Assembly (NCBI GenBank): GCA_016933045.1
Contig: JAFGBR010000035.1
Span: 1 to 64,000 of the forward strand
Length of the DNA stretch: 64,000 nucleotides
Reading direction: 5' to 3'
Source: Marinilabiliaceae bacterium
GTDB lineage: Bacteria > Bacteroidota > Bacteroidia > Bacteroidales > Marinilabiliaceae
Below the pieces are notes generated by a model, which did no database searches, was not told the origin of the DNA, and saw only the letters and a list, made by a program, of their open reading frames with translations. Made by a program: the position numbers and the translations under genes. Of this stretch, positions 1 to 64,000 are shown piece after piece; position 1 is the stretch's first letter; each line of letters begins with the position of its first letter.

Positions 1-823
1 CTATGTGGTTATTGTTTTTTGAGATTACTTTAATTAAATGCCAAATTAGAATTGGTGTTATTAAAATAAAAGTCCAGTGTGTCATTGATTTGTATGTTAT
101 GTAAGTGAATGTAATTAATGCCAAAAATCCAAGAGTGATAAGGCAAGTTTGGTATATTATACCAAATTTTTTTCCTAAAAGAACAATCAGACTTCTTTTG
201 TTTGCAAGTTTATCGGTTTCAAAGTCTCTGATGTTGTTTAAATTTAGGACGCCAACGCTAAAAAAACCGGTAAATATGCATGGAAGTATAGTGTTTATTT
301 CGAAAGATTTGCTGTGTAAATAATAAGTTCCTCCCGTGCCAACGATGCCAAAAAATAGAAATACAAAAAAGTCGCCCCAGCCTTTATAACCATAAGGATT
401 TTTTCCCATTGTGTAGTTTATGGCAGCAACAATAGCTCCTATTCCTATTATTAAAAACAGAATGCTTGTGGTTGAAATGAATTGAGGAATTGATATGTAA
501 ATAAGATATATGCCAGAAAATAAGGCAAGAAATGAGAGTGTTATAATCATGCCGATCATTTCTTGTTTTGTTATTTTGCCACTCTGAACCATCCTTTCAG
601 GTCCTAATCTTTTTTTATCGGCACCTGAAACAGCATCTCCATAATCATTAGCAACATTCGATAATATTTGAAGAAATAGTGTTGTGATACTTGCCCATAT
701 TAAAGTATTAGAGTTAAAGTAACCTTTTATATAAGCAGTTGTCGATCCGGTAATAATTGTACTTAATGCCAGAGGAAGTGTTCTTAAGCGAAACGAGTGA
801 ATCCAATCTTGGACTTGTGCCAT
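1..823 (-). CDS. menA: 1,4-dihydroxy-2-naphthoate polyprenyltransferase, 3' end cut by window
   Basis: Membrane prenyltransferase that joins a polyprenyl chain to dihydroxynaphthoate in menaquinone synthesis. The reading frame, translated by eye from the minus strand, starts MAQVQDWIHSFRLRTLPLA, typical of MenA, and continues open to the left edge, so the C-terminus is missing. The first Asp-rich prenyl-diphosphate motif of the UbiA superfamily is visible as NVANDYGDAVSGADK near residue 55-70, and the second as NNIRDFETDK near residue 190-200. Several hydrophobic segments lie between and after them, as expected for an integral membrane protein. The start ATG at 823 is the only good start and is followed directly by the family's N-terminus. 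The gene diverges from the SprB-repeat gene. The downstream neighbour is not visible. Family assignment is firm; polyprenyl chain length cannot be read. Confidence 0.9.
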   Translation of the reverse strand, partial: MAQVQDWIHSFRLRTLPLALSTIITGSTTAYIKGYFNSNTLIWASITTLFLQILSNVANDYGDAVSGADKKRLGPERMVQSGKITKQEMIGMIITLSFLALFSGIYLIYISIPQFISTTSILFLIIGIGAIVAAINYTMGKNPYGYKGWGDFFVFLFFGIVGTGGTYYLHSKSFEINTILPCIFTGFFSVGVLNLNNIRDFETDKLANKRSLIVLLGKKFGIIYQTCLITLGFLALITFTYITYKSMTHWTFILITPILIWHLIKVISKNNNHI

Positions 824-932
824 TTTTTTATTGTAAAAATAGCGAAATAGCTTTAGAATTGAATTATTCTTTTTGTATTTGAGTGAGCTGTCTTTTGAAT
901 GCTTTTACACTAAACTATAAATTTATTTGACT

Positions 933-949
933 AACGAAACATTTTCGTT
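933..949. promoter_or_regulatory. Operator-like palindrome between menA and the surface protein gene
   Basis: A perfect inverted repeat, AACGAAA, CAT, TTTCGTT, lies 41 bases before the ATG at 991 and about 110 bases before the menA start. The symmetric 7-base arms with a 3-base centre look like a dimeric regulator site or a small hairpin in the leader. The repeat is flanked on both sides by GACTA/TGACTA words. No regulator is suggested by the neighbours, so the function is inference. Confidence 0.35.
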
Positions 950-990
950 GACTACCGAGTATAAATGCTTAAAAATATTTGGAGGTGGAT

Positions 991-3834
991 ATGAGAAAAG
1001 GATACTTTATTTTTATAAAAAAGACTGCATTACTATTTGTGTTTTGTTTTTTTCTGCAGAATGTAATAAGTGGTCAAAGTCGGATTATTTCCGTTTCTGA
1101 AGAAACAAACGATGTTGAATGTCGTTGTAGCGAAAATTGTTTTTCGAGTGAAATTATTGATGAATTGGTTAATGAATTATGTTTAACCCGAACTATCCAA
1201 GTAACAGCTAATAATTGTAAGTATGCACTTTCGCATTTAATTATTGAGGTGCCATGCGGAATAATTGCCGATGCGAATAATTCAAATAACTGGGAACTGA
1301 AGTTGAACTCGAAAGATCCGAAATCGGGAATTTGGGGGTTGAAAGTTGATGATATTGAAGGTTTTGGCGATGGGGGGATAAGAGATTCGTTTACTGTTAC
1401 ATATACTGTTTGTGCGAGTAATGTGGATTGTTTTGAAGAGTTGAGATCGGAACCATTTGTTGTTGCTTATAAGGCATCTGTTTGTTTGTATGTTGATACA
1501 TTAAAGGGCATGCAAGAAGAAAAATTACCTCTCTTAGCTGAGATTTCTGCAAATAATATATTATGTAACGGTACTTTAAGTGGATCTGTTTCTGTAGATG
1601 TATTACAGGGAACTGAACCTTATTCGTTTTTATGGAATACCGGCGATACAACACAAGTCATTAATCAATTAGCGGCAGGTTTGTATTCTGTTATTATAAC
1701 TGATTTTTCTGGTCAAACAATAGAGTTGTCGTCAGAGGTATTGCAACCCGAAAAAATTATTGTTTCGGGATTAGTGACTAAAACAAGTTGTAGCACTAAT
1801 AATGGTAGTATTGCATTATCAGTTTCGGGAGGTGTTGAACCATATACTGTTTTGTGGTGTGATGGAAAAACTTCATATAATAGAGAGGGATTAGGGATTG
1901 GGGATTACCGTGTTACTGTAACTGATGCAAATGGATGTGTTGTTACTAATGGTTTTAAAGTGAGTCAGGCATCAAATATTTTTGTTACTATTTCATCAAA
2001 GGAACTGGAGTGTTTTCAAGATGGTCAAGGTGAATTGATAACAACAGTTGGAGGAGGTGTTGGCACTTATTCATATGAATGGTCTACCGGAGATACAACC
2101 GCTAATTTGTATAACTTAACAGAGGGAAGATATCAAATAACAGTAACAGATGAAGAAGGCTGTAATGCAACTCGCAGTGGCAGCGTTTCGGTTAAAAATA
2201 TTGTTGCAGCAGTATCTGCTAAATCTCCGGCTTGTAGTGGTGGAGATGACGGCAGTGCTACCTTAGTTATTAATAATGGTACTGCACCTTATGATATTCT
2301 TTGGAGTAATGGAGATACTTCTGTTGTTGCAGAAAACTTATCGTCGGGGACATATAATGTTAGCATCCGTGATGTTAATGGTTGTGAATTTTCGAGGGTT
2401 GTTTTAATTACAGAACCTGATCCGGTAAATATTAGTACTCAAATTATAAAAACAGATTGTTCTTCTGATAGCAGTGGTGCATATTTGGTTTTGGCGGGAA
2501 GTGGAGGTCAGGAACCTTATAGGTTTTTCGAAAATAATAATGAAATAAATGATACTATTTTTATTGAAGTTAATGGAATTCGATTAATAACAATTGAAGA
2601 TGCTAATAATTGTTCATCAACACATGAAATAAATGTTGTTATACCTGAACAGACTATATATGTATCTGCAATTGTAACTCAACCTTCGTGTTATAATAAT
2701 AAAGGTTCGATAATGTTATCAGTTAAAAACGGAACTGAACCCTACGAAACACTCTGGGATGATGGTTTTGTTGGTTTGAAGAGAGACGAAGTTGAAGCAG
2801 GCGATTATGCTGTTACTGTTACTGATGCATCGGGATGTATTGCTACGACTACATTTGTTATTAATAAACAGGACTTACCCGAAGTGAATATTACTTCGTA
2901 TGAACAACCTTATTGTAACAGTGATGGTAATATTATTATAGCTTCGACATATAACGTGTCGCAAGTAATATGGGATATTATGTCGGAAAATGGAGAGTGG
3001 TATATCGAAGATACCAATGGTGTTTCATTGTTTTATCATGCGGGAATTGGTAATGCAACTATTATAATACAAGGAATTAGTGATAATGGTTGTGTTGATA
3101 CTGATACTATTATTGTGTCGTGTAATAATAAATATGAAGATGCAAATGAAGAAGATGATAGCGTTAATATTGATTATTGTGATTTTTTAAAAAGTTTTAG
3201 CGTAAAGAGCATAACAAATACGGGAATTGAAAATGGTTGTTTGTTTTATAAAATGGTAGTGTTTACTGATGGGCAAAGCGAGCATGATTTGTCGCACATG
3301 GTTGTTGGTGTGAAAAATGGGTGGATTGATAAGGCAGTAAACTCTGAAAATTGGCAAATTGATATGAATGGTACAGATCCTAAATCGGGAGTATATGGGT
3401 TTAAGATTGATGGTATTGAGGGATTTGGACAGGATGGGTACGAAGAGTTCTATGTTGATTTTACAGTTTGTTATAACGGAGAAGTACCTAGTGAAGTTAT
3501 CTTTCCAGTTATATTTAAGGCTGCAACTTGTTCGTTGATTGATACAATTATTTATAGGAGCGAAAATAATGAGCATTGTTTCGATGTGAAAGACTACCCA
3601 AATCCTTTTGATGATGACGCATATATTGAGTTTGATTGTTATAAAGATACACACGTTGATGTTACTGTTTATGACGCATGTGGTAGCAAGGTTGAAGTGT
3701 TATTCGATAGTGATGTACGTAAAGGGGATAGGTATAAGTGCCGTTTTAGTGGCAGACAATATAAAAATCAAGTGTTTTTTTACAGGATATCAACACCCGA
3801 AGAGACCCGGTGTGGTAAGATAATAAAAAGATAA
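991..3834 (+). CDS. Secreted multi-repeat (SprB-type) surface protein with type IX sorting tail
   Basis: Large exported protein of about 947 residues. The start at ATG 991 is chosen over a TTG at 979 because GGAGGTGG lies just before it and the signal peptide begins there (MRKGYFIFIKK, hydrophobic core, cut near SGQS). Six SprB-like units of about 70 residues run from about residue 187 to 629; each has a G-S/G start, a PY..LW or PY..EW core and an end like YxVTVTDxxGC. Flanking the array are two related domains, near residues 35-170 and 720-850, sharing DPKSG.(W/Y)G.K and IEGFG. The last 80 residues (YPNPF near 869, then FFYRIST, ending GKIIKR) form a type A type IX secretion sorting domain. 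It is probably delivered to the cell surface by the T9SS, where SprB repeats in gliding bacteria act as adhesins; ligand unknown. A terminator follows, so the gene appears monocistronic. Confidence 0.85.
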   Translation: MRKGYFIFIKKTALLFVFCFFLQNVISGQSRIISVSEETNDVECRCSENCFSSEIIDELVNELCLTRTIQVTANNCKYALSHLIIEVPCGIIADANNSNNWELKLNSKDPKSGIWGLKVDDIEGFGDGGIRDSFTVTYTVCASNVDCFEELRSEPFVVAYKASVCLYVDTLKGMQEEKLPLLAEISANNILCNGTLSGSVSVDVLQGTEPYSFLWNTGDTTQVINQLAAGLYSVIITDFSGQTIELSSEVLQPEKIIVSGLVTKTSCSTNNGSIALSVSGGVEPYTVLWCDGKTSYNREGLGIGDYRVTVTDANGCVVTNGFKVSQASNIFVTISSKELECFQDGQGELITTVGGGVGTYSYEWSTGDTTANLYNLTEGRYQITVTDEEGCNATRSGSVSVKNIVAAVSAKSPACSGGDDGSATLVINNGTAPYDILWSNGDTSVVAENLSSGTYNVSIRDVNGCEFSRVVLITEPDPVNISTQIIKTDCSSDSSGAYLVLAGSGGQEPYRFFENNNEINDTIFIEVNGIRLITIEDANNCSSTHEINVVIPEQTIYVSAIVTQPSCYNNKGSIMLSVKNGTEPYETLWDDGFVGLKRDEVEAGDYAVTVTDASGCIATTTFVINKQDLPEVNITSYEQPYCNSDGNIIIASTYNVSQVIWDIMSENGEWYIEDTNGVSLFYHAGIGNATIIIQGISDNGCVDTDTIIVSCNNKYEDANEEDDSVNIDYCDFLKSFSVKSITNTGIENGCLFYKMVVFTDGQSEHDLSHMVVGVKNGWIDKAVNSENWQIDMNGTDPKSGVYGFKIDGIEGFGQDGYEEFYVDFTVCYNGEVPSEVIFPVIFKAATCSLIDTIIYRSENNEHCFDVKDYPNPFDDDAYIEFDCYKDTHVDVTVYDACGSKVEVLFDSDVRKGDRYKCRFSGRQYKNQVFFYRISTPEETRCGKIIKR

Positions 3835-3856
3835 ATCTGTTTAGCTTTTAATATGA

Positions 3857-3899
3857 TAGCCTGGGTTTTATGTAGACTCAGGCTATTTTTTTGTTTTTT
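3857..3899 (+). terminator. Rho-independent terminator of the surface protein gene
   Basis: Stem TAGCCTGGGT (3857-3866) pairs with ACTCAGGCTA (3876-3885) with one G-T wobble and a 9-base loop, followed by a T-rich run. It sits 23 bases after the stop codon. Confidence 0.85.
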
Positions 3900-3986
3900 T
3901 AACATTTTAGAGGAAACTTTTTTAGAGTTTTTGTTGTTTATTTATTACAAATCTTTTCATAGATTGATTTGGGTTAGGGTTAGATG

Positions 3987-4020
3987 AAAAAGGTAGCTGC
4001 AAAGGTAGCTACCTTTTTTT
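3987..4020 (-). terminator. Hairpin with T-runs on both strands, 3' of the macro-domain gene
   Basis: AAAAAGGTAGCT (3987-3998) pairs perfectly with AGCTACCTTTTT (4007-4018) over an 8-base loop. The loop side can also fold on its own as AAAGGTAGCTACCTTT. T-runs occur on both strands after the stem, so it can end minus-strand transcripts from the macro-domain gene and catch read-through from the plus strand. Confidence 0.65.
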
Positions 4021-4077
4021 GAGTTTAGTCGAAATGTTAATAAATAGCAATAAATAAGTATATATTAGATATATCAG

Positions 4078-4614
4078 CTAATAATTTTTTAAAAAATCGC
4101 AATTATATTTTACTAGTATTTCGTTGTATAAAGCCAGATTTTCGTTGTCGAATAGTGCAAAAATAATTTGTTTTGGGTATTCATGTTTTTTAATAAAATC
4201 AATTGTAGTGTTAATAGCAATTGATGCTGCTTCTTTTTTGGGGTAACCATAAACACCGGTGCTTATGTTAGGAAAAGCAATTTTTCCGAATTTATTATCA
4301 AGGGCTATTGTTAGAGCAGACAAGTAGCAAGATTGTAAGAGATTAGCTTCGTTGTTGTACCCACCACTCCAAATTGGCCCAACAGTATGTATAACATATT
4401 TTGCAGGTAACATATATCCATTAGTTAGTTTTGCTTCACCTGTTTTGCAGCCTTTTAATAGTTTACATTCGTTAAGTAATTGATAACCGGCAGCTTTATG
4501 TATTGCACCGTCTACCCCACCACCGCCAAGTAATGACGAGTTAGCTGCATTTACAATGGCATCTGCTTTTATTTTTGTTATGTCGCCATGTAAAAGTTGG
4601 ATTTTATCAGTCAT
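4078..4614 (-). CDS. Macro-domain protein, probable O-acetyl-ADP-ribose / ADP-ribose hydrolase
   Basis: Single-domain macro protein of 178 residues, close to the YmdB / MacroD type that removes ADP-ribose or deacetylates O-acetyl-ADP-ribose in the cytoplasm. Visible motifs are GDITKIKADAIVNAANSSL at the N-terminus, the glycine-rich GGGGVDGAIHKAAG substrate loop, and the second phosphate loop ISTGVYGYPKKEAA. The start at ATG 4614 (MTDKIQLLHGDI) fits the family; an upstream in-frame TTG at 4665 would overlap the hairpin after pheT and is unlikely. It lies 84 bases downstream of pheT in the same direction, but the terminator between them suggests separate transcription. The family is clear; the exact substrate is not readable. 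Confidence 0.88.
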   Translation of the reverse strand: MTDKIQLLHGDITKIKADAIVNAANSSLLGGGGVDGAIHKAAGYQLLNECKLLKGCKTGEAKLTNGYMLPAKYVIHTVGPIWSGGYNNEANLLQSCYLSALTIALDNKFGKIAFPNISTGVYGYPKKEAASIAINTTIDFIKKHEYPKQIIFALFDNENLALYNEILVKYNCDFLKNY

Positions 4615-4629
4615 TGTATTATGTTTTTT

Positions 4630-4671
4630 GAGATAAAAAATAATGCAACCTGAACAAATTATCAAGTTGCA
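4630..4671 (-). terminator. Terminator of pheT (minus strand)
   Basis: On the minus strand TGCAACTTG (4671-4663) pairs with CAGGTTGCA (4652-4644) with one mismatch, and the next bases are T-rich. It lies just after the pheT stop codon and before the macro-domain start. Confidence 0.65.
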
Positions 4672-4697
4672 TTTATTATTTGAAATGGAAAATGTTT

Positions 4698-7151
4698 TTA
4701 TCTGAGTTGAGCTCCAATTTCTTCTTTAAAAGAAGACACCAATTTTTGCATTATTTTATCAATTTGCTTATCGTTTAATGTTTTTGTTTCATCTAAAAGA
4801 GTGAATGAAACAGCGTATGATTTTTTATCATTTCCAAGTTTCTCGCCTTCAAAGACATCAAAAAGTGATACGTTTTTTAATAGTTTTTTTTCAGTTTTAT
4901 AAGCTATATCTTTTATTTGCTTGAAAGATATTTGCTTATCTATTAATAAAGCTAAATCTCGTCTAACTTCAGGGTATTTTGGAATTTCGGTATAAATATT
5001 TTTTGTTTTAGCAGACTTTTTAATAACTGTATCCCAATTTATTTCACAATAAAAGAGAGGTTGATTAATGTCAAAATTTTTAAGTGTTTTATCTGATATT
5101 CTACCTATTGTTAAATATTCATTGTTGTTGTTATCAACATAAGCAATACAATCATTGAAAATATCATTAATAGATGATTCTTCGTTAAGTGAACTTAATT
5201 CAATACCTAATCTGATTAAAATATTTTCGGCATGAGTTTTTAAATGATAAAAGCTTGTTTTGTTTGTTGAGGTAATCCAGTTTGCATCAGTTTGATCTCC
5301 AGTAATGAACAGTCCGAGTTTTTGAATTTCCTGGTATCCTTCAGTGTGATTTTTTTTGTCTGCATCTTTAAAAAAGTAGCAGTTGCCAAATTCGAAAAAT
5401 TTCAGATTAGTGTTTCGTCTGTTTATGTTATGAATTATCGATTCCAAACCACCGAAAAGTAAAGTTTGTCGCAAGGCATTCAGGTCGTTGCTTAGTGGAT
5501 TTGAAAGAATAACAGTTTCCGATGCATTTATTTTGTTATGACCATCGAAGTATGCAGCTTTGGTAAGAGAGTTGCACATTATTTCCTGAAATCCGGCACC
5601 AATAAGTTGTTCTGAAATGATTCTTTTTAGTTTCTGATTGTCGGGTTTTTTTGAATATACAAGTGTTGAATGTACCTCTTCGGGCATTTCAATATTATTG
5701 TATCCATAAATACGAAGGATCTCTTCAATAACATCAACTTCGCGGGTTACATCAACTCTGTACGGTGGAACATGAACAGTAATTTGATCTTCGGTTTCAT
5801 TTTTTACTTTTATTTCTAATCCTGATAGGATTTTTTTTACCTGTTCTTTTTCAATTTTTTTACCAATTAAACGGTCAATATTTTTGTATCTGATGTTAAT
5901 TACAAAGTCTTTAATTGGTTCGGGATAAACATCTATAATGTCACTTGATATATTACCTCCGGCTACTTCTTTAATTAATAAAGCCGCTCTTTTAAGTGCA
6001 TAAACAGTAATGTTTGGGTCGGTTCCACGCTCAAAACGAAAACTGGCATCAGTACTTAAGATATGACGTTTAGCCGTTTTTCTAATGAATACAGGGTTGA
6101 AACAAGCACTTTCGAGGAATATTTTCTTTGTTGATGGTGATACCCCACTGTGTAATCCACCAAAAACACCGGCAATACACATGCCTTCTTTGCCGTTACA
6201 AATCATTAAATCTTGGTTGTCGAGTTCTCGTTCTTTTTCGTCAAGAGTGATAAACTTTGTTTTGCTTTCTAATGTTTTAACAATTATTTCGTTGCCTGTA
6301 ATCTGATTACCGTCGAAAGCATGAAGCGGTTGTCCAATTTCATGAAGAACAAAATTTGTAACATCAACCACGTTGTTTATTGGCGACATGCCAATGGCAC
6401 GTAATTTTTTTTGTAACCAGTCGGGTGAGTCTTTTACTTCGATTCCGCTAATTGTTAATCCACTATATCGAGGACATGCGATGGAGTTTTCAACGGAAAC
6501 AGAAACCAGAAAGTCTGTATTATCAACTTTAAAATCATCAACTGATGGTTTTAAAGCAGTAACATTTTTGCCTTGCTGATTTAAAAATGCTGCTAAATCT
6601 CGTGCAACTCCATAATGAGATGCACTGTCGATTCTGTTTGGTGTTAAATCGACCTCGAGAACAACATCGTTTTCAATGTTGAAATAATTTTTTGCTAAAG
6701 TACCGGCAGGAATATCATTTGGTAAAACCATAATGCCATCGTGCGATTTGCCAAGTCCAATTTCGTCCTCGGCACAAATCATACCTTCTGAGAGTTCACC
6801 TCTTATTTTTGATTTTTTAATGACAAAACTCTCATTTCCCGAATAAAGCGTTGTTCCAACAGTTGCAACCACAACTGTTTGGCCTGCATCAACGTTTGGC
6901 GCACCACAAACAATTGATAATACTTCACCGGTTCCAATATCGACAGTTGTTTTGCTCAATTTGTCAGCATTGGGGTGTTTTTCCCTAGTTAATACTTTTC
7001 CTATTACTAAGCCGTTAAGCCCACCTTTAATTGTTTGTATCTCGTCAATACTACCTACTTCAAGCCCGATAGACGTTAGTATTTCAGCAACTTTTTCGGG
7101 TGTGATGTCTAAATTAATATACTTTTTGAGCCAATTGTAAGATATATTCAT
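4698..7151 (-). CDS. pheT: Phenylalanine-tRNA ligase beta subunit
   Basis: Cytoplasmic beta subunit of the (alpha-beta)2 PheRS that charges tRNA-Phe. At 817 residues it has the full bacterial length. Domains in order: N-terminal B1 with embedded EMAP/tRNA-binding fold (residues about 40-155, VIGKVLTREKHPNADKLS and the conserved GMICAEDEIGL), B3/B4 editing domain (about 210-400), B5 (about 405-475, with DVIEEILRIYGYNNI), the catalytic-like core, and the C-terminal anticodon-binding FDX domain (YPEVRRDLALLID to VSFTLLD). The start ATG at 7151 begins MNISYNWLKKYINLDI as in relatives. The alpha subunit gene is not adjacent, which is usual in this phylum. A TATTTTTG box on the minus strand (7232-7225) may be its promoter. 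Confidence 0.97.
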   Translation of the reverse strand: MNISYNWLKKYINLDITPEKVAEILTSIGLEVGSIDEIQTIKGGLNGLVIGKVLTREKHPNADKLSKTTVDIGTGEVLSIVCGAPNVDAGQTVVVATVGTTLYSGNESFVIKKSKIRGELSEGMICAEDEIGLGKSHDGIMVLPNDIPAGTLAKNYFNIENDVVLEVDLTPNRIDSASHYGVARDLAAFLNQQGKNVTALKPSVDDFKVDNTDFLVSVSVENSIACPRYSGLTISGIEVKDSPDWLQKKLRAIGMSPINNVVDVTNFVLHEIGQPLHAFDGNQITGNEIIVKTLESKTKFITLDEKERELDNQDLMICNGKEGMCIAGVFGGLHSGVSPSTKKIFLESACFNPVFIRKTAKRHILSTDASFRFERGTDPNITVYALKRAALLIKEVAGGNISSDIIDVYPEPIKDFVINIRYKNIDRLIGKKIEKEQVKKILSGLEIKVKNETEDQITVHVPPYRVDVTREVDVIEEILRIYGYNNIEMPEEVHSTLVYSKKPDNQKLKRIISEQLIGAGFQEIMCNSLTKAAYFDGHNKINASETVILSNPLSNDLNALRQTLLFGGLESIIHNINRRNTNLKFFEFGNCYFFKDADKKNHTEGYQEIQKLGLFITGDQTDANWITSTNKTSFYHLKTHAENILIRLGIELSSLNEESSINDIFNDCIAYVDNNNNEYLTIGRISDKTLKNFDINQPLFYCEINWDTVIKKSAKTKNIYTEIPKYPEVRRDLALLIDKQISFKQIKDIAYKTEKKLLKNVSLFDVFEGEKLGNDKKSYAVSFTLLDETKTLNDKQIDKIMQKLVSSFKEEIGAQLR

Positions 7152-7315
7152 TGTTTATAAGTTGAATGTCAATAAAAAAATATGACTGAAAATGATTTCA
7201 GAGTTATTAAAAAAAAAATGATCACAAAAATACTATTTTTGAAAGGTAATAGGTAATTTATTGGCATGAAATTAAGTGTTTGAATTAAACTGTGGTGTTT
7301 GTGCTGTTTTATTCT

Positions 7316-7346
7316 TTTGCCCCTTAATGGCTTATTTATATATTTG
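7316..7346 (+). promoter_or_regulatory. Bacteroidota-type promoter of surE
   Basis: TTTG at 7316-7319, a 19-base spacer, then TATATTTG at 7339-7346 match the phylum's -33/-7 consensus (TTTG and TAnnTTTG). Transcription would start near 7352, giving a leader of about 13 bases before the ATG at 7366. Confidence 0.6.
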
Positions 7347-7365
7347 ATGGTTATAAAAATAAAAA

Positions 7366-8157
7366 ATGATGGTTGATAATAAACGTCCTTTAATATTAGT
7401 TACCAATGATGATGGTGTTCATGCTGGAGGTATTAATAGTTTAATAGAAATGGTTCGTCCTTATGGCGATGTTGTTGTAGTTGCACCTAATCAGTCACAT
7501 TCGGGAATGTCGCATGCGATAACAGTTAAGACTCCTTTATATATAAATAAGATTAAAGAGGAGGACGGTTTGAATATATACAAAATCAATGGAACACCTG
7601 TTGATTGTGTAAAGCTTGCTATTAATAAGATACTTGATCGAATGCCCGATATTTGTGTTTCGGGTATTAATCATGGTAGTAACAGTTCTGTAAGTGCCCA
7701 TTATAGCGGAACAGTTGGGGCTGCACGTGAGGGTACAATTAATGGTATTTCCTCGATTGCTTTTTCGTTACTTTCGTACGATTCGGGAGCTGATTTTTCA
7801 TCTTGTGTTGAGGTTTTTTTGCCAATATTTAAAGGGGTTTTGGAACATGCATTACCAGAGGGTATTTTATTAAATGTTAACGCGCCCTATATTAAAGGGT
7901 TAAAAGGAGCAAGGGTTTGTAGGATGGCTCGTGGTAAATGGGTTGAAGAGTTTATAGAACATGAGGATCCCCGTCATCGAAAATATTTTTGGTTAACAGG
8001 TCATTTCGAGAATTTTGAGTTGGATGCATCTGATACTGATGAATATGTTCTAAATAACGGGTATGTATCTGTGGTTCCTCTGAAAACTGATGTTACTGAT
8101 CATGATAGTATTGAGTTGTTTAAGGCATTCAATTATGAAACTAGCATTATTCATTAA
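7366..8157 (+). CDS. surE: 5'/3'-nucleotidase SurE
   Basis: Metal-dependent nucleoside monophosphate phosphatase of 263 residues acting in the cytoplasm. The N-terminal LVTNDDGVHAGGINSL carries the paired metal-binding Asp residues; APNQSHSGMSHAITV holds the conserved Ser/Asn metal ligands, and GTPVDCV and SGINHGSN are further family motifs. It starts with two consecutive ATG codons (7366, 7369); either may be used. It is the first gene of a plus-strand run with the small membrane protein and lpxB, an order I recall from other Bacteroidota, and it has its own strong promoter. The divergent neighbour is pheT. Confidence 0.95.
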   Translation: MMVDNKRPLILVTNDDGVHAGGINSLIEMVRPYGDVVVVAPNQSHSGMSHAITVKTPLYINKIKEEDGLNIYKINGTPVDCVKLAINKILDRMPDICVSGINHGSNSSVSAHYSGTVGAAREGTINGISSIAFSLLSYDSGADFSSCVEVFLPIFKGVLEHALPEGILLNVNAPYIKGLKGARVCRMARGKWVEEFIEHEDPRHRKYFWLTGHFENFELDASDTDEYVLNNGYVSVVPLKTDVTDHDSIELFKAFNYETSIIH

Positions 8158-8254
8158 TAACATATAAAGATTAATAGATGATTGCATAGTAATAATTTGT
8201 AATTCGGGGTTGCCAGTTTAATTGGAAGATATGACCTATAAAATATATTAACAG

Positions 8255-8581
8255 ATGAGAATTTGCAGGTGTAATAAATTGATATTTGGTGTTGTAGTTG
8301 GTTTAGTTTTACCCATATTAACAAGCTATTTGTTTTATGTTTTTTCGTATAAGGGTGATAAAAGTATATACTGTTATTTTGATTTTTTGATGAACATGAG
8401 AGATGTTGGTTCTGTTATGAGTATTAGCTTGCTTGGTAAGTTATTTAGTATTAGTGTATTGCCAAATCTCGCCCTGTTTATGATGGTTATAACTTACGAA
8501 AAATTATTAATAGCAAGGGGCTTGGTAATTGCTACTTTTTGTTGGTTAGTATTTGTTTTGGCTGTTCGATTTCTTTTATAA
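8255..8581 (+). CDS. Small membrane protein between surE and lpxB, function unknown
   Basis: A 108-residue protein with about three hydrophobic segments: residues 8-30 (LIFGVVVGLVLPILTSYLF), about 55-78 (SISLLGKLFSISVLPNLALFM) and about 88-107. No catalytic motif is seen. Its place between surE and lpxB matches the arrangement in related genomes, where a short conserved membrane protein occupies this slot. This hints at a link to lipid A or envelope work, but that is inference from position. The start ATG at 8255 lies 97 bases after surE. Coding is supported by a clean open frame with a typical membrane-protein pattern and by conserved context. Confidence 0.7.
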   Translation: MRICRCNKLIFGVVVGLVLPILTSYLFYVFSYKGDKSIYCYFDFLMNMRDVGSVMSISLLGKLFSISVLPNLALFMMVITYEKLLIARGLVIATFCWLVFVLAVRFLL

Positions 8582-8714
8582 AAAATTAAACCACTAAATT
8601 TGAAAACAACATATTAATAAATGAATTTAACATGGTTTGTTAATTACAAACATGGATTAAAATGTAGTTTATGTAAGTTTTATTTGACCATTAAAAAAAT
8701 CAAAATATATACAA

Positions 8715-9857
8715 TTGAAGTATTATATAATAGCAGGAGAACCATCTGGAGATTTGCATGGGTCAAATCTGATGCGTGAATTGAAGGTAGAAGATAGTTC
8801 AGCTCAATTTCGTTTTTGGGGTGGCGATTTAATGGCATCACAGGGAGGTGAGCAGGTAAAACATTATCGTGAGACTGCGTTTATGGGGGTGTTCGAAGTA
8901 TTTATGAACTTGCGAACCATTAAGCGAAATTTCAATTTTTGTGAAAGCGATATTGTTGCCTGGAATCCCGATGTAATAATATTAATTGATTATCCAGGTT
9001 TTAATTTACGAATTGCCCGTTTTGCACATAACAAAGGCTATAATGTTTTTTACTATATTTCGCCAAAACTATGGGCTTGGAATACAAAAAGGGTACATAA
9101 AGTTAAAGCTTATGTTGACAGGATGTACACCATATTGCCATTCGAAACAGGGTTTTATCAGAATTATGGTGTTGATGTATATTATTGTGGTAACCCTGTT
9201 TTAGATGCAATAAATAGTCGTGATAATAAAAATGAGAATTGGGAAACATTTATTACCCGAAATAAACTGCCTGATAGACCTATGATAGGAATATTGGCTG
9301 GAAGTCGTAAGCAAGAGTTGGTGTGGATTTTGGAAGATATGTTACAGATGATAGATCGTTTTTCCGATTATCAGTTTGTTATTGCCGGAGCTCCTTCGTT
9401 TACAATTTGCGATTATGAACCTTACTTAAAAGGACGTAATGTAAAAATTTTGTTTGGTCAAACGTATGAGATTTTACAACAATCGAAGGTTGCTATGGTA
9501 ACATCAGGAACAGCAACATTAGAGGCCGGATTATTAAAGTGTCCTCAGGTTGTTTGTTATAGAATGTGGGGAGGGAAATTTACTACCTGGATGCGTAATA
9601 ATGTAATTATGAAGGTGCCATATTTTTCGCTGGTTAACCTTATTTTAAATCGCGAAGCTGTTCTTGAGTTGTTTCAGGAGGGGTTAAATTCAGTTTTGCT
9701 CGAGGCTGAATTAAAGAGACTTTTATACGATACACAACGCCAAAAACAACTGGCTGCTGATTACGATGAGTTGATTGATAAAATGGGGTCTCCTGGTGCA
9801 AGTAAAAAAGCAGCTCAATTAATGGTTGAACATTTAAGTAACAAAAATATATTTTAG
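8715..9857 (+). CDS. lpxB: Lipid-A-disaccharide synthase (TTG start)
   Basis: GT19 glycosyltransferase that condenses UDP-2,3-diacylglucosamine with lipid X to the lipid A disaccharide at the inner membrane. The protein has 380 residues, normal for the family. Visible motifs are IIAGEPSGDLHGSNL at the N-terminus, FMGVFEV, DYPGFNLRIA, YYISPKLWAW, LAGSRKQE and SGTATLEAGLLKCPQVVCYR. The start is TTG at 8715: the in-frame codons upstream reach a TGA at 8685-8687 without any ATG, and MKYYIIAG is the expected N-terminus. It is followed 6 bases later by gldF, suggesting cotranscription. Confidence 0.95.
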   Translation: MKYYIIAGEPSGDLHGSNLMRELKVEDSSAQFRFWGGDLMASQGGEQVKHYRETAFMGVFEVFMNLRTIKRNFNFCESDIVAWNPDVIILIDYPGFNLRIARFAHNKGYNVFYYISPKLWAWNTKRVHKVKAYVDRMYTILPFETGFYQNYGVDVYYCGNPVLDAINSRDNKNENWETFITRNKLPDRPMIGILAGSRKQELVWILEDMLQMIDRFSDYQFVIAGAPSFTICDYEPYLKGRNVKILFGQTYEILQQSKVAMVTSGTATLEAGLLKCPQVVCYRMWGGKFTTWMRNNVIMKVPYFSLVNLILNREAVLELFQEGLNSVLLEAELKRLLYDTQRQKQLAADYDELIDKMGSPGASKKAAQLMVEHLSNKNIF

Positions 9858-9863
9858 TGAATT

Positions 9864-10595
9864 ATGTTTTCATTATTTCGTAAAGAGGTATTATCATTTT
9901 TTAGTTCAATAACAGGGTATTTGGTTGTGATTGTTTTTTTGGTAATAACCGGATTGTTTTTGTGGGTTATTCCCGGCGATTTGAATATTTTGTTTTTGGG
10001 TTATTCTTCGTTAGAACCTTTGTTTTATCTAGCTCCCTGGATTTATTTATTTTTGGTTCCGGCAGTTACAATGCGTTTATTTGCCGAAGAAAAAAAGAGT
10101 GGTACTATTGAACTATTACTGACACGACCATTGTCTGATTTGCAAATTATTTTTGCAAAATATTTAGCCGGATTGGTTTTGGTTATTATTTCGTTGTTAC
10201 CTACTCTTATATATTATTTCACGGTTAATAATTTGGGAAACCCGGTTGGTAATATTGACCATGGAGCAACATGGGGGTCGTATATTGGATTGATATTTTT
10301 AGCAGCAGTATATGTTAGTATTGGAGTTTTTGGTTCGTCGTTGAGTGATAATCAAATTGTAGCTTTTGTTATTTCCCTGTTAATTAGTTTTCTTTTTTAT
10401 TATGGATTTGAAGCAATATCAATGTTGCCGGCATTAAAAAGTGTAGGTAATGTATTAGTTTTTTTTGGTATTGATAATCATTATAAATCAATAAGCAGGG
10501 GCGTGGTTGATACCCGAGATATAATATATTTTTTTAGTGTGATAGTATTTTTTATTTATCTAACAAAAACTGTATTAAGCAGTCGTAAATGGTAA
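9864..10595 (+). CDS. gldF: Gliding-motility ABC transporter permease GldF
   Basis: Membrane component of the GldAFG ABC transporter tied to gliding in Bacteroidota. The protein has 243 residues with about six transmembrane segments (for example 15-35, 54-72, 98-118, 140-158, 166-184 and 220-238). The cytoplasmic AEEKKSGTIELLLTRPLSD stretch near residues 73-91 is typical of ABC-2 permeases of this type. It overlaps gldG by 7 bases (ATGGTAA), so the two are translationally coupled. The ATPase gldA is not next to it, as in other genomes where gldA is unlinked. Together with the T9SS-sorted surface protein near the window start it suggests a gliding or T9SS-competent cell, though gldFG also occur in non-gliding relatives. 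Confidence 0.9.
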   Translation: MFSLFRKEVLSFFSSITGYLVVIVFLVITGLFLWVIPGDLNILFLGYSSLEPLFYLAPWIYLFLVPAVTMRLFAEEKKSGTIELLLTRPLSDLQIIFAKYLAGLVLVIISLLPTLIYYFTVNNLGNPVGNIDHGATWGSYIGLIFLAAVYVSIGVFGSSLSDNQIVAFVISLLISFLFYYGFEAISMLPALKSVGNVLVFFGIDNHYKSISRGVVDTRDIIYFFSVIVFFIYLTKTVLSSRKW

Positions 10596-12295
10596 TGAAA
10601 ATAAATGTTAAAATGTTACGGTCGTTGGTTAAGTTGTTAATAGTAATTGGGATTCTAATAATAGTAAATACTATTACATCGAAATTATTTATTCGTTTTG
10701 ATTTAACTGCTGAAAAACGATATACAATTTCAACTAATTCGAAAGAGTTTTTAAAATTGGTTGAAGATGAAATTATTGTCGATCTATATCTCGAAGGAGA
10801 TTTGAATGCCGGTTTTAGGAATTTGGCATCAGCTACTCGCGATATGTTAGACGAATTGGATGTTTATGTAAATGAAGGGTTGACTTATGAGCGTATTAAT
10901 CCGAATTCAGGAACTAATAAGGAAAAGAAAGTTATTTATTCAGAATTAAAAACACTGAAGTGTGAACCAGTGCCTGTTTATGAGGCTGCCGAAGATGGAC
11001 GAAACAGCCAAATGCTTGTATTTCCTTATGCAGTAATTCATTATAACGATAAAACAACTGTTGTAAATTTACTTGATAATATAACTGGTTATAGTGGGTT
11101 AGAAAACCTTAATAAATCAATTGAGGGGTTAGAGTACAAGTTAATGATGGGTATTAGGAAATTGGTAGAGACAGAAAAGCCACGTATTGCTTTTCTCGAA
11201 GGTCATGGCGAACTCGATGAGATGGAGGTTATGGATGCGTCTTCTGCATTGTCGGAGTTTTATAATGTAGAAAGAGGCGTTATAGGAAATGATCCTTCGA
11301 TACTTGATCCATACAAAGTTCTTATTGTTGCAAAACCATCAAAACGTTTTTCTGAGAGCGATAAATTTATTATCGATCAGTATATTATGAACGGGGGTGC
11401 AGTTTTGTGGTTGCTAGATGCTGTGAATATAACTCTCGATAGTTTGCAATACTCATCGCAAACCTATGGATTGATGTCTGATTTTAATCTTCGAGATCAG
11501 TTATTTAAATATGGTATAAGAATTAATCCCGAAATAATAGAAGATGTTCAGGCAGCAAGGATTCAGATTAATGGAGCTCCTGCAGGACAACCGCCTCGAT
11601 TAGTTGCTGTTCCCTGGTTGTTTAATCCATTGTTATTGCCAAATGAAAATGCCTCGTTAACACGAAATATTAACATGGTAAAGGGCGAATTTGTAAGCAC
11701 AATTGATACTGTAGGAGATGATTTGAAAATAAGCAGGATACCATTGTTGTCAACATCAAAATACACAAAAATAAATAAGGTACCCGTTTTTGTAACATTA
11801 GCATTGGTAAATGAACAGCCGGTGCGAAGGGAGTTTAATAAGTCGTATTTGCCGGTTGCTTATGCTCAGGAAGGTGTTTTTCCTTCGGTGTTTCAAAACA
11901 GGATGATACCACAAGGAATATTAATGAATGACCGACATGTGAAAACAGAGAGTGAACCAACCCGAATGATTGTAGTTGCAGATGGTGATGTTGTGAAGAA
12001 TAAAGTGAGATATCGTAATGTAAATCCACAAATAGTTCCATTGGGGTTCGACGAGGCATCGGGGCAAAATTTTGGTAATAAAGAATTTATAGTTAATGCA
12101 GTTAGTTACTTGGCCGATGATAATGGATGGATGGAACTACGTTCAAGAGACTATAAAATGCGTTTACTCGATAAAGAGAAATTGAGTAGAGGAGTGCTTT
12201 ACTGGAAACTAATAAATGTATTGTTGCCGGCTGTGTTGATTATTGTTATGGGGTTAATTCTTAGGTATATTCGATTTGTTAAATATGTAAAATAA
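10589..12295 (+). CDS. gldG: Gliding-motility-associated substrate-binding protein GldG
   Basis: Large extracytoplasmic partner of the GldF permease, 568 residues. It has an N-terminal membrane anchor (about 10-28, LVKLLIVIGILIIVNTI), then the family start LFIRFDLTAEKRYTISTNSKEFL, a long soluble region of the ABC-type uncharacterised transport type (PF09822 family; IAFLEGHGELDE, PSKRFSESDKFIIDQYIMNGG, LWLLDAVN), and a C-terminal transmembrane helix near 540-560 (LLPAVLIIVMGLILRYI). ATG codons at 10589 and 10595 are both possible; the first overlaps the gldF stop. The cargo of GldAFG remains unknown in the literature. No clear terminator is seen in the 137 bases before dnaN. Confidence 0.9.
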   Translation: MVMKINVKMLRSLVKLLIVIGILIIVNTITSKLFIRFDLTAEKRYTISTNSKEFLKLVEDEIIVDLYLEGDLNAGFRNLASATRDMLDELDVYVNEGLTYERINPNSGTNKEKKVIYSELKTLKCEPVPVYEAAEDGRNSQMLVFPYAVIHYNDKTTVVNLLDNITGYSGLENLNKSIEGLEYKLMMGIRKLVETEKPRIAFLEGHGELDEMEVMDASSALSEFYNVERGVIGNDPSILDPYKVLIVAKPSKRFSESDKFIIDQYIMNGGAVLWLLDAVNITLDSLQYSSQTYGLMSDFNLRDQLFKYGIRINPEIIEDVQAARIQINGAPAGQPPRLVAVPWLFNPLLLPNENASLTRNINMVKGEFVSTIDTVGDDLKISRIPLLSTSKYTKINKVPVFVTLALVNEQPVRREFNKSYLPVAYAQEGVFPSVFQNRMIPQGILMNDRHVKTESEPTRMIVVADGDVVKNKVRYRNVNPQIVPLGFDEASGQNFGNKEFIVNAVSYLADDNGWMELRSRDYKMRLLDKEKLSRGVLYWKLINVLLPAVLIIVMGLILRYIRFVKYVK

Positions 12296-12399
12296 TCGGG
12301 AATACAAGTGTTTTTGAGGCTTATGGAAGTTATTAACAGATGTGTATAAATGTTTGATAACTCCTTGTTTGTTTAGGTCGGAGGTTAGTCAATTTTTAA

Positions 12400-12407
12400 T
12401 ATATTTG
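12400..12407 (+). promoter_or_regulatory. -7 box of dnaN
   Basis: TATATTTG matches TAnnTTTG and would place the transcript start near 12413, about 20 bases ahead of the dnaN ATG. I see no TTTG at the ideal 19-21-base distance, so this is a one-box prediction. Confidence 0.4.
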
Positions 12408-12432
12408 GTATCGAAAATTTAAAATGAGTTAA

Positions 12433-13560
12433 ATGAGATTTGTTGTTTCCAGCTCTGAGTTATTGTCGCATTTGCAGGCAATTAGTCGTGTAATTAGCAG
12501 TAAAAGCACACTGCCAATACTTGACTATTTTTTGTTCGATTTGAAAAGTGGAAAGCTTACCCTTACAGCTTCCGATTTAGAGGTAACAATGGTTACTTCC
12601 ATTGATATTGAAAATACTGAAGGAGATGGGGTTATAGCAATGCCATCAAAAATATTATTGGAAGCATTAAAGAAATTTCCTGAACAGCCTTTGAATTTTG
12701 ATGTTAACATGGATACTTTTGGTGTTGATATTATTACAGAAAAGGGTAAGTTTAGTGTAGTTGGACTTAATGGTGAAGATTTCCCTGCACTTCCCGAAAT
12801 TGATGAAAGCGAGTCACAATTGTTGCGTGTTAGTGCTTCATTGTTAAATAGTGGTATTGGAAAAACAATTTTTGCTACTGCAAATGATGAATTACGTCCT
12901 GTAATGAATGGTATATTATTAGAAGTTACCAATGAGTCTTTAACATTTGTAGCGTCTGATTCGCATAAACTGGTGCGTTATCGTCGTTTAGATGCAAATG
13001 CTAATTTCGAAGCATCGTTTATCCTGCCACAAAAACCTGCTGGATTATTAAAAAATGTTTTATCTCGCGAAACAGGCGATGTATCAATTCAGTTCGATCA
13101 AAAGAATGCTCATTTTACATTGGCTAATTATAAGTTAATTTGCAGATTAGTTGAGGGTAATTACCCAAGTTATAATGCAGTTATTCCTCAAAATAATAAT
13201 AATAAGGTTATTGTAGATCGCGTTGAGTTGTATAATACATTGGGACGTGTTTCGTTGTTTTCGAATCAGGCAAGTAATTTAGTTAAGTTACATTTAAGTT
13301 CTAATGAATTAACAGTTTCAGCACAGGATATTGATTTTTCAATTTCGGCTTTTGAGAAGTTAAATTGTCAGTACGAGAATGAAGAGATGGAGATAGGTTT
13401 TAAATCTAATTTTCTTGCTGAAATAATAGATAATCTTTCATCGACCGATGTTGTAATTGAACTTTCTGATCCGGCAAGGGCTGGTTTGTTCTTGCCCCTT
13501 GAGAATAAAGAAAATGAAGAAGAGTTAATGTTATTGATGCCAATGATGATTAATGTGTAA
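12433..13560 (+). CDS. dnaN: DNA polymerase III beta clamp
   Basis: Sliding clamp of 375 residues that tethers the replicative polymerase to DNA as a ring dimer. The three repeated clamp domains are visible: residues 1-120 (MRFVVSSSELLSHLQAISRV, KSTLPILDYFLF), about 128-245 (RPVMNGILLEV, FVASDSHKLVRY, LPQKP), and about 246-375 with the C-terminal partner-binding end LMLLMPMMINV, matching the family's PMR(L/V)-type end in this phylum. The ATG at 12433 is preceded immediately by ATG-AGT-TAA, a two-codon mini-ORF. No dnaA is near, so this is not an obvious replication origin region. A terminator follows. Confidence 0.97.
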   Translation: MRFVVSSSELLSHLQAISRVISSKSTLPILDYFLFDLKSGKLTLTASDLEVTMVTSIDIENTEGDGVIAMPSKILLEALKKFPEQPLNFDVNMDTFGVDIITEKGKFSVVGLNGEDFPALPEIDESESQLLRVSASLLNSGIGKTIFATANDELRPVMNGILLEVTNESLTFVASDSHKLVRYRRLDANANFEASFILPQKPAGLLKNVLSRETGDVSIQFDQKNAHFTLANYKLICRLVEGNYPSYNAVIPQNNNNKVIVDRVELYNTLGRVSLFSNQASNLVKLHLSSNELTVSAQDIDFSISAFEKLNCQYENEEMEIGFKSNFLAEIIDNLSSTDVVIELSDPARAGLFLPLENKENEEELMLLMPMMINV

Positions 13561-13582
13561 ACGATAATAAGTGTTTTTGTCC

Positions 13583-13614
13583 AAGGTCGGTGTTAATCAC
13601 CGGCCTTTTTTTTT
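13583..13614 (+). terminator. Terminator of dnaN
   Basis: AAGGTCGGTG (13583-13592) pairs with CACCGGCCTT (13598-13607) with one wobble, a 5-base loop and a T-run. It begins 22 bases after the stop codon. Confidence 0.9.
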
Positions 13615-13740
13615 AATTAATTGAAAATTCAGTTATCTCATAGGCGTTTCATTTTAATTTATCTACCTCAGGCGGATGTGAGTTTTATAAGTAGTAATAT
13701 TTTGGAAAGCAGTTATTCGGGTATGACTCAAAATTCTCAT

Positions 13741-13748
13741 TATCTTTG
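13741..13748 (+). promoter_or_regulatory. -7 box of mnmA
   Basis: TATCTTTG fits TAnnTTTG and is followed by the frequent GCA context. The expected start of transcription near 13755 leaves a leader of about 17 bases before the ATG at 13772. The -33 region is not a clear TTTG. Confidence 0.45.
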
Positions 13749-13771
13749 CACAAAATTTCAGAAACTATTGT

Positions 13772-14965
13772 ATGGCAAAGGTTGTTGTTGGGTTGTCAGG
13801 TGGTGTTGATTCCAGTATTGCGGCCTATATATTAAAGCAGCAGGGGCACGAAGTGATTGGGTTATTTATGAAAAACTGGCACGATCAAACTGGTGTTCTT
13901 GAGGCTGATTGTCCCTGGCTCGAAGATAAATATGATGCTGAGGCTGTAGCCCGTAAGTTAGGTATTCCGTTTCACTTTGTCGATTTGAGCAAAGAATACA
14001 TGGATCGTGTAGCCGAGTATATGTTTGCTGAGTATGAAAAAGGACGAACTCCCAATCCGGATGTGTTATGTAACCGCGAAATAAAATTTGACGCATTTCT
14101 CGATAAGGCACTGGAACTTGGAGCTGATTTTGTTGCTACCGGTCATTACTGTCGTAAAGATACCATTGAAGTTGAGGGCAAGCCTGTATATCGCTTGTTA
14201 GCAGGATTAGACGAGAATAAGGATCAGAGTTATTTTTTGTGTCAGGTGTCGCAAAAACAGTTAGCAAAGGCGTTGTTTCCGGTAGGTGATGTTATTAAGC
14301 CTGAGGTTAGGCGAATTGCATCGGAATTAAAATTAATAACAGCACATAAAAAAGATTCACAAGGTATATGTTTTATTGGTAAAGTTGATTTGCCAACATT
14401 TTTACAGCAGAGGCTTGAGCCCAAAAAAGGACGTGTTTTTATTGTTGATCCCGAAAGTGAGTTGTTTCAATACGATTGGGATAAGAGTGAAATCGAACCT
14501 ACTGATGAGGTTTTATCACAATTATCAATTCCATATCCGTTTCATCCTCGTTATGGCAAAAAAATTGGAGATCATAACGGTGCTCATTTTTATACAATTG
14601 GTCAACGCAAAGGATTGAATATTGGTGGTTTTCCAGAACCATTGTTTATTATTGGCACCAATGTAGAGTATAATCAGGTATATGTAGGAATGGGACAAGA
14701 ACATCCGGGATTGTTTCGGAAGGTATTGTTTATTGAGGCAGATGAAATTCATTGGGTTCGTCCCGATTTGGAGATGAAAATTGGTGATAAAAAAGAATTT
14801 GGAGTTCGCATACGTTACCGGCAGCCAATTCAAAAAGCAATTTTGCATCGCCGGGAAAAAGGAATGTATATTGTTTTTGAAAATATGCAACGAGGCATTA
14901 CTTCGGGGCAGTTTGCTGCATGGTATATTAATGACGAACTGGTGGGTTCGGGTGTAATTGGTTAA
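13772..14965 (+). CDS. mnmA: tRNA-specific 2-thiouridylase
   Basis: Installs the 2-thio group on U34 of tRNA-Glu/Gln/Lys using ATP and relayed persulfide sulfur. The PP-loop motif GLSGGVDSS is at the N-terminus; the catalytic cysteines are Cys100 ([12 protein letters not shown]) and Cys200 ([10 protein letters not shown]), close to the E. coli positions. C-terminal beta-barrel motifs [10 protein letters not shown] and RYRQP are present. The protein has 397 residues, longer than the usual 360-370, because of extra residues around 235-265 between the ligase-like and barrel domains. Bacteroidota often carry two mnmA paralogues; which one this is cannot be told here. It converges with the sixA-like gene with only a 3-base gap. 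Confidence 0.95.
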
Positions 14966-14968
14966 TAA

Positions 14969-15478
14969 TCAGTTTTCAATGTCTTTTAGCATTAGTGGAG
15001 TTATAAAATATTCTGCTTTGCCGGTTCGAGCTTCTAAATCACTCCATTTATCAGCATCGAACGAAATGACTACCGTTGCAGATGTAGGGAAATGAAAAAA
15101 GTCGCCATTCGACAAATTTATTCCTAAAAGGGCAATGTCGGGATTATGAGCCACAAAACAAACCGAATTAATACTATTGTCTAATTTCGAGGTATATTTA
15201 AGAAACTCTGATGTTGTATAGCCGTTGTAAAGAAAAGACTCCTTAATAATATTATCAGCAGGATAATTAAAAACTTTAGCTATTTCATAAGCAGTTTGAA
15301 TAGCTCGGTTTGCATTGCTCGATAATATTAACTGAGGTATAAAACCTTTTATTTTTAAATCTGTTGCTATTAAACGCGAATCATTTCGCCCTCTGGGTTT
15401 TAAGTTTCGTTCTAAATCGCTTATCCCATCGTAAATAACTTCGGTTTTTGAGTGTCTTATAAGGATTATTTTTTTCAT
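14969..15478 (-). CDS. SixA-like histidine phosphatase family protein
   Basis: A 169-residue protein of the histidine phosphatase superfamily. It opens MKKIILIRHSKTE with the catalytic RH pair (RHS instead of the usual RHG), and has LKPRGRNDSRLIA, LSSNANRAIQTA (second arginine), and VAHNPDIALLG with the second conserved His. This small form without extra domains resembles SixA, which dephosphorylates phosphohistidine on signalling proteins in E. coli, but the substrate here is unknown. The start at ATG 15478 gives the canonical N-terminus; an in-frame ATG at 15502 would add 8 residues. It is convergent with mnmA, and its own promoter region is shared with the divergent phosphodiesterase gene. 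Confidence 0.82.
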   Translation of the reverse strand: MKKIILIRHSKTEVIYDGISDLERNLKPRGRNDSRLIATDLKIKGFIPQLILSSNANRAIQTAYEIAKVFNYPADNIIKESFLYNGYTTSEFLKYTSKLDNSINSVCFVAHNPDIALLGINLSNGDFFHFPTSATVVISFDADKWSDLEARTGKAEYFITPLMLKDIEN

Positions 15479-15660
15479 TTGTATTTGTTTTTTAGCAAAC
15501 ATGATTGTTTCATGTTATTAACTAATCGAAAATAAAGGTTGGATTAGTTTAATACTAATGAGTATTTTTATTGCAAAAAATAATTAATGGTTTTATTGAT
15601 TAACAAAAGTACTCAAAAATCATTGGTTTTAGTAGATTTTTTTGTTAGATATAATAAACG

Positions 15661-16179
15661 ATGATAAGGATTGGATTACTGTCAGATACTCACTCTTTTT
15701 TTGATCCGCGCTTTTTTGAATTATTTAAAGATGTAGATGAAATTTGGCATGTTGGAGATATAGGTTCGGAACAGGTACTCGACCAAATGGAATCCTTTAG
15801 GCCGGTTAGGGCAGTGTATGGAAATATTGATAATGCAGTAATGCGAAGACGTTTGAAAGAAGTACTTCGGTTTAAGTGCGAAGGGGTTGATGTGTTAATG
15901 ATACACATTGGCGGTTACCCTGGCAACTACGATAGAAGGGTGAAGTCATTAATTGAGAAAGAGACACCCAAATTATTTATTAGTGGTCATAGTCACATTT
16001 TAAAAGTTATTTTCGATAAAAAAAATGATATGTTGCATATCAATCCAGGGGCTGCAGGTAAAAACGGGTTTCATGCTATACGTACTGCTATACGTTTCTG
16101 TATTGATAATGAGAAGATAAAAGATTTGGAAGTAATTGAGTTAGGAAGAAAAAATGGTATAATTACATTTCCGGAATAA
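15661..16179 (+). CDS. YfcE/MJ0936-family metallophosphodiesterase
   Basis: Cytoplasmic calcineurin-like phosphoesterase of 172 residues. The five metal-binding motifs are all visible: LSDTHS, HVGDIG, YGNIDN, MIHIGG and SGHSH followed by NPGAAG. Family members hydrolyse simple phosphodiesters in vitro; the physiological substrate is unknown. The length matches the family. Its stop is 13 bases before the PLD-family gene in the same direction, so the two are probably one transcript and might share a nucleic-acid or phosphodiester role (inference). Confidence 0.9.
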   Translation: MIRIGLLSDTHSFFDPRFFELFKDVDEIWHVGDIGSEQVLDQMESFRPVRAVYGNIDNAVMRRRLKEVLRFKCEGVDVLMIHIGGYPGNYDRRVKSLIEKETPKLFISGHSHILKVIFDKKNDMLHINPGAAGKNGFHAIRTAIRFCIDNEKIKDLEVIELGRKNGIITFPE

Positions 16180-16192
16180 TTTTTTAGCGTTT

Positions 16193-16858
16193 ATGGAGCA
16201 AATAATTGAGTATTTTGTCGGCAGGTTCGAAAAAGAGAATCACTGCGATTTGCCGGTAACGGTTATTGATTCGTTAAAGTCGTTAAACCGGGCAAGTAGG
16301 GGGGATTTGAAGATGAGGTTGTTTAACGAAGCCCGAAAACTTGCAAACCATCAATATGGGTTAAAGGCAGTTGATTGGCTCGATAAAACATTTTATGAGA
16401 TTGAGAAGCATTCATTTCGATATCATAAAGTACTTTTTAGTCCCGGAAATGACATTCCCGAAACGCTTTCATTTTTATTAGATCAGGCAAAAAATAAAAT
16501 TGATTTGTGTGTTTTTACAATATCCGATAGCCGGTTGTCGACAAAAATTTTAGATGCATACCGACGTGGTGTTGATTTAAGAATTATTAGCGATGATCGT
16601 AAATCGTTCGATCGTGGTTCCCAGGTTTTTTCGCTTCATAAGGCAGGTGTTCCTGTTAAAATTGATCATTCGAGGTATCATATGCATCATAAGTTTGGTG
16701 TAATTGATGATAAGATAGCTTTTTCGGGTAGTTATAACTGGACCTATACAGCTAAAGAGCATAATCAGGAAAATTTGATTGTAACAACCAATTACGATAT
16801 TGTACATCAGTTTTTAGGTGAATTCGAAACACTTTGGGAATCAATGTTTTGGATTTAA
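16193..16858 (+). CDS. Phospholipase D-superfamily single-HKD protein, probable nuclease
   Basis: A 221-residue protein with one HKD motif, HHKFGVIDD (His-x-Lys-x4-Asp, near residues 164-172), followed by SGSYNWT. A single motif implies an active site formed by a dimer, as in Nuc endonuclease and MitoPLD/Zucchini. The N-terminal 70 residues are a charged helical extension (IIEYFVGRFEKENHC to DWLDKTFYEIEKHSF) without a recognised fold or signal peptide, so the protein is likely cytoplasmic. It lies 13 bases after the phosphodiesterase gene. A restriction or defence context is not visible. Nuclease rather than phospholipase activity is inferred from the family. Confidence 0.82.
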   Translation: MEQIIEYFVGRFEKENHCDLPVTVIDSLKSLNRASRGDLKMRLFNEARKLANHQYGLKAVDWLDKTFYEIEKHSFRYHKVLFSPGNDIPETLSFLLDQAKNKIDLCVFTISDSRLSTKILDAYRRGVDLRIISDDRKSFDRGSQVFSLHKAGVPVKIDHSRYHMHHKFGVIDDKIAFSGSYNWTYTAKEHNQENLIVTTNYDIVHQFLGEFETLWESMFWI

Positions 16859-17218
16859 AAAATATTAATGGAGAAATTTTTTGTAAAATGATTGTTTTTA
16901 TATAAAAAGGTAATCAATTATTATTAAATTTGGATTTCACAAAAGTAATACGTTACTTCGTTTTTTATTAGTAATAAGATTAAGATAAAAAAATAAAATA
17001 GAAAGTCTTTACCCAGTAGAAAACCCTTCTGAATAAGGCCTTATATTAAAAATACAATTGAAATTTTGACAAGGCACAAAATCCATTTTGGTATAATTAA
17101 CCTCCTGTTTCTTTCGGAATAAAGAATTTAATTATTTTCATATATGAAAAATGTGCCATTTTATTTAGAATAACTCGCTGATATTATCAGCACATTTATA
17201 ATTATTTTTTTTATTATC
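16859..17218 (+). promoter_or_regulatory. 360-base non-coding stretch; probable long leader of cold-shock gene
   Basis: No protein-coding frame is seen. A TAAATTTG box at 16925-16932 could be a -7 element, which would give a leader of about 280 bases. Inside it are several hairpin-forming repeats: AAGTAA-TACG-TTACTT, AAGGCCTT, a CCTCC word that resembles an anti-Shine-Dalgarno sequence, and GCTGAT-ATT-ATCAGC about 35 bases before the ATG. Long structured leaders that refold with temperature are known for cspA-type genes; this is an analogy only. No -33 match was found. Confidence 0.4.
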
Positions 17219-17413
17219 ATGAAAGAAGGAAAAGTAAAATTTTACAACAAGACCAAAGGATTTGGATTTATCATTCCAGACGATGGATCTGCAGATGTTT
17301 TTGTACACCAGAGTGGCTTAATTAGCGACATCCAGGAAGACGACAAAGTTCGTTTTGAGGTTGAGCAAGGTCGTAAAGGTTTAAATGCTGTGAAAGTAGA
17401 AGTTATCGACTAA
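17219..17413 (+). CDS. Cold-shock protein (CspA family)
   Basis: A 64-residue, single cold-shock domain that binds single-stranded RNA/DNA and acts as an RNA chaperone. It begins [18 protein letters not shown], containing the RNP1 motif KGFGFI, and RNP2 DVFVHQS. The length is standard. It stands alone between a long leader and a strong terminator, so it is monocistronic. It is one of three cold-shock-domain genes in this window. Confidence 0.95.
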
Positions 17414-17440
17414 TCAACATTTTGTAAAATATTTTTTAAA

Positions 17441-17469
17441 AAGCTATCTCATTTGAGATAGCTTTTTTT
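17441..17469 (+). terminator. Terminator of cold-shock gene
   Basis: AAGCTATCTC and GAGATAGCTT form a perfect 10-base stem with a 4-base loop, followed by a T-run. Confidence 0.93.
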
Positions 17470-17546
17470 GTTGCGTATAGGTAGAACAAAAAATGGGTTG
17501 TGTTTGTCTGATTAATAATTATTCTGTAATTCATAAAAAAAATCAG

Positions 17547-18761
17547 ATGCCACTTTTGTCTATTGTTATAGTTAATTATAATGTTAAATATTATTTAGAA
17601 GTTTGTTTGCTTTCGGTATTAAAAGCAACTGAAAATTTTGATGCTGAAATAATAGTTGTTGATAATAACTCGAATGATGGTTCTGTTGAGTATATACGCA
17701 AGTTATTTCCGAGTATCCTATTGATTGAAAATAGTGTTAATATTGGTTTTTCAGGAGCAAATAACATTGGCATTAGAAAGTCAGAAGGACAGTATGTGTT
17801 ATTGTTAAACCCAGATACAATTATTAGAGAAGATACATTGGAAAATTGTGTTGCATTTATGAATGTAACACCCGACTCAGGAGCCTTGGGTGTGTATATG
17901 ATTGATGGCTCAGGTTGTTATCTTCCCGAGTCAAAGCGTGGCCTGCCTACTCCCGTAGTGGCTTTTTATAAAGTTTTTGGTCTATCAAGGTTATTTTCAA
18001 AGTCAATACGTTTTAATAAATATTATATGGCGCATCTCGATAAGTATAAAAATAATCGGGTTGAAGTTTTATCGGGTGCTTTTATGATGTTGCAGCGACA
18101 AGTATTAAAAAAAGTTGGGTTGCTTGATGAAGATTATTTTATGTATGGTGAAGATATTGATTTGTCATACCGGATTATAAAAAGTGGTTACAGTAATTAC
18201 TATTTTTCCGGTACACGAATTATTCATTTTAAAGGAGAAAGCACAAAGAAAGGTAGTTTAAGTTATGTGTTAATATTTTACAAGGCAATGGAAATATTTG
18301 CACGAAAACATTTTACGTCACGTCAAAATAATATATATGGTTTTATTATAAAAACAGGTATTTTTAGTCGAGCAGTTTTTGCTGCCGGACAAAGGGTATT
18401 TTTAAAAATCGGTTTTCCGATATTTTATCTTTTCAGGTTATTTAAAAGAATTAATACGTATAAAAAAAAAATTACAATTTTGTTTGTTGGCGACAAATAT
18501 GAATTGTTGCGTTTTAAGAGTATTATTGGGGGAGATTTTAAAAATATTTATTACGAAAGAGAATTACCAATTGATGTAGCAGAGATAAAAGAAATAGTTA
18601 ATTTATATTCGATAAAAGAAATGGTAATATCCTTAAAATCAGTATCGTTTAACTTTGTTATTCAATTAACAGAAGCAATGTCGTTAAGTAAAATTAAAGT
18701 ATCTATACTTGTTCCTAACACCGATGTAATAATAGGAAGGATGAATAAAAACAAAACTTAA
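17547..18761 (+). CDS. Family 2 glycosyltransferase with extra C-terminal domain
   Basis: A GT2 (GT-A fold) glycosyltransferase similar to rhamnosyl- and other WbbL-type transferases. The start at ATG 17547 gives MPLLSIVIVNYNVKYYL; an upstream in-frame ATG at 17493 would add 18 unlikely residues. Motifs seen: VVDNNSNDGS, NIGFSGANNIGI, LLNPDT (metal/nucleotide site), LSGAFMML and DEDYFMYGEDIDLSYR (acceptor/base region). From about residue 308 a second region (ITILFVGDKYELLRF, then IKEMVISLKS and VSILVPNT) resembles the Rossmann-like N-terminal domain of polyprenyl-phosphate sugar transferases. That second assignment is weak. The sugar and acceptor are unknown; it presumably acts in cell-surface glycan synthesis. 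Confidence 0.85.
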   Translation: MPLLSIVIVNYNVKYYLEVCLLSVLKATENFDAEIIVVDNNSNDGSVEYIRKLFPSILLIENSVNIGFSGANNIGIRKSEGQYVLLLNPDTIIREDTLENCVAFMNVTPDSGALGVYMIDGSGCYLPESKRGLPTPVVAFYKVFGLSRLFSKSIRFNKYYMAHLDKYKNNRVEVLSGAFMMLQRQVLKKVGLLDEDYFMYGEDIDLSYRIIKSGYSNYYFSGTRIIHFKGESTKKGSLSYVLIFYKAMEIFARKHFTSRQNNIYGFIIKTGIFSRAVFAAGQRVFLKIGFPIFYLFRLFKRINTYKKKITILFVGDKYELLRFKSIIGGDFKNIYYERELPIDVAEIKEIVNLYSIKEMVISLKSVSFNFVIQLTEAMSLSKIKVSILVPNTDVIIGRMNKNKT

Positions 18762-18781
18762 GTTTAAAGTTTAGTAACTGG

Positions 18782-18813
18782 TTTGGGTGCTACCTCATTT
18801 TTTGATATTTTTA
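18782..18813 (+). promoter_or_regulatory. Promoter of the DUF1599-tpiA operon
   Basis: TTTG at 18782-18785, 20 bases, then TATTTTTA at 18806-18813. This matches the phylum consensus except for the last base of the -7 box. Start of transcription would fall near 18820, 12 bases before the ATG. Confidence 0.45.
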
Positions 18814-18831
18814 CGGCCTAAATAATTGAAT

Positions 18832-19398
18832 ATGTCGCAAAAAACTGATCAGCAATTTGAACACGTTGTAAGCGTTTGTCGTGAAATTTTTGAAAAGAAA
18901 ATGAAAGATTATGGAACTGCTTGGCGTATTTTGCGGTCGAGTTCAATGACAGATCAAATATTTATAAAGGCCAGACGTATTCGAAGTATTGAAATAAATG
19001 GAGTATCGAAAGTTGATGAGGGCATTCGAAGTGAATTTATAGGAATAATCAATTATGCAGCAATGGCTATAATACAATTAGAGTTGGGTCCGGCCGATCA
19101 GCCTGAGATGAATCCAGACGAAGCTCTTAAATTATATCTTGAAAAACTTCAGCAAGCCAAAAATTTAATGCTTAATAAAAATCATGATTATGGCGAAGCA
19201 TGGCGAAAAATGAGAGTTAGTTCTTTCACCGACCTTATTTTAATGAAACTTCATAGAACAAAACAAATTGAAGATAATCAAGGTCAAACTTTGATATCAG
19301 AGGGGGTTGATGCTAATTATTTAGATATGATAAATTATGCTGTGTTTGCTATGATAAAAATTGATTTTGAGTTATCAGACCATTCATTATTAACATAA
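18832..19398 (+). CDS. DUF1599 protein made of two tandem copies
   Basis: A 188-residue protein of the DUF1599 family (PF07659), conserved in Bacteroidota. Two similar halves are clear: KKMKDYGTAWRILRSSSMTD, then RRIRSIE and EFIGIINYAAMAII in the first, NKNHDYGEAWRKMRVSSFTD, RTKQIE and YLDMINYAVFAMI in the second. The shared DYGxAWR.(L/M)R.SS.TD pattern with conserved acidic and basic residues suggests a catalytic or ligand pocket, but the function is not known to me; members have been linked to nucleotide modification by sequence analysis. The start is ATG 18832 rather than TTG 18826. It leads an operon with the DoxX-like gene (15-base gap) and tpiA. Confidence 0.8.
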   Translation: MSQKTDQQFEHVVSVCREIFEKKMKDYGTAWRILRSSSMTDQIFIKARRIRSIEINGVSKVDEGIRSEFIGIINYAAMAIIQLELGPADQPEMNPDEALKLYLEKLQQAKNLMLNKNHDYGEAWRKMRVSSFTDLILMKLHRTKQIEDNQGQTLISEGVDANYLDMINYAVFAMIKIDFELSDHSLLT

Positions 19399-19413
19399 TT
19401 TAAACGTACGATT

Positions 19414-20631
19414 GTGAAACTTTTAAAAATTATTTCTCAGTTAATTATTGGAACTCTTTTTGTTTTTTCGGGTTTTGTAAAAGCCGTTGATCCCATTGGA
19501 GGTGCAATAAAACTTACTGATTATTTTATGGCAATGCACCTTGATTTTTTATCATCATTAGTATTGCCATTTTCAGTATTACTTGCTGCTGTTGAATTTT
19601 TAGTTGGTATTCATCTTATTTTAAGGTTACGATCGGAATTAACCAGTTGGTTGTTGTTGATTTTTTCGGTGTGTTTTACAGGGTTAACTTTGTATATAGC
19701 AATTGAAAATCCGGTTTCGGATTGCGGATGTTTTGGCGATGCATGGAAGTTGTCGAATTGGGCTACATTCTATAAGAATATTATTATGTTGCCATTTGTG
19801 TTTTTTATTTTCTGGTATCGACGAAAATATCATGTTCTAATAAGTCCTTTGCGATCAGTTTCTTTATCGGTATTATTTATACTTTTTATTGTCGGAGTAT
19901 CAGGTTATAGCTTAAAACATTTACCTATTGTTGATTTTAGACCATATTTTATTGGATCCAATATAATTGAAGGGATGACTATTCCCGAAGGAGCCGAACA
20001 GCCCGAATACGAAACTGTTTTTGTAATGGAGAAAGATGGCGTTCGTAAGGTGTTTGGTATTAATGATTATCCGTATAACGATTCAACATGGGTTTTTATC
20101 GAAAGTAAATCAACTATGATAAAAGAGGGTTATATTCCGCCTATGAATGATTTTTCATTAGAAACATTGGCGGGTGAGAATATTACTCAAGACCTTTTGC
20201 AATCAAATGAACCACTTTTTTTTGTTATAATTCCAAAATTTGATAAAGCCGATTTATCAAATTTCAAATCTGTTATTAATCTTTATTTTCAACAGCAAAA
20301 GTTAGGTCGTAAAATTTATATTGTAACATCATCATTGCCTGATGAGGTTTTTCGTTTCGATACAAAATATGGAATTGGTTTTGATTATCTTGTTGCCGAT
20401 GAAATTGTATTAAAAACAATGATTAGGAGTAATCCGGGGGTTATGTTAATTCAAAGTGGTACTGTTGTAGGTAAATGGAATTTGAATGATTTTAATGCAG
20501 AATTTATTGCAAAAGAACCATTGTCGGCATCAATAGCTCAAATGACAGGTATAAAAAATAATTTGAAATATCTTTTTTTAGGATTTTTATTGATAAGTGT
20601 AATTTTGATATTTTATAAAAAACTCAAATAA
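19414..20631 (+). CDS. BT_3928-type membrane protein (DoxX/MauE-like with thioredoxin-like tail)
   Basis: A 405-residue membrane protein. The first 165 residues hold about four transmembrane helices with DoxX/MauE features, including FSGFVKAVDP and the cysteine pair in SDCGCFGDAWKLSN. The extracytoplasmic part (about 240-370) has the look of a thioredoxin-like fold (PLFFVIIP, KIYIVTSS, NPGVMLIQSGTVVGKW) but I see no CXXC. A last helix lies near 380-400. The start is GTG at 19414, 15 bases after the preceding stop; MKLLKIISQLIIG is the expected N-terminus. The family sits with DUF1599 and tpiA in many relatives, which I recall but cannot check. A redox or envelope role is inference. Confidence 0.8.
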   Translation: MKLLKIISQLIIGTLFVFSGFVKAVDPIGGAIKLTDYFMAMHLDFLSSLVLPFSVLLAAVEFLVGIHLILRLRSELTSWLLLIFSVCFTGLTLYIAIENPVSDCGCFGDAWKLSNWATFYKNIIMLPFVFFIFWYRRKYHVLISPLRSVSLSVLFILFIVGVSGYSLKHLPIVDFRPYFIGSNIIEGMTIPEGAEQPEYETVFVMEKDGVRKVFGINDYPYNDSTWVFIESKSTMIKEGYIPPMNDFSLETLAGENITQDLLQSNEPLFFVIIPKFDKADLSNFKSVINLYFQQQKLGRKIYIVTSSLPDEVFRFDTKYGIGFDYLVADEIVLKTMIRSNPGVMLIQSGTVVGKWNLNDFNAEFIAKEPLSASIAQMTGIKNNLKYLFLGFLLISVILIFYKKLK

Positions 20632-20640
20632 TACGAACAA

Positions 20641-21396
20641 ATGAGAAAGAACATTGTTGCAGGAAACTGGAAAATGAACAAAACCCTTCAAGAGGGTATT
20701 GAATTGGCAAAAGAGGTTAATGCTTTGGTTGCCGGGGCAAGTCTTAAATGCGATATAGTATTGGGAACACCTTATGTGCATATTGTTGATGTTGTTAAAA
20801 GTGTTGATGGCAGTAAAATTGGTGTTGCTGCTCAAAATTGTGCAGATAAAGTATCTGGAGCATACACTGGTGAAGTATCAGCATCAATGATCAAATCGAC
20901 AGGTGCAAATTATGTGATATTAGGCCATTCGGAAAGACGAGCCTATTACGGTGAGACAAATGCTATTTTAAAAGAAAAAACAGATTTAGCTTTAGCAAAT
21001 GGGTTAACTCCAATTTTTTGTATTGGTGAAGTGTTGGACGAAAGAGAAGCCGGCAAACACTTTGATGTTGTAAAATCACAGATTCAGGAGGCTCTTTTTC
21101 ATCTTTCTGCACAGGATTTCGGAAAAATTGTACTTGCTTATGAGCCAGTTTGGGCTATTGGAACCGGAAAAACAGCTTCTCCTGAACAAGCACAAGAAAT
21201 TCATGCTTATATTCGTAAAACATTGGCCGATAAATATGGTGATTCAGTGGCAAATGATACTTCAATATTATATGGTGGTAGCTGTAACGCTGGTAATGCA
21301 AAAGAATTGTTTGCAAACCCCGATGTTGATGGAGGTTTAATTGGTGGAGCATCATTAAAAGCAGCCGATTTCTTCGCAATTATTTCGGCATTTTAA
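20641..21396 (+). CDS. tpiA: Triosephosphate isomerase
   Basis: Glycolytic TIM-barrel enzyme that interconverts dihydroxyacetone phosphate and glyceraldehyde 3-phosphate, 251 residues. All catalytic motifs are present: GNWKMN (Lys), GHSERR (His95 equivalent), [14 protein letters not shown] (catalytic Glu and flexible loop 6) and the phosphate loop YGGSCN plus GLIGGASL. It is the last gene of the DUF1599 operon, 9 bases after the membrane protein, and is followed by a terminator. It supplies the triose phosphates used by the transketolase reactions discussed for the right end of the window. Confidence 0.98.
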
Positions 21397-21417
21397 TTAT
21401 TAATTTATTAAATAAAG

Positions 21418-21449
21418 AGGGCTGTTCTTATTTTGGATAGCCCTTTTTT
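21418..21449 (+). terminator. Terminator of tpiA operon
   Basis: AGGGCT (21418-21423) pairs with AGCCCT (21439-21444), with partial pairing extending into the loop, then a T-run. Confidence 0.8.
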
Positions 21450-21511
21450 GTTGCATTAAAATGAAGTATTGATATTTTGTGCAAAATTCATTCTTTTTAA
21501 CTAATTCATAA

Positions 21512-21542
21512 TTGTTGTCGTGTTTAAAATATTATACTTTTG
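21512..21542 (+). promoter_or_regulatory. Promoter of the acetate channel gene
   Basis: TTG at 21512-21514, a 20-base spacer and TACTTTTG at 21535-21542 match the phylum promoter. Transcription would start near 21549 and leave a leader of about 110 bases. That leader includes a possible 13-codon frame (21576-21617) starting MNHEQADIKQ. Confidence 0.55.
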
Positions 21543-21659
21543 CGGCCGATAAATAATTATAAAAAAAAATGAGCCATGAACCATGAACAAGCCGATATTA
21601 AGCAATACAATTTTTAGGGTGGGTTCTATCTGGCCAATAAAAATTTAAAAATTAAATAA

Positions 21660-22214
21660 ATGAAAAATGCAAATCCTGCAGTAGTTGGTTTAGCCGGATT
21701 CGGGTTAACAACTCTTTTACTTCAATTTCATAACCTTGGTTGGATTGGGCTCGGTCCGGTTGTTGCTATGGGCTTTATTTTTGGGGGCTTGGCTCAAATG
21801 ATAGCTGGTTTTGGAGAACAAAAAATGGGAAATAATTTCGGATATAGTGCATTTGTTGCGTATGGTGCTTTTTGGATTGGACTTGGTATAATTTGGATTA
21901 TTAACCATTTTCATATTTATGAATCTAATGGAACTGATGTTGGTTTTTATTTAGTTGCATGGACATTATATACAGCAATTATGTTTGTTGCATCGCTTAG
22001 GGTACATAAAGCTATGGTTATAACATTTGGTACGTTGTTGTTGGGTTTTATTCTTTTAGATTTGGCTCATTTTGGTTTTCCTTCTCTAACATTTTATGCT
22101 GCCATTGTATTAATTGTATGTGCAGGTGCAGCCTGGTATATGATGGCCGGTATTATTATTAACGATTTAGCAGGTAAAACAATACTTCCTTTTGGAAATA
22201 AGATTATTGATTAG
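21660..22214 (+). CDS. Acetate uptake transporter (AceTr, SatP/YaaH family)
   Basis: Six-helix inner-membrane succinate/acetate channel-transporter of 184 residues. It carries the family signature at the N-terminus (NPAVVGLAGFGLTT) and later AQMIAGFGEQKMGN and AFWIGLG. The start is ATG 21660, MKNANPAVV. It is transcribed alone: promoter and terminator are both visible. A carbon-source-dependent control would be expected but no specific operator is recognised. Confidence 0.92.
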   Translation: MKNANPAVVGLAGFGLTTLLLQFHNLGWIGLGPVVAMGFIFGGLAQMIAGFGEQKMGNNFGYSAFVAYGAFWIGLGIIWIINHFHIYESNGTDVGFYLVAWTLYTAIMFVASLRVHKAMVITFGTLLLGFILLDLAHFGFPSLTFYAAIVLIVCAGAAWYMMAGIIINDLAGKTILPFGNKIID

Positions 22215-22230
22215 TAATTAATCTAATATT

Positions 22231-22262
22231 AAAAAGGCTCATCAAATACGATGAGCCTTTTT
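22231..22262 (+). terminator. Terminator of the acetate channel gene
   Basis: AAAAAGGCTCATC and GATGAGCCTTTTT make a perfect 13-base stem with a 6-base loop. The T-run is part of the right arm, and the matching A-run would let it work in both directions. Confidence 0.93.
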
Positions 22263-22389
22263 AATATCGTATAAAAAGTCCTAATTTTGTTTTCTTTAGG
22301 TTTTTCTAAGGTAAAGTGATATACGAAAATTGCTTATTATTTTTTTATCTTGTATTATAAATATTGGTAAATAATTACGTAAATATAAA

Positions 22390-23232
22390 ATGATATATAA
22401 TAAAGTATCTGTGATAATTACTCCTTACTCAAAAGATGCATCAGATTTGTTAATTGCTTTGATGGGTGATATTGGTTATGATAGTTTTGAAGAAAATGAC
22501 TTCGGTTTTGATGGTTATATTGTTAGTAAGGACTTTAATAATGGATTGCTTAATAATATTACAATACCAATGCAAAATATTTCCTTTACCTATTCAGTTG
22601 AGGAGATTCCCGATCAAAACTGGAACGAAGTATGGGAAAAGAATTATTTTCAACCTATTATAATTGAAAATCAGTGTGTGGTTAGGGGGCCTTTTCATCC
22701 TAATTTTCCCGAAACACCTTATCAAATAGTTATTGAACCTAAAATGGCTTTTGGAACAGGTCATCATGAAACAACCGGTTTAATGATACGTTATATACTT
22801 GATACATCAGTAGAAAATAAACGTGTGTTAGATATGGGATGTGGAACTGGTATTTTAGGTATATTAGCTTCGATGCGTGGTGCAGTTCAGGTAATAGGTG
22901 TTGATATTGATCAATGGTCGTTTGAAAATACTGTTGAAAACTGTAATCTTAATTTTATTTCGAATATGAAAGCATACTGTGGCGATGCTTCCTTACTCGA
23001 TGAGATGGAACCTTTTGATTGTATCTTTGCTAACATAAATCGAAATATATTATTAAACGATATTTCATCGTATTCAAAAAAGTTATCGGCCAACGGTTTA
23101 TTATTTTTAAGTGGTTTTTATAACAATGATTTGGCAGTTATTAAAGATGAGGCCTCGAAAAATGGATTAAGCTATTTGTCGAAAAAAGAGGATAATAATT
23201 GGATTGCTGCTTTATTTATTAAGAGTTATTAA
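22390..23232 (+). CDS. prmA: Ribosomal protein L11 methyltransferase
   Basis: SAM-dependent enzyme that trimethylates ribosomal protein L11, 280 residues. The N-terminal L11-binding region ends near residue 110; EPKMAFGTGHHETTGLM, DMGCGTGILGI (motif I), GVDID (motif II) and FDCIFANINRNIL (motif IV, NIN) form the catalytic core. PrmA homologues in Bacteroidota usually have this shorter length. The next gene starts 16 bases after its stop and may be cotranscribed. Confidence 0.95.
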   Translation: MIYNKVSVIITPYSKDASDLLIALMGDIGYDSFEENDFGFDGYIVSKDFNNGLLNNITIPMQNISFTYSVEEIPDQNWNEVWEKNYFQPIIIENQCVVRGPFHPNFPETPYQIVIEPKMAFGTGHHETTGLMIRYILDTSVENKRVLDMGCGTGILGILASMRGAVQVIGVDIDQWSFENTVENCNLNFISNMKAYCGDASLLDEMEPFDCIFANINRNILLNDISSYSKKLSANGLLFLSGFYNNDLAVIKDEASKNGLSYLSKKEDNNWIAALFIKSY

Positions 23233-23248
23233 GAGAAAAATTGTTAAT

Positions 23249-26200
23249 ATGAATCGAATTATATTTGTCAGTTTACTACTATTCTTTGTTACTGTTAATA
23301 ATGTTTCTGCTCAAATTATTACTTTCAGTAAAAATCACGAAGAGTTTCTTGAGCAATTGAAGGATAGATTTGAGGCTACAGGCGATAAAAAAGATGCCAA
23401 AATATATATGGATCAATTCTATTTTTTTTGGGTGTCGCCTAGTTTAACTGATGAATATAAAAATTTGATTATAGATGACTTAAATTTATTGGTAAAAAAG
23501 AAGGCAGTTCCGTTTATTCATTACACAGCTTATATTGATGCTTTTCGCAGTTTTATTGTAAATGAGCACGATCCGTTAAGTTTTGCAGAGTGGCATAAGG
23601 ATTTGGAGTTGAAACTGAAGAGTAACAGGTATTCAATTCGAAAAATTAAAGATTTTCTTGTTGTTACTAAGGAACAGGTAAGCAGGGGTGTTATTTTTAT
23701 GACTCCGTCATTAACATGGACTGCTTCTACTAAATCATTCCGTTATAAATATGAGAACGATACATTAAAAGCTTTTTATGCGAATACTAAAATTGTTTGT
23801 TTTTCGCAGCGCGATAGTGTTGAAATAAAGGAAACAAGTGGTGTTTTTATTTATGAAGATGAGAAATGGATAGGCGAGTCAGGAAAAATTACATGGGATA
23901 GATCGGGCTTTACCACAGATATGGTTTATGCAACATTTGGCCGGTATACTCTTAAAATGGATAAGCCTTTCTTTAGAGTTGATAGTGTTACGTTTTATAA
24001 TAAAGATTTTTTTTCTTATCCTTTAACGGGTTTTATTGAGCACAAGGTTACTAATATACCGGAGCCAGAGAGAGCTGTTTATCCCAAATTTATTTCGTAT
24101 GAGCATCGCTTTAACATTGAAAATATTCATGAAAACATGAATTACGAAGGCGGTTTTTCGCAGTATGGTGCAAAATTTTTGGGTTCGGGATCAGAAGCAA
24201 ATCCTGCTGTAATAACAATATATCGGAATGATACTTTATTTGTAACTGCAAAATCGATGTATTTTTCACTTAAAAGCGATCAGATAACGAGTAATGATAC
24301 CGAAATAAAAATTCATTTAGACTCTGCGTTTATTTACCATCCTGGATTGGTTATGAGGTTTTTGACTGAACCTAATGAGCTTCATTTGATTAGAACAGGT
24401 GAAGGAATTGCTAAGAGTCCCTATTTTGATACATATCATAATGTAAGTATGGATGTTGAGTTAATTCGTTGGCAACGTGATACCAGCATTATTGATTTGC
24501 GTATGTTGAGTGGTGCAGCCGAAAATTATGCATTTTTTGAATCGCTTAGTTATTATCGTGAAAGCTTTTATAACGAATTACAGGGAATGGATGCTATGCA
24601 TCCTTTGCAAGGATTGAAAAATTGCTCGAAGTATTTTCGTGGTCAACCTTTTACAGTTAAAGATTATTCAGAATATTTAAGAATGCCCGAAAATCAGGTT
24701 AGGCAAACCGTTATGAATTTGTCGTTTTATGGTTTTATTGGTTATAATATTAACACCGATCAAATTGAAATACGCGACCGTCTTAACGATTACCTTGCAT
24801 TTCGATTGGGGCAAAAAGATTATGATGTAATTCGCTTTAACTCAACTACTCCCGGTAGTCAGCCAAATGCTCAGCTCGATTTGATTAATTATGATTTGCG
24901 GTTGAACGGTGTTTCAACAGTTTCAATTTGCGATCATCAAAATGTTGTTTTTTTTCCTCGTAATGAACGGGTTTTATTAAAACAAAATCGAAATTTTTCG
25001 TTCGATGGTATTATAAATGCAGGTATGTTAAATCTTTTTGGCGACGGATTTAAGTTTTCGTATGACCAGTTTAATATCGATATAAAAACTATTGATTCTA
25101 TGAGGATGCAAGTGCAAACCGGTGAACTTGATTATTTCGGAAAACCCAAAATGGTGTACGTTAATAATACTATCGCTCAATTGTCGGGATATCTTCAAAT
25201 TGATGAGCCTAATAATAAATCGGGTAATAAAACAAACCCTCAATATCCTATCTTAACAAGTAATAAGGAGTCATTTGTTTATTACGATCATCCATCAATT
25301 CAAGGAGGTGCATATAAAAAGGAGAGTTTCTTTTTTACTTTAGATACCTTTCAATTAGATAGTATTAGTGCTCTTACCAAAAAGAATTTTGATTTTAATG
25401 GAAAGTTTACTTCTGGTATTTTTCCACCATTTAGAGATCAGTTAACCGTACGCGATGATTTTTCCTTAGGATTTAGAAGACAAACATCCCCTCAGGGATT
25501 TCCGATTTATGGTGATAAAGCAATGTTTACAAATACTATTGATCTGAGTAATAGAGGATTGAGTGGTGATGGTGTTTTGAATTATTTAAAATCTACTAGT
25601 TTCTCGGAGAATTTTATGTTTTTGCCAGATCGTGTTACAGCTCAGGTTCACCAGTTTACTCTTGAAAAAACTACCGAAGGTGTTGTTTATCCTGATGTTA
25701 AGGCTAAATTCATAAAAATAGATTATGTTCCTTATGAAGATGTTTTTATTGCTAAAAACCAGGAAGATAATTTTACAATGTATAATGAAGAAGCGCAGTT
25801 GTCGGGCGAGTTAAAACTTGAACCAACGGGATTAACCGGTAAAGGTAAATTCTTTATGCTTCATGGTAGTTTGGTTTCTCCGGCATATTCGTTTGCCGAT
25901 CATTCACTGGTGGCTGATTCGTCAGACTTTAATTTGACTGGAACTCAGGTTGAAGGTGTATCATTTTCAACAACAAACCTTATTTCTAACGTTGATTTTG
26001 AAACACGTATGGGAACTTTTGTTTCGAAAGGTGGTGGTAGTAAAGTTGAGTTTACCGATAATAGGTACATATCATTTATTAACCAGTTTTCGTGGGATAT
26101 GGATAAAAACTATATCTATATGGGAGCAAAGGGAGCAAAAGGAAACCGTTTTGTTTCAGTTCACCGTCGGCAAGATTCGCTAGACTTTTATGCACCACTT

Positions 26201-27724
26201 GCCAGATATGATGTGGCAACCAAGCTGATCGAGGCCGAAGATGTTAAAAATATTAAGGTTGGTGATGCAAATGTGTTCCTTAAAAATGGAATTGTTCGAA
26301 TTCGTGAAGATGCTGCAATGGATGCTTTGGATAGTACCACAATTGCTTTGAATGACAGTTTGCATGTTTTGTACGATGCAAGGGTTAAAATAGAAGGAAA
26401 AAATGCTTATTCGGGTTATGCAAAGTACGATTACTATAATGGCGAAAATCAGAAACAGACCATTAGTATGCATAAGTTTGAATTAAACGATAATCGACAG
26501 ACTGTTGCAGAGGGTAATGTTACGAATAATGAATTTTTTACATTCGATAAACATTTTGCTTATAAAGGTAAGGTGGCTTTAAATGCATCCGATACCTTAT
26601 TGTCGTTCGATGGTGGGGTGCAACTTTTACATAAATGCGAAAGTGGGCCTAAGCAGTTTGTGAGGTTCGAGTCTAAAATTGATCCAAAAAATGTATTAGT
26701 GCCTTTAAACGAAGATTTGGTAAATTTTGAACGAGAAAGTATTTATAAAGATTTCTTCCTGAAAAAAGATTCAACCCATATTTATAGCTCATTTCTGGGG
26801 CGTCGTAAGTTTTATAGCGATATTCCAATATTAACAGCAGGTGGGTATTTGCATTATAATAATGCTACAAAATCGTTTGATATTGCTTCACTTCAAAAGA
26901 TTGTTGATTCTGATACAACCGGAAATGTTATGCGTTTTAACGAGTACGACTGTAACGTAATAGGTGAAGGAAACATAGATTTTGGGATTCCGTTAGATCA
27001 GTTTAAATACTATGCTTCGGGTACAGTTTTGGATAAAAAAGATGTGAATGATATTTTCTTAAGTACTTTGTTTGGTGTTAATTTCTTTTTTAATGATAAA
27101 GCTATATTAAATATTGTTGCCGATTTTAATGCTTCAAAAGCTAAGGTTTCTAAGTTGTCGGATGAAACTTTTATTAAGCGTATGGCTGAATGGACTGGAC
27201 GTTATAATGCCCAAAAAATTCAAAACGATCGAACAACAACAGGTGAGTTACAATCGATACCTGTCGAATTGCAGTATGTTTTAACATTTGGAAATGTTGA
27301 TTGGAAGTGGAATACACAAACTTCATCGTATATAGCTAACGGATTGGTCGATTTAACATTTGTAAAAAACTATGCCGTTAATAAAGAGGTGCGTCTTGTG
27401 GCCGAAATAGTTCGTAAAAGAAGTGGAAATTCTATCGATTTGTACATCGAAGCCGATTCTGAAAACTGGTATTATTTCGGTTATCGTTTGGGACGTATGG
27501 AGACCCTTTCGTCGAATACTATTTATAATGATTTAGTGCAGACATTGAGTGCTGATGAACGAAAAATGAAGACTGGATTGGGAGAAAAGAATTTTTATTT
27601 TATTATGGCTCCACAAGGTAAAAAAGAACGTTTCTTGAAACGAATATCGAAGATTGCTGCCAGTGAAAAATTATCGGAAGAGGATGAAATGAATAATGAA
27701 GAGGAAGAAGAAAAAGATGAGTAA
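23249..27724 (+). CDS. Giant exported protein of unknown function (about 1491 residues)
   Basis: I do not recognise a named domain. The start at ATG 23249 gives a clear signal peptide (MNRIIFVSLLLFFVTVNNVSAQ); earlier in-frame codons overlap prmA. The mature protein begins with a helical region (about 25-140), followed by a very long beta-rich region with many short strand-turn units such as DKPFFRVDSVTFYNKDFFSYPLTGFIEHK and later ENQEDNFTMYNEEAQLSGELKLEP-type repeats, suggesting an elongated beta-helix or bridge-like fold. One segment near residue 470-530 (PFTVKDYSEYLRMPENQVRQ) looks helical. It ends in a strongly acidic tail after EKLSEEDE. Gene context: directly after prmA, before queC. 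I recall similar long hypothetical proteins being widespread in Bacteroidota; an envelope role is plausible only. Confidence 0.75.
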   Translation: MNRIIFVSLLLFFVTVNNVSAQIITFSKNHEEFLEQLKDRFEATGDKKDAKIYMDQFYFFWVSPSLTDEYKNLIIDDLNLLVKKKAVPFIHYTAYIDAFRSFIVNEHDPLSFAEWHKDLELKLKSNRYSIRKIKDFLVVTKEQVSRGVIFMTPSLTWTASTKSFRYKYENDTLKAFYANTKIVCFSQRDSVEIKETSGVFIYEDEKWIGESGKITWDRSGFTTDMVYATFGRYTLKMDKPFFRVDSVTFYNKDFFSYPLTGFIEHKVTNIPEPERAVYPKFISYEHRFNIENIHENMNYEGGFSQYGAKFLGSGSEANPAVITIYRNDTLFVTAKSMYFSLKSDQITSNDTEIKIHLDSAFIYHPGLVMRFLTEPNELHLIRTGEGIAKSPYFDTYHNVSMDVELIRWQRDTSIIDLRMLSGAAENYAFFESLSYYRESFYNELQGMDAMHPLQGLKNCSKYFRGQPFTVKDYSEYLRMPENQVRQTVMNLSFYGFIGYNINTDQIEIRDRLNDYLAFRLGQKDYDVIRFNSTTPGSQPNAQLDLINYDLRLNGVSTVSICDHQNVVFFPRNERVLLKQNRNFSFDGIINAGMLNLFGDGFKFSYDQFNIDIKTIDSMRMQVQTGELDYFGKPKMVYVNNTIAQLSGYLQIDEPNNKSGNKTNPQYPILTSNKESFVYYDHPSIQGGAYKKESFFFTLDTFQLDSISALTKKNFDFNGKFTSGIFPPFRDQLTVRDDFSLGFRRQTSPQGFPIYGDKAMFTNTIDLSNRGLSGDGVLNYLKSTSFSENFMFLPDRVTAQVHQFTLEKTTEGVVYPDVKAKFIKIDYVPYEDVFIAKNQEDNFTMYNEEAQLSGELKLEPTGLTGKGKFFMLHGSLVSPAYSFADHSLVADSSDFNLTGTQVEGVSFSTTNLISNVDFETRMGTFVSKGGGSKVEFTDNRYISFINQFSWDMDKNYIYMGAKGAKGNRFVSVHRRQDSLDFYAPLARYDVATKLIEAEDVKNIKVGDANVFLKNGIVRIREDAAMDALDSTTIALNDSLHVLYDARVKIEGKNAYSGYAKYDYYNGENQKQTISMHKFELNDNRQTVAEGNVTNNEFFTFDKHFAYKGKVALNASDTLLSFDGGVQLLHKCESGPKQFVRFESKIDPKNVLVPLNEDLVNFERESIYKDFFLKKDSTHIYSSFLGRRKFYSDIPILTAGGYLHYNNATKSFDIASLQKIVDSDTTGNVMRFNEYDCNVIGEGNIDFGIPLDQFKYYASGTVLDKKDVNDIFLSTLFGVNFFFNDKAILNIVADFNASKAKVSKLSDETFIKRMAEWTGRYNAQKIQNDRTTTGELQSIPVELQYVLTFGNVDWKWNTQTSSYIANGLVDLTFVKNYAVNKEVRLVAEIVRKRSGNSIDLYIEADSENWYYFGYRLGRMETLSSNTIYNDLVQTLSADERKMKTGLGEKNFYFIMAPQGKKERFLKRISKIAASEKLSEEDEMNNEEEEEKDE

Positions 27725-27864
27725 TAAAATTTTTTTATACTTATTAGGAAAATTTAAATTTTAGTATTAAAGTTATATATGTTGTATTGTTAGAGCTTTT
27801 AAAATATTGATATTAAAGTTGTTTGTTCACCATACTTCAACTATCACAGCTAAAAAAGTTTTAT

Positions 27865-27872
27865 TACATTTG
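27865..27872 (+). promoter_or_regulatory. -7 box of the queCEF operon
   Basis: TACATTTG fits TAnnTTTG and would start transcription near 27879, a few bases before the preQ1 aptamer. No TTTG lies at the expected -33 distance. Confidence 0.45.
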
Positions 27873-27886
27873 CAGCTAAATATTAA

Positions 27887-27926
27887 AGACAGTTCGTAAC
27901 CATCCTGTCTATAAACAAAACTAGGG
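27887..27926 (+). ncRNA. preQ1-I riboswitch aptamer (candidate)
   Basis: Stem P1 is AGACAG (27887-27892) with CTGTCT (27905-27910), enclosing a 12-base loop containing GTAACC, the loop word also present in the Thermoanaerobacter preQ1-I aptamer as I remember it. The A-rich tail ATAAACAAAACTAGGG follows at once, as required for the pseudoknot and minor-groove triples of this class. It lies ahead of queC-queE-queF, the genes that make preQ0 and preQ1. The start codon is 75 bases further on and there is no classic terminator, so the switching mechanism is unclear; a weak TATTG/CAATA hairpin lies between. Confidence 0.8.
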
Positions 27927-28001
27927 AATTTATATTATTGTATTATGCAATATTTGAATACTGTTTTGTAAGTTATTCGGGATGGGGAAGAGAATAACAT
28001 T

Positions 28002-28670
28002 ATGAAGAAAAAAGCAGTAGTATTACTCTCCGGAGGATTAGACTCAACAATAACACTTTATTTAGCAAAAAATCAAGGTTTTGATATTTATGCACTGTCG
28101 TTTAATTATGGACAAAGACATAATAGAGAACTTGAAGCTGCAAAAATAATTGCACAGAAAGCTGGTGTTGTTGATCATCAAATTGTTTCGATTTCGTTGA
28201 ATAATTGGGGTGGTAGTTCATTGACAGATATGTCGATGGAAATTGAGAATGGTAATGTTGACCGTACGGATATTCCGGCTACATATGTGCCGGCACGTAA
28301 TATGGTTTTCTTATCTATTGCAGCATCATTGGCTGAGGCTGTTCAAGCTCGTGATATATTTATAGGTGTTAGCCAGGTCGATTATTCAGGTTATGTTGAT
28401 TGCAGAGAGTTATTTATTAAATCGATGGAATCGGCTATTCACATGGGAACGGTAATGGGAGCTGAAAAAGGAATGCCTATAAGAATTCAAGCCCCTTTTA
28501 TAAATAAAAATAAGTCGGAAGAGATAAAAATAGGAATGGAGATTGGTGCCGATTTGTCCGATACATGGTCGTGTTATAATGGTGGCGAACGACCTTGTGG
28601 AACGTGCGATAGTTGTTTGTTGCGTAAAAAGGCTTTTCTTGAGGCTGGTTATGACGATCCTTCATTGTAA
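28002..28670 (+). CDS. queC: 7-cyano-7-deazaguanine (preQ0) synthase
   Basis: Converts 7-carboxy-7-deazaguanine to preQ0 with ammonia and ATP in queuosine synthesis, 222 residues. It shows the PP-loop [41 protein letters not shown], and a C-terminal zinc site [16 protein letters not shown]. The ATG at 28002 is preceded by a roughly 120-base leader with the riboswitch candidate. It is first of three genes: queE starts 14 bases after its stop. Confidence 0.96.
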
Positions 28671-28684
28671 AAGAAATTTATGTT

Positions 28685-29542
28685 ATGGGTAAAATTGTTT
28701 TGGTTGATGAAGGTGTTTTTCCAATTGTTAAAGATGTTAATGGAAAAATGTTGGATGAAATACCTCAAACCGGATGGAATATATCGGGTACCGTTCAGGG
28801 AGAAGGAAAGCTTGCCGGGGTTCCTTCTATATTTATTCGGTTAGCATCCTGTAATCTTCGGTGTGTATGGGCATTGCCTAATGGTAAATTGTGTCATTGC
28901 GACACTTCATATGCTTCATTTTTTCCCGTAAATGTTAACGAATGGGATATTAATGATGTTGTAAGTACTGTAAAAGAAAATCTGGGTAATATAAAACATG
29001 TAGTTATAACCGGTGGTGAACCAATGTTGCAATTAAATGCCATTGTTGAACTGTGTGCAGAATTGAAAAAAAACTGTGGTGTTCATATTACACTGGAGTC
29101 AAATGGAACTATTTATAGTGCAGAAGTTGCTCAATACATCGATTTGGTAAGTTTATCGCCTAAATTGCAAAACTCAGTTCCATCGGACGATAAATTAAAA
29201 AAGTTGCAATTAAAAGAGTCATTGTCTTTTAAATACCACGACAATAACCGTAAACGAATTGATGTTATTCAAAGCTGGATTTCAAACTGTAGAAAAAAAG
29301 GAACAGACTTTCAGCTTAAGTTTGTTGTTGCCAATTTATTTGAATCTAATGAAATTAGAAACGATTATCTGAATATATTAAAAGGTTGGTATCCGACCGA
29401 TGTTTTGTTAATGCCATTAGGTACAAATGTTGGAGAGATAGCAATAACAACGCCTGTTGCTATTCAAATGGCAATAGTAAATGGATGGCGATATACACCT
29501 AGGGTTCATATTGATGTTTTTGGATGTAAAAAAGGAGTTTGA
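28685..29542 (+). CDS. queE: 7-carboxy-7-deazaguanine synthase, long form with unusual cysteine spacing
   Basis: Radical SAM enzyme that ring-contracts 6-carboxytetrahydropterin. At 285 residues it is longer than the usual 190-250. SGTVQGEGKLAGVPSIFIRLASC is the typical start of the domain. The cluster loop reads C56-NLR-C60-VWALPNGKL-C70-H-C72-DTSY: instead of CX3CX2C the pattern is C-x13-C-x-C with an extra Cys60, similar in spirit to the CX14CX2C loop described for another QueE. TGGEPMLQ (SAM-binding GGE) and LESNGT follow. An insertion near 165-205 is rich in Lys. The last residues overlap nothing; queF starts 2 bases after its stop. Confidence 0.9.
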   Translation: MGKIVLVDEGVFPIVKDVNGKMLDEIPQTGWNISGTVQGEGKLAGVPSIFIRLASCNLRCVWALPNGKLCHCDTSYASFFPVNVNEWDINDVVSTVKENLGNIKHVVITGGEPMLQLNAIVELCAELKKNCGVHITLESNGTIYSAEVAQYIDLVSLSPKLQNSVPSDDKLKKLQLKESLSFKYHDNNRKRIDVIQSWISNCRKKGTDFQLKFVVANLFESNEIRNDYLNILKGWYPTDVLLMPLGTNVGEIAITTPVAIQMAIVNGWRYTPRVHIDVFGCKKGV

Positions 29543-29544
29543 AA

Positions 29545-30429
29545 ATGCCAAAGAAAAATGACATTGAAGGAAAGGTATTAGGTCGTAAAGTCGATTATCC
29601 ATCTAAATATGCACCACATTTATTGGTAGCAGTTCCCAGGTATTTAAATCGTATACAATATAATATTCACGACCATCATTTACCATTTGTTGGATATGAT
29701 GTTTGGCATGCTTATGAGCTGGGGTTTTTAACGGAGTTGGGATTGCCTGTAATTGGTGTGTTAAAGTTGGTGTACCCATCGGATAGTCATTTTTTGGTTG
29801 AAAGCAAGTCGTTAAAATTATACCTTAATTCTTTTAACATGCAACGAATAGGTGACTCTGTTAAAGAAGGTGTTGAGAAAATTTTGAATATTATTAAAAA
29901 CGATTTGTGTGTTTTACTTAATACAGATGTTGATGTTTCTTTTTTTTCAGAAATAAAACATTTTGATTTACCATTTTCTGACTTTTCTGTGTTAGAAGAA
30001 ATGAATGGTGCTGAAGCAATTCAATTTTGTAATTTTTCAGATACTCCTGAGTTGTTAAAAATTGAACACGAAGGTGATTATGAACTTAAGGTTGCTACCC
30101 ATTTACTCCGTAGTAATTGTAAAATAACACATCAGCCCGACTGGGGCAGTGCTTTTATTAAAATACGTGGGCATTTAAAACCCAATGTTCTGTCATTATT
30201 GGAATATATTATTTCGTTTCGAAATGAAAATCATTTTCACGAAGAGATTTGTGAAATGTTATATAAGCGACTTTTTGATGTATATAAACCCGATGAGCTT
30301 TTAGTTGCCTGCATTTATACCCGACGTGGAGGTATTGATATTAGTCCTGTTAGAGCTTCCGATCCTGATTTACTTAATATTAGTTTGTGTAATGCCAGTA
30401 TATTAACTAATAAAATGTTACGACAATAA
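29545..30429 (+). CDS. queF: NADPH-dependent preQ0 reductase, long bimodular type
   Basis: Reduces the nitrile of preQ0 to preQ1. The protein has 294 residues and two T-fold halves, the E. coli-type layout rather than the short B. subtilis type. The signature ESKSLKLYLNSFNMQR (residues about 88-103) binds substrate, and the catalytic Cys192 and Asp199 are in SNCKITHQPDWG. The start is ATG 29545, with AAGGAG eight bases before it; an in-frame TTG at 29539 overlaps the queE stop. queD is not in this operon and must lie elsewhere. It completes a preQ1-specific operon fitting a preQ1-sensing riboswitch. Confidence 0.95.
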   Translation: MPKKNDIEGKVLGRKVDYPSKYAPHLLVAVPRYLNRIQYNIHDHHLPFVGYDVWHAYELGFLTELGLPVIGVLKLVYPSDSHFLVESKSLKLYLNSFNMQRIGDSVKEGVEKILNIIKNDLCVLLNTDVDVSFFSEIKHFDLPFSDFSVLEEMNGAEAIQFCNFSDTPELLKIEHEGDYELKVATHLLRSNCKITHQPDWGSAFIKIRGHLKPNVLSLLEYIISFRNENHFHEEICEMLYKRLFDVYKPDELLVACIYTRRGGIDISPVRASDPDLLNISLCNASILTNKMLRQ

Positions 30430-30493
30430 ATTGTTTTTCTACTTTTTTGTTATTATTTTAAGTAATTTTTGTTAAAAGAGTGTTGTGTAAAAC

Positions 30494-33400
30494 ATGCGTA
30501 TTTCAAAAATTACATATTTAATGTTGCTTGTGGGTATATTATATCCATTCGTTCATGTTTTTTCAGCTACACAAAATATACGATATCAGTTTACAAACTA
30601 TTCTATTGATGATGGATTGTCGCATAACTTTATTATGTCAATTAATCAGGATAAGGAAGGTTTTATGTGGTTTGGAGGATTAAATGGCATTGATCGTTTT
30701 GACGGACGTACGTTTAAACATTATAGCAGAAGTTTTTCGGACAGTAGTGCAATTATTGGTGATTTTGTAAATTTTATTCATGAAGATAGTTTCGGAATAA
30801 ATTGGATTGGTACCGGTATGGGAGGTTTGCATCTTTTTAATAAAAAAACTGAAACTTTTAAGCTAATTACCGATAAAGATGAGGCTGGTAACCCAATGCG
30901 TTTCGATGCTATATCGATAGCTGAAAATTCGGATGGTGAGTTGTGGATTGGAACAGAAAATGGACTGAAAAAGTTAAACCGAGAAACTGATACATATACT
31001 ACATGGCATAATGAGCCCGAAAATACAAATTCTTTAATATGCAATGTTATCCGCAAACTTTACTTCGACTCTCAAAATAATTTATGGATAGGAACAAAAA
31101 AAGGTTTAGATATTTACAATCCGGTATTAAATACATTTAAACACATTAATTTGCCATCTGATAGAATTACTGATCTGGATGTAATTGAGATTTTTGAAGG
31201 AGATAATGGTATAATGTGGATAGGCACATTTTCTAATGGTCTTATTCGCTACGATACAAAAAACGCTAATGTTGATGTAATACTTATGGATTCGAATGAT
31301 GATTACAGTAATACAGTTCGGAAAATTGTAAAAGATATTGATGGTAATTTATGGATTGGAGGACGAAATGGTATTTTTATTTATAACCCCAAAAATGGAG
31401 CCTTAAACCATTTTTCACAGGATGATTCATTTTCCAATGGAATACCTCATAATTCAGTATTAGAAATATATAAAGATAAGATTGGTGATATTTGGTTAGG
31501 AACTCGATATGGAGTTTCGCATTGGAGCAGAGAAAAACAGGTGTTTAATTATTATCATTCTAATAAACTCGATAAAAGATGTTTAAATTCGGCAAGTGTA
31601 TTTAACTTTTTCGAAAATGGTGATGATTTGTTAATTGCTACCGAAAGTGGAGGGATAAATATTTTACATAACGATAATACTTTTTCGTATATAACATCGC
31701 CACAATTCGATACCAATAACATAAAATCTATTTGTGCTGATAAGTCGGGTAATTTTTGGGTAGGAACATTTATGGGAGGACTTAATATATTCGATAATCA
31801 ATTTAAAAGAGTGAAATGTTATTTGAACCCAGGAAAAATAGATGAACCTAATTCGTTGCCCGATGACCGTGTAAATGTTGTTTTTCGCGATAATAGTGAT
31901 GAAATGTGGTTGGGTACCGGAACCGGCATTGTTCGTTATAATTCCGATTTTGATTGTTTTGATCGTTTTGATTCGATTACCAACAGGCAAATAAACTGGA
32001 TACAACAAGATTCAAAATCTAATATATGGTTTGCCACCTCCGATACCATATTTATATATAATACATTTGATAATAAATTATTAAAAATTTATCCAACTGA
32101 AGTTGTTACCCGCTGTATGTTTGAAGATCGTAATAATCAGTTTTGGATAACTACAGTAGGAAAAGGTATTGCAAGATGTGATATAACAAATAATACTTTA
32201 ACATATATCGACGAGAAAGATGGTTTATCTTCTAATTTAACAATTGGTATAGTTGAAGATAATTCAGGTTATTTATGGATTAGTACATCAAATGGGTTAA
32301 ACCGGTTTTCTCCAATTACAAAAGAAATTGATATATATTACAAGAATGATGGAACACATATAAGTCAATATAATTATAATTCATTTTTAAAATTAAAAAG
32401 TGGGGAAATAGTTTTTGGAGGGAATAATGGTTTTGTAAAATTTGATCCCCAAAAAATAATAAAAAACAGTATTGAACCTAATATTGTAATTACTGATTTT
32501 TTACTTTTTGGAGAATCTGTTGATATTCAGAATAAACAAAATACTATTTTAAAAAAATCGATTGTATATACTGATACAATTGTATTAAAGCATACTCAAA
32601 ATTTTTTCACTATTTATTTTTCAGCATTAGATTATCTGAATCCAATAAGAAATCGCTATAAATATAAATTAGATGGTGTAGATGATAATTGGGTTGATGC
32701 TAAACAAAATTCGAGTGTATCATATACTAAAATGAGCCCTGGTGTATATCGTTTTAATGTTGTAGGAAGTAATGGTGATGTTTGGAACAATTCTGGTCGA
32801 AGTATTGTAATACTAATAAAACCCCCCTTTTATAAAACATTATTATTTATTGTAACAACCATATTGTTGATAATTGTTGTTGTTTTATATTGGATAATAT
32901 CAAAGTCGGCAAGAAATGCACGACATAAGATGGTGTTGCAGATGTTGGTTGAAGAAAAGACCATTAGCCTCGAAAGAAGTAAACAAGAAATATTTTTACA
33001 AAAAGAAGAGATTCAGGAGCAGAATAACCAGTTGTTGGATTTGCATAAGAAAATTAGTGAACAGAATGTGAAATTGGAAAATTATACTAATGAATTGGAG
33101 CTAAAGGTAAGAGAAAGGACATCGGAATTAGAAGCTGCCAAAGAAAGAGCTGAACAATCTGATCTTTTAAAGAGTATTTTTTTGGCTAATATGAGTCACG
33201 AAATACGTACTCCAATGAATGGAATACTAGGTTTTACAGATCTTTTAAAAGATACTGGTATTTCATTTTCAGAAGCGAATATGTATATAGATATTATTGA
33301 AAAAAGTGGTCAAAGAATGCTTAATATTATTAATGATTTGGTTGATTTATCAAAAATTGAATCCAATCAGATTGATATTTTTGATGAGGCATTTTACATT

Positions 33401-33856
33401 GATAATTTAATAACTGAATTATATAATTTTTTCACTATTGAAGCCAAGAAGAAAAATCTTGATTTAGAGCTGTTTGTTCCCTCCAATAGCAACAATATAA
33501 AAGTGGTATCAGATAAAACACGATTAACACAGGTTATATCAAATTTAATTGCTAATGCCATTAAATTTACACATACAGGCTTTGTAAGAGTTGATTGTTC
33601 TTTTAAAAATAACAAAGTAATTATTGTAGTTTCTGATTCTGGTGTTGGTATTCCATCTGATCAGATTGAAAAAATATTCGATAGGTTTATTCAGGGCGAT
33701 TCTTCAATAACCAAACGATTCGAAGGAGCCGGCTTGGGGTTATATATTAGCAGGCAGTTGATAAACTTACTTGGTGGTAGTATTGATGTAACTTCCAAAG
33801 AAGGAGAGGGATCGAGGTTTGAAGTTGTTGTTCCAATAGTTCGAAATACAGTTTGA
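30494..33856 (+). CDS. Beta-propeller sensor histidine kinase without receiver or AraC domain
   Basis: A 1120-residue transmembrane kinase. It has a signal peptide (residues 1-25), then about 14 two-component regulator propeller repeats (pattern GxLWIGT..GL..(Y/F)) to about residue 640, a Y_Y_Y domain (about 660-770, ending [14 protein letters not shown]), one transmembrane helix (about 780-803), a coiled coil (about 815-885), HisKA with His902 in [15 protein letters not shown], and HATPase_c with NAIKF, DSGVGIP and GAGLGLY. It then stops. Classical hybrid two-component systems (HTCS) of Bacteroidetes go on with a receiver and AraC domain; these are missing and the frame ends normally, so it must signal through a separate regulator. 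No SusCD or enzyme cluster is next to it. The ligand is unknown. Confidence 0.9.
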
Positions 33857-34384
33857 TAAATTTAATATCATACAATTATTTAAGTAAATATAAGACGACA
33901 TTAGATGTGAAAAAAAAATATTGAGAGATTTTTTTTTTTGAGTATTATGTTATTATTTATTTAGTCTATTCTTTTTTGTTTAATATCTTAACATCTTCTT
34001 AATCTTACCAATGAATAGATTTAATTTGTGTTGATATGTTATTTTTTTAACTGTGTGTAGTACTGTCCATTGAATTTTTTTTATTGAATATGTAGCTTTT
34101 CGTCGTAGAAATAATTAATAATCAATAATTAGTTGTAAATTTGTAATGATTTTGCAAATGAAAATTACACGTATTTATACTTTCAATAAAATATTTCTAC
34201 GTTTCTTTTTCTTATTCAATATCTGAGTTAACGTAGTATCGGGCTTAATAAATCATTCAGTATTTCTGTTTATTTTTTTATCACCTAATTGCTGCAATAA
34301 ATAACCAGGCTATTAATTTAGCCAATTTTTAATTATTAATATTTAAGTGCGACTTAAAGGTTGCATAAAACAAAGAATTCTATT
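33857..34384 (+). promoter_or_regulatory. 528-base non-coding stretch; probable long leader of second cold-shock gene
   Basis: No coding frame is apparent. A TAAATTTG box at 34136-34143, the same octamer as before the first cold-shock gene, would give a leader of about 235 bases. It contains a CTACGTT ... AACGTAG inverted repeat and, shortly before the gene, GGCTA-TTAATT-TAGCC and AAGT-GCG-ACTT hairpins. Up to 34130 it is AT-rich with poly-T/A tracts and I see nothing else. The function is inferred. Confidence 0.35.
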
Positions 34385-34576
34385 ATGTACGAAGGTAAAG
34401 TAAAATGGTATAACGAAACCAAGGGTTTTGGATTTATCGAAGTTGAAGGAAAAAAAGATGTTTTTGTTCATCGTTCAGGTTTAGTAAGCTCTTATGGAGG
34501 ATTAACAGAAGGACAAGAAGTCGTTTTTGATATTAAGCAAGGTGATAAAGGCGATATGGCTTTTAATGTAAAATAG
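34385..34576 (+). CDS. Cold-shock protein (CspA family), second copy
   Basis: A 63-residue cold-shock domain: MYEGKVKWYNETKGFGFI with RNP1 KGFGFI, then RNP2 DVFVHRS. The start at ATG 34385 gives the normal family N-terminus; an upstream TTG at 34361 would only add eight residues. The nitronate monooxygenase-like gene begins 13 bases after its stop with no terminator between, so the two may be cotranscribed, in contrast to the monocistronic copy at 17 kb. Confidence 0.94.
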   Translation: MYEGKVKWYNETKGFGFIEVEGKKDVFVHRSGLVSSYGGLTEGQEVVFDIKQGDKGDMAFNVK

Positions 34577-34589
34577 TAAAATATATTAT

Positions 34590-35660
34590 TTGAAATCATT
34601 TCAAATTGGAGATATAACAATACCTGTTCCCATTGTTCAAGGAGGAATGGGTATTGGAATTTCCTTATCAGGACTAGCCTCGGCTGTAGCAACAGCAGGA
34701 GGTATTGGAACAATAGCAACAGTTGGTGTTGGATTAATACATGGAACTCCCGATAAGAGTTTTAGGCAGAATAATATTGATGGAGTTATTCGTGAAATTC
34801 GTAAAGCTCGTCAGTTAACAAATGGGGTACTTGCTGTAAATATTATGTCGGTGCTTACCAATTTTGATGATTTGGTAAGAACATCTATCGATGAAAAAAT
34901 AGATGTTATTTTTTCGGGTGCCGGATTACCATTAGATTTGCCTAAATATAAAACAGAGGGTTGTAATACTAAGCTTGTGCCTATTGTTTCTTCGGGACGT
35001 GCAGCTCAGGTAATAGCCCAAAAGTGGCTACATAATTTTAATTATTTACCCGATGCGTTTGTTGTCGAAGGCCCCGAGGCCGGAGGACATCTTGGCTTTA
35101 GCTATAACGATTTGAATGCAGGAAAGCATAATCTGGATAGTTTGGTTAAAGATGTATTAAAAATAACAGGCGAACTAGCAGTTACTCATAATCGTAATAT
35201 ACCTGTTATTGCTGGAGGTGGAATAATTAATGGAAAACGAATTCATGAAATATTAAGTTTAGGAGCATCAGCAGTGCAACTTGGTAGTAGTTTTATTGCT
35301 ACAAAAGAGTGTGATGCATCAGATGAATTTAAGGAGGTAATTATTAATGCGAGTGAAAAGGATATTCGATTAATTCAAAGTCCTGTAGGGCTTCCTGGTC
35401 GAGCCGTTGAGAATGAGTTTTTGTTAGCAGCTGAGAGAGGAGAGAAACGACCTAAGAGTTGTAAATTTAATTGCATAAAATCATGCAATCCTAAAACAAC
35501 AAGTTATTGTATAGCAGATGCGTTGTACTCGGCATATTATGGCAGGTTTGATTCGGGATTTGCTTTTTCAGGTGCCAAAGCGTATCAAATAAAAGCAATA
35601 ACAACTGTCGATGAGGTATTTCAGCGAATGATACGAGAGTATGAAAATGAATTACTTTAG
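34590..35660 (+). CDS. Nitronate monooxygenase / FabK-like flavoprotein (TTG start)
   Basis: FMN-dependent TIM-barrel protein of 356 residues in the 2-nitropropane dioxygenase family. Visible: PIVQGGMGIGISLSGLASAVA at the N-terminus, a GAGLPLDLP loop, the EGPEAGGHLGF segment with the conserved His, PVIAGGGI and GASAVQLGSSFIAT for FMN phosphate. A cysteine-rich segment near 290-310 (CKFNCIKSCNP) is unusual beside the classical enzymes and may bind a metal or cluster. The start is TTG 34590: going upstream the frame meets TAA at 34569 with no ATG. The reaction could be nitronate oxidation or an enoyl reductase; this cannot be decided from sequence. Confidence 0.82.
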   Translation: MKSFQIGDITIPVPIVQGGMGIGISLSGLASAVATAGGIGTIATVGVGLIHGTPDKSFRQNNIDGVIREIRKARQLTNGVLAVNIMSVLTNFDDLVRTSIDEKIDVIFSGAGLPLDLPKYKTEGCNTKLVPIVSSGRAAQVIAQKWLHNFNYLPDAFVVEGPEAGGHLGFSYNDLNAGKHNLDSLVKDVLKITGELAVTHNRNIPVIAGGGIINGKRIHEILSLGASAVQLGSSFIATKECDASDEFKEVIINASEKDIRLIQSPVGLPGRAVENEFLLAAERGEKRPKSCKFNCIKSCNPKTTSYCIADALYSAYYGRFDSGFAFSGAKAYQIKAITTVDEVFQRMIREYENELL

Positions 35661-35730
35661 TTTTTGTAATAAGTGAAAAATTATTTTGGGAAATAGTTAA
35701 TTCCCAATATTGTATAATAATAATAATTGA

Positions 35731-36177
35731 ATGGGGAGAAGTAAAGAAACATTTGGAAAAAAAGATGTTAGAAACAAAAAGCTAAAAAAGCGTAAGGATA
35801 AAGAAAAGAGTAAATTAGAGCGAAAAGAGCAAGGTAAAAGCAGCTTTGATGATATGATAGCATGGGTTGATGAAAACGGGCAGCTATGCTCTGAACGACC
35901 TGCGTTTGATAATAAAGAAGAGATAAAAATTGAAGATATTGAAATATCTATACCTAAGGGAGGAAGCCGAAAGAACGATTTTGTAAACAGAGGAATAATT
36001 AAAAATTTTGAACAATCAAAAGGGTTTGGATTTATTCAAAGTAGTAATCAACCTGATTCTTATTTTTTTCATGTTAATGATTGTATTCAAGAGGTTAAGC
36101 CAGGCGACAAAGTAGAATATGACATTGAAAAAAGTCCTAAAGGAATGAAAGCTGTGAATGTTAAATTAGCTGTTTAA
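35731..36177 (+). CDS. Cold-shock-domain protein with basic N-terminal extension
   Basis: A 148-residue protein. The first 40 residues are extremely Lys/Arg-rich (NKKLKKRKDKEKSKLERKE), followed by a linker (SSFDDMIAWVDENGQL) and a C-terminal cold-shock domain (about 85-148) with KGFGFIQS (RNP1) and SYFFHVND (RNP2). The layout is common in Bacteroidota. The basic tail probably adds nucleic-acid or ribosome affinity. It is the third cold-shock-domain gene of the window, 70 bases after the flavoprotein gene. Confidence 0.88.
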   Translation: MGRSKETFGKKDVRNKKLKKRKDKEKSKLERKEQGKSSFDDMIAWVDENGQLCSERPAFDNKEEIKIEDIEISIPKGGSRKNDFVNRGIIKNFEQSKGFGFIQSSNQPDSYFFHVNDCIQEVKPGDKVEYDIEKSPKGMKAVNVKLAV

Positions 36178-36299
36178 TTGTTTTTTGTGAGATAAGGAAA
36201 TGTATGTTTATATGCATAGTTTTTTTAATAATAGATTGAGACAGAAAAATAATTTTGAAACTTGTTATTTAGGTAATGATTTAAAATTATTATTCTGTT

Positions 36300-37001
36300 T
36301 TAAATATTAAAAAAACGTTTCAGATCGATTCTTTTTTTCAAACGAAAATGAATATAAAAGAGAGATATTGTTACGGGTATAATTGAAACTGCCACAATTA
36401 AACTCCATTTTAATACAATAACATTGTATAAATATAAAGAGATAAAGCTTTCGGTAATCATTAAAAATAAACCAGTTGCAATTAAAAATATGGCAGGAAT
36501 ATTAAATCCTTTTTCCCGTATTAGTTTAATGATTCGAGTAAGAAGTATTAAGTTTATATAAAATGAAAGCATAATGGGTATTGCAAGCTTAATGCTCCAA
36601 TCGATATCAGTTATATCATTATCAATAATAATTAAAAATGCCGAATTTGTAATAAAGCTAGCCCAGTAAAAAAGATAAGGTAATCGATTGCGAAATATTA
36701 TAACAGTAATATTAGCAAATAAAGTTGCTGAAGCAATTAAGTTATAATAAGACCAGGTTATTGATTTATGTACTAACCAATCAATAAATAGTGTAATTAA
36801 AACACCAGAACCTAATACAATTGCAGACACTTCAACGAAAAGTCTGTTTTTTTCAATAGATGATTGGATGTTACTTGTTGATTCTAGTTCTTGAATTTGA
36901 GTTTTTTCCTGTAACCTATTATTATCAACATATTGATTGCATAAAGGGCAAATTATCATATTAGAGTCTAGTTCTACTCCGCAATTTTTACAGCATTTCA
37001 T
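36300..37001 (-). CDS. DUF6320-like zinc-ribbon membrane protein
   Basis: A 233-residue protein. A zinc ribbon at the N-terminus (CCKNCGVELDSN, CPLCNQY) is followed by a linker and about six transmembrane helices between residues 55 and 220. It matches what I recall of DUF6320 proteins. Its ATG directly follows the stop codon of the acyltransferase-like gene (zero-base gap), implying translational coupling and joint function. The role is unknown; a membrane partner for an acyl-transfer reaction is a guess from context. Confidence 0.7.
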   Translation of the reverse strand: MKCCKNCGVELDSNMIICPLCNQYVDNNRLQEKTQIQELESTSNIQSSIEKNRLFVEVSAIVLGSGVLITLFIDWLVHKSITWSYYNLIASATLFANITVIIFRNRLPYLFYWASFITNSAFLIIIDNDITDIDWSIKLAIPIMLSFYINLILLTRIIKLIREKGFNIPAIFLIATGLFLMITESFISLYLYNVIVLKWSLIVAVSIIPVTISLFYIHFRLKKRIDLKRFFNI

Positions 37002-38288
37002 TTAATTTGGTTTTTCTGTTATTTTTATTTTAATTCCTTGTTTGATTAAAAATTTAAGGAATCTTTTTTCAAAATCATTTGATTTTGTAATGTTTCCGAA
37101 ACTTAAAACCAGTTTGTCTTTATAGCTAATAACGCCACAGTTGAGTTTTAGTCTTTTATTGGGAGGAGGAGGAGTTATTACAAAATAATCTATTTGATCA
37201 CTTATTTTTTCATGCAAATTAATTTTACCTAAATTGGTTATTACACCACTAAATTGATTTACTCCTTCGCTATAATATTTGGTATATAATAATATGTTCT
37301 TAAGCCATAGTGGAATTCTCCTGACTAAAGTGTTTTTTTCGCCACTTACATTACGTGAGATAATTTTGCTTAAATTTTTTTCATCGGTATCTAACTTCAT
37401 TTGATAGTATACCTTTTTTAGTATTTCGTCAAATGAATAATTTCCTAAACGATAGTCAATTTCGGGCATAACAAAAAGTGAAAAGTTACGCATACACTTA
37501 GTAGGATAAATATTTCTTAAATTTACAGGAACCTGAATCCGGCCAATTCTATTTTTAATTTGTAAACCTTTTGTGTGAGTTTCGTTATATATTTCCTGTA
37601 GAATAAATAGATAAGCTGCAACCAGATAAACAGTAATTGATACCTCTTTTTCTTTAGCCTTAGTTAATAATTCATTTGTTGATAAAACAGATAGTAAAAT
37701 GCTAAAACGTGGTTTGGGTTTTAAATGGAAAGGTAAATGAAACGATTTTGATAATCGTATTATTGGGGGGATATTGTTTTTAAAGAAGTGATTATAAGCA
37801 TCTTCATATTCTTCTGCATTGGGTTCTAATGTGTAAAATGAATCAATATGAGTATCGTTTATTAATCCTTTTTCTCTGAAATAGAAATATAAAACAGATT
37901 TTAAAAATGTTAATAATCCATATCCATCGGTAATAATATGAGAGCATTCAATGCTAATTGTATTGGCGTGTACTAGAATTCTTATAAGTAGATTGTTGTC
38001 TTTTTGATGGTTGAAGGCTTTACAGGGAATGCCTTTATCTTCAATTATTTGAATAGGGTCTTTACTTTGTTGCAGATAATACCAGAAAAATCCTTTTTTA
38101 AGATTAACTATAAAATAGGAAAATCTTTTTGTTGAACATTCAACAGCTTTGTAAAGTTTGGATATTGTTACAGGTTGTTTTAATACAACCATTAATCGCA
38201 TCACAGAAGTAAGTTCAGAAGATTTTACTGCCGGAAAAATCTTTGCAGCATTATCTAGCGGGCTCCATTCGAAATTTTTTTTTGGCAT
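37002..38288 (-). CDS. Condensation/alcohol-acetyltransferase-like acyltransferase
   Basis: A 428-residue protein of the chloramphenicol-acetyltransferase-like superfamily. The HxxxD catalytic motif is seen as CSHIITDGYGLL near residues 137-148, and a DFG-like position late in the protein is replaced by DYFVITPPPPNKRLKLNCGVISYKDKLVLSFGN. The N-terminal region (AKIFPAVKS) matches alcohol acetyltransferase or condensation-like proteins found beside DUF6320. No signal peptide, so cytoplasmic. Substrate unknown; transfer of an acyl group to an alcohol or amine is expected. It is first in a two-gene minus-strand unit. Confidence 0.72.
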   Translation of the reverse strand: MPKKNFEWSPLDNAAKIFPAVKSSELTSVMRLMVVLKQPVTISKLYKAVECSTKRFSYFIVNLKKGFFWYYLQQSKDPIQIIEDKGIPCKAFNHQKDNNLLIRILVHANTISIECSHIITDGYGLLTFLKSVLYFYFREKGLINDTHIDSFYTLEPNAEEYEDAYNHFFKNNIPPIIRLSKSFHLPFHLKPKPRFSILLSVLSTNELLTKAKEKEVSITVYLVAAYLFILQEIYNETHTKGLQIKNRIGRIQVPVNLRNIYPTKCMRNFSLFVMPEIDYRLGNYSFDEILKKVYYQMKLDTDEKNLSKIISRNVSGEKNTLVRRIPLWLKNILLYTKYYSEGVNQFSGVITNLGKINLHEKISDQIDYFVITPPPPNKRLKLNCGVISYKDKLVLSFGNITKSNDFEKRFLKFLIKQGIKIKITEKPN

Positions 38289-38467
38289 TAACGTTTTATC
38301 TGGTTTGTGTTGTTAATTTAATATATTGATAAAAAATGTGTCATATTAGGTGTAATTTATAATAAATCAATAGTTTTAATAGTGTAAATAAGTAAAAATA
38401 TTAGTTTTATATGTACGTATTTGATATTTAGTAGATAATAATCACGATAATATATTAAAAAAAAATA

Positions 38468-39226
38468 ATGAATATAAATTTAGCAGTATTAATTGATGGT
38501 GATAATATTCCTTCAGCAAATGTTAAAGAGATGATGGCAGAGATAGCTAAATATGGTAATCCCACAATTAAGCGAATATATGGCGATTGGACACAGCCTA
38601 ATTTGTCGAAATGGAAAAGTGTTTTACTTGAAAATGCAATAACTCCAATACAGCAATATGCCTACACAAGTGGTAAAAATGCTACTGATTCGGCCATGAT
38701 TATTGATGCAATGGATATTTTATATTCAAGTAAAGTTAATGGTTTTTGTATTGTATCTAGCGATAGTGATTTTACACGTTTGGCTACGCGATTAAGGGAG
38801 GCCGGTATGTTGGTTATTGGAATTGGCGAAAAAAAGACTCCGGGTCCGTTTATTGTTGCATGCGATAAGTTTGTTTATATCGAAATATTAAAATCTAAGT
38901 CAAAAGAAAAAGAATCGGAAGATGAAAAGGAAAGTGAAAAGGAATCGTTCGATAAAATAACTAATAAAGAGTTGAAATTAATAGCTACAACTATTACCGA
39001 CCTGTCGGACGATGAAGGATGGGCTTTTTTAGGTGATGTTGGTAGTTTGCTTCAAAAAAAGCAGCCTAATTTTGATCCGAGAAATTATGGATTTCAAAAA
39101 CTTACTCCATTAATAAAATCAACAGGTAAATTTGAGATAGAACAACGTGAAAATCATAAGGGTAAATCGAAATTAATTTTTGTAAAAAATAGAGAAAAGG
39201 GCTTAATGCAGCGAAAAGAAAAATGA
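38468..39226 (+). CDS. NYN-domain nuclease with OST-HTH/LOTUS domain
   Basis: A 252-residue cytoplasmic protein. Residues 1-145 form a NYN/PIN-like domain of the LabA type: LAVLIDGDN with the first acidic residue, KNATDSAMIIDAMDIL and IVSSDSDFTRLATRLRE with further metal-binding Asp residues, and VIGIGEKKTP. A charged linker (KSKEKESEDEKESEKES) leads to an OST-HTH/LOTUS domain (about 170-240, GWAFLGDVGSLLQKKQPNFDPRNYG). The fusion is typical of predicted RNA nucleases. It is transcribed alone and followed by a terminator; the target RNA is not known. Confidence 0.88.
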   Translation: MNINLAVLIDGDNIPSANVKEMMAEIAKYGNPTIKRIYGDWTQPNLSKWKSVLLENAITPIQQYAYTSGKNATDSAMIIDAMDILYSSKVNGFCIVSSDSDFTRLATRLREAGMLVIGIGEKKTPGPFIVACDKFVYIEILKSKSKEKESEDEKESEKESFDKITNKELKLIATTITDLSDDEGWAFLGDVGSLLQKKQPNFDPRNYGFQKLTPLIKSTGKFEIEQRENHKGKSKLIFVKNREKGLMQRKEK

Positions 39227-39247
39227 TAGATTTTTCCTTTTGAATAT

Positions 39248-39279
39248 AAAGCTCTTAAATTATAAAATTTAAGAGCTTT
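39248..39279 (+). terminator. Terminator of the NYN gene
   Basis: AAAGCTCTTAAAT pairs with ATTTAAGAGCTTT over a 6-base loop, followed by a short T-run. It may also stop transcription from the minus-strand tRNA, whose 3' end is nearby. Confidence 0.85.
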
Positions 39280-39303
39280 TGTGTTAAGTAATAATTTATT
39301 TTG

Positions 39304-39376
39304 TCGGGGTGATGTGATTCGAACACACGACCCCCACGTCCCGAACGTGGTACGCTACCAACTGCGCTACACCCCG
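39304..39376 (-). tRNA. tRNA-Pro (anticodon CGG)
   Basis: Read on the minus strand, the 73-base molecule folds with acceptor CGGGGTG/CACCCCG, D arm GCGC...GCGT, anticodon stem CCACG/CGTGG around the loop TTCGGGA (anticodon CGG), variable GGGTC and T arm GTGTG-TTCGAAT-CACAT. The discriminator base is A. No CCA is encoded. All stems pair well, so it appears functional and decodes CCG. Confidence 0.96.
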
Positions 39377-39407
39377 AATAATAAAATTAATGTTCAAAAT
39401 TAAAATT

Positions 39408-39423
39408 TTTGTAAATTTACAAA
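39408..39423. promoter_or_regulatory. 16-base palindrome upstream of sensor kinase and tRNA-Pro
   Basis: TTTGTAAATTTACAAA is a perfect palindrome located 31 bases before the kinase ATG and about 30 bases from the 5' end of tRNA-Pro. It could bind a dimeric regulator or overlap promoters for both genes. In an AT-rich genome some palindromes occur by chance. Confidence 0.3.
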
Positions 39424-39454
39424 GATTAAATAGGTGTTTTTTTTTAGTTTTTTT

Positions 39455-40789
39455 ATGACGATTATTAAAAATCTTTTAAAAGAGTTTCGTTCGTTTTTTG
39501 ATTTTGACTTAAATAATTCAGGGTTCACGAATGTGTTTTTTGTTAAAACACTTCAAATAACAATGCTTTTAGGTTATGGAGGAGTTATTATAAGCTCTGT
39601 GTTGATAATGCCATCGCATATTGTTTTTAATTTTTTTATTTTTTCGTTTTTGCTTACTATGCTCTATTTGTATGTGCGAAGTTTTGAAAACTTTCTGATT
39701 TCAAAAATTGCATTTTTAATTATAGATATATCTTTTTTAAATACTCTTTTTTTATTAAATGGTGGAATTAATGGCCCCACTTTGCTGGTTTTTGTTATTT
39801 GTTTTACGTTGTTTGTTTTTTTTACCGAGCATTTATTCCAAAAGTTTGTTATTGGGGTGTTTTTAGCAAATTTGTTTTTGTTTATGATTATACAATATAA
39901 GTTTGCTTATTTGATACATGATTATTTGAATTACAAAATGCACTTTGCAGATAATATATTAATAATATTTGTATCAATTGTAGCTGAAATACCTCTTGTT
40001 TTGTTTATTCAAAGATATTTTGTTAAATCAAAACTTAAAATGGAGGAGGCTGATCGATTAAAGTCGGCTTTTTTAGCTAATATGAGTCACGAAATAAGAA
40101 CTCCGATGAATGCAATTCTTGGGTTTTCGGAAATGTTAAGAGATAAAACTATTAGCGATACTGATAAGTCGCATTATCTGGATGTTATCAGGGAAAATGG
40201 AAAAATTCTATTACAATTGATTAATAATATTATGCAATTGTCAAAAATTGATGCTGAAATAATCAATCTAAAAGAATCACCTATTCATTTGAAAACATTT
40301 TTGAGTAAAGTATTGGAATCATTTAGAAATGATTTGCAACGGAAAAGTCATATTAAAACGAGTATTGAAGTTCCAATTAACGACCATGAATTGGTTGTAT
40401 TAAATGATGAACTGATGTTGTTTCAAATAGTGTCAAATTTAGTAGCTAATGCAATTAAATATACCGATTATGGATTGATACAATTGGGGTATTTTTTAAC
40501 TGAAGATAGGGATTCGTTAATTATTTTTGTAAGTGATACCGGCATTGGAATACCGGAGAGTGCTAAAGAATTTATTTTTGACAGGTTTAGGCAGGCAGAC
40601 GAGGATTATTCGAGAGATTTTTCTGGTTCGGGGCTTGGATTATCAATATGTAAAGAGTTGACTTTGTTATTGAGGGGTGAAATATGGGTAGAATCGAAAG
40701 AGAAGGTTGGCAGTACTTTTTATTTATCATTACCGTTGCATTTTGCATCAACGGATCAGATTAAAATAAAGAAACATCAAATGAATTAG
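39455..40789 (+). CDS. Membrane sensor histidine kinase
   Basis: A 444-residue kinase. The first 185 residues hold about six hydrophobic helices with little periplasmic loop, so it may sense a membrane-associated signal. HisKA follows with His212 in [19 protein letters not shown], then HATPase_c with NAIKYT, DTGIGIP, and GSGLGLS. The start ATG 39455 (MTIIKNLLKEF) is preferred over a GTG at 39434. No response regulator is adjacent. The HisKA core resembles that of the beta-propeller kinase at 30 kb. It converges with aroC at the long hairpin. Confidence 0.9.
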   Translation: MTIIKNLLKEFRSFFDFDLNNSGFTNVFFVKTLQITMLLGYGGVIISSVLIMPSHIVFNFFIFSFLLTMLYLYVRSFENFLISKIAFLIIDISFLNTLFLLNGGINGPTLLVFVICFTLFVFFTEHLFQKFVIGVFLANLFLFMIIQYKFAYLIHDYLNYKMHFADNILIIFVSIVAEIPLVLFIQRYFVKSKLKMEEADRLKSAFLANMSHEIRTPMNAILGFSEMLRDKTISDTDKSHYLDVIRENGKILLQLINNIMQLSKIDAEIINLKESPIHLKTFLSKVLESFRNDLQRKSHIKTSIEVPINDHELVVLNDELMLFQIVSNLVANAIKYTDYGLIQLGYFLTEDRDSLIIFVSDTGIGIPESAKEFIFDRFRQADEDYSRDFSGSGLGLSICKELTLLLRGEIWVESKEKVGSTFYLSLPLHFASTDQIKIKKHQMN

Positions 40790-40798
40790 TTTTTTGAT

Positions 40799-40855
40799 TA
40801 ATTAAATTAAGTATGAAGTTCAGATACTTACAGAACTTCATACTTAATTTAATTA
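40799..40855. terminator. 23-base perfect inverted repeat between convergent genes
   Basis: Left arm 40799-40821 and right arm 40833-40855 are exact reverse complements over 23 bases with an 11-base loop. The core GTATGAAGTTC/GAACTTCATAC is followed on both strands by TTAATTTAATTA, which could act as a U-rich tail. The aroC stop codon lies inside the right arm. It probably terminates both the kinase and aroC transcripts; no pure T-run is present. Confidence 0.7.
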
Positions 40856-41929
40856 GTGGTACATTTTGTTTAAATAAATATGGTCAACCAATACCATGGC
40901 AGCCATAGCCTCAACAATAGGTACTGCACGAGGTAAAACGCAGGGATCGTGTCGTCCTTTTACTGTTGTCATTACTTCATTGCCTTCAGCATTAACTGTT
41001 TTTTGTTCTTTTAGAATTGTAGCAATAGGTTTGAAAGCCACATTAAAATAAATATCTTCGCCGTTTGATATACCACCTTGTATTCCTCCTGATCGATTTG
41101 TTTTAGTTCGTACTTTATTATCTTCCATATAGTATTCATCGTTGTGTTCCGAACCCATCATTTGTGTTGCTCCAAATCCCGATCCGTATTCAAACCCTTT
41201 TACTGCGTTTATGCCTAACATGGCATGTCCAAGGTTAGCATGAAGTTTTTCGAATACAGGTTCACCAAGTCCAACCGGAACATTTTTAATAACACAGGTG
41301 ATAATTCCACCTACAGAATCTTTGTTTTGACGAACCTGATCTATGTAATCGATCATTTTTTTTGCGGTTTCGCTATCGGGACAACGAACAATATTGTTGT
41401 CCGTTTTTGATAAATCAAGTTCTGAAAAATGTTTATTTAACGAAATATTACCAACAGAAGATGTGAAAGCGTGAATTTCGATTTGTTCTTTCTTTAAAAT
41501 TAGTTTAGCAATTGCACCAGCAAAAACTCTGGCAATAGTTTCACGTGCCGACGATCGTCCGCCTCCACGATAATCGCGAATGCCGTATTTCGATTGATAA
41601 GTATAGTCGGCGTGTGAAGGACGGTATATATCTTTTATATTTGAATAGTCTCCCGATCGTTGGTCGGCATTCCAAACAACAAAACCCATTGGAGTTCCGG
41701 TTGCTTTACCTTCAAATTCGCCCGATAAAATTTCGACTTTATCTTTTTCGTCACGTGGAGTTGTGATTGTTGATTGTCCCGGACGACGACGATTCATCTC
41801 TTTTTGGATGAATTCCATATCGAGTTCTAAGCCGGGCGCAACTCCTTCTATAATGCCTCCAACGGCCTTTCCGTGCGATTCACCAAAAGAGGTGAGTTTG
41901 TATAGTTTCCCAAATGAATTTCCGCTCAT
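40853..41929 (-). CDS. aroC: Chorismate synthase
   Basis: FMN-dependent enzyme that forms chorismate from EPSP at the end of the shikimate pathway, 358 residues. Family signatures are visible: [69 protein letters not shown] and the C-terminal [18 protein letters not shown]. The start ATG 41929 gives MSGNSFGKL. It follows the slyD-like gene on the same strand with the slyD terminator between, so it appears separately transcribed. Confidence 0.97.
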
Positions 41930-41977
41930 GTTTTTATTTTTCCTAAAGCTGTAAAAATAATTGTTTACAGTTACAGA

Positions 41978-42012
41978 TCAAAACAAAAAGAGGCGACTTA
42001 CATGGTCGCCTC
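41978..42012 (-). terminator. Terminator of the slyD-like gene (minus strand)
   Basis: GAGGCGAC (41990-41997) and GTCGCCTC (42005-42012) form a perfect 8-base GC-rich stem with a 7-base loop. On the minus strand the stem is followed by TTTTTGTTTT. Confidence 0.9.
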
Positions 42013-42035
42013 AATTAAATCGTATAAGTTATTAT

Positions 42036-42584
42036 TTAACAACCACAGTTGCATCCACAACTGCCACCATCGCCGCAACTGCCACCATCGCCACAACTTT
42101 CACCATCGCACGCCTCAATTAGTTCATCTTCGGTTGCTTCGCGAACTTCAATAACTTCTCCGTTAAAGTGCAAGTCATCGCCAGCCAAAGGGTGGTTGAA
42201 ATCCATCTTAACAGAATTATCACTAATCTCTAATACAATGCCGTTAAGTCTGTTTCCGTGAGAATCTTGCATTGGAACATTATTGCCAATGTTAATAATA
42301 GATTCATCAATTTGACCATTAACTTCGAAAATATTTTTTGGAATATCAACAATAGCATTTGGGTTAACGTCGCCGTAAGCTTCATCGGCTTTTAATTCGA
42401 ATTTGAATTTTTCACCGGCTCCTAATCCTTCCAGTTTTTGCTCAAACATTTCCAACATTTTACCCGATCCGAAAATAAATTGCAAAGGTGCATCGGGGCT
42501 GGTTTGTTCAATCATTTCGCCGTCACTTCCGTTAATTCTTAATTCGTAAGAAAGTGTAACGTGTTTGTTTCTATCAATCTTCAT
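42036..42584 (-). CDS. SlyD-like FKBP prolyl isomerase with Cys/Gly metal-binding tail
   Basis: A 182-residue cytoplasmic peptidyl-prolyl isomerase and chaperone. The FKBP core (VTLSYELRI, LQFIFGSGKML, GLGAGEKFKFEL, AYGDVNP) is interrupted by the insert-in-flap chaperone domain (about 75-125), followed by MDFNHPLAGDDLHFNGEVIEV. The C-terminal 22 residues contain two SCGDGG repeats and end CGCNCGC, with six cysteines. This replaces the His-rich metal tail of E. coli SlyD and likely binds nickel, zinc or copper. Metal identity is unknown. No hydrogenase or urease maturation gene is near. Confidence 0.9.
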   Translation of the reverse strand: MKIDRNKHVTLSYELRINGSDGEMIEQTSPDAPLQFIFGSGKMLEMFEQKLEGLGAGEKFKFELKADEAYGDVNPNAIVDIPKNIFEVNGQIDESIINIGNNVPMQDSHGNRLNGIVLEISDNSVKMDFNHPLAGDDLHFNGEVIEVREATEDELIEACDGESCGDGGSCGDGGSCGCNCGC

Positions 42585-42840
42585 AGCTAAAACTTTGTCT
42601 GTTTAATGTGCAAAATAAGTTAGAATTTATTTTATATCAAAAGGTAGAGGATAAAAAAAGACAAAAAAATCCGAAAAATAACTTAAATTAAAAATGTTGC
42701 TATTAAGAGTGTTATGGTTGCTTATTTTTTATTGAAAATATGATAGTTTAAAATAAATATTTATTTTTCAAAAAAAAATGATTGCTTTGTTTTATAAATA
42801 ATAAAATAAGTTGTAAAAGGATTATAAAAAGTTGGGTTAA

Positions 42841-43650
42841 ATGAATAATAAAGTTGTTGTAATAACAGGAGCTTCATCAGGAATTGGTTTGGCAACTGCC
42901 AAAGAATTTGCACAAAAAGGATCTAAATTGTGTCTTGGGGCACGTAGTATTGATAAACTCGATCAGATAAAATTGGAGTTGAATGAGTTGGGGTGTGATG
43001 TTATTGTTCAAAAGGTTGATGTTAGTATTGAACAGGATTGTAAAAATTTTATTGATGTTGCGGTTGATCATTTTGGTCAAATTGATATTTTAATAAATAA
43101 TGCTGGTATTTCGATGCGTTCGCTGTTTATTGATACGGATATTAAGGTGTTAAAACAGCTTATGGATGTTAATTTTTGGGGAGCAGTTTATTGTACTAAA
43201 TATGCTTTGCCATTCTTACTTAAGTCAAAAGGGTCGGTTGTTGGGATTTCGTCAATAGCTGGGTTTATTGGGTTACCCGGACGAACTGGTTACTCGGCAT
43301 CGAAATTTGCTATGCATGGTTTTTTGGAAACGCTGCGAACCGAGAATTTGAAAACGGGCTTGCATGTTTTGATAGCAGCACCTGGTTTTACAGCTAGTAA
43401 CATTCGTAATCAAGCCTTAACAGGAGATGGTTCGGTACAGGGAGAAACGCCTCGTGAAGAGTCTAAAATGATGACTTCGGAAGAGGTAGCAGTACATTTG
43501 TATAAAGCTATATTGAAACGTAAGAGAACATTAATACTTACTTTTGTTGAGGGTAAGTTAACAGTATTTTTGAAAAAGATAGTGCCTGGTTTTTTGGATA
43601 AGTTAGCATATAATCATATGGCTAAAGAGCCAAACTCGCCGTTTAAATAG
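42841..43650 (+). CDS. Short-chain dehydrogenase/reductase
   Basis: A 269-residue classical SDR. It shows the NAD(P)-binding TGASSGIG near the N-terminus, NNAG, the catalytic Ser in GISSIAG, and YSASK with the catalytic Tyr and Lys. The basic residue in ARS after the second strand suggests NADP(H), an inference. The C-terminal part (FVEGKLTVFLKKIVPGFLDKLAYNH) resembles SDRs of the DHRS7B-like membrane-associated type. It is followed 7 bases later by a thioesterase gene, suggesting a two-gene operon dealing with acyl or lipid substrates. Confidence 0.88.
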   Translation: MNNKVVVITGASSGIGLATAKEFAQKGSKLCLGARSIDKLDQIKLELNELGCDVIVQKVDVSIEQDCKNFIDVAVDHFGQIDILINNAGISMRSLFIDTDIKVLKQLMDVNFWGAVYCTKYALPFLLKSKGSVVGISSIAGFIGLPGRTGYSASKFAMHGFLETLRTENLKTGLHVLIAAPGFTASNIRNQALTGDGSVQGETPREESKMMTSEEVAVHLYKAILKRKRTLILTFVEGKLTVFLKKIVPGFLDKLAYNHMAKEPNSPFK

Positions 43651-43657
43651 TTTATTT

Positions 43658-44062
43658 ATGCTTTTTAAATCAATAACGATAAGGGTGCGTTACAACGAAA
43701 CAGATCAGATGGGTATTGTAAATAATGCAAATTACCCTACATATTTTGAGATAGGCCGGACGGAGTTGTTTCGCGATATAGGTTTGGCTTATTGCGATTT
43801 GGAAAAGGATAATATTTTGCTCCCTGTTTCGGAATTGTATGTTAAATATTTTCGATCGGCTTTTTACGATGATGTTTTAACGGTTAAAACTATTTTAAAT
43901 GATATGCCCGTTAGTCGTATGAAACTTGAATATGAAATTGCAAATCAACACGGTGAATTAATTACAACGGGATATACTCAATTGGCGTTTTTAAATGGAG
44001 AAACGAAACGTCCGATGCGAATACCATTAAAAATAAAGGAATTGCTGATGCCATTTTTTTAG
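43658..44062 (+). CDS. Hot-dog acyl-CoA thioesterase (YbgC/FadM-like)
   Basis: A 134-residue 4HBT-family thioesterase: VRYNETDQMGIVNNANYPTYFEIGRTELFRD matches the family's catalytic segment, with the usual active-site Asp at the TDQMG position. It likely hydrolyses acyl-CoA or acyl-ACP thioesters. It lies 7 bases after the SDR gene and converges with the LysE-type gene with a gap of only 2 bases. Confidence 0.88.
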   Translation: MLFKSITIRVRYNETDQMGIVNNANYPTYFEIGRTELFRDIGLAYCDLEKDNILLPVSELYVKYFRSAFYDDVLTVKTILNDMPVSRMKLEYEIANQHGELITTGYTQLAFLNGETKRPMRIPLKIKELLMPFF

Positions 44063-44064
44063 AT

Positions 44065-44703
44065 TTACATTGTATACTCTCTAATAGTCCAAATAATAAA
44101 TGCTGCAATAACAAGAATAACAATAGAGGCGCCTGCAATTTTATTTATCCACCATAGTCGTCGTAAGTTAATTTTCGATCGAAAAAGATTAACAATTGAA
44201 GTTAAAACAAACCACCAGGTTGTAGCTCCAATTAAAACACCTGCAATTAGTATTAGAGGGTCAATAATATTTGATTTGGGAGTAACAACCCTGAAGCCAG
44301 CAAAAAAACCAAGAAAAAGGAATACATATAATGGATTGGTAATGGTTAAAAAAAAGGTAGATACAAAGTCCTGTATGTAAGAATTCGTTTTTTTATTTTG
44401 CCGGCGAAGTTGTTTGGCAGGGTTAGTGTAAAAAATTTTTAAGCCTAAGAAAACTAAAAAAACTACACCAAATATTTGCAAAAGAAGAAGCTGTTTTTCA
44501 ATAAAGTTAACAACGTACGATAAACTAAAAAAAGCAATTATTGCATAAATAGCATCGGAAGTTGCAGCTCCGATGCCAGAAATGAAACCCGAAAGTTTCC
44601 CTTTGCTTAATGTTCGTTGAATGCATAATACTCCAATAGGTCCCAATGGAATAGAGGCCACAAAACCAATTTTAAATCCAACCCAGATATACTCTAAATT
44701 CAT
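44065..44703 (-). CDS. LysE/RhtB-family amino-acid exporter
   Basis: A 212-residue inner-membrane protein with about six hydrophobic helices. The N-terminus GFKIGFVASIPLGPIGVLCIQRTLSKGKLSGFISGIGAATSD is the LysE-family pattern, and TITNPLYVFLFLGFFAGF is the second family motif. Members export amino acids such as lysine, threonine or homoserine lactones; the substrate is not predictable here. It has no operon partner and diverges from the phosphate transporter gene. Confidence 0.88.
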   Translation of the reverse strand: MNLEYIWVGFKIGFVASIPLGPIGVLCIQRTLSKGKLSGFISGIGAATSDAIYAIIAFFSLSYVVNFIEKQLLLLQIFGVVFLVFLGLKIFYTNPAKQLRRQNKKTNSYIQDFVSTFFLTITNPLYVFLFLGFFAGFRVVTPKSNIIDPLILIAGVLIGATTWWFVLTSIVNLFRSKINLRRLWWINKIAGASIVILVIAAFIIWTIREYTM

Positions 44704-44835
44704 TGTGCAAATATGATAAAAAATGGTTTTAGGAAAAAAGTCAAATGAAAAATAATCACTATTTTTTGTAAAAAACCAAATGCTCTTGTAACTTAATATA
44801 TAATTGAGAAAACATCTTGTATAAAAAACTGTTAG

Positions 44836-44853
44836 TTAACATTAAATTAACAT
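44836..44853 (+). promoter_or_regulatory. Pho-box-like direct repeat before the phosphate transport operon
   Basis: TTAACAT (44836-44842), TAAA, TTAACAT (44847-44853): two identical 7-base repeats 11 bases apart, the arrangement of PhoB/PhoP sites, and TTAACA-N5-TTAACA matches the known Bacillus PhoP core. It lies 82 bases before the transporter start at 44935. No regulator is in view and no TAnnTTTG box is obvious nearby. Confidence 0.55.
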
Positions 44854-44934
44854 TGAGATAATACTAAAGAAACTTAATAAAGAAAAGAGCTGATTATGTT
44901 TGTGGTTATTTTAGAAACCGATAACATTAATATA

Positions 44935-47226
44935 ATGGAAAATATTTATTTAATTTTAGTTGTAATATTGTTTTTTTTAGCTGCATCCGATTTAGTTGTT
45001 GGTGTTAGTAACGATGCGGTTAATTTTTTAAATTCGGCTATAGGGTCGAAGGCTGCTTCTTTTAGAACAATTTTATTTATTGCATCAATAGGAATTTTTG
45101 TTGGAGCAACATTCTCAACTGGTATGATGGAGGTTGCAAGAAAAGGTATTTTTAATCCACAGCATTTTTATTTTGGCGAAATAATGATAATTTTTTTAGC
45201 AGTAATGATTACTGATGTTATTTTGCTTGATGCATTCAATTCACTAGGGTTGCCAACATCAACTACTGTGTCGTTGGTTTTTGAACTGATGGGAGCAGCT
45301 GTTGCTGTATCGTTGTTTAAATTGGCTGATATAGACGGACAGCAAATAATGGTTGATGGAGTTAAGCGAGTTGCAACATTGGGTGATTATATTAATTCAG
45401 CAAAATCATTAGCAATTATTACAGGTATATTGTCATCGGTGGTTATCGCTTTTACAGTAGGTGCAATTATTCAGTTTTTTGTTCGTTTGGTTTTTTCATT
45501 TAAATACGATGTAAAACTCAAATATTTAGGTTCTGTATGGGGAGGTGTTGCAATAACCTCAATAATATATTTTTTACTTATTAAAGGTGCCAGTCACGCA
45601 GTATTTATGGGGCCTGAAACAAAAGCTTTTATTAAAGGTAATGCTAATCAGATAATGATTTATAGTTTTGTTTTATGGACAATAGTATTGCAAATAAGTA
45701 AGTTGTTATTTAAAGTTGATATATTAAAGTTTGTGGTATTAATGGGTACTTTTGCATTAGCAATGGCATTTGCAGGTAATGATCTTGTTAACTTTATTGG
45801 AGTGCCTATTGCAGGATTTAGTTCGTATGAAGTATTTGCTTCGCCACAAAATAGCTTGGGTGCTGATGAATTACTTATGACAGCTTTGGCCGAAAAAACG
45901 TTTGTACCTTCTTATATGCTTGTTATTGCAGGATTGATAATGGTACTTACTTTATGGTTTTCGAAAAAAGCAAAAAATGTAACTAAAACAGAATTATCAT
46001 TAAGTCGTCAGCAAGAAGGAGAAGAGCGTTTTGGTTCTTCATTTTTGGCTCGTTCAATAGTTCGGGGTGCTTTAAAAGCTTCGGAGTCTGTTTCGAAAGT
46101 TATGCCGTTATCAGTATCGGGTTTTATTGCCAGGCAATTTGACTCGACGCAATACGAAGAAAAGCGAAAAAAACTAGGTAATGATGCACCAAATTTCGAT
46201 TTAATACGAGCATCGGTTAATCTTGTGGTTTCGAGTATACTAATATCAATTGCAACATCGTATAAATTACCATTGTCAACAACTTATGTAACATTTATGG
46301 TTGCCATGGGTACTTCTTTATCCGATCGTTCATGGGGGAGAGAGAGTGCAGTTTACAGAATAACAGGAGTCTTGTCGGTTATTGGAGGATGGTTTTTTAC
46401 GGCTTTTTCTGCATTTACTGCAGCTTTTATTTTTGCATCATTGATAAAATGGATTGGTATTTGGGCAATTTTTATTTTGGTTGTAATGGCAGTTTATTTT
46501 GTTTATCATACACATGTTTTGTATAAAAGAAAAACAGCCGAAGAGATAAAGCTAGGTGATATAGAAATTGACGAGATAGATGGAGAATTGTTGCCGGGAA
46601 CTGTATTAAAAAGGTGTAAAATAAGTGTAAATAAAGCATTGTTTAATATCTCAGAAGCATATATTCAATCGGTTGTTGCTTTTGAAAGTGAGGATCGGAA
46701 AGCATTAAAGCAGGTGGTTAAAGATGTGAAAGAGCTTAATCAGAAAACAAAAAAATTACGATATAATATTTATTCAACGGTAAAAAAACTTCAGGAGGAG
46801 TCTATCGATTCAAGTTTGTATTATGTGCAGGTAATCGATTATTTAAGAGAGTCAGCTCATTGTTTGTCATTTATTGTTAACCCAATGTATGAACATTTAG
46901 ATAACAATCATAAGGTGTTTAGTAAAGATCAGTTTGTTGATTTGGTATCACTTCAGGCAAGGGTTAACGGTTTTATGAAAGATAGTATAAAAACTATTGA
47001 ATTGGGCGATTTTAGTAGTTTAGACTCGCTTTTATCCACAAAACAAAGTTTGCTTGAACATTTGCGATTGATGCGAAAGATTCAGTTGAAACGTATTAAG
47101 AAAGAAAAAGCAGGTACAAAAGTTAGTTTATTGTATTTGAATCTGCTTCACGAATCGCAAAATATGTTGTTGCATATTGGAAATTTACTTAAGGCCCAAC
47201 GCGACTTTGTTAAGTATCAAAAATAA
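44935..47226 (+). CDS. PiT-family inorganic phosphate transporter with C-terminal PhoU-like domain
   Basis: A 763-residue inner-membrane phosphate:cation symporter. The paired PiT motifs are GVSNDAVNFLNSAIGSKA near the N-terminus and FAGNDLVNFIGVPIAG in the middle, with TSTTVSLVFELMG and KLPLSTTYVTFMVAMG as inverted topological repeats. The last 200 residues form a cytoplasmic helical PhoU-like domain (VKDVKELNQKTKKLRYNIYSTVKKLQ), as in relatives. The start ATG 44935 (MENIYLILVVILF) is preferred over an ATG at 44896. It is followed 37 bases later by a porin gene; the two probably form a phosphate uptake operon. Confidence 0.93.
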   Translation: MENIYLILVVILFFLAASDLVVGVSNDAVNFLNSAIGSKAASFRTILFIASIGIFVGATFSTGMMEVARKGIFNPQHFYFGEIMIIFLAVMITDVILLDAFNSLGLPTSTTVSLVFELMGAAVAVSLFKLADIDGQQIMVDGVKRVATLGDYINSAKSLAIITGILSSVVIAFTVGAIIQFFVRLVFSFKYDVKLKYLGSVWGGVAITSIIYFLLIKGASHAVFMGPETKAFIKGNANQIMIYSFVLWTIVLQISKLLFKVDILKFVVLMGTFALAMAFAGNDLVNFIGVPIAGFSSYEVFASPQNSLGADELLMTALAEKTFVPSYMLVIAGLIMVLTLWFSKKAKNVTKTELSLSRQQEGEERFGSSFLARSIVRGALKASESVSKVMPLSVSGFIARQFDSTQYEEKRKKLGNDAPNFDLIRASVNLVVSSILISIATSYKLPLSTTYVTFMVAMGTSLSDRSWGRESAVYRITGVLSVIGGWFFTAFSAFTAAFIFASLIKWIGIWAIFILVVMAVYFVYHTHVLYKRKTAEEIKLGDIEIDEIDGELLPGTVLKRCKISVNKALFNISEAYIQSVVAFESEDRKALKQVVKDVKELNQKTKKLRYNIYSTVKKLQEESIDSSLYYVQVIDYLRESAHCLSFIVNPMYEHLDNNHKVFSKDQFVDLVSLQARVNGFMKDSIKTIELGDFSSLDSLLSTKQSLLEHLRLMRKIQLKRIKKEKAGTKVSLLYLNLLHESQNMLLHIGNLLKAQRDFVKYQK

Positions 47227-47263
47227 AAAAAGTAGGACGGTTAGTAAACTAATTTTTAATTAA

Positions 47264-48271
47264 ATGAATATGAAGAAACAAATGTTATTATTAGGAGCCA
47301 CTTTGTTGGTAGCAAGTGGTTTATTTGCTCAGGAAAGCAAAGATGAGTTTAAACCTTCGGGTAAAGTAACTGGTGTTGTTTACTTTAACTATAATAGTCA
47401 GATAGGTGCTGATGAAAATCCTTCGGAATTTGAGTTGGAGCGTGCTTATTTTGGTTATAATTATAATATATCAAAGGAGTTGTCTACAAAAGTATTACTT
47501 GATATTGATAAGGATTTACAAGCAGTAGATGAAAATGGCAACGACGTAAATTTACGACGAAATGCATATTTTAAAAATGCGGCTATTTTTTATAAAAAGG
47601 ACAATTTGAAAGTAGGTTTTGGTATTCAGAATACATTTTGTATGAAATATCAGGAGCAGATTTGGGGTCGTCGTTATATAACAAATGCATTAATAGATAT
47701 GAATGGAATGTCAACCACGGCCGATCTTGGAGTTTCTGCTGAGTATGGTAATGATATGTTTTCTTTTGATTTAGCTTTGTTTAATGGCGAAACTTATAAA
47801 AAAATACAACATGATAATGCATATTTGTTATCAACCGGAGCAGCTGCATTTTTGTTAGATAAAAAAATAACATTACGTATTGTTAATGAGTATGTTGATA
47901 ATGGTGTGGCTCAGAATCTTACTACTATGTTTGCGTCTTATGCTACAGATGTTTTTACCTTAGGTGCTGATTATAATATGCAATCGAATCATAAATTTAA
48001 TGAAGGAAATGATAGATCGGGTTTTTCTGTATTTGGATTGTTTAATATAAATGAAAAATTTACTCTTTTGGGACGTTATGATGATTTGAGTTGGGATGCA
48101 ATAAATCCGACTAATGATCCGTCAGAAGGTCTTAAATACATTATTGCAGGCGTTGAATATAAATTGCATAAAAGTGTTAGGGCTGCATTAAATTATAAGA
48201 GTATGGAAGATAAATACGATGGAGCAGAAACTAATAACTTTGTGTTTTTAAATTTAGAAGCCAAGTTTTAA
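47264..48271 (+). CDS. Outer-membrane porin, probable phosphate-uptake channel
   Basis: A 335-residue beta-barrel protein: signal peptide (MNMKKQMLLLGATLLVASGLFAQ), alternating beta-strand pattern and a C-terminal Phe (NLEAKF) as in outer-membrane proteins. It resembles phosphate-selective porin O/P type proteins; the position just after the PiT gene and before a terminator supports a role in phosphate entry. Specificity is inference. Two in-frame ATGs (47264, 47270) are possible starts. Confidence 0.82.
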   Translation: MNMKKQMLLLGATLLVASGLFAQESKDEFKPSGKVTGVVYFNYNSQIGADENPSEFELERAYFGYNYNISKELSTKVLLDIDKDLQAVDENGNDVNLRRNAYFKNAAIFYKKDNLKVGFGIQNTFCMKYQEQIWGRRYITNALIDMNGMSTTADLGVSAEYGNDMFSFDLALFNGETYKKIQHDNAYLLSTGAAAFLLDKKITLRIVNEYVDNGVAQNLTTMFASYATDVFTLGADYNMQSNHKFNEGNDRSGFSVFGLFNINEKFTLLGRYDDLSWDAINPTNDPSEGLKYIIAGVEYKLHKSVRAALNYKSMEDKYDGAETNNFVFLNLEAKF

Positions 48272-48294
48272 ATATCAATGATTTGTAAATATAC

Positions 48295-48325
48295 AGGGTG
48301 TTCAGTTTGTGTACACCCTTTTTTT
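48295..48325 (+). terminator. Terminator of the phosphate operon
   Basis: AGGGTGT (48295-48301) pairs with ACACCCT (48313-48319) over an 11-base loop, followed by a T-run. Confidence 0.85.
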
Positions 48326-48326
48326 G

Positions 48327-49079
48327 TTAAATATACCCTTTGAGTTTGTAAATAATCAAACCAACCCATTCTTTAATAAGAGTCTCCCACGATGAAAAAG
48401 TGCCGGATGAAGGAACGATTATATCATTAATGTTTATAGGTTCAATAGACTTCATTGGATCGGCATTTAATGGTATTACATTTAATCCAACCTTTATAAA
48501 GCATGCTTTTGCACGGGGCATATGCCATGCCGAGGTAACTAAAATAATATTCGAGTTAAGGTTGTTCTCTTTAATTATGTTGCATGCTTCAAGTGCATTT
48601 TCACGAGTGTTTCTCGAAATTGAATCGATGAAAATGTTGAAATGAGTCATTTTTATATCTTTCAAATATCGGCTAATCACAGCGGATTCGGGTTTTTCTT
48701 TTATTAGCAAATTTGGCGAGCCTCCTGTTAGAATAAGGTTCTTTAGATTATTTTTTTGAATAAGTAATAGAGCCTGCATTAACCTGTCGCTACTTTGAAA
48801 AAAACGTAACCTGTCTGTTGTTGCATTATGTGCCGAATAACCACCTAAAACCACAACCGTTTGTGTTGAATCATTAATTATAGGCAGTGGTTTTATTTTT
48901 GGTTCCCAAGTAGAAATTGCAACTCTGAAAAAGAAAGGATTGCTAAAGAAAATAAGAAAAAAAAAGGCGATGTTGATAAAGGCTCTTTTTTTCCATAGTA
49001 GATATGCAATAAAAAAAATAACAGACCATATTAATGGAGAAAGAAAGTATACTAATATTTTTGATACTATATAAAACAT
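48327..49079 (-). CDS. YdcF-like (DUF218) membrane protein
   Basis: About 250 residues from the ATG at 49079 (MFYIVSKILVYFLSP). Two N-terminal helices (residues about 1-45) anchor the DUF218 domain: VVVLGGY, LILTGGSPN, DSISRNTRENALEA and LVTSAWHMPRAKACF are the family motifs. Members are linked to envelope or peptidoglycan/lipid-carrier work (for example ElyC/SanA), but the reaction is not established. Longer starts at 49148 or 49169 would overlap the upstream promoter of the divergent gene. Converges with the porin. Confidence 0.85.
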   Translation of the reverse strand: MFYIVSKILVYFLSPLIWSVIFFIAYLLWKKRAFINIAFFFLIFFSNPFFFRVAISTWEPKIKPLPIINDSTQTVVVLGGYSAHNATTDRLRFFQSSDRLMQALLLIQKNNLKNLILTGGSPNLLIKEKPESAVISRYLKDIKMTHFNIFIDSISRNTRENALEACNIIKENNLNSNIILVTSAWHMPRAKACFIKVGLNVIPLNADPMKSIEPININDIIVPSSGTFSSWETLIKEWVGLIIYKLKGYI

Positions 49080-49148
49080 ACGCTTTTTTTTGGTGTGAAT
49101 ATAATATAATTGATCGTTTGATTTTAGATAAAGTATTTTGGAAAACAT

Positions 49149-49156
49149 TAATTTTG
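49149..49156 (+). promoter_or_regulatory. -7 box of the nitroreductase gene
   Basis: TAATTTTG matches TAnnTTTG. Transcription would begin near 49163, 23 bases before the ATG. A TTTG at the ideal -33 distance is not seen. Confidence 0.35.
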
Positions 49157-49185
49157 TATCTATTTTCAATAAAATAACTAATAAA

Positions 49186-49704
49186 ATGAATCTTAATCAG
49201 GTAATAAACGAACGCTATTCGGTGCGAAAATTTAAACCTCAAATGGTATCGGATGTGTTGTTAAAGCAGGTTGTTGAAGCCGGTCGAATGGCACCGTCGG
49301 CCTGTAATTTACAACCATGGGTTTTTGTGATAGTATTTGAAGCTGAGGTGTTAGAACAAATCCATAAGGCATATCCTCGCGAATGGTTTATTAAAACCAA
49401 TCAGGTTATTGTTGTATGTGGTAATCATGAACAGTCGTGGAAGCGATCGTTTGATAATAAGGATCATTGCGACATTGATGTAGCTATTGCTATTGATCAT
49501 ATGACATTAAAAGCTACAGCATTAGGGTTGGGTACATGTTGGGTTTGTAATTTTAATTCAGAAATAATAAAAGACACACTAAATTTGCCGCATTGCATTG
49601 AGCCAATTGCTTTATTGCCAATTGGTTATCCTGATAGTGAGCCTACTGCCGAAAAGATTAGGAAGCCGTTCGATGATATTGTTTTTTTTAACAGGTATAA
49701 GTAA
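49186..49704 (+). CDS. Nitroreductase-family flavoprotein
   Basis: A 172-residue FMN-dependent oxidoreductase. ERYSVRKFKPQMVSD at the N-terminus binds FMN phosphate, RMAPSACNLQPWVFV and GLGTCWVCNF are the other family motifs, and the end PIGYPDSEP is typical. The start ATG 49186 gives MNLNQVINERYS; the upstream in-frame ATG at 49138 is unlikely. It probably uses NAD(P)H on quinones or nitro compounds. It stands alone between divergent and convergent minus-strand genes. Confidence 0.9.
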   Translation: MNLNQVINERYSVRKFKPQMVSDVLLKQVVEAGRMAPSACNLQPWVFVIVFEAEVLEQIHKAYPREWFIKTNQVIVVCGNHEQSWKRSFDNKDHCDIDVAIAIDHMTLKATALGLGTCWVCNFNSEIIKDTLNLPHCIEPIALLPIGYPDSEPTAEKIRKPFDDIVFFNRYK

Positions 49705-49728
49705 AAGGTGTTTCTTTTATAGGGTTTG

Positions 49729-50715
49729 TTAAATAATTACTTCAGGATTTATAATGTGAGGTACTTTTTTATTTTTGTAAAATTCAATTATGTTTAGAGC
49801 TGCTAAGGTAGCCATAGCATTGCGGGCTTCTACAGTGGCTGAGCCTATGTGTGGAAGAATGCAGACGTTTTCCATTTCCAGTAATGGGTTGTTAGCAAAC
49901 ATGGGTTCTGGATTTGTAACGTCCAGTCCTGCTCCCCATATTTTGCCTTGTTTTAAAGCTTCTATTAAATCTGCTTCGTTATGAACCGGTCCGCGAGCTG
50001 TGTTGATGAAGATTGCAGAGGGTTTCATTTTTTCAAATGCTTGTTTGTTAAATATGTCTTTTGTTTGACGGCTTAATGAACAATGAACTGAAATGACATC
50101 GCTTTGTGAAAGAAGCGTGTTAAAATCGACATATTTTGCGTTTAATTCTTCTTCGCCTTTTAAATTGCGTTCTAAGTCGTGATATAAGACGTTCATATTG
50201 TAAGCACCTTTGCATCGTTTGGACATTTCAACACCAATGCGTCCAAACCCAAAAACGCCGAGGGTTTTATTTTTGAGTTCGATACCAAGATTTCCGGTTG
50301 GTTTGAAAAATCCCCATTCTCCATTGATGATTTTTTTATGGTTGAAGAACATTTTACGTGAGGTGGCAATCATCAAACCAAAAGCAGTATCGGCAGTGGC
50401 ATCGGTCATCGCACCGGGTGCATAGCCTACTGGTATTCCCAGTTTTGTTGCTTCGGCAATATCAATGTTATCGTAGCCAACAGCAAACTGAGAAACGATA
50501 TCCAGATGCGAACATTCAGAAAAGAATTTTTTGTCGACCTTGTCCGAAACGGTACAGAAAAGAGCATTGTGATCTTTCGCTTTCTCAATTATTTCATCTT
50601 GAGTCATTGGACGGTCTTTGTCCCAAACGGTTACAGATAACCCAGCTTCTTTTAATAATTGAGTTGCAATTTCGGGGAATATTCGCGATAATAATACTCT
50701 CTTTTCCATATTCAT
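49729..50715 (-). CDS. D-2-hydroxyacid dehydrogenase family protein
   Basis: A 328-residue NAD(P)-dependent dehydrogenase of the glyoxylate/hydroxypyruvate reductase type. It has QFAVGYDNIDIAEATKLGIPV, the nucleotide loop GVFGFGRIGVEM, NTARGPVHNEADL with catalytic Arg, GLDVTNPEP with Glu, and LPHIGSAT with the catalytic His. The start ATG overlaps the end of the transketolase C-subunit gene by 4 bases, so it is translationally coupled. A role in reducing a short hydroxyacid or keto-acid from sugar breakdown is inferred from this coupling. It is last in a three-gene minus-strand unit. Confidence 0.88.
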   Translation of the reverse strand: MNMEKRVLLSRIFPEIATQLLKEAGLSVTVWDKDRPMTQDEIIEKAKDHNALFCTVSDKVDKKFFSECSHLDIVSQFAVGYDNIDIAEATKLGIPVGYAPGAMTDATADTAFGLMIATSRKMFFNHKKIINGEWGFFKPTGNLGIELKNKTLGVFGFGRIGVEMSKRCKGAYNMNVLYHDLERNLKGEEELNAKYVDFNTLLSQSDVISVHCSLSRQTKDIFNKQAFEKMKPSAIFINTARGPVHNEADLIEALKQGKIWGAGLDVTNPEPMFANNPLLEMENVCILPHIGSATVEARNAMATLAALNIIEFYKNKKVPHIINPEVII

Positions 50716-51671
50716 TTTTTTGTACTATTTTTTCGTGTAATAGCTTTTTGGGCAGCTTTTACGATATCATTAACACTCATTTCGTAGTAATCAAGCAGTT
50801 CATCGGGCAAGCCAGAACTTGGGAATTTGTCGCGTAAGCCAATTCTTTCTATTGGTACAGGATAATTCTCGGCTGCGGTTTCCATAATAGCACTTCCCAA
50901 ACCACCAATAATATTATGATCTTCGGCAGTAACAGCAGCTCCACAATCTTTCAATACTTTGGTTATGCCTTCTATATCGAGTGGTTTAACAGTGTGTACT
51001 TCTACAAGTGTAACTCCAATTCCTTTGTCTGATAAAATTTTGCTTGCTTTAATTAAACGAGGTAAAAGAACTCCATTACCAAATAATGCAATATCGTTGC
51101 CGTTTTTTTGCATGATGTTGATTTTGAACGGAATAAAAGGCGAGTTTTTTTCAAACACAACAGGGTCGCGACCACTGCCCAAGCGAATATAAACCGGGCC
51201 TGGAATTCCGGCAGCAGCAATGGTAGCCTGTCTTGCCTGATCTGCATCGGCAGGAACAAGTATGGTTATGTTAGCTATGGTGCGCAAAATGCCAATATCT
51301 TCGAAAAATTGGTGAGTAACACCTTCGCGTTCGCCGGCGGCAATACCCCCATTTACTCCAGCCATTTTTACATTCAGGTTTGGATAAGCAATGAACGTGC
51401 GTATTTGTTCACAGGCTCTCATGGTTATGAATCCTGCATAAGTGGCAAAGAAAGGAATAAGACCTTCAATTGCCAACCCGGCACTTGTGGCAGCGGCGTT
51501 TTGTTCGGCAATGCCAACCTCAACATATCTGTCGGGATATTTTTGAACAAAATCGGTTGCCCGCATAGCCAAAAGACTATCGGCGCAAACAAGCATTATT
51601 CTATCGTCTTTTTCGGCAAGGGTATCCAATCCCTGCATAAATCCTATTCGGGTACTATCTATTTTACTCAA
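50712..51671 (-). CDS. Transketolase, C-terminal subunit
   Basis: A 319-residue subunit with the pyrimidine-binding domain of thiamine-diphosphate enzymes: RYVEVGIAEQNAAATSAGLA holds the conserved Glu, then FFATYAGFITMRACEQIRT, and GGIAAGEREGVTHQFFEDI; the C-terminal domain follows from about 195. It pairs with the N-terminal subunit gene, which overlaps by 8 bases. Split transketolases often serve special sugar pathways besides the pentose phosphate route. The sugar is not identifiable from the sequence. Confidence 0.92.
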   Translation of the reverse strand: MSKIDSTRIGFMQGLDTLAEKDDRIMLVCADSLLAMRATDFVQKYPDRYVEVGIAEQNAAATSAGLAIEGLIPFFATYAGFITMRACEQIRTFIAYPNLNVKMAGVNGGIAAGEREGVTHQFFEDIGILRTIANITILVPADADQARQATIAAAGIPGPVYIRLGSGRDPVVFEKNSPFIPFKINIMQKNGNDIALFGNGVLLPRLIKASKILSDKGIGVTLVEVHTVKPLDIEGITKVLKDCGAAVTAEDHNIIGGLGSAIMETAAENYPVPIERIGLRDKFPSSGLPDELLDYYEMSVNDIVKAAQKAITRKNSTKK

Positions 51672-52557
51672 GGTCTAATCCTCCTAATATTTCCATTGCT
51701 ATTTGATGTTCTTCATCGGTTGGCACTCTCTTATGCCAGGCATTGTTTCCTTCCATGTACGGGATACCTTTTCCTTTTATTGTGCTTGCAATAAATATTA
51801 TAGGCTGATCGGGAAGGGGAGGTGCTTGATTTGAAACAATCTCCATGCCTTCGCGCTCTTCTCTTGAAGCTCGGCCTCTTTTGGCTGCTTTTTCGAGGGC
51901 AAGTGTGATCTCTTTCATGTTATGTCCATCAAGATCCACAACATACCATCCAAAACCTTCCCATTTTTCACGAAGGGGGTAAAGATTACTAATTACATCA
52001 ACTTTACCACCACTCTGAATGCCATTGTTGTCGATGATTGCAATCAAGTTGGTTAGTTTATATTTAGGGATAGTCATTGCGGCTTCCCATATAATACCTT
52101 CGTTTAATTCGCCATCGCCTGTAAGCACAAATACAAGGCAGTCATCGCCGCGACGACGGGCTGCTATTGCCATGCCACAACCTTGCGACAGGCCATGTCC
52201 TAGTGATCCCGAAGTTGCTTCAACTCCCGGAGTATCTTTAGGAACCGGATGGCCCTGAAGGCGAGAGCCTAGTGCCCGGAGGGTTTTAAGCTCTGCCGGA
52301 TTGATATACCCTTTACGAGCCAAGGCTGCATATAAGGCCGGACAGGCATGACCTTTTGAGAGAATAAAGCGGTCTCGCTTATTCCATTTAGGATCATTTG
52401 AGTCCAATCGCATCACATCGAAATACAATGCAGTTAGGATATCTATGATTGACATGCATGGGCCGGGATGTCCATCACCGGCATGATATATACAATTGAC
52501 CACATCTCTGCGCAATTGAGTTGCCATGGTGTTCAGACGAGTAATTCGTTCTGTCAT
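51664..52557 (-). CDS. Transketolase, N-terminal subunit
   Basis: A 297-residue subunit with the thiamine-diphosphate-binding domain. It has IYHAGDGHPGPCMSIIDILTALYF, SKGHACPALYAAL, ATSGSLGHGLSQGCGMAIA and GDGELNEGIIWEAAM followed by IIDNNGIQ, the metal/cofactor site. A stop-to-start overlap of 8 bases with the C-subunit gene implies coupled synthesis in equal amounts. It is first in the unit and diverges from the GH2 gene across a 441-base spacer with an operator-like palindrome. Confidence 0.93.
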   Translation of the reverse strand: MTERITRLNTMATQLRRDVVNCIYHAGDGHPGPCMSIIDILTALYFDVMRLDSNDPKWNKRDRFILSKGHACPALYAALARKGYINPAELKTLRALGSRLQGHPVPKDTPGVEATSGSLGHGLSQGCGMAIAARRRGDDCLVFVLTGDGELNEGIIWEAAMTIPKYKLTNLIAIIDNNGIQSGGKVDVISNLYPLREKWEGFGWYVVDLDGHNMKEITLALEKAAKRGRASREEREGMEIVSNQAPPLPDQPIIFIASTIKGKGIPYMEGNNAWHKRVPTDEEHQIAMEILGGLDLE

Positions 52558-52998
52558 TGTTGTATTGTTGTTTGATTTTTAAAGATATTGATTTTGAGGG
52601 TTTTGTAAAAAAAGTCTAATTTATTGTGTTAAAATATAACTATATATTGAATGGCTAAAGATAAAGAAAAATTTATTTCAAATGAAAAGGTTTACATTGT
52701 GAATATGTTTTTGAAAGCCTCATAAAATGATGTATATTAGCAATTTTTAAATAAGTATGGTGTGTATGATTTATTGTAAATTGATAACGTTTACAATGAA
52801 TTAAACTAATTTTTTTTACGAAAAATATATGCAACATCAATAAATTAAACATTTTAAAAAAGTAATTAATGTTTTTTTGTGGTTGTTACATAATGAAAAT
52901 ATATTTGAGCTAAACTGGCATGGTTATTAAGCTCTTAAAAGAATATGTAAATATTGATTGATGTAAGTTTCATTTGATAAGGTATTTAAACGAATTAT
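52558..52998. promoter_or_regulatory. 441-base divergent regulatory spacer with LacI-like palindrome
   Basis: No coding frame is seen. ATTGTAAA (52773-52780) and TTTACAAT (52790-52797) form a perfect 8-base inverted repeat with a 9-base centre containing AACG. About 100 bases away GTTTACATTGTGAA (from 52690) repeats the TTTACA half-site. Sites of this kind resemble LacI-family operators. The spacer separates the transketolase unit from the glycosidase genes and probably holds both promoters; I found no unambiguous TTTG/TAnnTTTG pair. Confidence 0.45.
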
Positions 52999-55425
52999 AT
53001 GCTAATGATAAAGATTAAGGGTTTAAATGTTTTTTTGGTATTTTTTGTTTTGGTAACTATTTATGCTTGCAAACAAGAACCTGTAAGAGAAAAGATAGAC
53101 TTTGATCAAAAATGGTTGTTTTCGTTGGGTGATGATTCATTAGCAATGAATTATAATTATGATGATTCTAATTGGAGAAAATTGAATCTGCCTCACGATT
53201 GGAGCATTGAAGGAGAGTTTTCGAATGATAATCCGTCAAAAACCGATGGTGGAGCACTGCCTACTGGTATAGGTTGGTATCGTAAGACTTTTGATGTCTG
53301 CAATGCAGATTTGTTGAAGCAAGTTTATATTGAGTTTGATGGAGTGTATCGAAATAGTGAAGTGTGGATTAATGGGCATTATTTAGGTAAAAGACCGTTT
53401 GGTTACATATCGTTCGAGTATAATCTGACCCCATATTTAAAAATTGGTAATAATGTCATTGCGGTAAAGGTTGACAATTCTTTACAGCCAAATTCGCGCT
53501 GGTATACCGGCTCTGGTATTTATCGTCATGTATGGTTGAAGAAAATGAATACAATTCATATAAAACATTGGGGAACATTTATTACAACATCAGTTCTGAG
53601 TGAGGAGATTGCAAAGGTGAAGTTAGATGTATCAATAAAAAATAGTGATAGTAAGAACAGTAAGCTACGGATTGTAACAGTCATTAAAAATAAGCAAGGT
53701 GAAGATGTTACCAAAGAAGAATCTGATGTTGTTGAAACGAATGATTCTAGTATAAAAATTTCTCAGTATTTCGATGTAGAAAAACCATTTTTGTGGTCAC
53801 CTGAAAATCCATATTTATACAGTGTAGTTACGAGCGTATACGATAAAGATAAATTAGTCGACACATACGAAACTCCTTTGGGTATAAGGTATTTTAAATT
53901 TGACGCAAAGAAAGGATTTTTATTAAACGGAAAGCCTGTGAAACTAAACGGAGTTTGTCTTCATCATGATTTAGGTGCTCTAGGAGCGGCTGTTAATACC
54001 GCTGCTATGAAATATCGCTTAAAAATACTGAAAGATATGGGATGTAATGCTATTCGTATGGCTCACAATCCGCCTGCTCCTGAACTACTTGATTTGTGTG
54101 ATCAAATGGGATTCATTGTTCAGGATGAAGCTTTCGATGTGTGGAAGAAGAAGAAAATGAAGTATGACTATAACATCGATTGGGATACAGAGCATGTGCG
54201 TGATTTGCAGGATATGGTTCTTCGCGACCGCAATCATCCTTCTGTTATGATGTGGAGCATTGGTAATGAGATAAGAGAGCAATTTGACAGTACAGGAATA
54301 TTTATTACAAAAAAGTTGGTGGCAATTGTTAAAGGTTTAGATACTACTCGTCCTGTTACTTCGGCATTGACAGAGAATAATCCAGCGAAGAACTTTATTA
54401 TTCAGTCTGATGCTTTGGATTTGATCGGCTTTAACTACAAGCAGGAGTTTTACGAGAAGTTTCAGGAAGTATATACGGGAAAAACTTTTCATGCATCAGA
54501 AACGATGTGCGCCGAAGCAACCCGGGGATTTTATCAAATGCCAAGTGACAGTATTATGCGTTGGCCAACTGCCTATAATGAACCTTTAATTGGAGCTAAT
54601 GATGAGTGTATGGTATCTGCTTACGATCATGTTTCTGCTTATTGGGGATCAACACATGAGGAGACATGGAAGCTGGTGAAGAAATTTGATTTTGTATCGG
54701 GTATGTTTGTATGGACTGGTTTCGATTATTTGGGTGAACCAACGCCTTATCCATGGCCTGCTCGTAGTTCTTATTTTGGAATTATCGATTTGGCTGGTTT
54801 TCCCAAAGACTCATATTATATGTATCAAAGTGAGTGGACTAATAAGCCTGTTCTTCATCTTTTTCCGCATTGGAACTGGAAAGAGGGACAGATTATTGAT
54901 GTTTGGGCTTATTATAATAATGCCGATGAGGTAGAATTATTTGTGAACGGAGAGTCTAAAGGTGTTAAAACTAAAAATGACAGCATCTTTCATGTGATGT
55001 GGCGTGTTATTTATCATCCAGGTTCTGTTAAGGCAGTATCACGAAAAGGTGGTAAGATTGTTTTAGTCAAAGAAATTTTCACTGCCGCTGATGCTTCTAA
55101 AATATCTTTATCATCCAATAAATTTGAAATGATGAAAGATGGAAAAGATATGGCATTTGTCACTGTTGATGTGATTGATGATAAAGGGAGTTTGGTTCCG
55201 AATGCTGATAATATGATTCATTTTGAAGTTATAGGTGGTGGTTTTATTGCCGGTGTTGATAATGGATATCAGGCAAGCATGGAACCTTTCAAAACTAATT
55301 ACAGAAAAGCATTTCATGGCAAATGCATGGTGATGATACAATCGAATGGAAAAGCAGAAGATATTGTTATGAAAGCAACATCGAATAGCCTTCAATCATC
55401 AGAAATAAAAATAAAGACTAAATAA
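52999..55425 (+). CDS. GH2 glycosidase lipoprotein, probable beta-galactosidase
   Basis: An 808-residue glycoside hydrolase family 2 enzyme. A lipoprotein signal with lipobox IYAC places Cys24 at the mature end, so it is likely anchored on the outer side of the inner membrane or the outer membrane. Order: jelly-roll sugar-binding domain (about 30-190, LPHDWSIEGEF), Ig-like domain (about 195-310), TIM barrel (about 315-600) with acid/base Glu424 in MWSIGNE and nucleophile Glu501 in HASETMC, then beta domains (about 615-808) like the DUF4982 type found in beta-galactosidases. A beta-galactosidase is the best guess; related subfamilies cut other beta-linked sugars. It is first of the plus-strand locus. 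Confidence 0.85.
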   Translation: MLMIKIKGLNVFLVFFVLVTIYACKQEPVREKIDFDQKWLFSLGDDSLAMNYNYDDSNWRKLNLPHDWSIEGEFSNDNPSKTDGGALPTGIGWYRKTFDVCNADLLKQVYIEFDGVYRNSEVWINGHYLGKRPFGYISFEYNLTPYLKIGNNVIAVKVDNSLQPNSRWYTGSGIYRHVWLKKMNTIHIKHWGTFITTSVLSEEIAKVKLDVSIKNSDSKNSKLRIVTVIKNKQGEDVTKEESDVVETNDSSIKISQYFDVEKPFLWSPENPYLYSVVTSVYDKDKLVDTYETPLGIRYFKFDAKKGFLLNGKPVKLNGVCLHHDLGALGAAVNTAAMKYRLKILKDMGCNAIRMAHNPPAPELLDLCDQMGFIVQDEAFDVWKKKKMKYDYNIDWDTEHVRDLQDMVLRDRNHPSVMMWSIGNEIREQFDSTGIFITKKLVAIVKGLDTTRPVTSALTENNPAKNFIIQSDALDLIGFNYKQEFYEKFQEVYTGKTFHASETMCAEATRGFYQMPSDSIMRWPTAYNEPLIGANDECMVSAYDHVSAYWGSTHEETWKLVKKFDFVSGMFVWTGFDYLGEPTPYPWPARSSYFGIIDLAGFPKDSYYMYQSEWTNKPVLHLFPHWNWKEGQIIDVWAYYNNADEVELFVNGESKGVKTKNDSIFHVMWRVIYHPGSVKAVSRKGGKIVLVKEIFTAADASKISLSSNKFEMMKDGKDMAFVTVDVIDDKGSLVPNADNMIHFEVIGGGFIAGVDNGYQASMEPFKTNYRKAFHGKCMVMIQSNGKAEDIVMKATSNSLQSSEIKIKTK

Positions 55426-55436
55426 AAAATCAAAAG

Positions 55437-55463
55437 CTGGCGCGAGTTGCAAACTTGCGCCAG
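55437..55463. repeat. GC-rich palindrome after the GH2 gene
   Basis: CTGGCGCGAGTT and AACTTGCGCCAG pair over 12 bases (one wobble) around a 3-base GCA loop. GC content is far above the surroundings. No T-run follows. It resembles a REP-like element more than a terminator. Confidence 0.55.
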
Positions 55464-55508
55464 GTAGAGGGAGAAAGTTTCATCTAATATCTATTATCTA
55501 ATTAATAT

Positions 55509-57761
55509 ATGATCTCAACCAATTTTCAGTTATTCGATTTTCTGGATTTTGATAAATCGTTGGATGGTTCAGAACGCTTGTGGCGTGCTTGTCGTCCTAA
55601 TTCTATTACCATTGAAGAAGGTGATGCAATTATTCAAATACCTTTTCAGAAGCAAATTTGTAGCAGTGATATAGTTCCCGATCGGGAAGAACCTGCTAAA
55701 GTTTTTGAAATGAGGATTCGGGCTTATGGCAGTAAAACATTGCGTGTCGTAATATCACCAAATAAGGCAGTTTTTGAAGATTCTCCAATGTTAGAGTTGA
55801 GAAGTGATTTGAAGCAATCAAAATTATCCGTTCAGAAAAATGAAAATGAATGGTTGGTGATTGATGAAAAAGGAGTGACTCGCGCGAAATTCAATTTTAC
55901 ACCAATTGAAATTGATCATTGGAGCGACCTTTTACCTGTACCGGAAGAAACTATCAATGTGACTTTTTATCCCGATGGAGATAAGGCTGTAAAGATTAGT
56001 GCTTACGATCAGTTCTTTCCAGCTCGGCATGATGCTTTTGCATTGGCAACAGTAGAAAAAGATGGTGGATTTAATAGAAGTACTATGTCGTTTCATTGTA
56101 ATCCTGATGAGGTATTTGTAGGAAGTGGAGAGCGATTCACTAAAATGGATTTATCGGGACAAACATTCTATTTGAAAAATCAGGATGGACAAGGAGTTAA
56201 CAACCGACGTACCTATAAAAATATACCGTTTTACATTTCGAGTGCTATGTATGGAGCTTTCATGCATACATCGGCTTATGGTAAAATGTCGTTTGCCGAT
56301 CATTCAAGCCGATCTGTTCAGTTGATGGTTGAGACTCCTGAATTGGATCTGTTCTTGTTTGGTGGCGATACGGTCGAAGAGATTTTATATGAATATCGTT
56401 CAATAACTGGATTTCCAACTATACCTCCATTGTGGAGTTATGGTGTTTGGATGAGCCGTATGACTTATTTTTCGGCAGATGAGGTGAATGAGATATGTGA
56501 CCGGATGCGGACTGAAGATTATCCATGTGATGTGATACATTTGGATACAGGTTGGTTCCGTACAGACTGGTTATGTGAATGGATGTTCAACCCTGAACGA
56601 TTTCCAGATCCTCCAAAATTTATTGCTGACCTGAAAGATAAAGGTTATCGTGTGAGTTTGTGGCAAATGCCATATATAGCTTCAAAAGCTGCTCAACACG
56701 ATGAAGCAAAAGAGAATAAATACATGGCTCCATTGCATGAGTCTCGTCAACAGGGAGGTTCAAACTTTAGTGCTCTTGACTATGCCGGAACCATCGACTT
56801 TACTTATTCAAAGGCTGTAGAGTGGTATAAGCAATTGCTAAAGAATTTGTTAAATATGGGTGTGGTTTGCATCAAAACCGATTTTGGTGAAGACATTCAC
56901 ATGGAAGCCGATTATCATTCGATGAAACCAGAATTGCTGAACAATCTGTATGCATTGTTGTATCAGAAAGCTGCCTATGAGGTTACTAAAGAGGTAACAG
57001 GTGAAGGTATTGTTTGGGCTCGTGCCGGATGGGCTGGATGTCAGCGTTATCCATTGCACTGGGGCGGTGACTCAGCTTGCTCGTGGGATGGCATGGCAGG
57101 ATCTCTTAAAGGTGGTTTACATATAGGACTTTCGGGATTTGCTTATTGGAGTCATGATGTGCCGGGATTCCATGGAGTGCCAAACTTTATGAATTCAGTC
57201 ATTCCTGATGATTTGTATGTTCGCTGGACTCAGTTCGGGGTGTTTAGTTCGCATATTCGCTATCACGGTACATCAAAGCGTGAGCCTTACGAATACCCAA
57301 ATATTTCAGATGTAGTTCGCAAATGGTGGAAGCTTCGGTATTTAATCATTCCTTATATTTTACAACAAAGTAAAAAAGCATCTCAATCGGGTTATCCATT
57401 GTTGAGAGCGCTGGTATTCCATCATCCCAAAGACAAGATGTGCTGGCATATCAGCGATCAATACTATTTTGGCGATGATTTCATGGTGGCGCCTGTTATT
57501 AATAGCGAGAATAAAAGGGATGTCTATTTGCCTGAAGGATCATGGATCAATCTGTTCGATGGTAGTGAAGCCGAAGGCAGTAAATGGCTGTACGATTACG
57601 AGACTGCAATAGATGAGATGCCTGTGTGGGTGAAAAAGGATGCAATTATTCCTATTTATCCTGATCATGTGAATTGTACTAATGACATGGATATGAATAA
57701 AGTAGTGAATTTGAAAATTGATTGTGGTTTTAAGTCTATATGGGAATATTTGAACCACTAA
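55509..57761 (+). CDS. GH31 alpha-glycosidase, YicI-like (probable alpha-xylosidase), cytoplasmic
   Basis: A 750-residue family 31 glycosidase. It lacks a signal peptide (MISTNFQLFDFLDFD), so it should act in the cytoplasm. The N-terminal beta domain carries SGERFTKMDLSGQ, as in YicI-type enzymes; the catalytic barrel has the nucleophile Asp458 in IKTDFGEDIH and acid/base Asp521 in HWGGDSACSWDGM. KTDFGE matches alpha-xylosidase YicI rather than alpha-glucosidases (WxDMNE). The end DVYLPEGSWINLFDG is the family's proximal C-terminal domain. Substrate is likely an alpha-xyloside, but other sugars are possible. It lies 83 bases after the GH2 gene; a GC-rich palindrome is between. Confidence 0.88.
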   Translation: MISTNFQLFDFLDFDKSLDGSERLWRACRPNSITIEEGDAIIQIPFQKQICSSDIVPDREEPAKVFEMRIRAYGSKTLRVVISPNKAVFEDSPMLELRSDLKQSKLSVQKNENEWLVIDEKGVTRAKFNFTPIEIDHWSDLLPVPEETINVTFYPDGDKAVKISAYDQFFPARHDAFALATVEKDGGFNRSTMSFHCNPDEVFVGSGERFTKMDLSGQTFYLKNQDGQGVNNRRTYKNIPFYISSAMYGAFMHTSAYGKMSFADHSSRSVQLMVETPELDLFLFGGDTVEEILYEYRSITGFPTIPPLWSYGVWMSRMTYFSADEVNEICDRMRTEDYPCDVIHLDTGWFRTDWLCEWMFNPERFPDPPKFIADLKDKGYRVSLWQMPYIASKAAQHDEAKENKYMAPLHESRQQGGSNFSALDYAGTIDFTYSKAVEWYKQLLKNLLNMGVVCIKTDFGEDIHMEADYHSMKPELLNNLYALLYQKAAYEVTKEVTGEGIVWARAGWAGCQRYPLHWGGDSACSWDGMAGSLKGGLHIGLSGFAYWSHDVPGFHGVPNFMNSVIPDDLYVRWTQFGVFSSHIRYHGTSKREPYEYPNISDVVRKWWKLRYLIIPYILQQSKKASQSGYPLLRALVFHHPKDKMCWHISDQYYFGDDFMVAPVINSENKRDVYLPEGSWINLFDGSEAEGSKWLYDYETAIDEMPVWVKKDAIIPIYPDHVNCTNDMDMNKVVNLKIDCGFKSIWEYLNH

Positions 57762-57795
57762 GGCAAAAAATAATGAATAGAATAAAATAAAAAAT

Positions 57796-57870
57796 ACACA
57801 CCCCTAACCCCTCTAAAGAGGGGTTAGGTAAAATGTTAAACTCCCCTCTTGAGAGGGGCCGGGGGTGTGT
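57796..57870. repeat. REP-like element folding as outer stem with two hairpins
   Basis: Outer arms ACACACCCC (57796-57804) and GGGGTGTGT (57862-57870) enclose a 12-base perfect hairpin (57803-57828, loop AA, core CCCCTCT/AGAGGGG) and a second hairpin CCCCTCT-TG-AGAGGGG (57843-57858). The outer arm overlaps the first hairpin by two bases. The same CCCCTCT word in both hairpins suggests an internal duplication. It sits in the GH31-to-UroD spacer. It resembles repeated palindromes I recall between genes of many Bacteroidota. Confidence 0.75.
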
Positions 57871-57907
57871 TCTAATTACTAAATTATAGCTACTCAATAC
57901 TATTAAT

Positions 57908-58975
57908 ATGAAAACCTGGAAAGATAATTTCGACGAATCGAAAAAAAGATATATCAACTGGTGGAACCAAAAAGGAATGATCATCAGTATGTGGGAGCAT
58001 CTCGAAAAGGAAGGAGCGCCTTATGAGCAGATTGCAACACCTGCAAAAGCAAAAGATATGCATCAGTTTTGGTTTGATCCCCAATGGCGGGCTCAAAATT
58101 TACATCATCAATTGAGTAAGAGTTCTTTTAAAGCAGATATCTTACCAGTTGCAAATACTCATCTTGGACCGGGTTCTCTTTCTGCTGTGTTAGGTGCTGA
58201 ATTGGATGGTGGAGAAGATACTATTTGGATCAAGCATTGTGATGATTTAGGAGATGAGATCATCTTTGATGAAAACAATAAATGGTGGAAACTACATCTG
58301 GATTTATTAAAGGCTTGTCGAAAAAATGCAGATGGCCGTTATCTGGTAGGTTGCCCTGACCTGATTGAAGGATTAGATACGCTTGCAGGTTTGAAAGGTC
58401 CCGAAGCGATTTTAATGGATATGATGATGCGTCCCGAAGTGGTTGAAGAACAACTTCAAAAAGTTAACGACATTTATTTTAAAGTGTTTGATCGAATCTA
58501 TGATATTATTAATGTTGATGGTGAAATGGCATTCTGTTATTTCTCTATTTGGGGACCGGGCAAAGTGTCGAAGTTGCAGTCCGATATTTCCATCATGTTT
58601 TCAGAGGAGGATTTTAGACGTTTTGCTCAGCCCTATTTAAGAGAGCAATGTCAGAAAATTGATTACACACTTTATCATCTCGATGGGGTTGATGCTATAA
58701 GGCATCTGGATGCTATTTTGGAAATTAAAGAACTGAATGCCATTCAGTGGACTCCGGGTGTTGGTGAACCTCAAGGTGGAGATCCCAGATGGTACGATTT
58801 GTACAATAAGATATTAGATAATGGAAAATCAATTATGGCCAATTGGGTTACATTGGATGAATTGGAGCCACTACTTGACAATGTTGGGACAGATGGATTA
58901 CATATTAATATAGATTTTAAATCGGAAAAAGATATTGACACAGCAATGAAAATTGCTCAAAAATATGGGTGGTAA
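57908..58975 (+). CDS. UroD/MtaA-superfamily protein of a sugar locus, reaction unknown
   Basis: A 355-residue TIM-barrel protein of the uroporphyrinogen-decarboxylase/methyltransferase superfamily. The C-terminal part YHLDGVDAIRHLDAILEIKELNAIQWTPG is the most typical segment. The N-terminal RYINWWNQKGMIISMWEHLEKEGAP is not the classical UroD LMRQAGRY active-site loop, so true heme synthesis is unlikely. No corrinoid protein or Cys-His zinc triad is evident. It lies between GH31 and the Gfo/Idh/MocA gene, so it probably acts on a sugar-derived intermediate; methyl transfer or decarboxylation are only analogies. Spaced by REP-like elements on both sides, so transcription is continuous only if these do not terminate. 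Confidence 0.72.
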   Translation: MKTWKDNFDESKKRYINWWNQKGMIISMWEHLEKEGAPYEQIATPAKAKDMHQFWFDPQWRAQNLHHQLSKSSFKADILPVANTHLGPGSLSAVLGAELDGGEDTIWIKHCDDLGDEIIFDENNKWWKLHLDLLKACRKNADGRYLVGCPDLIEGLDTLAGLKGPEAILMDMMMRPEVVEEQLQKVNDIYFKVFDRIYDIINVDGEMAFCYFSIWGPGKVSKLQSDISIMFSEEDFRRFAQPYLREQCQKIDYTLYHLDGVDAIRHLDAILEIKELNAIQWTPGVGEPQGGDPRWYDLYNKILDNGKSIMANWVTLDELEPLLDNVGTDGLHINIDFKSEKDIDTAMKIAQKYGW

Positions 58976-59029
58976 GGAATTAGTTGAACTGTTGATATGT
59001 TGAATTGTTTATAAGCAAACTCTTCAATT

Positions 59030-59056
59030 CCCCTATCGAGAGGGGGTAGGGGTGTT
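59030..59056. repeat. Partial copy of the REP-like element
   Basis: CCCCT-ATCGAG-AGGGG followed by GTAGGGGTGTT shares CCCCT, AGAGGGG and GGGGTGT with the element at 57.8 kb but keeps one hairpin only. It lies before the Gfo/Idh/MocA gene. Confidence 0.5.
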
Positions 59057-59080
59057 AAACAATAAAATAATCAATAAAGT

Positions 59081-60127
59081 ATGTTAAAACTAGGCATATT
59101 AGGATTAGGAGAGGGGCGCAGTACAATGTCGGCAGCACTAAAAAGTGATAAGCTCGAATTGAAAATGGCGTGCGATATGAATGAGGCATTGTGTAAGCAA
59201 CGAGCAAAGGAGTTCGATTTTCATCATTTCACAACCAGTTATCAGGAGATGTTGGATGATTCTGGTATTGATATCATTGGTATTTACACGCCCGATCATT
59301 TGCATGCCCAACATATCAAACTTGCTTTTGAATATGGAAAACATGTGGTTTGTACCAAGCCTTTGATTGATGATTTGTCGGTAGCTAATGAGTTACTCGA
59401 TTTAAGTAATAAAACAGGAAAGAAGCTTTTTGTTGGTCAGAGCTCAAGGTTTTTTGAACCAATGAAAAGGCAGCGAAGTGATTTTGAAAAAGGTTTGATT
59501 GGAGATTTAGTGACTGTCGAAGCTTATTATCATGCCGATCACCGTTGGTTTTTAGGTAAAGGATGGTCGTTGCAAGATTCGTTCAAATGGTTGTATGGAG
59601 GATTAAGTCACCCTGTTGATTTAGTTCGCTGGTATTTGCCCGATTTGGAAGAGGTGATGGGATATGGAATGCTCAGTTCGAATGGGAAAAAAGGTGGATT
59701 GAAAAACGAAGATACCATGCATTTCATTTTTAAAGCGAAAGATGGAAGAATAGCCTGGGTGAGTGGCGCATATTCTGGCCCTGTTCAGCCACAAACAAGA
59801 GACTCTGAGATGAGTTGTGTTTTGCGAGGAACAGAAGGTTGCAGTCAGGGTGATTATATGGATTTACGATATGCCATCACAACAAATACAGGAGAGGAGC
59901 AAATAATCACTTTCGATCATAAGTTGAAACACTATTTTCGTTTCGAAGGCAAATCGCATCACGCAGGAGAGTATCAGAATTATCTTGAGTATTTTGTTGA
60001 TTGTATTGAAAATGGCAAAACAGCTTACCCCGACTTGAAAGAAGGAATCAATACAGTAGTGGTTATGCAGGCAATGGATCGATCGTTACAAACTGGGAAA
60101 CCCGAAAAAATAGAATTTATTACTTAG
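59081..60127 (+). CDS. Gfo/Idh/MocA-family oxidoreductase
   Basis: A 348-residue NAD(P)-dependent sugar or inositol dehydrogenase type protein. LGILGLGEGRS is the Rossmann dinucleotide loop, IGIYTPDHLHAQHIKLAFEYGKHVVCTKPL holds the conserved KP catalytic motif, and FKWLYGGLSHPVDLVRWYLP contains a catalytic-like His. No signal peptide (no Tat), so cytoplasmic. Some relatives oxidise sugars at C3 in glycoside-cleaving pathways, but this member's substrate is unknown. It ends 18 bases before the symporter gene, a clear operon. Confidence 0.85.
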   Translation: MLKLGILGLGEGRSTMSAALKSDKLELKMACDMNEALCKQRAKEFDFHHFTTSYQEMLDDSGIDIIGIYTPDHLHAQHIKLAFEYGKHVVCTKPLIDDLSVANELLDLSNKTGKKLFVGQSSRFFEPMKRQRSDFEKGLIGDLVTVEAYYHADHRWFLGKGWSLQDSFKWLYGGLSHPVDLVRWYLPDLEEVMGYGMLSSNGKKGGLKNEDTMHFIFKAKDGRIAWVSGAYSGPVQPQTRDSEMSCVLRGTEGCSQGDYMDLRYAITTNTGEEQIITFDHKLKHYFRFEGKSHHAGEYQNYLEYFVDCIENGKTAYPDLKEGINTVVVMQAMDRSLQTGKPEKIEFIT

Positions 60128-60145
60128 TATAACTCAAACCAAATC

Positions 60146-64000
<3,855 letters not shown>

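Follow-up and report, generated by a model that had tools for sequence, protein, structure and literature searches.

The window, the whole stretch of 64,000 nucleotides analysed here, carries between positions 27,865 and 30,429 a putative promoter box, a small aptamer-like RNA element and a run of queuosine genes:

27865-27872, forward strand: TACATTTG (TAnnTTTG), which we take to be the -7 box of Bacteroidota, placed by its sequence and by the position of the box in relatives
27887-27892, forward strand: AGACAG, the 5' strand of helix P1, from the RF00522 alignment and the pairing in 54 distinct sequences
27893-27904, forward strand: aptamer loop UUCGUAACCAUC, with the UU start and UC end that mark type I, from the family alignment and the criteria described in PMC11625349
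27896-27901, forward strand: GTAACC inside that loop, read from the sequence
27905-27910, forward strand: CUGUCU (CTGTCT as DNA), the 3' strand of P1, on the same evidence as the 5' strand
27911-27926, forward strand: A-rich tail AUAAACAAAACUAGGG (ATAAACAAAACTAGGG as DNA), from the family alignment
28002-28670, forward strand: queC, matched by TIGR00364 (216 bits) and PF06508, both over cut-off
28685-29542, forward strand: queE-like radical SAM gene, for which the five top NCBIfam models are all QueE and all under cut-off, with PF04055 over cut-off and the operon position in agreement
29539-30429, forward strand: queF, matched by PF14819 and PF14489 over cut-off and by TIGR03138 with 245.7 bits, under its 293.45

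The three genes run in the same direction, and queF begins at the stop of the queE-like gene or a few bases past it, its listed start being TTG and the next ATG lying at 29545. The queC-queE-queF operon that the original prediction had placed behind the aptamer is thereby borne out, for QueC and QueF by models over cut-off and for the QueE-like protein by best models under cut-off. Within its cluster loop the QueE-like protein of the window carries extra residues between the cysteines (CNLRC-VWALPNGKL-CHC); at this place the QueE of the relative L165 reads CNLNCKWC.

In the leader, C27901 and C27900 of the loop can pair with G27925 and G27926 of the tail to close the pseudoknot P2, C27904 is presumed to be the specificity base, and the variable base of the tail (x) is C27916. 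The ATG of queC at 28002 lies 75 bases past the last tail G. Of 61 leaders, 49 have a TAnnTTTG box in the 45 nt that precede the aptamer, as against 5 of 258 control windows. The aptamer thus starts only a short way downstream of the likely transcription start, by a few bases, and in the window transcription probably begins a few bases past TACATTTG.

The Rfam check that had been proposed with the prediction gave a match of RF00522 (Rfam preQ1-I) over the full model at 27884-27930 of the forward strand, with 29.3 bits and an E value of 4.1e-4 in 401 bases. The gathering score of RF00522 is 39 bits, and because the window match falls below it, the curated Rfam scan of the window at gathering reported tRNA only and no preQ1-I. 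The site is the top-scoring place for RF00522 in its own genome, the next reaching 20.5 bits; a family-specific model, which includes the window copy, gives it 71 bits and the next place 23.6. Matches of RF00522 with an E value of at most 0.05 were obtained in 32 of the 71 genomes of the window's family, none of the 71 had a match over the gathering score, and no RF00522 match was reported at the six loci that were scanned at Rfam gathering. The Rfam cut-off therefore misses every copy in the family, and the family-specific model finds such copies in other families too. A chance match is ruled out by the top rank in the own genome together with the conservation before queC.

This conservation was followed through the family. 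QueC was found in 67 of the 71 genomes, and all 67 upstream regions were searched, as far as 450 nt from the gene or to the contig edge if that came first. An aptamer with stem, loop, pseudoknot and A-rich tail precedes queC in 61 of them, the six regions without it being L094, L098 (99 nt of contig only), L111, L119, L133 and L134. The family alignment consists of 54 distinct aptamers, 7 of the 61 being identical copies that were left out, and five distant loci from a QueC search of named genomes were likewise kept out of the analyses. Across the 54 sequences P1 is 98.1% paired, with three of its six pairs changed on both sides and the other three invariant, and P2 is 58.1% paired, with all three pairs changed on both sides; the P2 pair 22-44 is unpaired in 38 of the 54, and seven distinct short-leader sequences are without one P2 base. 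The observed paired share, the number of pairs changed on both sides and the covariation score were each reached by none of 500 shuffles, uncorrected for kinship, and the number of further pair types was reached by 420 of 500; when the partner strand was slid, pairing dropped to at most 46%. The compensatory changes in both helices, taken with the conservation before queC and the gene context, confirm the preQ1-I identity at the level of compared sequences. Every element that had been named for the aptamer is in place, and the comparison of queC leaders, which had been set as a test, yielded a conserved stem, loop and tail and not the combination of no match and no conservation on which the claim was to fall.

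Judged by published criteria the window aptamer fits class I type I, whose described marks are a UU following the 5' P1 strand, a UC preceding the 3' P1 strand and a C in the tail (PMC11625349), and T10, T11, T20, C21 and C38, numbered on the first sequence, are invariant in the 54 distinct family sequences. The GUAACC loop resembles the Thermoanaerobacter sequence, which belongs to type II, but type II is ruled out, the two bases ahead of the 3' P1 strand being UC where that type would have AC. L154-L157, relatives that belong to other families, carry only one U behind P1. Class I type I is described as binding two preQ1 molecules, and Bacteroidota are among the phyla listed for it (PMC11625349); preQ1 switches are said to be mostly confined to Firmicutes in the earlier comparative study PMC3766115. 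The identity of the element is in this respect ordinary and already reported from Bacteroidota.

Outside the family, the family-specific model has matches in at least 21 of 393 genomes of the order (E 0.01) and in at least 2 of 395 genomes of the class (E 0.001), the latter both from the own family; these counts are lower bounds, few candidates per genome having been scored. At least 23 order-level matches divide into 5 in the own family and 18 outside. For 16 of the 18 the neighbour is queC, queF or a queCDE operon; the exceptions are the two weakest, L158 and L159. In L143 a queuosine-precursor transporter stands before queF, and L155 has a similar protein, as judged by eye. At L165 (G448:C52, 7721-11394, minus strand) a family-model match of 60.3 bits heads an operon in which queC, queD and a queE-like gene are accompanied by an HGD-D/double-cubane-like reductase (PF06050; NF040772 under cut-off) and an acyl-CoA dehydratase activase. 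The suggestion that this double-cubane-like reductase replaces a missing epoxyqueuosine reductase is not supported, since the genome has a queG match over cut-off; no queH was found in it, and with queG present and queH absent the reductase pair is left without an obvious place in the pathway. At L167 (G107:C120, 4310-4354, minus strand), from another family of the class, RF00522 itself has a strong match of 50.7 bits, over its cut-off, with a Vut_1 transporter gene (3670-4305) starting a few bases further downstream.

The distance between aptamer and start codon divides the 61 family leaders into two forms. In 47 long leaders queC starts 70-351 nt after the CUA of the tail (78 nt in the window), and in 14 short leaders it starts either 2-6 nt (12 leaders) or 30-31 nt (2 leaders) after it. 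Tabulated translational preQ1 switches act on the Shine-Dalgarno sequence, either directly or by a domain docking that hides it (PMC11625349). For the window such an occlusion finds no object, the AUG being 75 nt from the tail and SD-like cores at -20 to -4 before queC being present in 0 of the 47 long leaders. The same cores precede 3 of 37 genes of the window, and the two control stretches have 3 of 37 and 0 of 37; position -3 carries A in 49%, against 32% overall. The TAnnTTTG box and the missing Shine-Dalgarno cores agree with the assignment to Bacteroidota. Ribosomes of Bacteroidia do not recognise Shine-Dalgarno sequences (PMC9976891), and in Flavobacterium johnsoniae initiation is described as proceeding without them and as sensitive to the structure around the AUG and to upstream A (PMC6847099).

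Many long leaders contain a U-rich stretch that resembles the reverse complement of the tail, and the predicted folds of the window leader assign partners to it. In these predictions the bound state was represented by imposing P1 and holding loop and tail unpaired, the pseudoknot, ligand energies and cotranscriptional folding lying outside the model. Three further elements are defined by the folds:

27960-27971, forward strand: anti-tail ACUGUUUUGUAA, whose predicted partner is the tail in the free state and, once the aptamer has formed, the queC start (AUG and codons 4-6)
27978-27985, forward strand: CGGGAUGG, which lies beyond the tail/anti-tail helix and is paired with CCAUCCUG (27900-27907) in the predicted free-state minimum free energy fold
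27972-27978 with 27992-27998, forward strand: hairpin GUUAUUC/GAAUAAC just 5' of the AUG, from the bound-state minimum free energy fold

In the free fold, 27900-27907 pairs with 27978-27985, 27915-27921 with 27963-27969, and 27923-27924 with 27961-27962. In the bound fold, 27968-27971 pairs with 28000-28003, taking in the A and U of the AUG, and 27960-27967 pairs with 28011-28018. The computed pairing between anti-tail and start rises from 0.00 free to 0.95 bound, a figure obtained without a shuffle control, and the unpaired share of the AUG falls from 0.48 to 0.22. Against 500 shuffles the opening of the AUG has p 0.038 and the cost of the aptamer conformer p 0.016, with p 0.07 for tail pairing and p 0.094 for the region-wide opening, so that the window alone is weak evidence. 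Four parameter sets at two temperatures agree in the direction of the AUG effect, with a size of 0.06-0.28. With the Andronescu set the AUG effect shrinks at 28 C to 0.39 vs 0.33 and the region-wide effect is gone (0.52/0.52 at 37 C, 0.49/0.50 at 28 C), and the bound fold of the Langdon set is without the four pairs at the AUG. The outer arm at 27978-27985 is not conserved, nothing like CGGGAUGG being seen by eye in the leaders of relatives. A CCAUCC/GGAUGG helix was rejected as a conserved platform helix, GGAUGG being seen in the window only; CCAUCC is common in relatives because it is part of the aptamer.

The comparison among relatives took in leaders of 60 nt or more, without the 14 shorter ones. 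RNAduplex on the 47 long leaders gave a moderately convincing mean z of -1.24, with p below 0.05 in 14 of the 47 (z -2.0 and p 0.055 for the window). Partition functions were computed for 43 leaders, four of the 47 that exceed 260 nt being also omitted, and here the tail pairs downstream with a mean probability of 0.67 and the start region is unpaired at 0.51 when free and 0.44 when bound, the free value being the higher in 36 of the 43. When these leaders are set against their shuffled versions, tail pairing reaches a mean z of 2.2, the aptamer-conformer cost one of 2.5 and the opening of the start one of 1.7, the mean start opening being 0.069 as observed and 0.004 when shuffled. A larger set of 59 long leaders includes other families, without L116 (>350 nt), L143 and the short L149 and L157, and forms 26 genus groups, one genus counting twice for its two operons; relatedness was handled by this genus grouping alone. 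Pairing of the tail to downstream sequence exceeds shuffles of preserved dinucleotide content in 24 of the 26 groups (Wilcoxon p 1e-6), the aptamer-conformer cost in 21 (p 4e-5) and the free-state opening of the start region in 20 (p 0.001). The outgroups give a mixed picture, tail pairing beyond shuffles being seen in none of L156, L160 and L161. Only some of the relatives show a clear capture of the start by the anti-tail; an anti-tail is defined in 55 of the 59 leaders, and over these the modelled mean of the capture in the bound state is 0.26, again without a shuffle control. In the 14 short leaders the modelled start does not close (unpaired 0.67 free and 0.76 bound), and there the pseudoknot might simply crowd the AUG.

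The variable base of the tail offers a further view of the same pairing. This base, x in UAAAxAAAAC, is C, U or A, and it was exchanged computationally in the 57 leaders whose register is regular, without L154 and L155, which have an extra A in the tail. In each of the three groups the native base gives the best mean energy for the duplex between tail and downstream leader. Leaders with C reach -9.95 with their own base, compared with -9.05 for U and -7.90 for A; leaders with U reach -10.28 against -9.54 and -9.54 for the other bases; and leaders with A reach -10.47 against -9.44 for C and -9.12 for U. The own base is strictly the best in 25 of 42 C, 3 of 5 U and 6 of 10 A leaders, and another base pairs better in 15 of 42, 2 of 5 and 3 of 10, respectively. 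Permuting the bases among leaders gives p 1.5e-4 for the 57 leaders and 0.013 for 31 genus-allele units. The comparative data in this way demonstrate both an excess of downstream tail pairing and a co-adaptation of the variable tail base with the leader.

On these grounds we propose that the leader acts as a preQ1-I riboswitch of class I type I, through which abundant preQ1 would lower the translation of queC-queE-queF. In the absence of ligand, the tail (27915-27924) would pair with the U-rich anti-tail (27961-27969) and the loop and 3' strand of P1 (27900-27907) with 27978-27985; with tail and loop engaged downstream the aptamer would be undone and the queC start would be freer. Binding of preQ1 would close the pseudoknot, which takes up the tail and releases the anti-tail, and the released strand would then pair with the AUG and codons 4-6, hindering initiation by a ribosome that does not use a Shine-Dalgarno sequence. 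The two folds and the closure of the start codon are computed predictions; preQ1 binding, the OFF direction and the translational level are inferred, as is the shut-off by preQ1 that was originally suggested. We consider a translational OFF switch that works by this strand swap between tail, anti-tail and start to be more likely than not. The original prediction had also supposed that a leader of 75 bases may hide an expression platform of a less usual kind, and the finding of no SD core, no terminator and an anti-tail with a comparative signature points in that direction.

The same aptamer could instead control transcription, the ligand favouring an intrinsic or Rho-dependent stop and the tail/anti-tail helix serving as antiterminator. 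In the preQ1 switch of B. subtilis the free tail enters an antiterminator. Binding of preQ1 there favours the terminator hairpin (PMC11625349), and terminator-like sites occur in 15 of the 59 long leaders where 4.1 are expected, or in 7 against 1.0 under stricter rules. However, most of the 15 have weak U runs by eye, and no such site was found within 27740-28100 of the window, in keeping with the earlier remark that its leader has no strong terminator; we regard transcriptional control as unlikely. In L138 and L148 a GC hairpin followed by a U run forms a possible terminator that is convincing by eye, and because terminator-like sites are over-represented, though convincing only in these two, the relatives may mix mechanisms.

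It has also been considered that the aptamer acts alone by its presence near the 5' end, through indirect occlusion, and that leaders rich in A and in U simply give rise to the anti-tail as a by-product. A type I switch of Carnobacterium is reported to be functional with its Shine-Dalgarno sequence shifted by up to 10 nt (PMC11625349), and the closeness of the AUG to the tail in the 14 short leaders would suit such an action; the window AUG, however, is 75 nt away, and a by-product should neither exceed dinucleotide-preserving shuffles in 24 of 26 groups nor be co-adapted with a tail base, which makes this explanation quite improbable. Least credible of all, and only faintly so, is a switch that consists of an upstream reading frame, whose translation would melt the tail/anti-tail helix and whose AUG the ligand would block. 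A frame at 27945-27971 of the window (8 codons and stop) does span the anti-tail, an AUG lies within 28 nt of the tail CUA in 34 of the 59 long leaders (null 22.1, sd 3.5), and CUAUGGGCCAUG ends the tail in several genera; yet by eye the upstream frames share no common length or peptide across genera, and the motif CAUGnGCAAAAAUG, which follows the tail in several genera, is kept through frame shifts.

Returning to the strand swap, we tentatively entertain the wider idea, to which we give somewhat less than even credence, that the lineage has its own preQ1-I platform, in which tail and start region compete for one U-rich strand that co-evolves with the tail, and that within it the leader has switched back and forth between this long form and a short one with the AUG abutting the tail. 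In the text available from the top-ranked open literature on preQ1 switches in the phylum, on riboswitch platforms and Shine-Dalgarno sequences, and on preQ1 antiterminators, there is no report of an anti-tail platform. If the proposal is true, a preQ1 switch with a co-adapted anti-tail would provide a testable case of riboswitch-controlled initiation without a Shine-Dalgarno sequence.

Compared with known systems, the closest relation is to class I type I (RF00522), as described for Carnobacterium antarcticum (PMC11625349), with which the window shares P1, the UU and UC marks, the tail C, the A-rich tail, the pseudoknot and a queC operon, and from which it differs in that its copy scores under the gathering threshold, has no Shine-Dalgarno sequence and a start 75 nt away, and has a predicted anti-tail. 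In the preQ1-I switch of B. subtilis (type II, PMC11625349) the uptake of the tail on binding likewise decides the downstream fold, but that switch carries type II marks and a terminator, whereas the window has no terminator and its proposed output is access to the start codon. Flavobacterium johnsoniae (PMC6847099) likewise initiates without a Shine-Dalgarno sequence and is sensitive to structure at the AUG; this is described there as a general property of mRNAs, whereas for the window a ligand-driven change of structure is proposed. The riboswitch identity is thus ordinary, its score lying below the database threshold, and the platform is a plausible variant for which the comparison among relatives argues.
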